The notes below the pieces were generated by a model that was not told the origin of the DNA, searched no databases, and saw nothing but the letters and a program-made list of their open reading frames with translations. DNA of 45,070 bases from the NCBI GenBank assembly GCA_902810735.1, contig CADDYX010000003.1, positions 1 through 45,070 on the forward strand. The letters are read 5' to 3'. Positions within the stretch are counted from its first letter, which is position 1. Every line of letters begins with the position of its first letter. This DNA is from Verrucomicrobiota bacterium. GTDB taxonomy: Bacteria; Verrucomicrobiota; Verrucomicrobiia; Chthoniobacterales; UBA10450. The position numbers were made by a program, and so were the translations under genes. Below, in pieces: positions 1-45,070 of the stretch.

Positions 1-2
1 CG

Positions 3-1067
3 CGCTCGACCATTTCGCCGATGCCATCAGCCGAGGTGCAACAGTGGAATCAGCTTGTCGCTGGAAACCAGCAACAGCTCGCATCCGGTCCTGTTCCGCC
101 GGAAACAACGGCGTGGACCGGCACGACGTGGAAGAAAACCTGGCCCGGCGTTGTCGCGTCAGACGCGAGCGGCCAGCACAGCATTGCGCTCGATCTCGGC
201 AATGCGCGCAAATACGTGCGCGATGAGACGAAAACCGATCACTGGATCGCCGACGGCTTGTTTCCGCCGTGCAACTACGGCAATGGCCGCGAGTACTGGC
301 GAGCCTATGGGTTCATTCTCGCGTGGCCGCTCAACGTCTACAACGTCTTCACCGATCGCCCGCTCTGGCTCTGGATCGCAATCTGTTTCGTCCAGACGTT
401 TGTCATCATACCGCTGCTGATCTTCCGCTGGGGCAAAGGCGCGTATTGCGGCTGGCTTTGCTCGTGCGGCGCGCTTGCCGAGACGCTCGGTGACGAGGAC
501 CGCCACAAGATGCCGCACGGCCCGAAGTGGAACCGCCTCAACATGGCAGGCCAGGTCATCCTCGCGTTCGCCTTTCTCATTCTCCTCTTCCGTATCGCCG
601 GCTGGCTGGTGCCCGGCTCATTTTTTGCCGGCGTGTACGAGTCACTGTTTAACAAGCTCCCGCTGCTGAATTACCACTTCTTCGTCGATCTCTTCCTCGC
701 CGGAATGATCGGCGTCGGCTTTTACTTCTGGTTCAGCGGCCGCGTCTGGTGCCGCTTCTTCTGTCCGCTCGCTGCGCTCATGCACATCTACGCGCGCTTC
801 TCGCGCTTCCGCATTTTTCCCGACAAGAAAAAGTGCATCTCGTGCAACGTGTGCACGTCGGTCTGCCATCAAGGGATCGACATCATGAATTTCGCTAACA
901 AAGGACTGCCGATGAAAGATCCCGAGTGCGTCCGATGTTCCGCCTGCGTGACCGAATGTCCGACCGGCGTGCTCGCCTTCGGCCGCTACACGAAGCGCCG
1001 CGAGATCGTGCTCGACAAAATCCCAGCGTCGCCGGTGCGGATGCGCGAAATGGCCGAGAAACCGTGA
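3..1067 (+). CDS. Membrane polyferredoxin (NapH/NosR-like 4Fe-4S protein), 5' end outside window
   Basis: The frame is open to the left edge with no stop, so the first ATG at 21 is probably internal and the gene starts upstream. The visible 350 residues have about four or five hydrophobic segments. The segments carry the cysteine motifs typical of NapH/NosR/RdxA membrane ferredoxins: YCGWLCSCGA near residue 140 and WCRFFCPLAAL near 245. The C-terminus has two 4Fe-4S motifs, CISCNVCTSVC and CVRCSACVTECP, near residues 275 and 310. Such proteins pass electrons between the quinone pool and a redox partner; the partner here is unknown. Related large proteins in some bacteria have an extra N-terminal flavin or NAD-binding domain, which could lie in the missing part. 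The stop overlaps the upp start by one base (TGATG), suggesting one transcript. The family call is firm; the exact role is not known. Confidence 0.85.
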   Translation, partial: RSTISPMPSAEVQQWNQLVAGNQQQLASGPVPPETTAWTGTTWKKTWPGVVASDASGQHSIALDLGNARKYVRDETKTDHWIADGLFPPCNYGNGREYWRAYGFILAWPLNVYNVFTDRPLWLWIAICFVQTFVIIPLLIFRWGKGAYCGWLCSCGALAETLGDEDRHKMPHGPKWNRLNMAGQVILAFAFLILLFRIAGWLVPGSFFAGVYESLFNKLPLLNYHFFVDLFLAGMIGVGFYFWFSGRVWCRFFCPLAALMHIYARFSRFRIFPDKKKCISCNVCTSVCHQGIDIMNFANKGLPMKDPECVRCSACVTECPTGVLAFGRYTKRREIVLDKIPASPVRMREMAEKP

Positions 1068-1714
1068 TGCACGACGCGGCGAATAAACCCGCGGGCGTTC
1101 ACGTGAGCGAGCATCCGCTCGTCGCGACCAAGCTTTCCATTCTTCGCGCGAAAACTACGGCGCCCGACGAGTTCCGCCGCGCCGTCGAAGAGATCACAGT
1201 TCTGTTGTTCACGGAAGCATCGCAGTGCTGGTCAACCGCGCCGATTGAGGTAGAGACACCGCTCGCCTCCTGCCCCGGCGCGGTGTTGCAGCGCGCAGTC
1301 GCTGCCGTCCCGATCCTCCGCGCCGGCCTCGGCATGCTCGACGGCATTCTGCGCGTCGCCCCGGAAGCGAACGTCGGCCACATCGGCATCTACCGCGACG
1401 AAGAAACGCTGCGGCCGGTCAGCTATTTCTCTCGTCTGCCGGTTAACCTCGCCAGCTCGGAGACGTTGCTCCTCGATCCGATGCTCGCCACCGGCCACAG
1501 CGCGTGCGAAGCCGTCGCGATCCTGAAAGCGGCCGGCGCCGATCGCATCCAGCTCCTTTGCCTCGTCGCGTGCGACGCAGGGATCGCCCAACTCGACTCG
1601 CAGCACGGCGACGTCCCGATTTTCACCGCCGCGATCGACCCTGAGTTAAACGACCGCGGCTACATCGTGCCGGGATTGGGTGACGCCGGTGATCGGTTGT
1701 TCGGCACTGGTTAG
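1067..1714 (+). CDS. upp: Uracil phosphoribosyltransferase
   Basis: This 215-residue cytosolic enzyme makes UMP from uracil and PRPP in pyrimidine salvage. It has the PRPP-binding loop DPMLATGHS near residues 137-145 and the conserved uracil-binding C-terminus GYIVPGLGDAGDRLFGT. Its length is close to the family norm of about 208. An open frame continues upstream to 926, but the family N-terminus and the TGATG overlap with the preceding ferredoxin gene favour the ATG at 1067. It converges with the next gene, with only six bases between stops. Confidence 0.95.
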   Translation: MHDAANKPAGVHVSEHPLVATKLSILRAKTTAPDEFRRAVEEITVLLFTEASQCWSTAPIEVETPLASCPGAVLQRAVAAVPILRAGLGMLDGILRVAPEANVGHIGIYRDEETLRPVSYFSRLPVNLASSETLLLDPMLATGHSACEAVAILKAAGADRIQLLCLVACDAGIAQLDSQHGDVPIFTAAIDPELNDRGYIVPGLGDAGDRLFGTG

Positions 1715-1720
1715 GCGCAG

Positions 1721-2377
1721 CTATTTCGTCACGGCTTCAACGTCGCGGAACCGGACAGCTTTGTCGTTGAAGCGGTGCTCGGTCGCGAGCTTCAGGCCAC
1801 CGAACGTCTGATACTTCTCCCACGTTGCCTGGAAGCCGGTGCCCTCTTTCGGGATGTAATCCCAGGCGCGGAGCAGCTTCGTTTGCGGGTCAACATAGAG
1901 CACGTACTGGTCGGTGGGCGTGAGGCCAACCTGGCCGAAGCTGAGGTGAATGGTCGGGCACGGCGTGCCGTTCAGGTTCTTTATGCCATCTGGAGCGGCG
2001 TTAACGCCACGATCGCGGATCTTCAGCGGCGCGAGCAGCCAGTAAGAGTCGTTCACCCAACGCGCGTAGGCTTTCTTTGCGTCGCCCTCCTGCGCGGGCG
2101 CAAGGAGATTCGCGGTCGCGTCTTTTGCGTTGCCCTCCTTGTCGGTCCATTGCACGCGATCGGTGCCGGCGGCGACATTCCAATCGTGTTTCGCGCTCGC
2201 GACGATCTTCCCGCCAGACTCGACCTCGAACGTGAAGCGGAGCTCTTTCACGTTCTGCCAGTGCTCGCCGCCACTCGCTTTCCAGACATCGGCGACGAGG
2301 CTGTTGCTCGCGGCGTTGTCGGCGGCGAACGAGCGAATGGAGAGCAGAAGCAGGACGAGAACGAATCGTGCTTTCAT
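1721..2377 (-). CDS. Exported protein of unknown function (about 218 aa)
   Basis: The frame is open far upstream, but the ATG at 2377 gives a clean signal peptide (MKARFVLVLLLLSIRSFAA). The reading frame beyond it overlaps the divergent PagL-like gene. The mature protein is mixed alpha/beta and rich in Trp and Lys. It has a pattern of beta strands (a FTFEVESGG segment, then KHDWNV, then RVQWTD) seen in outer-membrane lipoprotein-sorting-like or LolA-like beta sheets, but I do not recognise a family with confidence. A periplasmic location is inferred from the signal peptide. It is transcribed divergently from the PagL-like gene across a 68-base gap holding an inverted repeat. Confidence 0.75.
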   Translation of the reverse strand: MKARFVLVLLLLSIRSFAADNAASNSLVADVWKASGGEHWQNVKELRFTFEVESGGKIVASAKHDWNVAAGTDRVQWTDKEGNAKDATANLLAPAQEGDAKKAYARWVNDSYWLLAPLKIRDRGVNAAPDGIKNLNGTPCPTIHLSFGQVGLTPTDQYVLYVDPQTKLLRAWDYIPKEGTGFQATWEKYQTFGGLKLATEHRFNDKAVRFRDVEAVTK

Positions 2378-2399
2378 GCATGCATGCTGACAACCCGGC

Positions 2400-2418
2400 G
2401 GCTGAATTGCAATCAGCC
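2400..2418. promoter_or_regulatory. Inverted repeat in divergent promoter region
   Basis: GGCTGA, seven bases, TCAGCC: a perfect six-base inverted repeat with an AT-rich centre (ATTGCAA). It lies between the divergent starts at 2377 and 2446, the usual place for an operator shared by two genes. No regulator gene is adjacent, so function is unproven and chance is possible. Confidence 0.3.
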
Positions 2419-2445
2419 TGACGCGCAATATCGTAGCGCCCCTCG

Positions 2446-3072
2446 ATGAAACTCCGTCTCCTGCTCGCGCTGTCCTTGGCCTTCGCTGCTCTGAGCGCAA
2501 ACGGCGGCGAAGATCGCATTTCGACGCGTCTGGTGCGCAGTGACGATTTCGACGCGCCATCGTTCGAGGTCTCGGCCGAATCGACCTATATGCTCGGCTG
2601 CTTCGGCAATCCGCACGCCTACGAAATCGCCGCGCAATATGTGACGGCGCGAATGCGCTGGGGCGCGATCCACGATCCGGACAGCTGGTTCCGCGGCTAC
2701 AATCAGGTCTACTTCCTGGTGATGGGCGAATACTTCGCGCGCGGACTGGAGAACCACTACTTCGGGATTTCCTCCGGTCTGCGCTACAATTTCGTGCGGC
2801 CGAACAGCCGGTTTGTGCCTTATATCTCCGGCGGCGTCGGACTGGGTTTTGTGGACGCGACGCGGGACGCGGAACCTGGCGCACTCGGCCAGGATTTCAC
2901 GTTCAACATTCTGACCGCGATCGGTGTGTCGTACCGAATCAACGACCACTGGCGCGCGACCGCCGGTCTCCAGTATCAACACCTCTCGAATGCCGGCCTG
3001 TCGGAACCGGAACGGCCGAACTCGAGTCTGAATTCAGTCGGCCCCGAGCTCGGCGTGACTTACGCATTCTGA
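2446..3072 (+). CDS. Acyloxyacyl hydrolase / lipid A 3-O-deacylase (PagL-like)
   Basis: This is a 208-residue outer-membrane beta-barrel protein with a signal peptide (about residues 1-20), alternating aromatic strands and a terminal phenylalanine, as barrels usually have. The motif QHLSNAGL at 178-185 matches the PagL signature and supplies the catalytic His179 and Ser181. The third PagL residue, a glutamate about 14 residues after the histidine, is not obvious here; position 193 is Ser and the nearest acidic residues are Glu187 and Glu189. The family removes the 3-O acyl chain from lipid A and so remodels the outer leaflet. This implies a lipid A-containing outer membrane. The family call is firm; activity is less certain because of the unclear acidic residue. 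Confidence 0.85.
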   Translation: MKLRLLLALSLAFAALSANGGEDRISTRLVRSDDFDAPSFEVSAESTYMLGCFGNPHAYEIAAQYVTARMRWGAIHDPDSWFRGYNQVYFLVMGEYFARGLENHYFGISSGLRYNFVRPNSRFVPYISGGVGLGFVDATRDAEPGALGQDFTFNILTAIGVSYRINDHWRATAGLQYQHLSNAGLSEPERPNSSLNSVGPELGVTYAF

Positions 3073-3087
3073 TCGGCCGCGGCGCGG

Positions 3088-3699
3088 ATGGCAGAAGAAA
3101 ACGTTCTCGTCGTGAGACGCGAGCTGTTCGACGAGCTGGGCAGTTTCGACGGACTCTTTTTCGAGCCGGAAAAGTACGTCAGTGCGCTGCTCTCGCGCGG
3201 GAACAATTTCTTTCTCCCACGCAGCAAAGCGGAGAACGATCCGGCCTACAAACAAATCATCCCTTACGCGATCATCGCGCATCGCGGCCGCGTGTTGCAC
3301 TACGTGCGCGGCAAGAAAGCGGGCGAGCAACGGCTGGTGGCAAAAGGGTCAATCGGGATCGGCGGGCACATGAACGATGCCGACGAGTCGCTCTTCGCGT
3401 TCGACGAGAACGCCTATCGCGCGGGCGTGGAGCGCGAGGTGAAGGAAGAAATCGCGATCGAGACACCGTTCACCGATCGCGTGGTAGCGCTATTAAACGA
3501 CGACACCACAGAAGTCGGCCGCGTCCATCTTGGGATTGTCCACGTATTGCAATTGGACGAGCCGAAAGTGACAAAACGCGAGGCCATGATCACGAACCTC
3601 TCCTTTCTCAGCCGCGACGAGCTGATCGCAAAACGCGAGTCGCTCGAGACGTGGTCGCAGCTCTGCGTCGACGCACTCGACCGGCTGTTGCGAGACTAA
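3088..3699 (+). CDS. Predicted NUDIX-fold phosphoesterase (COG4112-like)
   Basis: This is a 203-residue cytosolic protein. A degenerate NUDIX box is visible: a GGHM glycine start near residue 94, followed after an insertion by REVKEEIAI near residue 118. This matches REUxEExGU except that the glycine is alanine and the spacing is stretched by roughly ten residues. That lengthened box is a feature I associate with the COG4112 group of predicted phosphoesterases, whose substrate is unknown. It begins 15 bases after the PagL-like stop and probably shares its transcript. Its end overlaps the convergent next gene by four bases. Confidence 0.75.
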   Translation: MAEENVLVVRRELFDELGSFDGLFFEPEKYVSALLSRGNNFFLPRSKAENDPAYKQIIPYAIIAHRGRVLHYVRGKKAGEQRLVAKGSIGIGGHMNDADESLFAFDENAYRAGVEREVKEEIAIETPFTDRVVALLNDDTTEVGRVHLGIVHVLQLDEPKVTKREAMITNLSFLSRDELIAKRESLETWSQLCVDALDRLLRD

Positions 3700-4205
3700 G
3701 GCCGGGCGCGGGCGTCAGATTCTTCCGGCGTCCGCTCCCACGAGAGCGACAGTTCATCGAGCCGCCACGATCCCGCCGGGCAGGAGACCTTCATCTGTAC
3801 GGTCGCATGGCGCTCGGGGTAACGGAGAACCGCTTTGAACGTTCCGACCGGCGACGAGAAGTAGCTTTCAAAAACCACGTCGCCGGTGAGCTGGTAATTG
3901 GGATCAGGCACGCCGAGCCATGTGAATTGCTGGATGAATTCGTCGTCTCTGCCCCGCGTGAAGTGGAGGCGGCTCTCCGAGCTGACGATCGAATGCAGAT
4001 AGTTGAGATCGTGCTGCACCGCGAGCCGCTGGATCACGTCGCGGGCGAAGGCGCGCGCCTCCGCTTCGCGCGAATGCCGGGAATCGAAGAGCAGATAAAG
4101 GCCGCCGCCAATCACCGCGATCACGATCAGCAACAGAACGATGACCGAGCCGGCGCGCCGTTGCCGCGCACGATCAGCAACGCGCAGCTGCAAGTCTGGC
4201 GTCAT
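3696..4205 (-). CDS. Single-pass membrane protein of unknown function
   Basis: This 169-residue protein has a basic cytosolic N-terminus (Arg-rich, residues 8-18) and one transmembrane helix at about 20-40. An extracytoplasmic domain of about 125 residues follows, with helix then beta strands. No catalytic motif is seen. The layout resembles small periplasmic domains of the SnoaL/NTF2 or DUF4864-like type, but this is a guess. It lies nine bases after the stop of the lipoprotein gene upstream on the same strand, at the end of the sucC-VOC-sucD-gltA run, so it could be co-transcribed. It overlaps the convergent NUDIX-like gene by four bases. Confidence 0.7.
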   Translation of the reverse strand: MTPDLQLRVADRARQRRAGSVIVLLLIVIAVIGGGLYLLFDSRHSREAEARAFARDVIQRLAVQHDLNYLHSIVSSESRLHFTRGRDDEFIQQFTWLGVPDPNYQLTGDVVFESYFSSPVGTFKAVLRYPERHATVQMKVSCPAGSWRLDELSLSWERTPEESDARARP

Positions 4206-4214
4206 CGCGATTCC

Positions 4215-4577
4215 TCAGTAGCCGAAGCCAGTGCCGCGCACGACCTGGCCGTTGCGAATCAGCGCGCCGTGTTTCTGGAATCCGGTGTAGCCGCCGAACC
4301 GGTTTCGCGAGTTGACCCTGAATTCAACCAGGTAGCCGTAAACGCGTTTCCCGTCACCGCTCGGCAGATCGGCCGGCTTCGGCTGGCTGGTAAATTCGAT
4401 CACCGCACTGGAGGGATCGATTAGCTGGTCCGAGAGCCAGTCTTTCACGATAGTGAGGTACTCGGTCGGGTATTGGCCGTAAACCGCCGGATCAGCCGTC
4501 GGCTGCGGGGAAGGATCGGCCGCGCATCCCTGCGAAACGAGCGCCGCGAGGAACAACGCGAGCGCGATTCTTTTCAC
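4215..4577 (-). CDS. Small putative lipoprotein of unknown function
   Basis: The GTG at 4577 gives 120 residues starting with a signal of the form VKRIALALFLAALVSQGCA, where Cys follows a hydrophobic core and could be lipidated (SQGC is an acceptable lipobox). A longer in-frame start at 4676 would lie inside gltA and lacks a signal, so I prefer GTG. The mature part is hydrophilic with a compact beta-rich C-terminus (YGYLVEFRVNSRN, then GFQKHGALIRNGQVV). No family is recognised. It begins ten bases after the gltA stop. Confidence 0.65.
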   Translation of the reverse strand: MKRIALALFLAALVSQGCAADPSPQPTADPAVYGQYPTEYLTIVKDWLSDQLIDPSSAVIEFTSQPKPADLPSGDGKRVYGYLVEFRVNSRNRFGGYTGFQKHGALIRNGQVVRGTGFGY

Positions 4578-4587
4578 CCCGAAAGAG

Positions 4588-5718
4588 CTAAGGCCGCTCG
4601 TCGATTGGGACAACCTTCTTCCCAACCGGCTCGCCCACGTACTCGCTGAGCGGACGGAAGAGGCGGTTGTCTTCAAGCTGCTCGAGAATGTGCGCGCACC
4701 AGCCGGAACAGCGCGCGATCGCGAAAACAGGGGTGAAGAGATCGGTCGGAATGCCTAACGAGTGGTAAACGGTCGCGGAGTAGAAGTCGACATTCGCGTT
4801 CAGGTTCTTCTTCTCCTTCATCAACTGCGCGATGCGCTCCGACATCTTGATCCACTTCGGCTCGCCCACTTTTTCGCTCAGCTTGACCGCCATGTTGCGC
4901 AGGTGCGGCGCGCGCGGGTCGAGCGTTTTGTAAACGCGATGGCCGATGCCCATGATCTTCTTTTTTTCCGCGAGCTGCTTCTCGATGTAAGCGTCGACGC
5001 GATCCTCGCTCCCGATTTCCTCCAGCATGTGGATGACACCTTCATTCGCGCCGCCGTGTAGCGGCCCTTTGAGCGTGCCGATCGCCGATGTGATGGCGGA
5101 ATAAACGTCGGTCAGCGTGGAGATGGTCACGCGCGCGCTGAAGGTCGAGGCGTTTGTGCCGTGATCGGCGTGCAGGACAAACGCGACATCCAGCGTGTCC
5201 GCGGCCTCCTTGGTAGGCTCCTCGCCCGACATGAGATAAAGGAAGTGCGCCGCTTCACCCAGATCACCGCGGACCGGCGGCAGCTCTTTGCCTTGGCGCG
5301 CGCGGTGAAAGTAAGCCGCGATCACGCCAATTTTCGCGGTGATGCTGCGCGCGCGTTGCTTGTTCGCGTCGGCGCTCATCTCCTTCAACGCGTCCGGGTC
5401 GTACATGCCGAGCATCGAGATGGCGGTGCGCATTACGTCCATCGGGTTCGCGTTCTTCGGCGCGTTCTTGATCAGCTCCACGACGCCGTCGGGCAGTTGA
5501 CGCAAGCTGCGCAGCGTCTCTTCGCATTCGCTTAGCTCTCTCCGGTTCGGCAGCCGATTATTCCAGAGCAGGAAAACCACTTCCTCGTAGCTGACTTTGC
5601 CGGCCAGCTCGTTGATGTCGTAGCCGCAATAAATCAGCTGCCCTTTGTCGCCGATGACGGCGCTCAGTCGCGTCGTGTTCGCGACAATGCCTTCCAAGCC
5701 TCGGGAGGAGACGGGCAT
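4588..5718 (-). CDS. gltA: Citrate synthase (or 2-methylcitrate synthase type)
   Basis: This 376-residue enzyme condenses acetyl-CoA with oxaloacetate to open the TCA cycle. The active-site residues are in place: His221 in LHGGANE, His260 in GIGHRVYK and Asp311 in NVDFY. Its length matches the shorter dimeric (Gram-positive/archaeal/methylcitrate-like) subgroup rather than the 427-residue E. coli hexamer, so some 2-methylcitrate synthase activity cannot be excluded by sequence alone. It overlaps sucD by one base (TGATG), which argues for translational coupling and supports a TCA-cycle role. Confidence 0.95.
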   Translation of the reverse strand: MPVSSRGLEGIVANTTRLSAVIGDKGQLIYCGYDINELAGKVSYEEVVFLLWNNRLPNRRELSECEETLRSLRQLPDGVVELIKNAPKNANPMDVMRTAISMLGMYDPDALKEMSADANKQRARSITAKIGVIAAYFHRARQGKELPPVRGDLGEAAHFLYLMSGEEPTKEAADTLDVAFVLHADHGTNASTFSARVTISTLTDVYSAITSAIGTLKGPLHGGANEGVIHMLEEIGSEDRVDAYIEKQLAEKKKIMGIGHRVYKTLDPRAPHLRNMAVKLSEKVGEPKWIKMSERIAQLMKEKKNLNANVDFYSATVYHSLGIPTDLFTPVFAIARCSGWCAHILEQLEDNRLFRPLSEYVGEPVGKKVVPIDERP

Positions 5719-6599
5719 CAGCGGCGGCCTTTCATCTGCTCGATCAACGTATCAGCCATTCTCGCAGGTGTATCGGCTACTGCGATCCCGGCGGCCTTCA
5801 ACGCCTCAATCTTCCCGGCGGCGGTCCCCTTCCCTCCAGAGACGATCGCACCCGCGTGCCCCATGCGCCGGCCGGGCGGAGCGGTCGCACCGGCGATGAA
5901 TGCGGCAACCGGCTTCTTGCAATTCGCGTGGATCCACTCCGCGGCTTCTTCTTCCGCGGAGCCGCCGATTTCGCCGATCAAAATCATCGCTTCAGTGCCA
6001 TCATCGTCGCAGAAGAGCTTCACTGCATCGAGGTGCGACATGCCGTTGATCGGATCGCCGCCAATTCCAATGCAGGTCGACTGGCCAAGGCCGCGCGAGG
6101 TGAGCTGCCAGACCGCTTCGTAGGTCAGCGTGCCGGAACGCGAGATGACGCCCACGGCGCCCGGCTTGTGGATGTAACCGGGCATGATGCCGATCTTGCA
6201 TTGGCCCGGCGTGATGATGCCGGGACAATTCGGGCCGATCAGGCGCGAGCGTTTGCCGCGCATTTGCGCTTTCACGCGCATCATGTCCATCACCGGAATG
6301 CCTTCGGTGATGCAAACCACCAGCTCCACGCCGGCGTCCGCTGCTTCGAGGATCGAGTCCGCCGCGCCCGCCGCCGGAACGAAAATAACCGACACGTTGC
6401 AACCGGTCTGCGCGCGCGCTTCCGCCATCGTGTCGAATACCGGCACCTTCTCGTCGAACTTCTGCCCCCCCTTCCCCGGCGTCACGCCGGCGACGACATT
6501 CGTGCCGTATTCCATGCACTCGCGCGCGTGAAAGGCACCGGCGCTTCCAGTGATTCCCTGCACGCACAAACGCGTCTTTTTGTCGACGAGAACGGACAT
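5718..6599 (-). CDS. sucD: Succinyl-CoA synthetase alpha subunit
   Basis: This 293-residue subunit contains the CoA-binding fold at the N-terminus ([10 protein letters not shown] near 12-21) and the phosphohistidine His248 in the motif [14 protein letters not shown]. With SucC it interconverts succinyl-CoA and succinate while making ATP or GTP. Unlike the standard adjacent sucC-sucD order, the two are separated here by a 119-codon VOC gene and an 86-base gap. No strong Shine-Dalgarno sequence is visible before the ATG at 6599. Confidence 0.96.
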
Positions 6600-6685
6600 A
6601 TCTCAGGAGCGCAGGAACAAAGGAACAGACACAAACAGCAACTCCTGTTTTCCTGCTTGCCTTAGCGATTCTGGCGCCTCCGGAT

Positions 6686-7045
6686 TCATTCCCCTTTGCG
6701 TTTGTGCAGCATCAGGCTGTTGCCGAATGGATCGACAATGATCGCGAAATGGCAGACCGGTGATTCTGTTACGTCCATCGCAACCGTCGCGCCGCTATCG
6801 CGCACCTTCTGAACGAGCGCGTCGAGTTCGTCCGTCTCGAATGCTGCCATCGTTCCGCCCTGCGCCGGCCGCCATTGATCGCCGTAATCGCCGACGCCGA
6901 AGGTGCCATTGCCGACCTCGAACTCGACCCATTTTGCATCCGGATCTGTGGTTGTCGCACGCAGTCCGAGCACTCCCTGGTAAAATTCCCGCGCGCGTTT
7001 GATGTCGGTCACCGGCGACCCGACGAATGCGATTTCCTTGATCAT
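6686..7045 (-). CDS. VOC (glyoxalase/bleomycin-resistance fold) family protein
   Basis: This 119-residue protein has two beta-alpha-beta-beta-beta halves typical of the vicinal-oxygen-chelate fold: [18 protein letters not shown] at the start and [18 protein letters not shown] at the end. Expected metal-ligand positions are only partly filled: no His in the first strand, Glu42 or Glu44 in the WVEFEVG strand, His near 98 and no terminal Glu before LMLHK. Many lactoylglutathione-lyase-like proteins of unknown substrate look like this. Its ATG overlaps the sucC stop by four bases (ATGA), so it is almost certainly translated from the sucC message. That places it physically between the two succinyl-CoA synthetase subunits. 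Confidence 0.85.
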
Positions 7046-8232
7046 GATTTTCCTCCAGCTGCCTTGACGGCTTTTTCCGCTGCATCCGCCAGATCGTCGG
7101 CGGCGATAACCGCGAGGCCGCTCTCTTTCAACAACCGTTTACCTTCATTCACATTTGTGCCCTCGAGCCTGACGACGAGCGGCACGTGCAGCTTCACCGT
7201 TTTCGCGGCGCCGATGATCCCCTGTGCGATTACGTCGCATTGCGCAATTCCGCCAAAGATGTTGACGAGAATCGCCTGCACGTGCGGATCGCCGACAAGG
7301 ATCTTGAACGCTTCGGTCACCTGGTCCTGCGTCGCGCTGCCGCCAACGTCGAGGAAATTTGCCGGACTGCCGCCGTAGAACTTGATGATGTCCATCGTCG
7401 CCATCGCAAGGCCGGCGCCGTTCACCAGGCAGGCGATATTGCCGTCGAGGCCGATGTAATTCAGCCCGTGCTTTGATGCTTCGACTTCGCGCGAATCTTC
7501 TTCCGCCGTGTCGCGCATTGCCGCGACCTCCGGATGCCGGTAAAGCGCGTTGTCGTCGAAGTTGAACTTCGCATCCAGCGCCAGCACTTCGCCCTGCGGC
7601 GTGACGACGAGCGGATTCACTTCCACCATCGAACAATCGAGCGCGATAAACGTGCGGTACAGCCCGTCGAAAAGCTTCGCCGCCGCCTTGATCTGTGACG
7701 ATTCGAAGCCGAGCTGCTTCGCAAGCTTGCGCGTCTGGTACGGTTGCAAACCGGCGAGCGGATCGACCGGTTCACGAATGATCTTCTCCGGCGATTTCGC
7801 GGCAACAGTTTCAATTTCCACTCCACCTTCCGTGCTCGCGACGATCAGCGGCGCAGCAGTCGCGCGATCGAGCAAAATCGCGAAGTAAATCTCGCGCGCG
7901 ATGTCGACTGATTTCGCGACGAGGACTTTATTGACGACGCGACCAGCCGGACCGGTTTGGTGGGTGACGAGCGTTTGCCCGAGCATTTTGAAGGCAAGCT
8001 CTCGCGCGTCGTCGGTCGATTTCGCGAGATGCACGCCGCCTTTGAAGCCATTGGCAAAGGTGCCTTTGCCGCGGCCACCGGCGTGGATTTGCGCCTTCAC
8101 CACGAGGCCGTCGGTGCCGAGCTCGCGGGCCGCGTCTTTCGCCTCGTCCGGAGTCGAAGCAGCTCGCCCTGGCGGCGTCGCAACACCGAATTTCTGCAGC
8201 AATTCTTTCGCCTGATACTCGTGAATGTTCAT
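7042..8232 (-). CDS. sucC: Succinyl-CoA synthetase beta subunit (ADP-forming)
   Basis: This 396-residue subunit has the ATP-grasp domain at the N-terminus, starting with the family hallmark [12 protein letters not shown]. It continues with [14 protein letters not shown] and VEVNPLVVT, and ends with the ligase CoA domain [13 protein letters not shown]. The frame remains open to 8271, but the family N-terminus sets the start at 8232. It leads a run sucC-VOC-sucD-gltA on the minus strand, so succinyl-CoA synthetase and citrate synthase are probably co-expressed. Confidence 0.96.
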
Positions 8233-8283
8233 CCGGCGTGTGCGAGCACTAAGCAGCGGAGATCGCTGCAATCAAATCGAAAT

Positions 8284-9345
8284 CTAGAACCGCACCGCGA
8301 TGCCGCCGCGCAGCCGGTAATCAGGCAGCAGTTGTAGCGCGGTGTTATCGATCGAGACCGGAAATTCCGCGGCGACTTCGGCGCTCAGCTTGCCGACTGA
8401 AATCAGAAAACGCGGCCCAACGTAGACCGAGGTGATGCCCGTGTCCTCGGCGGGGTCGCCGCGAAACTGATCGACATCCTTGTGCTCGCCGGAGACGACA
8501 AACTGACAACCGCACGCGGTGTGGCGGTTCCGCACGATATAGACTCCCGGGCCTCCGCTCCACGACACATCGTTCGCAAAGTCGTAGTCGTGCGCACCGC
8601 TGCCGCGGAGTAGGAACTGCGTGTCAGCTTGGGCGAAGAAGTTCTTGTAACGGAGCGAAAGCTGACCGCCGAAAATTCCATCGTAAGAGCCGGTGCCGAG
8701 CGTCAGATCGTGCCCGTGGATGCCGCTGACCGGCGCGCCCGGAGTTTCACTTTCGTGGAACTCCTCGAGTAATCTGCTGGTGTCGCCGGTCGGCAATTTC
8801 ACGCCAGTCAGCAAAATCGCCGACGCGGTTAGGTCGGGCTCGTGCTCGATTTCCGCCGTGTTCTTGCCGTCGCTGACAAGTTCCTTCTGCGCCAGCGCGT
8901 TGATGTGAAAGACGACTACTTTCGCGAGCAGTGAGAGATCGCCCAAACCTGATTCGGTGCCGCGGTCGATCGCGAATCCTTCCGGCCGTTTGAACGACCG
9001 ATAAATGATCGGCACGTTGAGCTGCACCGCAAGCCAGCGGTTCATGGTGTAGCCGGCGACGAGCTGTGTGATCGAGCTGTCGAGATACTGGCCCGTTTCG
9101 TTCGACACTTCGCGGCCATCGAGTTGCAGCGTTCCGAAATGCGTGAACTGCTCCGCGACTGCGCCGTACAATCCATTCGTCCACGAGCGCGACGTGCCGT
9201 TGCCGAGCGGCTGACCGAATGCCGCCGCCGGGTCGGTTTGCGGCATCGCCTCCATTTGCGGCGTGTAACAGCCGCACAAATCGCAAGCCGCTGCGCTCGT
9301 TAGCATCAGCGCCGACGCGACGACAGCGACTGACGATCTCAACAC
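8284..9345 (-). CDS. Outer-membrane beta-barrel protein with N-terminal CxxCxC (phenol_MetA_deg-like)
   Basis: From the GTG at 9345 this is 353 residues with a signal peptide ending AAAC. The mature N-terminus has three close cysteines (Cys21, Cys24 and Cys26 in CDLCGCY). The rest is a repeated beta-strand pattern ending in GGIAVRF with a terminal Phe, typical of outer-membrane barrels. The segments GLGDLSLLAKVV and LTGVKLPTGDTS resemble the PF13557 (MetA-pathway/transporter-like) family. A second cysteine pair lies in TACGCQF. An ATG at 9438 is also in frame but would overlap the divergent regulator start and give no better signal. The location next to a CusRS-like pair suggests metal handling, but no substrate can be read from the sequence. 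Confidence 0.72.
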   Translation of the reverse strand: MLRSSVAVVASALMLTSAAACDLCGCYTPQMEAMPQTDPAAAFGQPLGNGTSRSWTNGLYGAVAEQFTHFGTLQLDGREVSNETGQYLDSSITQLVAGYTMNRWLAVQLNVPIIYRSFKRPEGFAIDRGTESGLGDLSLLAKVVVFHINALAQKELVSDGKNTAEIEHEPDLTASAILLTGVKLPTGDTSRLLEEFHESETPGAPVSGIHGHDLTLGTGSYDGIFGGQLSLRYKNFFAQADTQFLLRGSGAHDYDFANDVSWSGGPGVYIVRNRHTACGCQFVVSGEHKDVDQFRGDPAEDTGITSVYVGPRFLISVGKLSAEVAAEFPVSIDNTALQLLPDYRLRGGIAVRF

Positions 9346-9363
9346 ACCGCGCGCGCTGCGAAC

Positions 9364-9380
9364 GAACGGTGACGTCGTTC
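9364..9380. promoter_or_regulatory. Inverted repeat between the Cys-rich barrel gene and the response regulator
   Basis: GAACG, seven bases (GTGACGT), CGTTC: five-base perfect arms in the 85-base region between divergent starts at 9345 and 9431. It differs in sequence from the repeat before the TonB receptor at 11484. It could be an operator, but the short arms make chance plausible. Confidence 0.25.
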
Positions 9381-9430
9381 CTCGCGTCAACGTCTTGAGT
9401 GTGGATAACGGAAACTTTAGTCTGTGTGCG

Positions 9431-10102
9431 ATGCGCATTCTCGTCGTGGAAGACGAACGTAAGACCGCTGGGTTTCTCGTCAAAGGCCTGAGCGAAGCCG
9501 GCCATCAGGTCGAGACCTCGGCGGATGGCGAGCAGGGGCTGGCGCTTGCGCAGAGTGGACGCTTCGATGTCGCGATAGTCGACGTGATGTTGCCAAAGCG
9601 CGACGGCTGGTCGCTCGTGGAAGAACTGCGCCGCGCCGGCACGCAGCTGCCGGTCGTCTTTCTGACTGCGCGCGACAACGTGCGCGATCGCGTGAAGGGA
9701 CTCGAGCTCGGCGCGGATGATTATCTCGTGAAGCCGTTCGCGTTCTCCGAGCTCGTCGCGCGCATTCGATCAGTTGTTCGCCGCACGCCTGCTGCGCAGG
9801 AGGATCAACTCCGCGTCGCCGATCTCGAGATCGATACGCGGCGTCATCGCGCGACGCGCGGCGGCACGGCCTTGAGTCTCAGCCCGAAGGAATTTCTGCT
9901 CCTCTCGCACCTCGCGCGCGCGGCGGGCGAAGTCGTCTCGCGTTCCGATCTCGCGCAGCAGGTTTGGGACATCGGCTTTGAGCCGGCGACAAATGTCGTT
10001 GATGTTGTTGTTCGACGGTTGCGCTCGAAGGTCGACGATCCGTTCCAGACGAAGCTCGTGCACACCGTCCGCGGCGTCGGTTATGTTCTCAAGCCGAGCT
10101 AA
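9431..10102 (+). CDS. OmpR/PhoB-family response regulator (CusR/CopR-like)
   Basis: This 223-residue DNA-binding regulator has a receiver domain at 1-115, with the acidic pocket VEDE, phospho-acceptor Asp51 (VDVMLP), Thr79 and Lys101 (DYLVKPF). A winged-helix domain follows at about 125-220 (LSPKEFLLLSHLARAAGEVVSR; VVVRRLRSKVDDPF; VRGVGYVL). The VVVRRLRSKVD and RGVGYVL stretches are close to the heavy-metal CusR/CopR/CzcR branch. The ATG at 9431 is chosen over 9395 because MRILVVEDE is the family start. The histidine kinase gene overlaps its end by 20 bases. Confidence 0.93.
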   Translation: MRILVVEDERKTAGFLVKGLSEAGHQVETSADGEQGLALAQSGRFDVAIVDVMLPKRDGWSLVEELRRAGTQLPVVFLTARDNVRDRVKGLELGADDYLVKPFAFSELVARIRSVVRRTPAAQEDQLRVADLEIDTRRHRATRGGTALSLSPKEFLLLSHLARAAGEVVSRSDLAQQVWDIGFEPATNVVDVVVRRLRSKVDDPFQTKLVHTVRGVGYVLKPS

Positions 10103-11459
10103 ACCGCGGTCGATCGCGTCGCAGCTGATCCTGCTCTTCACTCCGGCCGCAGGGTTGTTGCTGCTGATCGGCCTCGGCGCGCTCTACTGGATCGTGATCC
10201 GCCACGCGTTCGAGGAAGACAATGCGGTGCTGGCTGATAAGCTCGCCGCACTCCGGGCAGATTTACATGAAAGCGCGAACCCGCGCGCGCTCGCGGACGA
10301 ATTGCGCGCCGCTCGCAGCAAACCCGCTTATTGGATTCGGATCCTGGACGAGAGCGGCGCGGCCGTGGCTGAGACTCCGGGTATGGACGCGTTGGTACCG
10401 CCCGGCGCATTTCCGCCCGTCGCTGCGACAAATCACCGTCCGCGCGACTTACGGACGAGCGGCCGGTTGTTTTCTCTCGCCGCTACTGCCGGCGACGCAG
10501 CGGGTCGACGTTACACCATTCAAGTCGCGCAGGACCGCTCGGGCGACGATCAATTTCGCCGCGAGTTTGGCTTGGTGACGATCGCGATGCTCGGGTGCGG
10601 GATTGCCGCGTCAGCGCTGATCGCCAGAACTGTCGCGCGCCGCGGTCTGCGGCCGCTCGCCGAGATGGCTGCAACCGTCGAAGGAATCAGCCCGGCACGT
10701 TTGACGGAGCGGATTTCGTCGCGCCGTTGGCCACCCGAACTCCAGCCGCTGGCCAGTGCATTCGATGCGATGCTCGAGCGGCTCGAAGAATCGTTCACGC
10801 GTCTCTCGCGGTTTTCCGCCGATCTCGCCCACGAACTCCGGACGCCGATTGCAAACATGCTCGGCGAAGCGCAGGTCACACTATCGCGGAGTCGGACGGC
10901 GGACGAGTACCGCGACGTAATCGAATCGACGGTAGCCGAATGCGAACGGCTCTCCGGAATTGTCGACAGTTTGCTGTTCCTCGCGCGCGCGGATGCCGCA
11001 AGCGAACAGGTGCACCGACAGCGGTTCGACGGTCGTGCTGAGCTCGAGAAGATCGCGAGCTATTACTGGACGGCGGCGGACGACCGTCAGATCAGCATTC
11101 GGTGCGACGGTTCCGCCGACATCAATGCGGATCCGACACTCTTTCGACGCGCCGTCGGGAACCTGCTCGACAACGCGCTGCGCTACACGCCGGACGGCGG
11201 AGAAATCGTGATCGCGCTCCGAGCTGATGCGGACGCGGCAACGCTCGAGGTGCACGACACCGGGCCGGGTATTGCGGCCGAACACGTGCCGCGCGTATTC
11301 GACCGGTTTTATCGCGTCGACAGTTCGCGCAGCACTGCCGGTTCGGGGCTTGGTCTCGCGCTGGTGAAATCGATTGCGGAACTGCATGGCGGATCGGTCG
11401 CGCTGCAGGGTAATGGCGGCACGATGGTGCGGCTGCGGTTTCCGAATCATCCAAGGTAA
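10083..11459 (+). CDS. Sensor histidine kinase (CusS-like)
   Basis: This 458-residue inner-membrane kinase has TM1 at about 13-38 and a periplasmic sensor at about 40-162 containing several His residues (41, 62, 118). TM2 spans about 163-185 and HAMP about 186-238. The dimerisation helix carries His250 in SADLAHELRTP, and the ATPase domain has NLLDNALRYTP, DTGPGI and GSGLGLALVK. The order and the FSADLAHELRTP box match heavy-metal sensor kinases of the CusS type. The start at 10083 lies inside the regulator gene, giving a 20-base overlap and coupled translation. The signal it senses is inferred, not shown. Confidence 0.92.
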   Translation: MFSSRAKPRSIASQLILLFTPAAGLLLLIGLGALYWIVIRHAFEEDNAVLADKLAALRADLHESANPRALADELRAARSKPAYWIRILDESGAAVAETPGMDALVPPGAFPPVAATNHRPRDLRTSGRLFSLAATAGDAAGRRYTIQVAQDRSGDDQFRREFGLVTIAMLGCGIAASALIARTVARRGLRPLAEMAATVEGISPARLTERISSRRWPPELQPLASAFDAMLERLEESFTRLSRFSADLAHELRTPIANMLGEAQVTLSRSRTADEYRDVIESTVAECERLSGIVDSLLFLARADAASEQVHRQRFDGRAELEKIASYYWTAADDRQISIRCDGSADINADPTLFRRAVGNLLDNALRYTPDGGEIVIALRADADAATLEVHDTGPGIAAEHVPRVFDRFYRVDSSRSTAGSGLGLALVKSIAELHGGSVALQGNGGTMVRLRFPNHPR

Positions 11460-11483
11460 ACGAAGAACGCGCTTGCGCTGTTG

Positions 11484-11499
11484 ATTACAATTCTGTAAT
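11484..11499. promoter_or_regulatory. Perfect inverted repeat ATTACA-N4-TGTAAT before the TonB receptor
   Basis: Perfect six-base arms around a four-base centre, ending nine bases before the ATG at 11509 and 24 bases after the kinase stop. Short TTACA/TGTAA-like or TGACA/TGTCA-like palindromes are the usual style of CusR/CopR-family operators. The repeat may therefore be the target of the regulator encoded just upstream. Its closeness to the start codon would place it in the leader or over the promoter. Confidence 0.5.
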
Positions 11500-11508
11500 G
11501 CAGCGCGG

Positions 11509-13698
11509 ATGTTTCACCGCTTCTTCGCCGCCGTTGCGTTTTCCGCTTCGTTGATTTCGCTCTGCCGAGTTGCGCTCGCGCAGGAAGCGACCTCGCAGAC
11601 TGTTGAAGTCACCGGCGCACCAATTCCGTCGCCGACGCCGCACGACGATTGGAAAGCGAAGCTCAACCACATCATGAGCGAAGTGTCGGGGACTCAAATC
11701 ACCGTCACAAAAAAAGCGACCGTGATTAAACTCGAACAGCAGCCGACAGTCGTGAACAACAACGAGCAGGAGTTGTTCACCCGCGCGCCCGGCCTCCTCA
11801 TCACCGAGCAGCACACGCCAGGTCAGTTCAACTTCAGCTACCGCGGCCTCGGAAATCCGCAGGAATCAGAGTTCGTGCTGGGTCTGCAGGACGGCCTGCC
11901 TATCTCCACGGATTGGATTGGATTCCCCACGATCTATTACCTGCCGCTCCCGCAGAGCGTCAGCGAGATTCAGCTGATCCGCGGCGGCAGCAGCCTGCTT
12001 TACGGACCGGAGCCGGCGCCGGCGGTCAACTTCGTGATGAAACGGCCCGCACCCGGCACACCGTGGAACGGCTATACGGAACAGATCGGCGGGACCGACG
12101 GTCTCTATTCGACTTTCAACGTGATCCAGGAAGCAATGGGGCCGCTGGAGTTCCGTCTTGATAGCGGATTCGTGCGCACTGACGGGCAGCGGGAGAATAG
12201 CGACTACTGGCTGTGGCAATCGAATCTGTACCTCGGCTATCGGCCCGATGAGAAACAACTGTGGGCGCTCGACGTGCACACCAGCCGGTTCAATGGCGGC
12301 GATCCTGGCAGGCTGACGCTGCAGCAATTCGAAGCGGACCCCGAGCAGTCGACCACGCCGTTCAATCACAATTGGGTCGATCGCTACACCGTCGTTCTGC
12401 GTCACGAACACGATTTCGGCGATGGCTGGCTGCTGCAGGCCAAGGGCTGGTACACGCATCAGGAGATCGACGCGCGGTCGCTGCCGTTCGTGCAGGATGA
12501 AGATTTCGATAACGGCGGGCTCGATCTGCGCGTCCGGAAAAACTGGGGTGACGGCACGATGCTGAAGGGCAGCACGCTAACTTTCGGCGGTGTCGTGTAT
12601 CACGGCGAAGCGCCGTTCACGCAATACATCAACCCTGATCCGGGCGCGTCGCGCGACGCGACCGACGGATTTTTACGACTCGATCAGGACCGATCGACCG
12701 ATTACCAGGCGCTCTTCGTCGAAAACATCTTCCGGTTTGGCAAGTTCCACATCGTGCCCTCGTTTCGGCTCGATCACGAAACGGTCGATGTCGACACGAA
12801 CACCGGTCCGTTCGGTGCCGGCAGCGCGAGCGCGGACCACTGGGTGCCGCTCTGGGGCATCGGCCTCGGAAACGATTTCGGTCACCTCAACGAGACCTAC
12901 TTCAGCGCGTCGTCCGGGTGGCGGCCAACGCGGTTCTTCGATATCGCGTCGCCATTCCAGAATCTCACCGAGAGCAATCGGCCCGACCCGTTTCGCTCAC
13001 TCGATATCGAGCTCGGTGTCCATGGCACGCCGATCCGTGGCCTGTGGTACGACGTTGGCCTCTTCTGGATGGAATTCGATAACCGCACCGAGACGCAGCA
13101 ATTCAGCACGACTGAATTCATCATCGTAAACAGCGGATCGAGCAGGCACCGCGGCTTCGAAGGTGAAGTGGCCTACGATTTCCTGGCGTCGGACGATCAA
13201 CCGCAACAAGCCGCGAGTGAGGCGAAAGACGTAAAGCAGGTGTTCCAGCAAACCCGCAGCCGGTTCGAAGGGATGCACCTCGTTCTATTCAGCAATCTGC
13301 AGCTGCTCGACGCCGAATTTACCGAGAGCTCGACTGGCCTGGAGGGAAACACGCCGGCATTTGCGCCGACGGTGCTGTGGAAGGGCGGCGTGACGTTCCG
13401 CAAAGAGAAGTGTTTCGACGTTAGCCTGACCGGCGTTTACGCGTCTGATCAGTATTGGGCGGACTCGAACCAGCCCGCGGTCGACGGCATGACGGGTGTG
13501 GTCACGACTCCCGCAAAGATTCCGTCGTACAAAATCTTCAATCTTTCAGGCGACTGGTACATCACGCCGCATCTGCGGTTGATTGCCGGCATTTCGAATC
13601 TGGCCGACGAGAAATATTACTCCCGCGTCTTCTTCAACGGCTCGATTGAGCCGGCGCCGCGGCGCTCCGGTTACGCGGGTTTGTCGCTGGAGTTCTGA
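11509..13698 (+). CDS. TonB-dependent outer-membrane receptor (FecA-like plug and barrel)
   Basis: This 729-residue protein has a signal peptide at 1-25. The plug domain spans about 70-180 (LFTRAPGLLITEQHTPGQ; FSYRGLG; VSEIQLIRGGSSLLYGP). A 22-strand-type barrel ends GYAGLSLEF with terminal Phe. The EIQLIRGGSSLLYGP and VNFVMKRP stretches match the plug signature of siderophore, ferric-citrate or metal-complex receptors. No N-terminal signalling domain of the FecA type is present, so it is not expected to activate a sigma factor. It follows the CusRS-like pair by 49 bases and carries a palindrome there. Import of a metal complex is likely; the ligand is unknown. Confidence 0.9.
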   Translation: MFHRFFAAVAFSASLISLCRVALAQEATSQTVEVTGAPIPSPTPHDDWKAKLNHIMSEVSGTQITVTKKATVIKLEQQPTVVNNNEQELFTRAPGLLITEQHTPGQFNFSYRGLGNPQESEFVLGLQDGLPISTDWIGFPTIYYLPLPQSVSEIQLIRGGSSLLYGPEPAPAVNFVMKRPAPGTPWNGYTEQIGGTDGLYSTFNVIQEAMGPLEFRLDSGFVRTDGQRENSDYWLWQSNLYLGYRPDEKQLWALDVHTSRFNGGDPGRLTLQQFEADPEQSTTPFNHNWVDRYTVVLRHEHDFGDGWLLQAKGWYTHQEIDARSLPFVQDEDFDNGGLDLRVRKNWGDGTMLKGSTLTFGGVVYHGEAPFTQYINPDPGASRDATDGFLRLDQDRSTDYQALFVENIFRFGKFHIVPSFRLDHETVDVDTNTGPFGAGSASADHWVPLWGIGLGNDFGHLNETYFSASSGWRPTRFFDIASPFQNLTESNRPDPFRSLDIELGVHGTPIRGLWYDVGLFWMEFDNRTETQQFSTTEFIIVNSGSSRHRGFEGEVAYDFLASDDQPQQAASEAKDVKQVFQQTRSRFEGMHLVLFSNLQLLDAEFTESSTGLEGNTPAFAPTVLWKGGVTFRKEKCFDVSLTGVYASDQYWADSNQPAVDGMTGVVTTPAKIPSYKIFNLSGDWYITPHLRLIAGISNLADEKYYSRVFFNGSIEPAPRRSGYAGLSLEF

Positions 13699-13752
13699 GC
13701 CGCGGCCTCGATTAGCGAGCAACTCCCAGCAGCGGCCGGGGTTGTTATTAAT

Positions 13753-14001
13753 ATGACGAGCGGAAAACTTGTCGTCGCTGCATTGCTCGCAGCGGTTGCT
13801 CTTCTCCCCGTGGGAATTGAGGCGTCTCAGCGCTCCAGCCGGGAGAAATCGCGTCAGCACCGCACGCGCAGCGAAAAATCTGCGCGCCAGCATGCGACGA
13901 CGAAAAATAAGCGAGATACGAAGAGCGGCTCGGAACGCGAAGAGTTCGAGCGCCGGTGGGACGAGGAACAGGTCGAGCCGGATTTGCCCGAATCCGAGTA
14001 G
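13753..14001 (+). CDS. Small exported highly charged protein
   Basis: This 82-residue frame starts with a good signal peptide (MTSGKLVVAALLAAVALLPVG). A very polar mature part follows: Arg/Lys/Ser-rich at 28-60 and acidic at 62-82. A competing open frame begins at 13769 but has no signal. No family is recognised. It starts 54 bases after the TonB receptor stop on the same strand and may ride on that transcript. A short basic-then-acidic periplasmic linker or peptidoglycan-binding peptide is possible, but function is unknown. Confidence 0.5.
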   Translation: MTSGKLVVAALLAAVALLPVGIEASQRSSREKSRQHRTRSEKSARQHATTKNKRDTKSGSEREEFERRWDEEQVEPDLPESE

Positions 14002-14049
14002 CTGCGCGTTCTCCGCTTTCCGACTGCGCACAGCGCGTTATCGTCGCGC

Positions 14050-14835
14050 GTGAAATTTTCCGCACTTGCAGTTGCCCTGCTGGCCGGCGCGTGGTCCGCG
14101 TTCGCCGGCAACAACGTAGTGAACCTGTCTCACTACGATCTGATGCGGCCGGACTTCGACGCGATGGCGCGAGAAGGCATCGTCGGCGTGATCCATGAAT
14201 CGAGTTACCCACCGAACACTCGCGACGATAAATATTTCGGCCGACAGGTCGCCGCCGCGCGGGCCGGATTACTCTGGGGCGCTTATCATTACGCGAACGC
14301 GTCCGATCCGGTGCGACAGGCGGATTTTTTTCTGAACGTCGTCGAGCGTTCGTGGCGCAGCGCGCCGCCCGATGGTCGCCCAGAGAACGTTCTTCTCGTG
14401 CTGGATTTTGAAAAGAACGGCCACTACCCCGGTGGCACGATGCGGGTCGATCAGGCGGTGAAATTTGTGGAGCGAATTCACGAGCGGACAGGCAACTACC
14501 CCGGCTTTTACTCCGGTGAATACCGGCTGCGCGCGATCCTCGGTGCCGCTTCGGCCACGCAGCGCGCGGCGTTGTCACGCTGCTGGCTGTGGGTCGCGAA
14601 TTATCACTACCAGCCGCGCGATATTCCACCGTGGGGCGCCTGGTCGATGTGGCAATATACCGGCGACGGCATCTGCGACCTGCCGCGCGCCTCATATCCG
14701 AAAAGCGTCGCGAATATCAGGAAGGCAGAGCGAAATATTTTCAGCGGCACACCTACCGACCTGAAGAGTTTCTGGTTGAAGCACGGTTGGGCCGTCGGCC
14801 AACGGGTTGAGACTTTGCCGGCCGGCGGGCAGTGA
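14050..14835 (+). CDS. GH25-family lysozyme-like glycoside hydrolase, exported
   Basis: From the GTG at 14050 this is 261 residues with a signal peptide at about 1-19, followed by a single catalytic barrel. The GH25 pattern is visible: NLSHYD near 25-30 (where the family has a DVS-like start), GAYHYANAS near 77-84, LVLDFEKNG with Asp119 and Glu121 as likely acid/base residues, NYPGFYSGEY, and WSMWQYTGDG near the C-terminus. The family cleaves the MurNAc-GlcNAc bond of peptidoglycan. A periplasmic cell-wall remodelling role is likely. Its last 83 bases lie antisense to the end of the pyrimidine-dimer glycosylase gene. Confidence 0.85.
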   Translation: MKFSALAVALLAGAWSAFAGNNVVNLSHYDLMRPDFDAMAREGIVGVIHESSYPPNTRDDKYFGRQVAAARAGLLWGAYHYANASDPVRQADFFLNVVERSWRSAPPDGRPENVLLVLDFEKNGHYPGGTMRVDQAVKFVERIHERTGNYPGFYSGEYRLRAILGAASATQRAALSRCWLWVANYHYQPRDIPPWGAWSMWQYTGDGICDLPRASYPKSVANIRKAERNIFSGTPTDLKSFWLKHGWAVGQRVETLPAGGQ

Positions 14836-15262
14836 GGCGCTTCTCCCAGTCGCGCACGTTCCCCGGCACGATGCGGAATACTGCGTGCGCGGCAGGGCAG
14901 CGGTGATCCGGCAAGTGACAGCACAATTCCGCCGCGCGGACGCGCAGTTTCGCCTGCAAGTGCTCCCATTCGAATAACAACTGCCCGCGTGTCTCGCTAA
15001 CACGGCAGCGCCTGTTCGGTTCTCTGATGCGCGAACGGTCGAACGCGTAGCCGCGGCGCTCCGCTTCATCGGCAATGCCGCTCAGGAACGCGCCGATCAG
15101 CTTGAGCGGCCGCTTGTGTTCGCGGAATCGCGTCAGCTGTGGATGTCTCGTGTAACCGCGAGTGAGGCCGGCGAGTACTTTCTGCGCGAGCAGTGCTTCG
15201 CGCCAGACAGCGACCAGTCCCTTCGCGTCAAGATATCGCGGGTGCAGTGTCCAGAGACGCAT
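14753..15262 (-). CDS. Pyrimidine-dimer DNA glycosylase (endonuclease V, PF03013-like)
   Basis: This 169-residue protein has the N-terminus MRLWTLHPRYLDAKGLVAVW, characteristic of bacterial DenV-like glycosylases. These excise UV-induced cyclobutane dimers in base-excision repair. Glu22 sits where the T4 enzyme has its catalytic Glu23, and Arg2 is in the active N-terminal position. The family domain seems to end near the VPGNVRDWEKRL segment (about residue 140). The remaining 30 residues are basic and run antisense through the end of the lysozyme gene. It lies 33 bases downstream of the PiT transporter on the same strand and may be co-transcribed. Confidence 0.88.
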   Translation of the reverse strand: MRLWTLHPRYLDAKGLVAVWREALLAQKVLAGLTRGYTRHPQLTRFREHKRPLKLIGAFLSGIADEAERRGYAFDRSRIREPNRRCRVSETRGQLLFEWEHLQAKLRVRAAELCCHLPDHRCPAAHAVFRIVPGNVRDWEKRLTARRPAKSQPVGRRPNRASTRNSSGR

Positions 15263-15295
15263 CTTCCATCACACTGCACGATGGGAACGCCTGAA

Positions 15296-16414
15296 TCAGG
15301 CGGCCCGGATCAGCCAGTAAACCGCCGCGCCCAGCAAGGCCGCACAAGGCAGCGTGATCAGCCACGATAACGCGATCCCGCTCATCACCTTCGCATTTGC
15401 GCGGCCGGTGGTCAGGCCGATACCGAAAAGCGCGCCGACCGCGACGTGCGTCGTTGAGACCGGTAGCCCGAAGAGGCTGGCAAAGATCACCAGAACCCCC
15501 GTCGACAGATTCGCCGCAAGCCCCTGTCCGTGATTCATCGCCGTGATCCGTTTGCTCATCGTGTCGGCAATCTTGCGCGAGTGAATCAGGCCGCCGATCG
15601 CCATCGCCAGCGCGACGGCGAAGAACCCCCAGCGAATCTCGAGCGCGTTCACCACCAACAGCAGCGCAACCATCTTCGGCGTGTCGTTGAGCGCGCGCGC
15701 GAAGCAAACCGTGCCGGCGCTCAGGAAATGCGCCGCGTCCACGATCTGCTGCGCACGAACTCCGACGAATTGGCCCGCATAGCGTTCCTCACACGCCGAG
15801 GTATCGCCAAACATCACGACGTATTCAGGCGAGAGCGTCTGGCGCGCGACTGCAGATTGCGGCTGCGGCATCGCCAGCACGCGCTCTTCAGTTCCAATGC
15901 AAGCGCACCACTCTTTTCCGATGCGCAGCCGGAGGCGGAGCGCGCGGAATCCGACGTAAAGCAAAGCGCCGGTCGCGATCGCAAGCACCGGGCTAAGAAG
16001 CAGCGGAAGGATAAACGTTTTCTGCAACGCAGCAAAATTCACCAGCGGACCAACTGCGACGAGCCCGCAGCCGATCATCGCGCCGGTCAGCGCGTGCGTG
16101 GTAGAAATCGGAAACCCCGTCACTGTCGCGAGGATCACGGTCAACGCGGCGCCAATCGCGATCGCGAGCAGGAAATGGGGAGAGGCGACGAGCAGGTCCG
16201 GTACGAGTCCCTTCCCGGAGAATTTCCGAAGCAGCGCCTGGGCGAGAAAAATCGAAGCGATTGAACCGGCGAATGTCGTCGTCGTTGCCCAGATCAGCGC
16301 CGTCCGATAGCTGGCAGCGCGACTTCCATACAGCGACGCGACACCTTTGAAATTGTCGTTCGCACCGTTCGAATACGCGACGAAGCACGCGGCGAGAAAA
16401 AGCAGAATCAACAT
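15296..16414 (-). CDS. PiT-family inorganic phosphate transporter
   Basis: This 372-residue polytopic inner-membrane protein has the two inverted repeats of the PiT/Pho-4 family. The first has YSNGANDNFKGVASL at 14-28 and GFPISTTHALTG near 117. The second has CFARALNDTPKMVALL near 242 and GLPVSTTHVAVGALFG near 320. The paired NGANDN/ALNDTP and STTH motifs mark the phosphate path. Phosphate or metal-phosphate uptake with cations is expected. A soluble loop of about 60 residues with three cysteines (WCACIG and TSACEERY) sits between the halves, as in several bacterial members. It diverges from the M48 peptidase across 115 bases. Confidence 0.93.
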   Translation of the reverse strand: MLILLFLAACFVAYSNGANDNFKGVASLYGSRAASYRTALIWATTTTFAGSIASIFLAQALLRKFSGKGLVPDLLVASPHFLLAIAIGAALTVILATVTGFPISTTHALTGAMIGCGLVAVGPLVNFAALQKTFILPLLLSPVLAIATGALLYVGFRALRLRLRIGKEWCACIGTEERVLAMPQPQSAVARQTLSPEYVVMFGDTSACEERYAGQFVGVRAQQIVDAAHFLSAGTVCFARALNDTPKMVALLLVVNALEIRWGFFAVALAMAIGGLIHSRKIADTMSKRITAMNHGQGLAANLSTGVLVIFASLFGLPVSTTHVAVGALFGIGLTTGRANAKVMSGIALSWLITLPCAALLGAAVYWLIRAA

Positions 16415-16529
16415 CAGCGCGTTCTTTTCAGCTCAGTGAGGCACATTCGGCCGCGACCGAACAAGCCTTTTCCGAATCGCGGCATGCCGCTTTTCTTTCC
16501 GGAGCAGCGCCAGTAGCGTCGCTGCGCTT

Positions 16530-17864
16530 ATGAGACGTTTTCTGTTTTTAATCCTGGTCTCGGCTTTCGTCGCCGGCATCTCCGCTCGCGGCCAGGAACC
16601 GCCGCCGGCGAACGCAACGACCGCGAGCACGGCGACTGCGACGGATGTGACGCCGGCGATCAACGTGAATGATCCAGCGGCCGCAACTCGCGCCTGGCTC
16701 GAGACCGTGCCGGCAGACAAGCGAGCGCGCTCCAACGCCTACTTCGAAGGCGGTTACTGGCTGCTCTTGTGGAACGTCCTGCTCGCACTCGCCATCTCGC
16801 TGCTCGTCCTGACCACGCGGATTTCCGCGCGGCTCCGCGATTTTGCCGAACGCATGACGAAGATCCGCTCACTGCAGGTTGTTCTCTACGCCCTGCCGTA
16901 CCTGCTAATCATCGCGCTGGTCACGTCGCCGCTAAACATTTACGAGCATTATTTTCGTGAGCACGCGTACGGATTAGCGACCCAGAGCTTCGGCCCGTGG
17001 TTTCGCGAGCAAATGATCGCGCTGGTGTTGCAGCTGATCTTCACGCCGATCGCATTGGTCATTCTCTACGCCGCGTTTCGATTGGCGCCGCGGACTTGGT
17101 GGATGTGGGGCACTGCGATCGCCGCAGGATTCCTGCTGGTCGCGACAATGTTCAGCGTCTACATCGAGCCGCTCTTTAACACCTACAAGCCGCTCAAGGA
17201 TCCGGCGATCAGCGAGCCGATTCTGGCCATGGCGCGCGCCAACCAAATCCCGGTGAAGCAGGTGTTCGAGGTCGACGCTTCGCGGCAATCGAATCGCGTC
17301 AGCGCGAACGTCGCTGGTTTTCTCGGCACGACGCGAATCGCGCTGAACGACAACTTGCTCAAGCAGTGCACGCTGCCGGAGATCCGCGAAGTGATGGCCC
17401 ACGAGATGGGGCATTACATCCTGAATCACGGAGCCAAGCTCGTGATCTATTTCAGCTTGTTCTTCCTGGTTGGCTTCGCCGTCGCGCGAGTTTCGTTCGA
17501 CGCGATCGTCCGGCGCTGGGGCGAGCGTTGGGGTGTCCGCGGTATTGCGGACCCGGCTGGCCTGCCATTGGTGTCCGCGATTCTGACTGCGGTGATGTTC
17601 CTTTTGACGCCGGTCATCAACAGCACCATCCGGGTAACGGAGCGCGAAGCCGATGCGTTCGGCATCAATTGCTCACGCGAGCCCGACGGCATGGCAAAAG
17701 TCGCGCTGAAGCTCGGCTCTTATCGCAAGCTCGATCCCGGCCCAGTCGAGGAATTCATCTTTTTCGATCATCCAAGCGGCCGCGCGCGCATTCGCATGGC
17801 GATGGATTGGAAAGCCGCGCACCTGCCGGCCGGCGGGTCCGCCACATCAGAACCGGCGCATTGA
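16530..17864 (+). CDS. M48-family zinc metallopeptidase (Ste24/CAAX-protease-like)
   Basis: This 444-residue membrane protein has a signal-like N-terminus and about five to seven hydrophobic segments. The zinc motif HEMGH is at 291-295 and the third ligand Glu371 lies in EREADAFG, as in Ste24-type peptidases. The family N-terminal domain (PF16491-like, VEPLFNTYKPLKD and ASRQSNRVSANVAGF) is also clear. It probably cleaves peptides or misfolded membrane proteins within or at the membrane. The S9A oligopeptidase starts 19 bases later, so the two are likely one operon. Confidence 0.92.
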   Translation: MRRFLFLILVSAFVAGISARGQEPPPANATTASTATATDVTPAINVNDPAAATRAWLETVPADKRARSNAYFEGGYWLLLWNVLLALAISLLVLTTRISARLRDFAERMTKIRSLQVVLYALPYLLIIALVTSPLNIYEHYFREHAYGLATQSFGPWFREQMIALVLQLIFTPIALVILYAAFRLAPRTWWMWGTAIAAGFLLVATMFSVYIEPLFNTYKPLKDPAISEPILAMARANQIPVKQVFEVDASRQSNRVSANVAGFLGTTRIALNDNLLKQCTLPEIREVMAHEMGHYILNHGAKLVIYFSLFFLVGFAVARVSFDAIVRRWGERWGVRGIADPAGLPLVSAILTAVMFLLTPVINSTIRVTEREADAFGINCSREPDGMAKVALKLGSYRKLDPGPVEEFIFFDHPSGRARIRMAMDWKAAHLPAGGSATSEPAH

Positions 17865-17883
17865 ACCAAAACCACACTTCAAG

Positions 17884-20001
17884 ATGAGACGCTTCACCAC
17901 CCTGCTCTTTTCCTCGACCGCGCTCGTCGCGTTCGCACAATCGCCGGCCCCGTCAAAATATCCGCCCGCTCCGAAGACCGATCAGGTTGATGACTATCAC
18001 GGCACCAAAGTCGCAGACCCATATCGGCCGCTGGAAAATCCCGATGCGCCCGACACTCGCAAATGGATCGAAGCCGAGAACAAACTGACGTTCGACTACC
18101 TTGCCGCAATCCCGGAACGAGCAGGCATTAACCAGCGGCTAACCGCCCTTTGGAATTACGAAAAGTACAGCGTGCCTTTTCACGAAGGCGGCCGTTACTT
18201 CTTCTCCAAGAACACCGGCCTGCAAAACCAAAGTGTGCTTTATACGAGCACGGCGCTTCCCGGCAATTCCCAGCAGCTGCTCGATCCGAATACGTTATCG
18301 AAAGACGGAACGGTCGCGCTCAGCGGCCTCGATATCACTGATGACGGAAAGCTTCTCGCCTATGGCCTGGCGGAAGCTGGCTCGGATTGGCAGCGCTGGA
18401 AGGTGCGCGACGTCGCGACCGGCAAAGACCTGAACGACGAGGTGCAGTGGGTAAAATTCTCGAGTGCTTCGTGGACCAAAGACGGCAAAGGATTCTTCTA
18501 CAGCCGCTATGACACGCCCGCTTCAGCCGAGCAGTTGAAGCAGGCGAATTACTTTCACAAGCTCTACTATCACAAGCTCGGCACGCCGCAGTCCGACGAC
18601 CAGCTCGTCTACGAACGCAAGGATCACAAGGATTGGAACTTCAACGCCGAAGTCAGCGAAGACGGCCGGCTCCTCATCATCGACATTTCGCAAGGGACCG
18701 ATCCGAAGAACCGCATCTTCTACAAGGACCTGACGAAGCCCGACTCAGGCGTTGTCGAGCTACTGAACAAACAGGACGCCTCCTACTCATTCATCGGCAA
18801 CGACGCCGATCTGCTCTGGTTCAAAACCGATCTCGCTGCGCCACGCGGCCGGATCATTGCCATCGATCTTCATAAGCCGGCCGAGATCCGGGAAATTGTC
18901 GCGCAAACACCCGACAAGCTCGAAGCAGTCAACCTGGTCGGGGATCGCTTTGTTGCGAACTATCTGAAGGACGCCCACTCGCTCGTTCGCCTTTTCGAGC
19001 TCGGCGGCAAGCCGGCCGGTGAAATTCCGTTGTCCGGACTCGGCACCGCAGGCGGCTTTACCGGAAAACGAAAAGACACAGAGACGTTCTACTCGTTCGT
19101 CAGTTTTACGCAGCCGCCGACGATTTATCGGTATGATTTCAAAACCGGACAGAGCACGCCGTTGTTCCGGCCAAAGGTCGACTTCAAATCAGACGATTAC
19201 GTCACCGAGCAGCAGTTCTACAACAGCAAGGACGGCACTCGCGTGCCGATCTTCCTCACCTATCGCAAAGGGCTTCAAAAGAACGGCCAAAACCCGACAC
19301 TGCTCTACGGCTACGGCGGCTTCGACGCGTCAATCACGCCAACGTTCTCGCCGTCAAACGCGGTCTGGCTGGAAATGGGCGGCGTCTATGCCGTCGCGAA
19401 TCTTCGCGGTGGAGGCGAATACGGCGAAGAATGGCATTTGGCCGGAACGAAGCTGCGCAAGCAGAACGTCTTTGACGATTTCATCGCGGCCGGCGAATGG
19501 CTAATCGCCAACAAATACACATCGACTCCGAAGCTCGCGATCAGCGGACGAAGCAATGGCGGACTGCTAATCGGCGCGTGCTTGACGCAACGGCCGGAGC
19601 TTTGGGGCGCAACGCTGCCGGGCGTCGGCGTGATGGACATGCTGCGGTTCCAGAAGTTCACGATCGGCTGGGCGTGGACCTCGGATTACGGCTCGTCGGA
19701 TAATCCCGAGGAGTTCAAGGCGCTGATCAAGTATTCGCCGCTTCACAATATTAAACCCGGCACGAAGTATCCGCCGACGCTGATCACGACCGCCGATCAC
19801 GACGATCGAGTCTTCCCGGCGCACAGCTTCAAATTCGCCGCGGCGCTCCAGGCGGCGCAGGCCGGTCCGGCGCCTGTGCTCATTCGGATCGAGACACGCG
19901 CTGGTCACGGCGCAGGCAAGCCGACATCGAAAATCATCGAAGACCAGACCGACCAGTGGGCGTTTCTGGTTAAGAACCTCGGGATGAAAATTCCGTTCTA
20001 A
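17884..20001 (+). CDS. Prolyl oligopeptidase (S9A), exported
   Basis: This 705-residue serine peptidase has a signal peptide (about 1-19), a seven-bladed propeller (about 85-420) and a C-terminal alpha/beta hydrolase domain. The nucleophile is Ser557 in SGRSNGGLL. The aspartate is in TTADHDDRV and the histidine in RAGHGAGK near the end. The N-terminus YHGTKVADPYRPLEN is typical of the family. It cleaves short peptides after proline. The export signal places it in the periplasm, unlike cytosolic homologues, where it would process peptides with the other peptidases of the window. Confidence 0.95.
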   Translation: MRRFTTLLFSSTALVAFAQSPAPSKYPPAPKTDQVDDYHGTKVADPYRPLENPDAPDTRKWIEAENKLTFDYLAAIPERAGINQRLTALWNYEKYSVPFHEGGRYFFSKNTGLQNQSVLYTSTALPGNSQQLLDPNTLSKDGTVALSGLDITDDGKLLAYGLAEAGSDWQRWKVRDVATGKDLNDEVQWVKFSSASWTKDGKGFFYSRYDTPASAEQLKQANYFHKLYYHKLGTPQSDDQLVYERKDHKDWNFNAEVSEDGRLLIIDISQGTDPKNRIFYKDLTKPDSGVVELLNKQDASYSFIGNDADLLWFKTDLAAPRGRIIAIDLHKPAEIREIVAQTPDKLEAVNLVGDRFVANYLKDAHSLVRLFELGGKPAGEIPLSGLGTAGGFTGKRKDTETFYSFVSFTQPPTIYRYDFKTGQSTPLFRPKVDFKSDDYVTEQQFYNSKDGTRVPIFLTYRKGLQKNGQNPTLLYGYGGFDASITPTFSPSNAVWLEMGGVYAVANLRGGGEYGEEWHLAGTKLRKQNVFDDFIAAGEWLIANKYTSTPKLAISGRSNGGLLIGACLTQRPELWGATLPGVGVMDMLRFQKFTIGWAWTSDYGSSDNPEEFKALIKYSPLHNIKPGTKYPPTLITTADHDDRVFPAHSFKFAAALQAAQAGPAPVLIRIETRAGHGAGKPTSKIIEDQTDQWAFLVKNLGMKIPF

Positions 20002-20008
20002 TGTTGGC

Positions 20009-20914
20009 TCACCGCGCGCGGGCGCGCAGCAGCGGAAAAGCGAACCAGAAGCCGTAGAACATCACCAGCGCAATAATGGCGAGCGTTAACGCGAGCGCCA
20101 TCGAGCCGGTGACTTTGGCGGCGACAATGTAGAAGTCCGTCGTGATCCCGAGCGCCAGCGGGACCATCGCGCTGACGACGAGACGATTCGCGACGCGATG
20201 GAAATGCCGCGTGTCTTCGCCGCCTTCGACGATGCGGTGATAAGCGGGCGGCGTCATGAGCAGAATCGCGCTCAAGGCGACGCAGCTCAGCGCCGCGAGA
20301 TGGAGCAACTGCGCTTCGCGCGGCAGCTTGTCGAAGCTCTCGGTCAGAAACGTGCTTAGCTGGAATCCGAGCAACGCCTGCGCGCCGGGCAAGACAATGC
20401 GCGCCTCGGTCAGGATCTGCTTGATCTTGTCTTTAAGCGGCGTCCGCCCGCTTGAATTATCAGCCACGTTGTCACCTCCATTCCTTTTTGCTTTGCGATA
20501 AAGTTCGATCCCGTACCAGAAGAAGATCGCCGCCGCGGTTGTCAGGAGCCCGAAGGTCGCACCACCCAGCGCGCCGAAGAGCTTGTAGCCCGCGATCGCC
20601 ATGTCCATGCCCAGTGCGGCGGCGAATGGAACGAGCGCGACCTGCATCAGCCTGCGCACAACGTCGGCGAAGCTGGCCGTGTCTTCGCCGTGCTCCACAA
20701 TGCGGTGATACGCAGGGACGGTCAGCAGTAGCGCCAGCGTGACCATCAAAACAGCTCCGCTCCCGAGCTTCAGCCATTGCGCCGGCGGCGGCAGTTTTTC
20801 GAACCCCGATTCAAATGCAGCGCGAAACTCAAACCCGAGCAACACGTGCACGACGAGGACGAGCATTCGGTCTTCGTCGATCCCGGTTTTGACGCGCTCG
20901 GCCAGGTCGGACAT
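20009..20914 (-). CDS. Two tandem DUF6328 membrane domains
   Basis: This 301-residue protein consists of two copies of a roughly 140-residue unit. Each has an amphipathic start (LLGFEFRAAFESGFEKLP and LLGFQLSTFLTESFDKLP), a TVPAYHRIVEHGEDT or TPPAYHRIVEGGEDT signature, and four hydrophobic helices. I assign the unit to DUF6328, usually present as a single copy of about 150 residues. The ATG at 20914 (MSDLAERVKTG) is preferred to 20956. The function of the family is unknown; a dimeric membrane protein made covalent by duplication is a reasonable inference. It converges with the S9A gene and diverges from the methyltransferase. Confidence 0.82.
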   Translation of the reverse strand: MSDLAERVKTGIDEDRMLVLVVHVLLGFEFRAAFESGFEKLPPPAQWLKLGSGAVLMVTLALLLTVPAYHRIVEHGEDTASFADVVRRLMQVALVPFAAALGMDMAIAGYKLFGALGGATFGLLTTAAAIFFWYGIELYRKAKRNGGDNVADNSSGRTPLKDKIKQILTEARIVLPGAQALLGFQLSTFLTESFDKLPREAQLLHLAALSCVALSAILLMTPPAYHRIVEGGEDTRHFHRVANRLVVSAMVPLALGITTDFYIVAAKVTGSMALALTLAIIALVMFYGFWFAFPLLRARAR

Positions 20915-20999
20915 CTCGTTAATGTTCGGCTGACGGCAACCGCTCGGTCGCGACAATCGCGCTTGCGAAAAGCGAACAGGCCCAGCGTAGTTGTCATGA

Positions 21000-21809
21000 A
21001 TGTCGAAGGGCAGCCGAAATGCCGACGTGGCAAACGAGGCACTCGCTCTCGTGCGGGCGAAAGGCGGGGCGCTTTATGCGCTGCACATTTATCCGTGGCT
21101 CTCCGCGTTCGCACGAAAGCTTCGGCCGCTGGGCAGGTCGCTTCGTCGCCTCGATCAGGAGGTCGTGCCGGTCGGCTCGCTCCTGACCGTCGCCTGGCGC
21201 GAGGTGATCGAATCGAAGCCGATCAGGTTAGTGGCGTTGGGGAAAAGCCACGGCAATGTTCGCCACAACGAACTCGCAGTTCTGGCAAAAGCGGCTGCTT
21301 CCGTGCGATCGGGAGCGGAAATCGTCGAGATTGGCACGTTCGACGGACGGACGGCGTTGAACCTTGCGCTTAACGCGCCTGACGGCACGCACGTTTTCAC
21401 ACTCGACTTGCCCGCGGGGGCGGAAACAACGTTCGCGCCCGCGCGGACCGAGCGAGAATTCATCGAGAAGCCTCGCCCGGGAAGCCGGTTTCAGAATTAC
21501 GCCGGCGCGTGGAGCAGTTGCCGCGCGAGGATCGTGCAGCTAATCGGCGACTCGGCGGCGTTCGACTGGTCGCCACACTTCGGCAAAGCGGCGCTGGTGT
21601 TCGTCGACGGTTCGCATGCATACGAGTACGCGTTGCACGACTCGGAGATTGCATTCCGGCTCGTCGCACAAAACGGCATGATCATCTGGCACGACTACGG
21701 CGTTTGGAAAGGAATCACCCAGGCGCTCGATGAAATCGAAGCAGCGTGTCAGCTCGGGCTGCGTCGGATTCGTGGCACCAGCCTCGTCTTTTGGCGGAAG
21801 AGCGCGTGA
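21000..21809 (+). CDS. Class I SAM-dependent methyltransferase (Methyltransf_24-like)
   Basis: This 269-residue protein has a Rossmann-type methyltransferase domain at about 85-265. Motif I is VEIGTFDGRTALNLA near 108-122, the acidic motif II is FTLDLPAG, and ALVFVDGSHAYEY and MIIWHDYG match the catalytic-region signature of Methyltransf_24 / CmcI-like enzymes. The N-terminal 80 residues are basic and unassigned. Many relatives act on sugars or small molecules; the substrate is not identifiable. It converges with the cyclase gene, with three bases between stops. Confidence 0.82.
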   Translation: MSKGSRNADVANEALALVRAKGGALYALHIYPWLSAFARKLRPLGRSLRRLDQEVVPVGSLLTVAWREVIESKPIRLVALGKSHGNVRHNELAVLAKAAASVRSGAEIVEIGTFDGRTALNLALNAPDGTHVFTLDLPAGAETTFAPARTEREFIEKPRPGSRFQNYAGAWSSCRARIVQLIGDSAAFDWSPHFGKAALVFVDGSHAYEYALHDSEIAFRLVAQNGMIIWHDYGVWKGITQALDEIEAACQLGLRRIRGTSLVFWRKSA

Positions 21810-21812
21810 ACG

Positions 21813-22499
21813 TCAGACCGTCCGGTCGAGACGCGCAAACGCACGCACCGGGAATGTTCCCATCCCTTTCACCTTCACCGGCACTGCGTAAAACCGCGCG
21901 CCGTGCTCAGGCAGTTGATCCAGACCGCACAAATGCTCGACGATCGGAACACCGGCGCGCAACAAAGTTGAATGCACCGGGCGCTCTCCATCGTCTGTGC
22001 AGTCGATGTTGAACGAATCGATTCCCACGAGCGCAGCGCCAGCTGCAACGAGGCGTTCCGCGAGTCCGCCGGTGAGATACGGGTGACCTTCGAAGTATTG
22101 ATCGGTGCGCCAATGGATGTCCCAGCCGGTGTGAAACAGCACTGCTGCACCGCGAAGCCGTGGCAACTCCATATCATCGATCGCGCGATCGCGTCGATCA
22201 ATCGTGCGGATCACGACGCAGTCGAGGTTCGCCAGTGACTCCAGGTCGAGCTGCGAAAGATCTTTGCCGTCGGCATACCGGTGAAACGGACTGTCCAGAT
22301 ACGTGCCGGTGTTTGCGACCATGTCGATCCGCCCGATCTGGAACTCGGTTCCGCTCGCGTAACGCTCGCGCGAAGCTTCGCGGCTCAAGAAATCGCAGAT
22401 GATCGGCGCCGGCAGACCCTTGTAAGTGATCATGCCGTCCTCGACCGTATGGCTCAGGTCGATGAGCCGCCGGCGGACGGAACTCTCAGGCTGCGACAT
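21813..22499 (-). CDS. Cyclase/kynurenine-formamidase-fold hydrolase with altered metal motif
   Basis: This 228-residue protein of the PF04199 cyclase family starts with LIDLSHTVEDGM and has the downstream LFHTGWD and GHPYLTGGLAE motifs. The family metal motif HxGTHxDxPxH appears as NTGTYLDSPFH at 63-73. Asn63 and Tyr67 therefore replace the two first histidines, while Asp69 and His73 remain. A second cluster, DSFNIDC and HSTLLRAGVPIVEHL, is intact. This subgroup may have a different metal site or activity from true formamidases. Hydrolysis of a cyclic or amide substrate is inferred from the fold only. Confidence 0.85.
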   Translation of the reverse strand: MSQPESSVRRRLIDLSHTVEDGMITYKGLPAPIICDFLSREASRERYASGTEFQIGRIDMVANTGTYLDSPFHRYADGKDLSQLDLESLANLDCVVIRTIDRRDRAIDDMELPRLRGAAVLFHTGWDIHWRTDQYFEGHPYLTGGLAERLVAAGAALVGIDSFNIDCTDDGERPVHSTLLRAGVPIVEHLCGLDQLPEHGARFYAVPVKVKGMGTFPVRAFARLDRTV

Positions 22500-22525
22500 G
22501 ACTCGCGAGCCGCTCTCGGTCGATG

Positions 22526-22966
22526 TCAGCTCGCAGCGTTCTGCGTGGTCGCGATGCGCGCGCTGCCGACAAATGCTGCTTGCTCGTCAACCACGAGGCG
22601 CGGCGCGGCAATGTCGCCATTGACGCTGCAGCCGGCGCGCAGCTCGCAGCGTTCCGCTGCCGTGATGTCGCCTTCGACGTTGCCATCCACGATGACGGAC
22701 TTGGTGCGGATTTCACCGCGGATTCTGCCATTTTTCCCGATCGTCAGCCGGCCGCCGGAATCGATCGTGCCTTCCACTTCGCCGTCAATCACCAGCTCAT
22801 TGCGAAACGTGACCGAGCCGGTGATCGAAACGCCGCTCGAGAGAATGCCACCGGAGCGCGTCTCGGTCGCCGCGCCGTTTGTCGGCTGCGGCCGCACCAC
22901 GGGAGGCTCGGTCTGCATGCTCGGAGCGGCCGGTTCGGTTTTTCTGGCTTGGGAAAACATCTGCAT
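22526..22966 (-). CDS. Bactofilin (polymer-forming cytoskeletal protein)
   Basis: This 146-residue protein has a disordered Pro/Thr-rich N-terminus (about 1-38) and a C-terminus disordered from about 135. Between them lies a right-handed beta-helix core with the bactofilin repeat pattern: GSVTFRNELVIDGEVEGTIDS, then GRIRGEIRTKSVIVDGNVEGDI, then GSVNGDIAAPRLVVDE-like turns. Bactofilins polymerise without nucleotides and act in cell shape, stalk or cell-wall organisation. It is one of the few genes here with a good ribosome binding site (GAGGAG, six bases before the ATG at 22966). An in-frame ATG at 22960 is an alternative start. Confidence 0.93.
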   Translation of the reverse strand: MQMFSQARKTEPAAPSMQTEPPVVRPQPTNGAATETRSGGILSSGVSITGSVTFRNELVIDGEVEGTIDSGGRLTIGKNGRIRGEIRTKSVIVDGNVEGDITAAERCELRAGCSVNGDIAAPRLVVDEQAAFVGSARIATTQNAAS

Positions 22967-22972
22967 AACTTA

Positions 22973-22978
22973 CTCCTC
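22973..22978 (-). promoter_or_regulatory. Ribosome binding site of the bactofilin gene
   Basis: GAGGAG on the minus strand, six bases upstream of the ATG at 22966. It is a rare strong Shine-Dalgarno sequence in this window and supports that start. Confidence 0.7.
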
Positions 22979-23110
22979 GATGTGGTGGATTTTCGATTAT
23001 TCACATCGCGAGCCGCTGCGCGAGAACAATTTACACGAGAAACAGGTTAGGCCGATGCGGCCGCGGACGTCGTTGAACTTGACGGCACGAATACGGGATC
23101 TAGCGCGCAG

Positions 23111-24217
23111 CTATGCGTTCTTGCGCATTCCGCGGGTGAGCTGTTGCGCTCGCTGCTGCGCGCGCTGTGCATCAGCGGCGCGGCCGATTGCGTTATACTC
23201 CTGCGCAAGGTGCATCCAGGGCAACGCCGAGTTCGGGATTAGCCGCGTCGCCTTCTCAAACGCCTTCACCGCATCGGCGTGCTTCCCCTCTTTCTGGTAC
23301 GCGAGACCGAGATGTTCCCACACCGGCCCATAGTCCGACTTGAGGCTTGCCCCTTTTCGTAAGTGACTGATCGCGGCATCAGTCTGCCCGACGGTTTCAA
23401 GACAAAAGCCGAGCTGCGCATGAACAAGATAATCGCCCGGCATGAGACGCGCCGCGCGTTGCAGTGGCGCGACCGCCTGCGGGATCTTGTTCAGGTTAAT
23501 GTAGCTGTAGCCGACAATCGCGAGCATCGCACCGTTATCGGGCGAAATGTCCGCGGCCTTCGCGATCGCGTTCAATGTTGCTTCCGGATGGCCGAGCGCT
23601 TGTTCCGCACGCGCCAGTTGGATCCATGCTTCAACCAGCGTCGGCTCTACCGTTGTCGCCTTTCGCGCATACTGCACGCTTTCCTCTTTATGTCCGATCC
23701 GCAGCGCACAGTCGCTCAGCGCATAGTAGGCGACACCGGCCTGTGGCTGTAATTCGGTCACGCGCCGTAATGGCGGCATCGCGGCGGCGAAATGGCCCTG
23801 GGTCGCCTCAACAAGGGCGAGGCCGAAATGCGGCAGCGCCATGCGCGAGTCGAGCGAAATGGCAGTGTGGAATTCCCCGGTCGCTTCGCCAAACTGGCGG
23901 CGGTCCCATGCAAATATTCCGCGCAGCGAATGGCAGGCGGCGCTCTGTGGATAGCGGTCGGTCAGCTTGCGTGCAAGCACGAGTGCCTGCGCATTGTTCT
24001 GGCCGGATGCAGCCTGTGCGATCTGCGCTACCAAAGGATCCTTCAGCGCCGGATCAGGCTGGCTCAAAGCGCGTTGCACCGGCTTCACCAGCTTTTCCGG
24101 AGGCGGCAGCTTGCTCAGGAGCCGATCGATCGAAGGTTCCTGCGCGGCTGCGGCGGCAACACACATCACCAGTGGCAGGAGAACAGAGCCAATTGATGAG
24201 GCGACGGCACGATTCAT
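23111..24217 (-). CDS. Exported TPR-repeat protein
   Basis: This 368-residue protein has a signal peptide at 1-25 (ending AAAAQ) and about eight tetratricopeptide helices-pairs from residue 70 on. Repeat signatures include RKLTDRYPQSAACHSLRGI, ATGEFHTAISLDSRMALPHFGLAL and AVKAFEKATRLIPNSALPWMHLA. TPR arrays bind partner proteins and no catalytic domain is present. The partner is unknown. A 144-base gap to the bactofilin gene downstream on the same strand holds no gene. It diverges from the TraB-like gene across 52 bases. Confidence 0.85.
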   Translation of the reverse strand: MNRAVASSIGSVLLPLVMCVAAAAAQEPSIDRLLSKLPPPEKLVKPVQRALSQPDPALKDPLVAQIAQAASGQNNAQALVLARKLTDRYPQSAACHSLRGIFAWDRRQFGEATGEFHTAISLDSRMALPHFGLALVEATQGHFAAAMPPLRRVTELQPQAGVAYYALSDCALRIGHKEESVQYARKATTVEPTLVEAWIQLARAEQALGHPEATLNAIAKAADISPDNGAMLAIVGYSYINLNKIPQAVAPLQRAARLMPGDYLVHAQLGFCLETVGQTDAAISHLRKGASLKSDYGPVWEHLGLAYQKEGKHADAVKAFEKATRLIPNSALPWMHLAQEYNAIGRAADAQRAQQRAQQLTRGMRKNA

Positions 24218-24269
24218 GGCGCTCTTTTACTCGCAATAGCGAGACTGACTGCGCTTGTCGAGACCTCTT

Positions 24270-25157
24270 ATGACTGCTACATCGACAGCCATGTTCCCCA
24301 TCAAAACCTGGTCACGACGCGCAGCAGCTACCCTGCTTTTGGCGGGCTGCGCGCTAAGCTCTGCCGCAGGAAAGTCATGCGTCTGGAAGGCAACCAGCCC
24401 CACCGGTAAGAGTATTTATCTTGGCGGTTCGATTCACGCGCTCCGTGCCGCCGATTACCCTCTGCCGCGTCCATACAACGAAGCATTCGAAGCGTCGTCG
24501 CGGCTCGCATTCGAAGTTGATCTCGATGCGATGCGGAAGGCCGACCAACAGCTCCTGAAAGCTGGCGAATACGGCAGAGGCGACAGTCTCAAGAACCATG
24601 TGGACCCGCGAACCTACGACTACGTGCGACGGTTCTTTGCTCTTCTGCGCGTGCCGGAACAAAAGTTTTCGCACTACAAACCCTGGTTCCTCTCGCTGAT
24701 GCTTGAATCCCCAGAGCTGCACGGAGTCTCCTCCGATCTAGGCGTAGAAGGTTTCCTGGAGAAGCGGGCCCGGGCGAACGGCAAACACATGACTGGCCTC
24801 GAGTCATTGCGCGAACATCTCAATGTCTTCGCCGGCCTGAACGACCGCGAAAGCGAGGCAGTTCTACTCATGACGTTTATCCCACAGGCCGGTGCGGAGA
24901 AAACCGATATCGTCGCCGCATGGCGCAAAGGTGATGCGGACGCGCTGGCTGGCTCGATGAAGGAAGCGTTTCGCGATTTCCCAGCATTCGGGCAGCGCAT
25001 TCTCGACGATCGCAACCGCAACTGGATTCCGAAAATCGATAGCTACGCGGCCAGCGGGCAGACCTATTTCGTCGTCGCGGGCGCAGCGCATTTTGGGGGA
25101 CCAAACGGCGTCCTCGCGCTTCTCCGCCAGCGTGGTTATCGCATCGAGCAACTCTAG
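24270..25157 (+). CDS. TraB/GumN-family exported protein
   Basis: This 295-residue protein has a lipoprotein-like signal region (about 7-32, ending LLAGCA, so Cys could be lipidated). A mature TraB/PrgY/GumN domain follows. The family markers are GSIHALRA after the first strand (where members have a GT/SxH motif) and VVAGAAHFGGPNGVLALLRQRGY at the end. Family members are thought to be membrane-linked metallo-peptidase-like proteins; substrates are mostly unknown. ATG at 24270 is preferred to the TTG at 24255; ATG at 24291 is also possible. It is followed after two bases by the FMN reductase gene. Confidence 0.82.
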   Translation: MTATSTAMFPIKTWSRRAAATLLLAGCALSSAAGKSCVWKATSPTGKSIYLGGSIHALRAADYPLPRPYNEAFEASSRLAFEVDLDAMRKADQQLLKAGEYGRGDSLKNHVDPRTYDYVRRFFALLRVPEQKFSHYKPWFLSLMLESPELHGVSSDLGVEGFLEKRARANGKHMTGLESLREHLNVFAGLNDRESEAVLLMTFIPQAGAEKTDIVAAWRKGDADALAGSMKEAFRDFPAFGQRILDDRNRNWIPKIDSYAASGQTYFVVAGAAHFGGPNGVLALLRQRGYRIEQL

Positions 25158-25159
25158 GC

Positions 25160-25687
25160 ATGCCGCGGCATCTTGTTATCAGCACCAGTGGAAATCCCGA
25201 CAGCAACAGCCGGCGCATGGGCCGGATCGCGTATGAATATCTGCACAACAAAAAGGTGGACTGCGAATGGCTCGACATTGCGGGCCTGGGGCTGCCGTTG
25301 TGCGATGCCGACGCGTGCTACTCCGAACCGGCCGCCCGAAAATTGAATGCGGCGGTCAAATCGGCGGACGGCATTCTGGTGGCCGCTCCGGTATATAACT
25401 ACGACGTGAGCGCGGCGGCGAAAAACATGATCGAGCTGACTGGCAGCTCGTGGGAAGACAAGATTGTTGGATTCCTCTGCGCGGCCGGCGGCATGAGCAG
25501 CTACATGTCGGTCATGGCGTACGCGAACAGCCTGATGCTCGATTTTCGATGCGTGATCATTCCGCGATTTGTGTATGCCACCGGCCAGGCATTTAAGGAC
25601 GACGAGTTGAGTGATGCGAAGGTGATGGAGCGGATCAAACAGGTGGCCGACGATCTTGTTCGGTTCACCGCTGCGCTGCGCAGTTAG
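25160..25687 (+). CDS. NAD(P)H-dependent FMN reductase-like flavoprotein
   Basis: This 175-residue flavodoxin-fold protein has a phosphate-binding loop at the N-terminus (STSGNPDSNSRRMG, residues 8-21) and the APVYNYDVSAAAKNMIE motif near 76-92. The second is diagnostic of the NADPH-dependent FMN reductase family, which includes azoreductases and ArsH-like quinone reductases. It probably reduces flavin or quinone with NAD(P)H in the cytosol. It starts two bases after the TraB-like gene, so the two are likely co-transcribed. Confidence 0.88.
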   Translation: MPRHLVISTSGNPDSNSRRMGRIAYEYLHNKKVDCEWLDIAGLGLPLCDADACYSEPAARKLNAAVKSADGILVAAPVYNYDVSAAAKNMIELTGSSWEDKIVGFLCAAGGMSSYMSVMAYANSLMLDFRCVIIPRFVYATGQAFKDDELSDAKVMERIKQVADDLVRFTAALRS

Positions 25688-25755
25688 GCAGTCGCGGCAT
25701 GCGATTTCCGACAATTGGTTTGCAACCGGCCCGCGCGGTTTGGTATTCCTGCTGG

Positions 25756-26847
25756 ATGCGTTTATTCCCTCGCAACTTGGGCAAAGGCCTTCTCGCTTTT
25801 GCGTTCCTCCTCATCGCGGTCGGTTTGCATGCGGCTCCGCCGCCCGGCGTGCTCGATGCGTCGCATGCTTCGGTTCGCGCCGTGATCGCGGTGCAGAACA
25901 ACGTGACTGCGCAATGGATGCGCCAACGCGAAGTGCTCGGCACCGCTGTCGGCCTGGACACGGCTGGCAAGCCTGCGCTGATGGTTTATATCGATCGCGA
26001 CGCCAGCAATGCCGGCGAAGTGATTCGCAACCTGCCGCGCAACGTCAGCGGCGTCGGCGTCCAGGTGGAGTTGACCGATAAATTCCGCGCGATGGCCGGC
26101 AAGCCGTCCTCCGGCGTTAGCCACACCGCGATTCAGACACCGCCGATTCAACTCGGCACGTCCGGCGGTTGGCAGAAGGACCTCGCGAACGGCTACTGCT
26201 GCGGCGGTACCCTTGGCTCACTTATCCAGATCGGCAGTGCGCAATACATTTTGAGCAACTACCACGTCTTTGAATCCGACACCGTTGCCGGCGGCAACAA
26301 CACGACCGCGCAAACCGGCGATCCGATCGTCCAGCCCGGATTGATCGACGTCAATTGCAGCGCGAGCTCGACGCAGACCGTTGCCACGCTGGTGAAGAAG
26401 AGTTCGCTCCCGAACAACAACGTCGACTGCTCGATCGCGCAGGTAGTTTCCGGCCAGGTCGACGCGACTGGTAAAATCCTTGAGATCGGCACGATTTCGA
26501 AGACCACCGTCGGCGCGTCGTTGCGGCAGGCGGTCAAGAAGAGCGGCCGGACGACTGGGCTGACGCGCAGCTCCATCTCTGGTTTGAATGCGACGATCAG
26601 CGTGACTTATGACAATGAATGCGCTGGCGGAACGGCGTTCACGAAAACGTTCACCGGCCAGATCGTGGTCGCGAACAAAGGCAGCAAGTTTCTCAACAGC
26701 GGAGATTCCGGTTCGTTGATGGTCGAGGACGCGGCGACCAACCCGCACGCGGTCGGTCTGCTGTTCGCGGGAAGCAGCACCGATGCGATCGCGAATCCGA
26801 TCGGCGACGTGCTGAGCTTCCTCGGCGCGACGATGGTCGGCCAGTAG
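25756..26847 (+). CDS. Exported trypsin-like serine protease with N-terminal pro-region
   Basis: From ATG 25756 this is 363 residues. It has a signal peptide at 1-26, a pro-region at about 41-112 and a chymotrypsin-fold protease from about 130. The triad is His170 (SNYHVF), Asp224 (NNVDCSIAQV) and Ser318 (NSGDSGSLMV). KKSGRTTGLTRSSI at 261-274 matches a beta-strand typical of bacterial S1/S64-like trypsins. The pro-region has the pattern VLGTAVGLDTAGKPALMVYI...RD...LP...GVGV, which reappears in the small gene at 26904. An ATG at 25699 is also in frame but gives a poorer signal. Confidence 0.87.
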   Translation: MRLFPRNLGKGLLAFAFLLIAVGLHAAPPPGVLDASHASVRAVIAVQNNVTAQWMRQREVLGTAVGLDTAGKPALMVYIDRDASNAGEVIRNLPRNVSGVGVQVELTDKFRAMAGKPSSGVSHTAIQTPPIQLGTSGGWQKDLANGYCCGGTLGSLIQIGSAQYILSNYHVFESDTVAGGNNTTAQTGDPIVQPGLIDVNCSASSTQTVATLVKKSSLPNNNVDCSIAQVVSGQVDATGKILEIGTISKTTVGASLRQAVKKSGRTTGLTRSSISGLNATISVTYDNECAGGTAFTKTFTGQIVVANKGSKFLNSGDSGSLMVEDAATNPHAVGLLFAGSSTDAIANPIGDVLSFLGATMVGQ

Positions 26848-26864
26848 CCGCAGTTTTGGATGTG

Positions 26865-26896
26865 AACGCCCGCTCGCGTCAGTGTGAGCGGGCGTT
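26865..26896 (+). terminator. Rho-independent-type terminator after the protease gene
   Basis: An 11-base perfect stem, AACGCCCGCTC and GAGCGGGCGTT, with a ten-base loop, followed by TTTCGCTTT. It lies 18 bases after the protease stop and just before the next start at GTG 26904. It could lower, rather than fully block, read-through into the small gene. Confidence 0.75.
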
Positions 26897-26903
26897 TCGC
26901 TTT

Positions 26904-27188
26904 GTGATCGCCGCATCGCTTCTCGTCGCGACTAGCGTCATGGCGCAGTCCCCTTCTCCGCCGGAGCATGGTGAAATAAGTGCGGTGCTGGAACAGCATC
27001 GCGCAGAGTTAATGCGCGTGCCGAACGTTGTCGGCACCTACGTCGGTTTGTGCGCGGACGGAAAAGCGCTTTGCATTCACGTGATGCTGTCGCGCGATAC
27101 GCGGGAAACCCGAAGCGCGCTGCCGAAAACCATCGCCGGTTACGGCGTTGTCGTCGACGTCAGCGGCGAAATTCGCCCGCTCAAGTAG
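26904..27188 (+). CDS. Small exported protein resembling the upstream protease's pro-region
   Basis: From GTG 26904 this is 94 residues: a signal-like stretch (IAASLLVATSVMA) and a mature domain of about 70. The mature part lines up with residues 57-111 of the upstream protease. NVVGTYVGLCADGKALCIHV matches EVLGTAVGLDTAGKPALMVY, followed by a shared RD, LP and GxGV(V/Q)V spacing and a closing R. Two cysteines (50, 57) occur in the small protein and not at those sites in the protease. A longer start at GTG 26862 gives a more basic n-region but would lie in the terminator stem. It could be an inhibitor, a chaperone in trans or a remnant of a gene duplication. The stop is four bases from the convergent TPR gene. 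Confidence 0.7.
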   Translation: MIAASLLVATSVMAQSPSPPEHGEISAVLEQHRAELMRVPNVVGTYVGLCADGKALCIHVMLSRDTRETRSALPKTIAGYGVVVDVSGEIRPLK

Positions 27189-27191
27189 CGG

Positions 27192-27524
27192 CTACTCCTT
27201 CGCAATCTTGCCGCCCCAGGAAAGAATCTTTGCCTTCGTCCCGGCGGCCTCCGCTTCCTTGATGTCGCCGTTGCGGTTGTAGAAGAGAGAAAGGCTCGTC
27301 CAACCGATCTGGTCGTTAGGCCGTAGCGCGGTCGCCTGCTTGCCCGCTTCGATCGCTTCCGGAAATCGGCCCAGTTTCATCAGCGCCATCCCGAGCGCGT
27401 GCCAGCCATCGAAAAACTGCGGGTCTACCTCGACACAACGCTGATACTTTTGGACCGCGCTTTCGAGCTCACCGATCGCGAGGTCGCCGTTCGCGTCGTC
27501 GAAGATGTCGTCGCGCGTCTGCAT
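27192..27524 (-). CDS. Small TPR-repeat protein
   Basis: This 110-residue cytosolic protein has about three TPR units: AVQKYQRCVEVDPQFFDGWHALGMALMKLGRFPEA, then AIEAGKQATALRPNDQIGWTSLSLFYNRNGD, then a last half-unit. No signal is present. It starts 12 bases after the PpiD-like stop on the same strand, suggesting one operon. A scaffold for a partner is inferred; the partner is unknown. Confidence 0.82.
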   Translation of the reverse strand: MQTRDDIFDDANGDLAIGELESAVQKYQRCVEVDPQFFDGWHALGMALMKLGRFPEAIEAGKQATALRPNDQIGWTSLSLFYNRNGDIKEAEAAGTKAKILSWGGKIAKE

Positions 27525-27536
27525 TGCGCGCTGCAG

Positions 27537-29066
27537 TTAACCGGCGAGCTGTTGCGCCTGAATGCCGGCATCGCTGCGCCGATCGCGCAGCCATTCGTAA
27601 AAAACGATGCTGCGTTTGGCGTGCAGATATCGGTTCTCGAACGTCGTTTTCGCCTGCTGATATTGAGCCGGATCAGCGGGATCACGCTTTTCGAGCACGG
27701 CGACGAGGCCGCCCTGTTCCGTCGTGACAAATTCTGTCGTCTCGCCCGGCCGCAATTCCGCGACCGCATTTTTGATCATCGATAAATCGGGCGGCTCCTT
27801 CGTCGGATCTTTTGCCGGATCGGGTTTCTCGCCCGGCGGGTCGAGCAAGGTAAAGGGCGGAATCCGCTCGAGCTTCATTCCCGCCTGCTGCGCAATCGCG
27901 TCGAGCGGCTTGCCGGACTTGATTCCCTCCCGCAATTGCTTCGCGATCTCGGCTCCCTTTTGTGTCTCGAGCTGCCGCACTCGCTCGGCGCGGATCGCAT
28001 CGACAATCTTCGGCTTCGCCTCTTCGAGTGAAAGCGGACGCGCATCGACCTTGCCGATCAGGTGCAGCACGTAAAAGCCGTCGGCGACCTGTAGCGCATC
28101 GCTGAATGGCTCCTGCGGCGTGAGCTGGAACGCCTGCTGCGCGAGTTGCGGATCGGCGTTTAGCTGCGGATCCGGCGCGCCGGCCGAAAAATCGCCTGTG
28201 ACCGCAACCGGCACCTGCAGCTTCGCCGCGACCGCAGCGAAATTAGCGTTCTTGTCAGTCAGCGCCTGCGTGAAATCGTTCGCGCGATCGGCGAGCTTCT
28301 GCAGCGCATCGATCCGCTCTTTGCCGGTGAGCTTTTTCTGGTCGTCGGTGAGCGCGAACTTCACGAACTCGATCTTCCGTTTCTCGTCGCTGTTCAACTG
28401 CGCCTTGTGAGTCTCGTAGTATTTCGCGATGTCGTCGTCGTTGATCTTCACCTCTTTCGCGACGTCATCAGAGCGCAATCGCACGACGGCGACACTTAGT
28501 TTTCCGTAGCTCTGCTCGAAGTTTTCCTTCGCCTCCGCTTCAGAAACGCTCACACCGCCACTGACGAGCTCCTTCACGCGATCGAGCATCAACTGGTCAC
28601 CCGCGAGCTCCTCAATCTCCGCTTCGGTAAATCCGAACGCCGGCAGCTCCGTGCTGGCGAATTCGTTGTATTTGTTGATATCGAACCCGTTCTGCCCCGC
28701 GAACGGACGCATCGTGCGCACCAGGTTCACGATCTCTTCTTTCGACGGTTTAACGCCGAGCCGATCTGCCTCGTGCCGCAGGATCAGTCGATTCCAGGTG
28801 AACTCGGCGTAGGCGGAATTTTCCGACGTCGCGCCGGCGGTGAGGTCCTGCAGGAGGGTAAACAAGCCGAGATCGCGGGCGAGATTCATCAGCCGCGCGT
28901 TTCGCTGGAACTCAATGTGCGTGACGGTGCGGCCGTAGATCTCGCCGAGATCGTCGTGCCGCGTCGCCGAGAAGTCGGTCTTTGAAAAATAGAAGACGAA
29001 CGGGATCGCGAGGATCGCGATCACGATCATGAGCCAGCGGTGATGCCTGCGAAGAACGGTAATCAT
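27537..29066 (-). CDS. PpiD/SurA-like periplasmic folding chaperone with parvulin domain
   Basis: From ATG 29066 this is 509 residues: a basic start and single transmembrane helix at about 12-30, an extracytoplasmic SurA-N/trigger-factor-like helical domain (about 45-200), and a central helical plus parvulin-type region. The segment DPQLAQQAFQLTPQEPFSDALQVADGFYVLHLIG at about 320-355 matches the end of a PPIC rotamase domain. Key parvulin residues elsewhere are poorly kept, so isomerase activity may be weak, as for PpiD. It probably helps newly exported proteins fold, which suits the many secreted proteins nearby. The frame is open to 29102; ATG 29066 is chosen because homologues start just before the transmembrane helix. 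Confidence 0.85.
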   Translation of the reverse strand: MITVLRRHHRWLMIVIAILAIPFVFYFSKTDFSATRHDDLGEIYGRTVTHIEFQRNARLMNLARDLGLFTLLQDLTAGATSENSAYAEFTWNRLILRHEADRLGVKPSKEEIVNLVRTMRPFAGQNGFDINKYNEFASTELPAFGFTEAEIEELAGDQLMLDRVKELVSGGVSVSEAEAKENFEQSYGKLSVAVVRLRSDDVAKEVKINDDDIAKYYETHKAQLNSDEKRKIEFVKFALTDDQKKLTGKERIDALQKLADRANDFTQALTDKNANFAAVAAKLQVPVAVTGDFSAGAPDPQLNADPQLAQQAFQLTPQEPFSDALQVADGFYVLHLIGKVDARPLSLEEAKPKIVDAIRAERVRQLETQKGAEIAKQLREGIKSGKPLDAIAQQAGMKLERIPPFTLLDPPGEKPDPAKDPTKEPPDLSMIKNAVAELRPGETTEFVTTEQGGLVAVLEKRDPADPAQYQQAKTTFENRYLHAKRSIVFYEWLRDRRSDAGIQAQQLAG

Positions 29067-29148
29067 AACGAGCGCTGCGGCGAAAAACCGCCAGCGTGAC
29101 AAGATTAATCCTGCTTATCTCCGCGCCAACTGCTTTTCGCGCGCGCGA

Positions 29149-30234
29149 TCAGTCGCCGAAACAGATTTCCACGTCACGCGCCGTCTGCACCATTTCTCCG
29201 TCCGGTGGCACCAGCCGCAACCGATTCACCGCGTCGGCAATCGGCACATCGCGCACCTGATAATTCTGGTAGCTGACCATCGAGCCGAATTTGCCTTCGA
29301 CCGCGAGATTGACGGCTTTGACGCCGAATCGCGTGCCGAGAATCCGATCCAGCAACGTCGGCGCGCCGCCACGCTGCAGGTGTCCAAGTATTGTGCAGCG
29401 CGTTTCCTTGCCGGTCCGAGCGGTGATCTCGCGCGCGACGACTTCCCCCATCCCGCCGAACCGGAATTCGCCGCTGACGGTGGGATGCAACATCTGCTGG
29501 CCGTCGCGCGGGCGCGCACCTTCCGCCACGACCACGATTGCGCCATGCACACCGCGCGCTTCGCGGCGCCGCACCGCCTCCGCGATAATGTCGTAATCGA
29601 ACGGGATCTCCGGAATCAGAATCACATGCGCCCCACCGGCAACTCCACCATGCAGCGCGATCCATCCAGCGTGGCGGCCCATCACTTCGAGCACCATTGC
29701 GCGGTTGTGGCTGGTAGCGGTGGTATGCAGGCGATCCACCGCGTCCATCACGGCGTTGGCGGCAGAATCAAAACCGAACGTCATCGCCGTAGCTTCCAGA
29801 TCGTTGTCGATCGTCTTCGGCACGCCGATGCAGTTAATGCCGGCCTGCTGGAGCTGCAGCGCGGTCGTCATTGACCCGTCGCCACCGACCACAATCAGCG
29901 CCAGCACGCCCGCATCGCTCAACACGCGGCGCGAGTTCTCGATCACGTCGGCGGGCACGACTGCCTTTTCACCCGCGCCCACCTTCGCGACAAAATGGCC
30001 GCGGTTTGTGGTGCCGAGAATCGTCCCGCCCCGCGGCGCGATTCCGGCGATTTGCGTTCGGTCGAGCAACACGGAACTCGCCGGCGCGAGCAACCCTTCG
30101 AAGCCGTCGCGAAACCCGACCACCTCGAGTCCGTGCTTCTCCGCCGCGAGCACCACGCCGCGGAGCACCGCGTTTAAGCCGGGGCAATCGCCGCCGCTCG
30201 TGAGAACGCCGAGCCGCTGCTTGGTCATCGGCAA
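29149..30234 (-). CDS. 6-phosphofructokinase (Gly104/Lys124 type)
   Basis: This 361-residue glycolytic enzyme phosphorylates fructose 6-phosphate. Motifs are LTSGGDCPGLNAV (nucleotide loop), VVGGDGS at 115-121, KTIDND at 140-145 (catalytic Asp143), MGRHAGWIALHGG, EIPFDY and LGHLQRGG. In E. coli numbering, Gly120 equals Gly104 (typical of ATP use) and Lys140 equals Lys124 (typical of PPi enzymes). The same pair occurs in some group-III enzymes that use ATP. The phosphoryl donor is therefore more likely ATP, but not settled. It starts nine bases after the S11-like stop and is likely co-transcribed with it. Confidence 0.93.
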   Translation of the reverse strand: MPMTKQRLGVLTSGGDCPGLNAVLRGVVLAAEKHGLEVVGFRDGFEGLLAPASSVLLDRTQIAGIAPRGGTILGTTNRGHFVAKVGAGEKAVVPADVIENSRRVLSDAGVLALIVVGGDGSMTTALQLQQAGINCIGVPKTIDNDLEATAMTFGFDSAANAVMDAVDRLHTTATSHNRAMVLEVMGRHAGWIALHGGVAGGAHVILIPEIPFDYDIIAEAVRRREARGVHGAIVVVAEGARPRDGQQMLHPTVSGEFRFGGMGEVVAREITARTGKETRCTILGHLQRGGAPTLLDRILGTRFGVKAVNLAVEGKFGSMVSYQNYQVRDVPIADAVNRLRLVPPDGEMVQTARDVEICFGD

Positions 30235-30243
30235 CGCGCGGAA

Positions 30244-31191
30244 CTAGAGCTTCTTCGACGGTTGCACAAGGCGGCCGTTCGCCGCCCATTGATCGTAAAG
30301 TGCCCAGCCGCGCGCGAGCAACGCCGAGCCCTCTCCGAATCGATCCGTGCTGCCAAGCACAACCACAATCAGATGTCGCGGTGTCACGAGCGTGGTCGAT
30401 CCTTCCTGCCGGATCTCCGATTCGCGATGCGAGGAGAGAATCAGGCAATCGCCGGCCCGCGCGGTGCGGCCGGTCTTGACGCCGTCGATCCCGGCGGTGC
30501 CGAGCAGTTCATTCGTGTTGCGCAGCATGTAGCTGCGTTTTTTGCCGCCGCTCATGAACGAGATCTGCCGATCACGCTGCGACACGTAGAAGCGAAAAGC
30601 TGCCTTGTTCATCGCGTAGCGCGTGAGCCGCGCCATATCGAGCGCGGTGGAATACGGCACCTCGCGCTGGTCGATTCCATGAGGATTGAGAAAACGCGTT
30701 CGCTGCATGTTCAACTGCTTCGCCAGCGCGTTCATCTGGCCGACGAAAAAGGCGACCGGGCCGCCTTTGCTCACCGGCGGAACGCCCAGCGCGCCGGGCA
30801 GCGCAGTGCCGACGTGCGCAGCGAGAGTGAAGGCCGCGATGTTGTCCGATTGCACCAGCATCGCGTAGAGCAGGTCGCGCAATGAGATCTGATCGCCAGG
30901 TTGGAACCCGATGTTGTTCTCCATCGTGCCGACGAATGCTTCCGGCGGAATCGTGGCGATCTGGTTGAGATCGCCGTGTTTCGCCTCTGCCCAATCGATC
31001 ACGACCATCGCAGTCGCGATCATCGTGAGGCTGCCCACCTGGCGCTTATCTTTTCCGCCCTGCTCGGCGACAATATAGCCGGTCTGCGAGTCGACGATTG
31101 CGTAAGCGCGGGCTGCGAGCGCCCCGCGACTACTTGAAATCAGCAGCGCTGCCGCGCAAATCAGCAGAAAAAAACGATTTGAAAATTTCAT
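30244..31191 (-). CDS. S11 D-Ala-D-Ala carboxypeptidase homologue lacking the catalytic lysine
   Basis: From ATG 31191 this is 315 residues with a signal peptide (1-27, ending ALAAR). The fold of penicillin-binding carboxypeptidases is clear: a VDSQTGYIV start, the SxN motif Ser115-Asp116-Asn117 (QSDNIAAF), NPHGID and the KTG motif 239-241. However the SxxK box at 54-57 reads Ser-Leu-Thr-Met. The lysine that activates the serine is replaced by methionine (codon ATG on the minus strand at 31023-31021; AAG would be one base away). It could be a non-catalytic peptidoglycan-binding protein, a recent loss or a sequencing error. There is no typical C-terminal PBP5 beta domain. Confidence 0.87.
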   Translation of the reverse strand: MKFSNRFFLLICAAALLISSSRGALAARAYAIVDSQTGYIVAEQGGKDKRQVGSLTMIATAMVVIDWAEAKHGDLNQIATIPPEAFVGTMENNIGFQPGDQISLRDLLYAMLVQSDNIAAFTLAAHVGTALPGALGVPPVSKGGPVAFFVGQMNALAKQLNMQRTRFLNPHGIDQREVPYSTALDMARLTRYAMNKAAFRFYVSQRDRQISFMSGGKKRSYMLRNTNELLGTAGIDGVKTGRTARAGDCLILSSHRESEIRQEGSTTLVTPRHLIVVVLGSTDRFGEGSALLARGWALYDQWAANGRLVQPSKKL

Positions 31192-31329
31192 TCCGGGAAG
31201 CAAACGGCTGCACCTTAGGCACCGGCGCTGCGTTGGCAACCGAATGTCGACACTGCTGCGCGAACGGCGCCACGCGGGCGCGCTGGGCGATTGCGAAGCG
31301 GCTACCAGGACCGCCTCTGCACCTGTCGG

Positions 31330-32004
31330 TTACCGAAGGCTAACGTCAGACCGCGCGCCGAAGCGCCAGGCGTCCGGACTCAGCGTCAGGTAAATGCGCT
31401 CGGCTGCGTTTTGCAGATCGAATGGCGTTGCTTTGCCCAGACCTGCCGCGCGCACCGTGCCGAATTTACCCTGGAGCCGACTGCCGCCGGCGACGTCGAA
31501 TTCGTAAAGCACCGCACCGGTCGCCGCTTCGGTGACCCGAACGTGCAGGGCGAGGAACGACTGCCCCGCGCCGAGATTACCGGCAAAGAACCGTCCGAGT
31601 TTGCTGCCGCCGTCGACGAGCGTGAACTCGCCGTCGACCAGCCAGCCGACGTTCGGCGTTTCATCATCCCTCAAGATTCGCGTCGGGGCGATCTTCTCGA
31701 GCTGCTCCTTGAGGCGGCTCGCGAATTGCACCGGTGTGAGCGCTTTGCGGATCGGCATCTCGCCGTCGGAATCCGCCACGTCGCCGCGGAAGGCCGCCGT
31801 GTCGATGCAGAACGGGCGCACGTAGATCGCCTTCGGCGCGTAGGCACCCACGCCGCAGCTGGTCACCATGTGGACGCGGGACCCGAAGTCTTTGGCGTCG
31901 ACGGTCGCCGTCGAGGCGGACCCGCCGACCTGTGAGCTCGTGACAAACATGTTCGCGCACGAGCAGAAGAGAAAACTCGAAAGGATGACGATCAAAGGCT
32001 TCAT
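31330..32004 (-). CDS. Lipoprotein with DUF4410-like domain
   Basis: From ATG 32004 this is 224 residues. A lipoprotein signal (MKPLIVILSSFLFCSCA) has cysteines at 14 and 16, either of which could be the lipidated one. The mature part has a beta-alpha pattern, with KAIYVRPFCIDTAAF near 56 and a strand-rich half LVDGEFTLVDGGSKL...LHVRVTEAATGAVLYEFDVAGGS. This matches DUF4410/GNA1162-type outer-membrane lipoproteins. The family has no proven role; members often assemble at the outer membrane. The 138-base gap to the next gene holds no obvious gene. Confidence 0.77.
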   Translation of the reverse strand: MKPLIVILSSFLFCSCANMFVTSSQVGGSASTATVDAKDFGSRVHMVTSCGVGAYAPKAIYVRPFCIDTAAFRGDVADSDGEMPIRKALTPVQFASRLKEQLEKIAPTRILRDDETPNVGWLVDGEFTLVDGGSKLGRFFAGNLGAGQSFLALHVRVTEAATGAVLYEFDVAGGSRLQGKFGTVRAAGLGKATPFDLQNAAERIYLTLSPDAWRFGARSDVSLR

Positions 32005-32112
32005 AAATTTTGCGGCTTTTGGCTGCACATTCGTATGGATGGAGAGCAGCACTCGCGCTTCGTGATGCAACTCTCGTGCCGTCTCAGCCGAAAAATTTGC
32101 CGACTGGGCCCG

Positions 32113-32646
32113 CTACTGCGCGTTCTCGCCGGTGCGCGACCGTCTGATGAGCAGCCGCATCACGACGTAAACGGCCAGCGCACAGGGCAGCGCAAAGAAG
32201 ATGGAGCCGACCATCGCCGGCCAAACCGCCCGCACGATGATCCTCCACTTGAGGAAATCGCGCAGGCCAAGATGACCAAGCCAAATCCGGTGGGGCGCAG
32301 TGCCGTGCAGCACCCAGTAACCGAGCTTGTACTGCCACACGTAAATCGCCGGCATCAACGGCAGAATGATGTCGTGCAGCGTAACCGCAATTGCCGCCGC
32401 GATCTTGTTCGACCGGCACACCCAGGCGACGCCGATCGAGAGCAGCGTTTTCATGCTCCAGAGCGGCGTGAAGCCGAAAAAGATGCCGATCGCCGAGCCG
32501 AGCGCGATCGAATGAGGCGTGTCGTTGATCGCCATCAGCGTCATGTGGTGATTGATGAGCCAGCGCTTGAGACGGTGCAGCGGGCCCGGCAGCGGCGGCC
32601 CGGCGGGTTTCTGTTCTTTCGGCGCGATCTCCTGCACGTCAGACAT
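32113..32646 (-). CDS. DUF2062 membrane protein
   Basis: This 177-residue protein has a short cytosolic N-terminus and about four hydrophobic helices. PHSIALGSAIGIFFGFTPLWSMKT near 44-67 is the DUF2062 signature, and the helix pairs after SNKIAAAIAVTLHDIILPLMPAIYVWQYKLG fit the family. Some members are linked to glycosyltransferase or exopolysaccharide loci, but nothing here indicates that. It begins six bases after the DUF72 stop, so the two genes are likely co-transcribed. Confidence 0.85.
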   Translation of the reverse strand: MSDVQEIAPKEQKPAGPPLPGPLHRLKRWLINHHMTLMAINDTPHSIALGSAIGIFFGFTPLWSMKTLLSIGVAWVCRSNKIAAAIAVTLHDIILPLMPAIYVWQYKLGYWVLHGTAPHRIWLGHLGLRDFLKWRIIVRAVWPAMVGSIFFALPCALAVYVVMRLLIRRSRTGENAQ

Positions 32647-32652
32647 GGTAGC

Positions 32653-33579
32653 TCAAAGCAAATTTCCTGTCCGCGCCGGCGCGGCGACGATCTGGCCTAA
32701 CGCGGCGCGGAGACGTGCGGCAGCATGCGGCGCATGATCGAGCGCGTTGTTGTTGAACACGACGTGGACGGCGTCGGCTTTCTCCGCGAGCGCGCGGCTG
32801 CGCTCCGCCACCTCGTCGATTTCCTTGTCGCTGTAGTCGTAGTTAAACCGCGTGGCGACAGTTTTGCCGGTCGTGTAAGCGCGCGCGTCGCGACCATGCA
32901 GGCGCAAATAAGCGAGCCGCGGGTTCGTGATCTCGTCCAGCTCGGGCGGCATGATCGTGAAATGCTTTTCGCGTGGCGCATCGACCGAGACGAGCGTCAC
33001 GTCCTGTTGTCGGCAAAATTCGACGAGTGCGGGAAGCCGCTCGTTCTCGACCCAATTGCGATTGCGAAACTCGATCGCCACCGTGTAGCCGCGCAACGCG
33101 CCCAGCAGATCATCCAGCTCATCCAGCCGGTGCATCTTCGGCGAAAACGCCGGCGAAAGCTGGAGCAGAAGCGCGCCGAGTTTGTCGAACGTGCGCAGCA
33201 ATTTCACCGGGCCGAGAACCTCCTCGATCATCGCGCGCTCGATCCGCGGCGTCAGCTTCACCTTCCCTTTCGCGTCGGTTTCAGCGAGGCGCCGCAAAGG
33301 TGGCGGCAACATCTTTTCCGCCGTGGAATGACGGGAGAGGAGCTGGTGGAGTTTAACGTCGAACACGAATCCGTCCGGCGTGCTGCGGCACCAGCGCTCC
33401 ACTGTCCGCGGATCGGGCACGGAATAAAACGTGGAGTTGATCTCGACCATGTCGAACTGCTGCGCGTACCACGGCAGCCGGTCTGCGGCGGGCATTCCTT
33501 TCGGATACCAGCGCTCGACGAACCCCGGATCGGTCCAGCTCGCGGTGCCGACCAGAATTTTTGTCGACTCTTTCGCCAC
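32653..33579 (-). CDS. DUF72-family protein
   Basis: From GTG 33579 this is 308 residues with a TIM-barrel-like DUF72 domain. Markers are ILVGTASWTDPGFVERWYPKG near the start, DMVEINSTFYSVPDPRTVERW, FVFDVKLHQLL, LLQLSPAFSP, VAIEFRNRNWV, LRLHGRDAR and VVFNNNALDHAPHAA near the end. A longer open frame (to 33798) runs through the tRNA-fMet gene and is not credible. The family has no proven activity. It lies 53 bases downstream of tRNA-fMet on the same strand with no clear terminator between them, so it may be read from the same promoter. Confidence 0.88.
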   Translation of the reverse strand: MAKESTKILVGTASWTDPGFVERWYPKGMPAADRLPWYAQQFDMVEINSTFYSVPDPRTVERWCRSTPDGFVFDVKLHQLLSRHSTAEKMLPPPLRRLAETDAKGKVKLTPRIERAMIEEVLGPVKLLRTFDKLGALLLQLSPAFSPKMHRLDELDDLLGALRGYTVAIEFRNRNWVENERLPALVEFCRQQDVTLVSVDAPREKHFTIMPPELDEITNPRLAYLRLHGRDARAYTTGKTVATRFNYDYSDKEIDEVAERSRALAEKADAVHVVFNNNALDHAPHAAARLRAALGQIVAAPARTGNLL

Positions 33580-33632
33580 GACGAAAGGACGGCGCAGCAC
33601 CGGAAATTGCAAACCACCGCGGACGCGGCGTT

Positions 33633-33709
33633 TGGTTGCGGGGGCGGGATTTGAACCCGCGGCCTTCAGGTTATGAGCCTGACGAGCTACCAGGCTGCTC
33701 CACCCCGCG
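33633..33709 (-). tRNA. tRNA-fMet (initiator), anticodon CAU, CCA encoded
   Basis: The 77-base sequence folds as a standard cloverleaf: acceptor CGCGGGG with the initiator C1-A72 mismatch, GAGC D-stem, anticodon loop CUCAUAA, TUCAAAU-type T-loop, discriminator A and encoded CCA at 33636-33633. The anticodon stem is UCAGG/CCUGA. The usual three G-C pairs of initiators are therefore reduced to two, with A29-U41 in place of G29-C41. A good promoter lies directly upstream. Confidence 0.97.
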
Positions 33710-33722
33710 TCTTGAGATTGCG

Positions 33723-33751
33723 TATGTAACGCAGCGCTCCGGCGGGCGCAA
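33723..33751 (-). promoter_or_regulatory. Sigma-70-type promoter for tRNA-fMet
   Basis: On the minus strand: -35 TTGCGC at 33751-33746, a 17-base spacer, then -10 TACATA at 33728-33723. The -10 ends 13 bases before the first tRNA base (33709). Placement and spacing fit a strong housekeeping promoter. Confidence 0.6.
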
Positions 33752-33868
33752 GCACGAACTCCCGCCACGCTGCGATTTGCCGCGCGCCACGCGACCAAAC
33801 AGCCCTTGCCGACGCCGCGCTGATGGGCAAACAGTAACGCCGCGCGCCGGTCGGCGGCGCGACATCGA

Positions 33869-33943
33869 TCCAGCGTAGCTCAGTGGTAGAGCGATCGGCT
33901 GTTAACCGATTGGTCGTAGGTTCGAATCCTACCGCTGGAGCCA
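33869..33943 (+). tRNA. tRNA-Asn, anticodon GUU, CCA encoded
   Basis: A 75-base cloverleaf with acceptor TCCAGCG/CGCTGGA, a GAGC D-stem half, anticodon loop CTGTTAA (anticodon GTT), T-loop TTCGAAT, discriminator G and CCA in the DNA. It diverges from tRNA-fMet, and 159 bases lie between their 5' ends. No equally good promoter was seen on this strand. Confidence 0.97.
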
Positions 33944-34020
33944 TTTTCGCCCTTCGAATGCCTCGTCCGACGACTCTCGTGCCCGCCAGTGGAACGGCTG
34001 ATGCTATATCCGTTTGCGTG

Positions 34021-34563
34021 ATGCATGTCGTTCCTCATCAAGAGCCGTCGCCGCGGCTGCTTAGCACCGCTGCGCTGGCGGTCGAGAACCGCGACGGACG
34101 CTCCGGCAAGGGATCGAAGGCGCGGCTGCAGCGCGAAGGAATGTTCACCGGGAACGGACGCGCGATTTTTGTCGGACTCGCGCTGGGTGCGCTTCTGATT
34201 TCGGCGACCGCATTCCTGGCGAACCACCACCACGCATTCGATTCTGAACTCGCAGCAATGCGCAAATTTTTTGCGGTCCGCACGCGCACCGTCGTGACGC
34301 CGAGCCATCCAGCCGGCGCAAAACGGGTTGCGGTGGATTTAAGCGCCGCATCTCTCCGCGTTACCGCGATTGCGCTCGGCCATCCCCGCATGGCGATCAT
34401 CAACGGAAAAGAAATTGTGGAAGGCGACTCGCTGACGGTGCAAAGCCGTGATGCCGGCGTGTCCGTCACCCTCAAAGTGCTCAAGATCGCCGATGGCGAG
34501 ATTGACTTGACCGACGGCAGTCAGATCGTCACCACGCGGATGCTGTCGCACCGCGGGCGCTGA
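34021..34563 (+). CDS. Single-pass membrane protein with GspB/GspC-like C-terminal strand region
   Basis: From ATG 34021 this is 180 residues: a polar cytosolic N-terminus, one transmembrane helix at about 49-67, and a periplasmic domain. The C-terminal stretch MAIINGKEIVEGDSLTV...VTLKVLKIADGEIDLTDG resembles the last beta-hairpins of type II secretion GspB/GspC-like domains. No other secretion genes lie nearby, so the match may be only structural. The open frame extends back to 33883, but that would run through tRNA-Asn. The sequence TGCTATATC 18 bases before the ATG looks like an extended -10 element. Confidence 0.7.
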   Translation: MHVVPHQEPSPRLLSTAALAVENRDGRSGKGSKARLQREGMFTGNGRAIFVGLALGALLISATAFLANHHHAFDSELAAMRKFFAVRTRTVVTPSHPAGAKRVAVDLSAASLRVTAIALGHPRMAIINGKEIVEGDSLTVQSRDAGVSVTLKVLKIADGEIDLTDGSQIVTTRMLSHRGR

Positions 34564-34644
34564 GTTCCCTCAGCACGCCGGACATTCGTGATCGGACGCC
34601 GGCTTGATTGCGGCGCGAAGCATCCGATTAGTCTTGCTCCACGT

Positions 34645-36813
34645 ATGCCGATCTTCACTCGTTTCGCGATTCTCATGAGTTCTGCTTCATTTTTCGCCGG
34701 GGTTGCCACTGCGGCAGAACCGAGCGCATCGCCATCAGCAAGCGCCGCTTCGACAAATCCGCTGCTTACGGAAAGCACGCTGCCCTATCACATCCCGCCG
34801 TTCGACCAGATCAAGAACGAGCACTTCATGCCAGCGATCGAAGCGGGCATGGCAGAGCAGTTGAAGGAGGTGGAAGCGATCGCCAGCCAGTCCGACAAGC
34901 CGACGTTCGACAACACGATTGTCGCGCTCGAACGCAGCGGTCGGCTGCTCGAGCGCGCAGAGACCGTTTTCTCAAATCTCAACTCCTGCAACACCAACCC
35001 GGAAATGCAGAAAATCGAGAAGGAGATCGCGCCAAAACTCGCAGCGCATCTCGATGCGATCCGTCTCAACGCGCCGCTCTTCGCGCGCGTCCAGTCGCTG
35101 TATGACCAGCGAGACAAACTCGGCCTCGACGCGGAATCGAAATTCCTGCTCGATCGCTACTACAAGGATTTTGTTCGCGCCGGCGCGAAGCTTTCCGACA
35201 GCGACAAAGATAAGCTGAAGGCGATGAACGCCGAGCTCGCAACTCTGGAGGCGACGTTCGAGCAAAACGTGCTGAAGGAGAAAAACGCCTCATCAATTGT
35301 GGTGGAAAAGCGCGAGGAACTTGCCGGTTTATCCGAGAACGAGATCGCGGCTGCGACCGCGGCGGCGAAAGAGGAACACAAGGAGGGCAAATTCGTTATT
35401 CCGCTCCAGAACACGACCGGCCAGCCGTCGCTCGCATCGCTCGAAAACCGGCCGCTGCGCCAGCGGATCATGGAGACCTCGTTGTCGCGTAACAGCAAAG
35501 GCGGCGAATGGGACAATCGCGAGACCGTGCTGCGCATTGTCAGGCTCCGCGCAGAACGCGCGAAGCTGCTCGGCTACGCAAATCACGCCGCTTACCAACT
35601 CGAGGACCAGACCGCCGGCAATGTCCCGACCGTCAACAAGCTGCTCAGCGATCTCGCGCCTCCGGCGGTGGCGAACGCGAAACGCGAAGCCGCCGATCAG
35701 CAGGCAATCGTCGACCAGGAACACGGCGGATTTCAGATCGCCTCCTGGGATTGGAATTTTTATTCCGAGAAAGTGCGGAAGGCGCGCTACGCGTTCGACG
35801 AATCAGCGATCAAGCCCTACTTCGAGCTCAACCACGTCATCACTGACGGCGTGTTTTTCGCCGCGAACAAGCTTTACGGCATCACGTTCAAGGAGCGCCA
35901 CGATCTGCCGGTTTATCAACCGGATGTGCGTGTCTGGGAAGTTTACGATCGCGACGGACAGCCGCTGGCACTGTTTCTCGGCGACTACTACGCGCGTCCG
36001 TCGAAACACGGCGGCGCCTGGATGAATGAATACGTCTCGCAGAGCGGACTCTTCGGCACCAAGCCCGTTGTCGCCAATCACCTGAACATTCCAAAGCCGA
36101 CCGCCGGTGAGCCGACGCTGCTCACCTACGATCAGGTGCGCACCGCGTTTCATGAATTCGGCCACGCGCTGCACGGCATGTTTTCGCACGTGAAATACCC
36201 GCGCTTTAGCGGTACCAGCGTGCCGCGCGATTTTGTCGAGTACCCGTCGCAGGCAAACGAGATGTGGGCGAGCTGGCCGGACGTGCTGAAGAATTATGCG
36301 CGCCACTACAAAACCGGTGAGCCGATGCCGCAGGAGCTGCTGAACAAGGTGCTCGCGGCTGAGAAGTTCAACCAAGGCTTCGAGACAACGGAATACCTCG
36401 AGGCAGCGATGCTCGACCAGAACTGGCACCAATTGTCGCCCGAACAGGTGCCGCACGACGTCATTCCGTTTGAGGCAGCTGCGCTAAAAAAAGACGGCGT
36501 CGACTTTCCACCGGTGCCGCCGCGATACCGCACGACTTATTTCTCGCACATTTTCTCCAGCGGCTATTCAGCCGGTTATTATTCGTACATCTGGAGTGAA
36601 GTGCTGGCCGCTGACACGGAGGATTGGTTTCGGCAGCACGGCGGATTAAAACGGGAGAACGGCGAGCATTTCCGCGAAACGCTGCTCTCCCGCGGCGGAA
36701 GCATCGAGGCGATGAAGCTGTTTCACGACTTCACCGGCCACGATCCTGAGATCGCGCCGCTGCTGAAGCGCCGCGGCCTCGACGAGGTGAAACCGACAGC
36801 GGGCGACAAGTAG
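34645..36813 (+). CDS. M3-family metallopeptidase (oligopeptidase A / Dcp type), exported
   Basis: From ATG 34645 this is 722 residues. A signal peptide (about 1-23) leads to the M3 helical fold, with zinc motif HEFGH at 503-507. NEMWASWPDVL and YSAGYYSYIWSEVLAADTEDWF near the C-terminus complete the substrate-binding signature. The N-terminus LPYHIPPFDQIKNEHFMPAIEAGM matches OpdA/Dcp. These enzymes cut oligopeptides, Dcp-like ones removing C-terminal dipeptides. The export signal puts it in the periplasm, as for some Dcp proteins. It converges with the AI-2E transporter gene, with 21 bases between stops. Confidence 0.94.
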   Translation: MPIFTRFAILMSSASFFAGVATAAEPSASPSASAASTNPLLTESTLPYHIPPFDQIKNEHFMPAIEAGMAEQLKEVEAIASQSDKPTFDNTIVALERSGRLLERAETVFSNLNSCNTNPEMQKIEKEIAPKLAAHLDAIRLNAPLFARVQSLYDQRDKLGLDAESKFLLDRYYKDFVRAGAKLSDSDKDKLKAMNAELATLEATFEQNVLKEKNASSIVVEKREELAGLSENEIAAATAAAKEEHKEGKFVIPLQNTTGQPSLASLENRPLRQRIMETSLSRNSKGGEWDNRETVLRIVRLRAERAKLLGYANHAAYQLEDQTAGNVPTVNKLLSDLAPPAVANAKREAADQQAIVDQEHGGFQIASWDWNFYSEKVRKARYAFDESAIKPYFELNHVITDGVFFAANKLYGITFKERHDLPVYQPDVRVWEVYDRDGQPLALFLGDYYARPSKHGGAWMNEYVSQSGLFGTKPVVANHLNIPKPTAGEPTLLTYDQVRTAFHEFGHALHGMFSHVKYPRFSGTSVPRDFVEYPSQANEMWASWPDVLKNYARHYKTGEPMPQELLNKVLAAEKFNQGFETTEYLEAAMLDQNWHQLSPEQVPHDVIPFEAAALKKDGVDFPPVPPRYRTTYFSHIFSSGYSAGYYSYIWSEVLAADTEDWFRQHGGLKRENGEHFRETLLSRGGSIEAMKLFHDFTGHDPEIAPLLKRRGLDEVKPTAGDK

Positions 36814-36834
36814 CCGCCGCGGAATCCGCCACCC

Positions 36835-37998
36835 TCAGCTCAGGAATTCCGCGATCGGCGTCATCCGCTCGACGTGCGAGCAGAAGATCTTGAATGCCGC
36901 GAGAATCGGGACAGCGAGAATGACGCCCGGGATTCCCCACATCCAACCCCAGAAGGTTAGCGATAGCAGAATCAGCACCGGATTGAGCGTCAGCGAGCGC
37001 CCCATGACCCACGGTGTGACGAAGTTCCCTTCGATCGTCGCGAAGCCGAGGTAGACCGCCGGGAATACCATCGCGTAGGCGAGGCTGTCGTAGCTGAGAA
37101 TCGCGCCGAGCGTCATGCAGATGATGCCGGTCAGCGCGCCGAGATATGGCACGAAATTGAGCACCGCGACCATCGCGCCCCACATGAACGGGTTGCGCAG
37201 GCCGAGAATCCCGACCGTCGCTCCCACCGCCGTGCCCAGACAGAGGTTGATCAGCGTTTGCGTCAGCAAATACCGCGAGACGTGCGCCTCGATTTCGTTT
37301 GCGATCGAGACCGCGCGCTTCTTGTCCTTCAGGCTCGGTGTTAGCCGCAAAATCTTGCCGAGAAAAACGCCATCGTAGGCCAGCAGGAAATAAATCAGAA
37401 TCAAGACGAGCACGGTGCTGAGCACGAATTCTGGCGTGCGCAGATAAAGCAGGTCGCTCAACCGATGCTGCTTCACTTCCACTGCCGCCGCGGCGTGCGG
37501 ATCGGCCGGCGCGGCAAGATTCTCGATCTCGCCGCTGGCACGCGCGACCTTCTCCATCGGCTGCCGGATCGGCATCAACTTCTGCTGCAATTGTTGCAAG
37601 CTGTAGGGCGCTTTCTCGAGCCACCCAGCCGCCGGTGTGGCGAGGCGGGAAATCGCGAACACCATCCCGGCGATCAGCGCGATGATGACAATGGCCGCAC
37701 CCGCGCCGGACGGGATATGCGCCCGAGCCAGGCCGCGGACGACCGGACGCAGCAGGTAGCTGAGCAGCAGTGCAAGGACGAGCGGGAGCAGAACCGAGCG
37801 CAGGAAGTACAGTGTGTAGAGCACCGCAAGAACGAAGAGCCCGGTCAGCGCGATCGATCGGATGTCGAACGGCCGGTGGAGCAGCTCGGTCATCCGCCCG
37901 GCCGGCTGCGGCGGAGCCTCTTCCGCGGCGCGCGCTGGTCGTTGCGTCGTTGCGTCGCGCTGTTCTGCAACAGCGCCGTCATCGGTCGGAAATGGCAC
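36835..37998 (-). CDS. AI-2E family (PF01594) membrane transporter
   Basis: This 387-residue protein has a disordered N-terminus (about 1-40) and about eight transmembrane helices. The PF01594 layout is plain: paired helices near 52-85 and 95-115, a long periplasmic coiled segment (about 120-205), then helices with NFVPYLGALTGIICMTLGA and PWVMGRSLTLNPVLILLSLTFWGWMWGIPGVILAVPILA. The family includes putative AI-2 exporters and Na+/H+ antiporters, so the substrate is unknown. It converges with the M3 peptidase and diverges from the next gene. Confidence 0.9.
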   Translation of the reverse strand: MPFPTDDGAVAEQRDATTQRPARAAEEAPPQPAGRMTELLHRPFDIRSIALTGLFVLAVLYTLYFLRSVLLPLVLALLLSYLLRPVVRGLARAHIPSGAGAAIVIIALIAGMVFAISRLATPAAGWLEKAPYSLQQLQQKLMPIRQPMEKVARASGEIENLAAPADPHAAAAVEVKQHRLSDLLYLRTPEFVLSTVLVLILIYFLLAYDGVFLGKILRLTPSLKDKKRAVSIANEIEAHVSRYLLTQTLINLCLGTAVGATVGILGLRNPFMWGAMVAVLNFVPYLGALTGIICMTLGAILSYDSLAYAMVFPAVYLGFATIEGNFVTPWVMGRSLTLNPVLILLSLTFWGWMWGIPGVILAVPILAAFKIFCSHVERMTPIAEFLS

Positions 37999-38089
37999 GG
38001 CACCTTATTTTCGTTTTCGGTGCGCAGGGCGGCCTCAAGTTTGACTTGCGTCTGTCCGAATCGCCGACCGCTGTGGTAATCTGAAAGTC

Positions 38090-38686
38090 ATGCACCGGCG
38101 CTGCATCGTTGCTGTTGCCATCCTCCTCACCAGCGTCGCCTTCGCCGAAGACGATCTCCCGAAGCACGACGACTCCGACGCGCTCGATATCGAACCGCCG
38201 CTCCTGATCAAAGACGGCAAGCCTCTGGCTCCGCTCCCGCAACCCGACTCGCCGGACAATGATCCTGGACAAATCGAAGCCGCGCTCGAGCGGGCAAAGC
38301 GATCCGCCGCGAGCGGTGAGCGCCTGTTCAAGAGCGGCATCATCTCGAAAGTGCAGGCAGAGGACCGCGCGTTAAAAGTCGTCCGCCTCGAATCCGACCT
38401 GGCGAACGCGCGGCTGCAGCAGGCGAAAGAGGAGTATGCCGCGCGCCAACATCGGTTCGAAGCAGGCGAACTGTCGAAAGCCGAGCTCGACGCTGCCGCG
38501 GCGGCAATCCCTCAGGCGGAAGAAGCAGCGCGAGTGGCAAGCGCGACCCGCGAACACGCCGAGATCGAAGCCGCTCGCGCGAACCTTCGTCGCCAGCAGA
38601 AGCTCCTCGCCCTTGGCAGCGGACGAAAGTCCGACGTGAATCGCGCCGAAGAACAGCTCACGAAGTTGACGCAGGAAAAAGAGTAA
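38090..38686 (+). CDS. Exported coiled-coil protein, adaptor-hairpin-like
   Basis: This 198-residue protein has a signal peptide (1-19) and a Pro/Asp-rich linker (about 20-58). Two long Ala/Glu/Arg-rich helices follow (about 60-120 and 128-195), with heptad-like spacing. The hairpin shape and repeated GELSKAELDAA / SGIISKVQAEDR turns resemble the alpha-hairpin of HlyD-type periplasmic adaptors or a TolC-family helical segment. The lipoyl and barrel domains are absent, so it is not a complete adaptor. The role is unknown; a periplasmic spacer is possible. Confidence 0.65.
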   Translation: MHRRCIVAVAILLTSVAFAEDDLPKHDDSDALDIEPPLLIKDGKPLAPLPQPDSPDNDPGQIEAALERAKRSAASGERLFKSGIISKVQAEDRALKVVRLESDLANARLQQAKEEYAARQHRFEAGELSKAELDAAAAAIPQAEEAARVASATREHAEIEAARANLRRQQKLLALGSGRKSDVNRAEEQLTKLTQEKE

Positions 38687-38783
38687 GCACGAGCGCGATC
38701 TCGCGTCGCAAAACTTTTTTCTTGCCTCCGCTCGCCCGTTTTTGCGAGAGCCTCTGGCACACCAGCAGCTTTCGATTCACGAC

Positions 38784-39314
38784 ATGTTTTCATCGTTCCG
38801 CCCCATTATCGCCATTTTCGGTTTGTGCTTTGTCACTGCCAGTTTCGCCAAGGCGGACCTTTTTCCCGCGAGCGGACCGGTCGTTCCCGGTCGCAAAGCA
38901 TGCCTTCTCGGCAACGTTGCCTGCGCCCCCGCTGACGCTCCGCTCGAGGTGAAGCGCGCAATCTGGGCAGCGAACCAATTGCGCTCGCGTCCATACCGCT
39001 ATGGCGGCGGCCATAAATCCTTCGTCGATAACGGCTACGACTGCTCCGGCACCGTCTCCTACGCACTGGCGGCGGCGGGCCTGGTGAAATCGCCGCTCAG
39101 CTCGACCGAATTCCGCAGATACGGCAGCAGCGGATCCGGGAAATGGATCACGATCTACGCGCGCAACGGCCACACCTTTGCTGTCATTGCCGGTTTGCGT
39201 CTCGACACGACCGCTTACAACACGCTGCGTTACGAGCGCAATGACGCGCCGCGCTGGCGTGCCACCGAGCGTACCCCGCGCGGTTTCGTCGCGCGTCATC
39301 CGCTCGGCTTGTAA
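38784..39314 (+). CDS. NlpC/P60-like cysteine peptidase, exported
   Basis: From ATG 38784 this is 176 residues with a signal peptide (about 1-22). The motif NGYDCSGTVSYALAAAG has the catalytic Cys of NlpC/P60 in the usual DCSG setting, and NGHTFAVIAGLRLDT carries the catalytic His. The RYGGGHKSFVDNG stretch also fits. The family cuts peptide bonds in peptidoglycan stems, between D-Glu and the diamino acid. The third polar residue is not obvious. TTG at 38742 is also in frame but gives a poorer start. Periplasmic wall turnover is inferred. Confidence 0.82.
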   Translation: MFSSFRPIIAIFGLCFVTASFAKADLFPASGPVVPGRKACLLGNVACAPADAPLEVKRAIWAANQLRSRPYRYGGGHKSFVDNGYDCSGTVSYALAAAGLVKSPLSSTEFRRYGSSGSGKWITIYARNGHTFAVIAGLRLDTTAYNTLRYERNDAPRWRATERTPRGFVARHPLGL

Positions 39315-39343
39315 CGCTCGGCGCGCGCGGCACTCTTCCCTGC

Positions 39344-39369
39344 CGCGACCAACAAAACTGCTGGTCGCG
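39344..39369. other. Hairpin between NlpC/P60 and S46 genes
   Basis: CGCGACCA and TGGTCGCG form a perfect eight-base stem with a ten-base A-rich loop, 30 bases after the NlpC/P60 stop and 25 bases before the next start. No T-run follows, so it is not a standard terminator. It could block read-through or act on the leader of the S46 gene. Confidence 0.4.
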
Positions 39370-39394
39370 CGACGGCGCTGTTCTACGTTCTCGC

Positions 39395-41494
39395 ATGCGT
39401 TTGCTGCGAGTTTTGTCCCTCACGTTCGCCGTTTGCCTGACGACTGCGTTCGCCGACGAAGGCATGTGGCTTTTCAACAGCCCGCCCACCGCGCAGCTCA
39501 AGCAGAAGTACAACTTCGAGCCGACGCCGCAGTGGCTCGAGCATCTCCAGAAAGCGAGCGTCCGCTTCAACTCCGGCGGCAGCGGCTCGTTCATTTCGGC
39601 GAACGGCCTCGTGATCACGAACCACCACGTCGGCCTCGACACCCTGCAGAAGATTTCGAACGAGCAGCACAACTACGTGCGCGACGGCTTTTACGCGAAG
39701 TCGCAGAAGGATGAAGTGAAGAGCACCGACCTCGAGCTCAACGTGCTGATGTCGATCGAAGACGTGACCGATCGCATCAAGGCCGCCGTACAGAGCGGCA
39801 CGTCGCCGGAGGAAGCAAACAAGGCGCGCCGCAACGTGATTGCGCAAATCGAAAAAGAATCGCGCGAGAAAACCGGACTCCGTTCCGATGTCGTCACGCT
39901 CTACCAGGGCGGCGTTTACAATCTCTATCGCTACAAGCGTTATGACGACGTGCGGCTCGTCTTCGCGCCCGAGCAGCAAACCGCATTCTACGGCGGCGAT
40001 CCGGATAATTTCGAATATCCGCGCTACGATCTCGATATCTGCATCTTCCGCGCCTACGAGAACGGCCAGCCGGCGAAGCCTGAGCATTATCTGAAGTGGA
40101 ACACGAAAGGCCCGGCCGACGGCGAGCTGACCTTCGTCAGCGGTCATCCCGGCAAGACGGACCGGCAGCTCGCGGTCAGCGAATTGGCGCGGCTGCGCGA
40201 CGACGAGATGCCGTACCTGATGAACATGTACAACCGGCGCGAGGTCGTGCTCGGCGCGTGGTCGGCGCGCAGTTTCGAGAATGCCCGCCGCGCCCGCGAA
40301 GATCTGTTTGGCGTGCAAAATAACCGCAAACGCTACGGCGGCTATCTGGGCGCGCTGCTCGATCCGGAGATCTGGCGGTCGATCGAGCAACGCGAGCAAA
40401 AGCTCCGCGACGCGATGAACAGCAGCACCGAATGGAAGCCGGCGCTTGCCGCCTACGACCGCATCAGGCAAGCGGACGAAGCGACGGCAAAGGTTCTGCC
40501 GGTTTACAATTACTACGAGCAATTCCGCGGACGCGCCGATGCGAGCTACCGCGCACCGCGCGGCTTCTACAGCCGGCTGTTTGAATACGCGCGACGCCTC
40601 GTTCGCGCCGGCGACGAACGTCCGAAGCCCAACGGCGAGCGGTTCCCCGAATTCCGCGACAGTTACCGCGAGTCACTCGAGCTGGAGCTCTTCTCCAGCG
40701 AGCCGATCTACGATGACTACGAAATCGTGAAGCTGACCGATTCGCTGACCGATCTCGTGACGCGCTTCGGGACGGCCGATCCCCTCGTGCAAAAAGCGAT
40801 GGCTGGGAAATCGCCGGTCGACCGCGCGACGGAGCTCGTTTCCGGAACGAAGCTGAAAGATCTCGCGTTCCGAAAGCAGCTCTACGAAGGCGGGGCCGCG
40901 GCGGTGAGTGCCGCGAAAGATCCCATGCTCGAGCTCGCGCGCTTGGTCGACGGCCCGGCACGCGAGGCGCGCTCGGTCTTTGACGCGCAGGACGAGACGA
41001 AGCAGCAGGCCTACGGCGAAATCGCCAGGGCGCGGTTCGCGCTCGAAGGCACGAGCAGTTATCCGGACGCGACCTTCACGCTGCGTCTCTCCTACGGCGT
41101 CGTGCGCGGCTACGAGGAAAACGGCCAGCAGATTCCCCCGCTCACCAACCTCGCCGGCCTCTATCAGCGCGGCGCGCAGCACAATTACCAGCCGCCATTC
41201 GACATCCCGAAACGCTGGCTCGACCGCAAAACGAAGCTGAACCTGAACACGCCGTTCGACTTCGTTTCCGACGCCGACATCATCGGCGGAAACAGCGGCA
41301 GCCCGGTCGTGAACAAGGCGAACGAATTCGTCGGCATCATCTTCGACGGGAACATTCAGTCGCTCGTGCTCGACTGCATTTTCACGGACAAACAGGCCCG
41401 CGCCGTCAGTGTCGACAGCGCCGCGATCAGCGAAGCCTTGCGCAAGGTCTACGACGCCGGAGCGCTCGCGGATGAAATTGAGGGCAGGAAATGA
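39395..41494 (+). CDS. S46-family dipeptidyl-peptidase (DPP7-like), exported
   Basis: This 699-residue peptidase has a signal peptide (1-20) followed directly by the family N-terminus DEGMWLF. His77 or His78 (ITNHHVGLD) and Ser634 (GGNSGSPVV) give the active site; the aspartate should lie in the GGDPDNFEYPRYDLD region. S46 enzymes release dipeptides from oligopeptide N-termini in the periplasm. The selectivity residue 18 positions after the nucleophile is Gly652 (FDGN). This is as in DPP7, which prefers hydrophobic P1 residues, and not as in DPP11, which has Arg there and cuts after Asp/Glu. Confidence 0.94.
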   Translation: MRLLRVLSLTFAVCLTTAFADEGMWLFNSPPTAQLKQKYNFEPTPQWLEHLQKASVRFNSGGSGSFISANGLVITNHHVGLDTLQKISNEQHNYVRDGFYAKSQKDEVKSTDLELNVLMSIEDVTDRIKAAVQSGTSPEEANKARRNVIAQIEKESREKTGLRSDVVTLYQGGVYNLYRYKRYDDVRLVFAPEQQTAFYGGDPDNFEYPRYDLDICIFRAYENGQPAKPEHYLKWNTKGPADGELTFVSGHPGKTDRQLAVSELARLRDDEMPYLMNMYNRREVVLGAWSARSFENARRAREDLFGVQNNRKRYGGYLGALLDPEIWRSIEQREQKLRDAMNSSTEWKPALAAYDRIRQADEATAKVLPVYNYYEQFRGRADASYRAPRGFYSRLFEYARRLVRAGDERPKPNGERFPEFRDSYRESLELELFSSEPIYDDYEIVKLTDSLTDLVTRFGTADPLVQKAMAGKSPVDRATELVSGTKLKDLAFRKQLYEGGAAAVSAAKDPMLELARLVDGPAREARSVFDAQDETKQQAYGEIARARFALEGTSSYPDATFTLRLSYGVVRGYEENGQQIPPLTNLAGLYQRGAQHNYQPPFDIPKRWLDRKTKLNLNTPFDFVSDADIIGGNSGSPVVNKANEFVGIIFDGNIQSLVLDCIFTDKQARAVSVDSAAISEALRKVYDAGALADEIEGRK

Positions 41495-41596
41495 CGGCTC
41501 AATTACGGCGCCAGCACCGCGGTCGCAGGGTTTAAGCAGTCGTCGGATCGCCCTGCTCCGAGCGAGTTGGCAAGAAGACTGCTCGGATCAGTGTCG

Positions 41597-41974
41597 ATGC
41601 AGGTCAGTTTCAACAGCAAAATCCGCTACAAAGGCCAGGAATACGACAGCCTCGACGAGGTGCCGGGCGCCATTCGTGGGCCACTCGAGCGGGCGCTGGG
41701 GCGGGTCTGCCCCGACCGGCACGCGACGCCGGCGCTGAACAGCCGGATCCTGATCAACGGCCACGCCTTCTCCGGCTCGGCCGAGTTGCCGCCGGAATAT
41801 CGGCAACTGATGGACGACACCTTGCGCACGCTGCTGCCGATCGATCGAGCAATCGGCATCGCAGCCGCCGATGAGTACTCGTCCGCCTGCCGTGGCACCA
41901 TCGGGCTAACGACTCTGCTGATCGGCGCGCTCGCGCTTGCGATTTTTCTCTGGCAGATTGGCGCGTTCCGCTAA
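41597..41974 (+). CDS. Small protein with C-terminal membrane helix
   Basis: From ATG 41597 this is 125 residues: a small hydrophilic domain (MQVSFNSKIRYKGQEYDSLDEVP...) and one hydrophobic helix at about 103-121 (GLTTLLIGALALAIFLWQIG). The C-terminus ends right after the helix, so it may be tail-anchored. The first 25 residues, with KIRYKGQEYDSLDEVPGAIR, look like a domain in other verrucomicrobial proteins whose role I do not know. The 122-base gap before it contains no gene. Confidence 0.65.
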   Translation: MQVSFNSKIRYKGQEYDSLDEVPGAIRGPLERALGRVCPDRHATPALNSRILINGHAFSGSAELPPEYRQLMDDTLRTLLPIDRAIGIAAADEYSSACRGTIGLTTLLIGALALAIFLWQIGAFR

Positions 41975-42173
41975 TCAGCCGATCCGGCCAAACACCGCGG
42001 AACTGCAGGTCACACGACCGGCGAAAGCTGAGGAGAGCCGACGTACGTGCAGCGCGAGCGGGTCTCGTTCTGGCAGCATCTTCTTTGCGAGTGTGCGTCG
42101 CCGACAGTGCCTCGGGAACATTTCGTTCGCGGTTTTCCCGATGTTGAATGAGCGCGCCACAACTGCAGGCGGA

Positions 42174-44005
<1,832 letters not shown>

Positions 44006-44009
<4 letters not shown>

Positions 44010-44236
44010 CGTTTCTTCCGCGACTTCGATTTCTTCGAGCTGCTCTTCTTCGATTTTTTTGCGCGGGTCGGCAGTTTCTTCCGTTTCGCGTGCGCCATTT
44101 TCTCGAGCTCTTTGGTGCTCATCGATTTCGCCATGCTCTTCGATGCACCGCGCAGTGAGCTCTTCGATTTCTTGCCGCGCTTCGCCGCGAGCGCCGCGCC
44201 GGCCGCCATCTGCTGTTTCTTGGATTTTGCTGGCAT
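44006..44236 (-). CDS. DUF3008-family protein with Lys-rich tail
   Basis: From ATG 44236 this is 76 residues. The first 50 match the DUF3008 pattern: MPAKSKKQQMAAGAALAAKRG, then SLRGASKSMAKSMSTKELEKMA. The last 25 residues are almost only Lys, Ser and Arg (KKSKKSSSKKSKSRKKR). The usual family length is near 60-65 with a more mixed tail. The strong positive charge suggests binding to nucleic acid, by analogy to histone-H1-like tails; this is inference. It overlaps recQ by four bases, stop against stop. Confidence 0.8.
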
Positions 44237-44317
44237 ACTGAAACTTCGGACGCGCAGTTTGATTCGGTTGTGCAAGAGGATGGACAGCCGGCGAGCTCAC
44301 GTGCACAATCCGCCGCC

Positions 44318-45070
44318 GTGAACGCGAACCAGCAAATCGACGAACGGCGACGCCCGGAACTCACCCTGCGTGGCCTGATCGTGGGCGTGATCATCACGTT
44401 GGTTTTCACCGCCGCGAACGTTTACTTCGGACTGAAGGCAGGTCTGACTTTCTCCACGTCAATCCCGGCGGCGGTGATTTCGATGGCGATCCTGCGCAGT
44501 TTCAGAAACGCGACGGTGCAGGAAAACAACATCGTGCAGACGGTCGCCTCCGCGGCGGGCACGCTCTCATCGATCATCTTCGTGCTGCCCGGTCTGATTA
44601 TGATCGGCTGGTGGACCGGCTTTCCGTTCTGGATTTCGTTCCTCATCTGCGCGCTCGGCGGAATCTTGGGCGTCATGTATTCCATTCCGCTGCGGCGCGC
44701 GCTCGTCACCAACTCCGATCTGCCATATCCGGAAGGCGTCGCCTGCGCGGAAGTGCTCAAGGTCGGCAGCACTGAAAACGTGCCTGCACGGCGGCGGACT
44801 GCCGCGAATCCCGGAGCATCGGGCGACGAAGAAGGCGCGCTGATCGAACCCGAACCACTGCGAGAGGACTTGATCGAGCGCGGGCAGGTAGGGCCGGGTG
44901 CTCGCGCGGACAACGCGGAGCACGGGCGGTCCGGTCTCCTTGCCGTTGTCTGGGGATCGATTGTCGCGGCGGTTTTCGCGATCATTGTCGCCACCGGAAT
45001 CTTCGCGTCGGATGTTGCGCAAACGTTCCGCCTCGGCCGGCGCGGCGCGGTCAGCGGTTATGATTTTTCG
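44318..45070 (+). CDS. OPT-family oligopeptide transporter, 3' end outside window
   Basis: The frame from GTG 44318 is open to the window end (251 codons). The product has the OPT pattern: a polar start, LTLRGLIVGVIITLVFTAANVYFGLKAGLTFSTSIPAAVISMAILR across helix 1-2, and NIVQTVASAAGTLSSIIFVLPGLIMIGWW. YPEGVACAEVLKVG near 145 is a family hallmark. OPT proteins import small peptides or metal chelates by proton symport. An in-frame GTG at 44270 is an alternative start. The cytosolic loop with a charged stretch (EEGALIEPEPLREDLIERG) precedes another helix. It diverges from the DUF3008 gene across 81 bases. Confidence 0.88.
   Translation, partial: MNANQQIDERRRPELTLRGLIVGVIITLVFTAANVYFGLKAGLTFSTSIPAAVISMAILRSFRNATVQENNIVQTVASAAGTLSSIIFVLPGLIMIGWWTGFPFWISFLICALGGILGVMYSIPLRRALVTNSDLPYPEGVACAEVLKVGSTENVPARRRTAANPGASGDEEGALIEPEPLREDLIERGQVGPGARADNAEHGRSGLLAVVWGSIVAAVFAIIVATGIFASDVAQTFRLGRRGAVSGYDFS

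Follow-up and report, generated by a model that had tools for sequence, protein, structure and literature searches.

A NAL1-like serine protease beside a small exported protein of its N-domain type in a Verrucomicrobiota soil bacterium

Why would a soil bacterium carry, just behind the gene for a secreted serine protease, a second gene for a small exported protein that resembles part of that enzyme? The stretch of DNA analysed here (45,070 nucleotides in full; hereafter, the window) contains such a pair on its plus strand. An earlier note on this DNA had read the small protein as a stand-alone copy of the protease's own pro-region, acting on the enzyme as an inhibitor or chaperone.

The protease and its small neighbour

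The protease gene (25756–26847, with an in-frame ATG upstream at 25699) encodes an exported protein of 363 amino acids. Its Sec-type signal peptide (MRLFPRNLGKGLLAFAFLLIAVGLHA; 25756–25833, read from the sequence) is followed by an N-terminal domain (residues 36–113; 25861–26094) and by a linker to the catalytic domain (26095–26136), which was delimited by alignment and has low pLDDT at residues 117–125. In relatives, the linker is variable in length and often glycine-rich, and it is almost missing from the alignment in L020 and L022. The catalytic triad was intact, and its residues His170 (SNYHV, 26263–26265), Asp224 (NVDCS, 26425–26427) and Ser318 (GDSGS, 26707–26709) were all invariant in an alignment of 21 sequences. 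The protein passed the Pfam Nal1_C model (31.9 bits against a cut-off of 26.1; E 9.9e-8) and is the only Nal1_C protein in its genome. Its predicted structure, with a pLDDT of about 90 or more in the N-domain and fair to medium confidence in the catalytic part, gave rice NARROW LEAF 1 (NAL1; 8pmi, 8pmi_B) as the best Foldseek match (E 5.1e-11, TM 0.55, over most of the length), and the next structural kin of the catalytic domain were the streptogrisin and alpha-lytic proteases. The window's enzyme is a NAL1-like, trypsin-fold serine protease with an N-domain of the NAL1_N type. It shares with rice NAL1 this domain, a trypsin-type core, a Nal1_C score above threshold and a long fold match, whereas identity in the structural alignments is about 15% and the window's enzyme is exported and bacterial. 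In rice, both leaf width and yield are under the control of NAL1. Upstream of the pair, at 25160–25687, lies a gene for an NADPH-dependent FMN reductase; L069 also has a gene of this type upstream, and L064 has one downstream.

The small gene was annotated at 26904–27188 from a GTG at 26904, and its product is an exported protein with a stand-alone NAL1_N-like domain (26964–27182, E 5e-28). A start at GTG 26904 leaves just about 14 residues ahead of the likely cleavage site. From the sequence, GTG 26861 appears to be the better candidate, as the signal peptide is then fuller and has a charged n-region containing arginines. Small genes of close relatives in the family had dN/dS values of 0.08–0.23, indicating purifying selection. 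The earlier note had also suggested that two extra cysteines could form a disulfide in the small protein; only the second was invariant among 15 members and the first was not conserved, and a disulfide conserved in the family was thus rejected.

The resemblance of the small protein to the N-terminal region of the protease, on which the earlier note was built, was upheld. BLASTP aligned the two proteins with 31% identity over protease residues 16–113 (E 4e-8). Because this alignment begins in the signal peptides and takes in their residues, profiles trimmed to the domain (protease residues 36–113) were also compared, and they matched with 98.6% probability and an E of 8.8e-16. In whole-genome searches, each protein was the sole other match of note to its neighbour (E 3e-5 with the small protein as query, E 4.8e-4 with the protease). 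The predicted structures follow the same order of helix-strand-strand-helix-strand, with helices at residues 6–23 and 53–58 and strands at 28–35, 42–48 and 66–72 in the small protein (mean pLDDT 82.7), and helices at 38–54 and 86–92 and strands at 60–67, 73–80 and 100–107 in the protease. The small protein and protease residues 36–113 are homologous and have the same predicted fold.

Scans of the small protein against Pfam and NCBIfam gave nothing useful, and it did not reach the cut-off of the Pfam NAL1_N model (PF25608). Its assignment to NAL1_N was therefore made through intermediates and fold: 6 of 20 members of the broader set matched NAL1_N (best 9.5e-8), and the Pfam model was also reached by remote, cytosolic homologues that carry this domain. 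Run on 145 genomes of the phylum, the NAL1_N model gave 2 marginal matches and was thus too weak for a survey, so our own profiles were used.

In the trees, the stand-alone proteins formed one clade (support 98/94) that was separate from the bulk of the N-domains (98/95), with the window's small protein on a long branch; the deeper forks were poorly resolved because the domain is short. Since the stand-alone proteins have a clade of their own, a recent origin of the window's gene from its neighbour, by duplication of the N-domain, was ruled out. The small protein belongs instead to an old separate lineage, and the wording of the earlier note, a copy of the protease's own pro-region, does not hold.

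A GC-rich, terminator-like hairpin with a broken T run (26862–26900, plus strand, −29.5 kcal/mol) lies between the protease stop and GTG 26904. The earlier note had described it as a strong hairpin separating the two genes. The hairpin itself is real, but its intergenic position depends on the start codon, as translation from GTG 26861 would place it inside the coding sequence. In 10 of 18 pairs, the same intergenic place holds a stem of −20 kcal/mol or stronger, and the stem sequences differ; in some other pairs, the small gene can begin 22–50 bases past the protease stop and such a stem is absent. A consensus terminator scan did not list the window's hairpin, owing to the break in its T run, a consensus promoter scan found no promoter near the pair, and a promoter would not fit between the stem and GTG 26904. 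Judged from its sequence, the hairpin may terminate most transcripts and so give unequal amounts of the two gene products.

Distribution of the pair

We surveyed 83 genomes of the family, counting as the protease the type with an N-domain and including fragments; those loci that have named records come from Verrucomicrobia/Chthoniobacterales MAGs. Both genes were present in 23 genomes, the protease only in 2, the small gene only in 3 and neither in 55 (Fisher p 4e-15, a value that ignores shared ancestry; presence was patchy within genera). Among genomes at least 90% complete, the corresponding numbers were 8, 1, 0 and 23 (p 9e-7, ancestry likewise ignored). In 18 genomes, one contig carried both, with the small gene behind the protease. 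The two genes thus travel together in relatives, mostly side by side, as the earlier note had anticipated. In the three genomes with the small gene only, all of them less than 90% complete, the protease was not detected. In six genomes of one genus (L075, L076, L078, L079, L081 and L082), the small gene was apart from the protease, and a full-length protease was still present in at least two of these genomes (G013 and G018). These unlinked small genes were mostly beside a sulfatase-like gene (MRPPNLLVFLPDQQRTDT). When ten loci were compared, the flanks varied and the pair was the part of the neighbourhood kept in most of them, antisense open frames aside. Several relatives have both genes in the same frame; a read-through product was considered and rejected, as the small open reading frames have their own signal peptides.

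Searches with broader profiles found stand-alone domains beyond the family. One lies downstream of a NAL1-like protease in G249 and carries a lipobox (LLSAC), and one that appears cytosolic follows the protease by a few bases in G339. In G451 (L103, 1019–1408), the protease is a shortened remnant with GDTGS for GDSGS, and an intact stand-alone gene begins 2 bases on. A stand-alone domain lies just upstream of a NAL1-like protease in G065:C19 and just downstream of one on a Rubrobacter plasmid, and on two Rhizobium plasmids the two genes are divergent. The Rhizobium pairs (L089 and L139) adjoin genes for a radical SAM protein and a putative peptide modification protein with an HEXXH motif, an arrangement that resembles a peptide-modification cluster. 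These occurrences beside NAL1-like proteases in three other families and on plasmids indicate a recurring two-gene module. A secreted protease goes with a secreted small protein, and in G339 and L062 both partners seem to be cytosolic. The stand-alone partner is optional, since none was detected for many NAL1-like proteases of the class and of plasmids. In G134, a degraded stand-alone domain had no protease nearby, and the domain profile gave no match to a small open frame that adjoins the protease on the R. leguminosarum plasmid L142.

Kinship and mobility of the domain

Against solved structures, the top Foldseek matches of the small-protein model were the pro region of alpha-lytic protease (2PRO, 3PRO and 4PRO; probability 0.98–1.00), with a modest likeness (TM 0.50–0.57, best E 8e-3); rice NAL1 gave a TM of 0.51–0.61. 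The alpha-lytic pro region is a foldase (PMC2829044). A sequence-profile search of solved structures with the small protein gave no credible chain, that pro region included, and the Pfam model of the alpha-lytic pro region matched none of 15 members at E values up to 10. As no sequence link to it was found, common descent is no more than possible.

Alpha-lytic protease and streptogrisin have a related catalytic fold, and the former supplies the top fold match of the small protein. They differ from the window's system in that the domain can here be a separate gene or stand at the C-terminus, and sequence similarity to any solved chain was not significant. The solved NAL1 chains keep the N-domain, which need not then be a pro-region that is removed.

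The domain also occurs in other places. The proteases of G017, G077, G074, G065 and G056 (L027–L029, L083 and L138) lack the N-domain and have a similar domain at the C-terminus, a layout that recurs in three other families (L150, L152 and L154). On the tree, these C-terminal domains fell into two distinct groups, and they scored slightly better against the N-domain profile; an origin as fused copies from the stand-alone clade was not demonstrated. In G027 (L109; G027:C6, 88–1857, minus strand), a PLD-like protein has an N-terminal domain of the NAL1_N type (27.9 bits, above the Pfam cut-off), which shows that the domain also occurs outside proteases. Together, the C-terminal position and the PLD-like fusion suggest a general docking module. 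Further layouts were seen: proteases with long C-terminal FG-GAP/VCBS-like repeats in L018 (1384–3363) and L024 (G056 and G065), with no small gene directly behind; a putative serine protease of the archaeal Aeropyrum coil-shaped virus (L088, 2483–3463), the N-terminus of which matches the domain; and, on a Gemmatirosa plasmid (L144), two NAL1-like proteases in tandem with an N-domain in each.

The identity of the domain as a pro-region is therefore unproven, since its alpha-lytic-like fold stands against its retention in NAL1 and its C-terminal placement in relatives. The profile match, the agreement of the folds and the pairing in relatives, on which the earlier note had staked its proposal, were all found. 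A partner with homology to the N-domain, a conserved pairing and a likeness to the alpha-lytic pro region stands; the pro-region status of the domain, which is kept in NAL1 and occurs in C-terminal and PLD-like forms, is not established.

Possible role of the small protein

Many relatives, and members of other phyla too, have the pairing, which makes it probable that the small protein is dedicated to the protease, as its regulator or as a helper in its folding. Stated as a trans-acting inhibitor or folding partner, a reading drawn from sequence, models and analogy, the proposal has in our judgement an even chance of being right. The grounds for it are the domain homology, the likeness to a pro region, the co-inheritance, the matching compartment and two precedents. 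In Streptococcus pyogenes, the gene next to that of the secreted protease SpeB encodes the inhibitor Spi, described as a propeptide analogue (PMC2873492). SpeB is, however, a cysteine protease of family C10, a class other than that of the window's enzyme, and the function of SpeB/Spi has been tested while the window's pair is known from sequence. In SUB1-ProM, a stand-alone propeptide-like inhibitor adjoins protease genes (PMC6993865). SUB1-ProM, the yeast peptidase B inhibitor and Pleurotus peptidase A inhibitor 1 stand alone and resemble a protease propeptide, as the small protein does; they belong to subtilisin proteases and have the I9 propeptide fold, in contrast to the chymotrypsin-fold enzymes here, and no homology to the small protein was found. 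With such inhibitors, the small protein shares two traits, namely similarity to a domain of the neighbouring protease, and adjacency with co-inheritance.

We infer binding of the small protein to the protease, inhibition or help in folding, and an effect of the hairpin. In this proposal, the two genes would form a self-contained module of a secreted NAL1-like protease and a dedicated secreted partner of the N-domain kind. The partner would dock in trans on the catalytic domain, on the surface where a cis N- or C-terminal domain packs. It could aid the folding of the enzyme, as the alpha-lytic pro region does, or, as the more likely lasting role, restrain the protease at the cell surface or in the periplasm. 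The hairpin could set unequal amounts of the two proteins.

The chief rival takes NAL1_N as a packing or docking module, so that the small protein would be an assembly or adaptor subunit that joins an oligomer or bridges the enzyme to a substrate or the envelope, and would be neither inhibitor nor chaperone. The retention of the domain in NAL1 structures, its movement between the N- and C-terminus and its fusion to a PLD-like protein favour this rival, which fits almost as well as the regulator reading. A lipobox in some relatives of the small protein (G249, and L070, L013, L014, L017 and L019) would fit an anchor; most stand-alone proteins, the window's included, have no clear lipobox. The best structural likeness is nevertheless to a pro region, and the co-occurrence is with one enzyme type, so we hold an adaptor to be somewhat unlikely. 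Self-protection of the immunity type, in which a partner kept at the envelope would shield the protease-producing cell and would take no part in folding, would fit the secreted or lipid-anchored forms and the roles proposed for Spi and the staphostatins (PMC2873492). The apparently cytosolic pairs of G339 and L062 argue against it, sequence cannot separate it from an inhibitor or folding partner, and we regard it as quite improbable. That the small gene is a neutral leftover, an old duplicate or detached domain with no tie to the protease, as its unlinked copies in one genus and the long branch of the window's protein might suggest, is very hard to credit given the dN/dS values, the co-occurrence and the linkage in several phyla.

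Returning to the small protein as a regulator or folding partner, a separate N-domain partner of bacterial NAL1 homologues was not described in the open-licence literature, which is weak evidence of novelty; nor was one found described for NAL1 itself, and that literature did not state a role for the NAL1 N-terminal domain. Tentatively, the NAL1-type N-domain, that of rice included, may derive from or work like an alpha-lytic-type pro region, with bacteria of several phyla encoding it next to the protease as a free regulator that acts in trans; we think this somewhat less likely than not to be so. If true, the small proteins would form a class of regulators, dedicated to chymotrypsin-fold NAL1-like proteases, of which we have found no description, and would extend stand-alone propeptide-like regulators from the subtilases and SpeB to NAL1-like trypsin-fold proteases. 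The pair offers an annotation route for unnamed small genes beside NAL1-like proteases and, as a natural two-gene system in which the N-domain is encoded separately, it would allow the role of this domain to be tested directly in trans.
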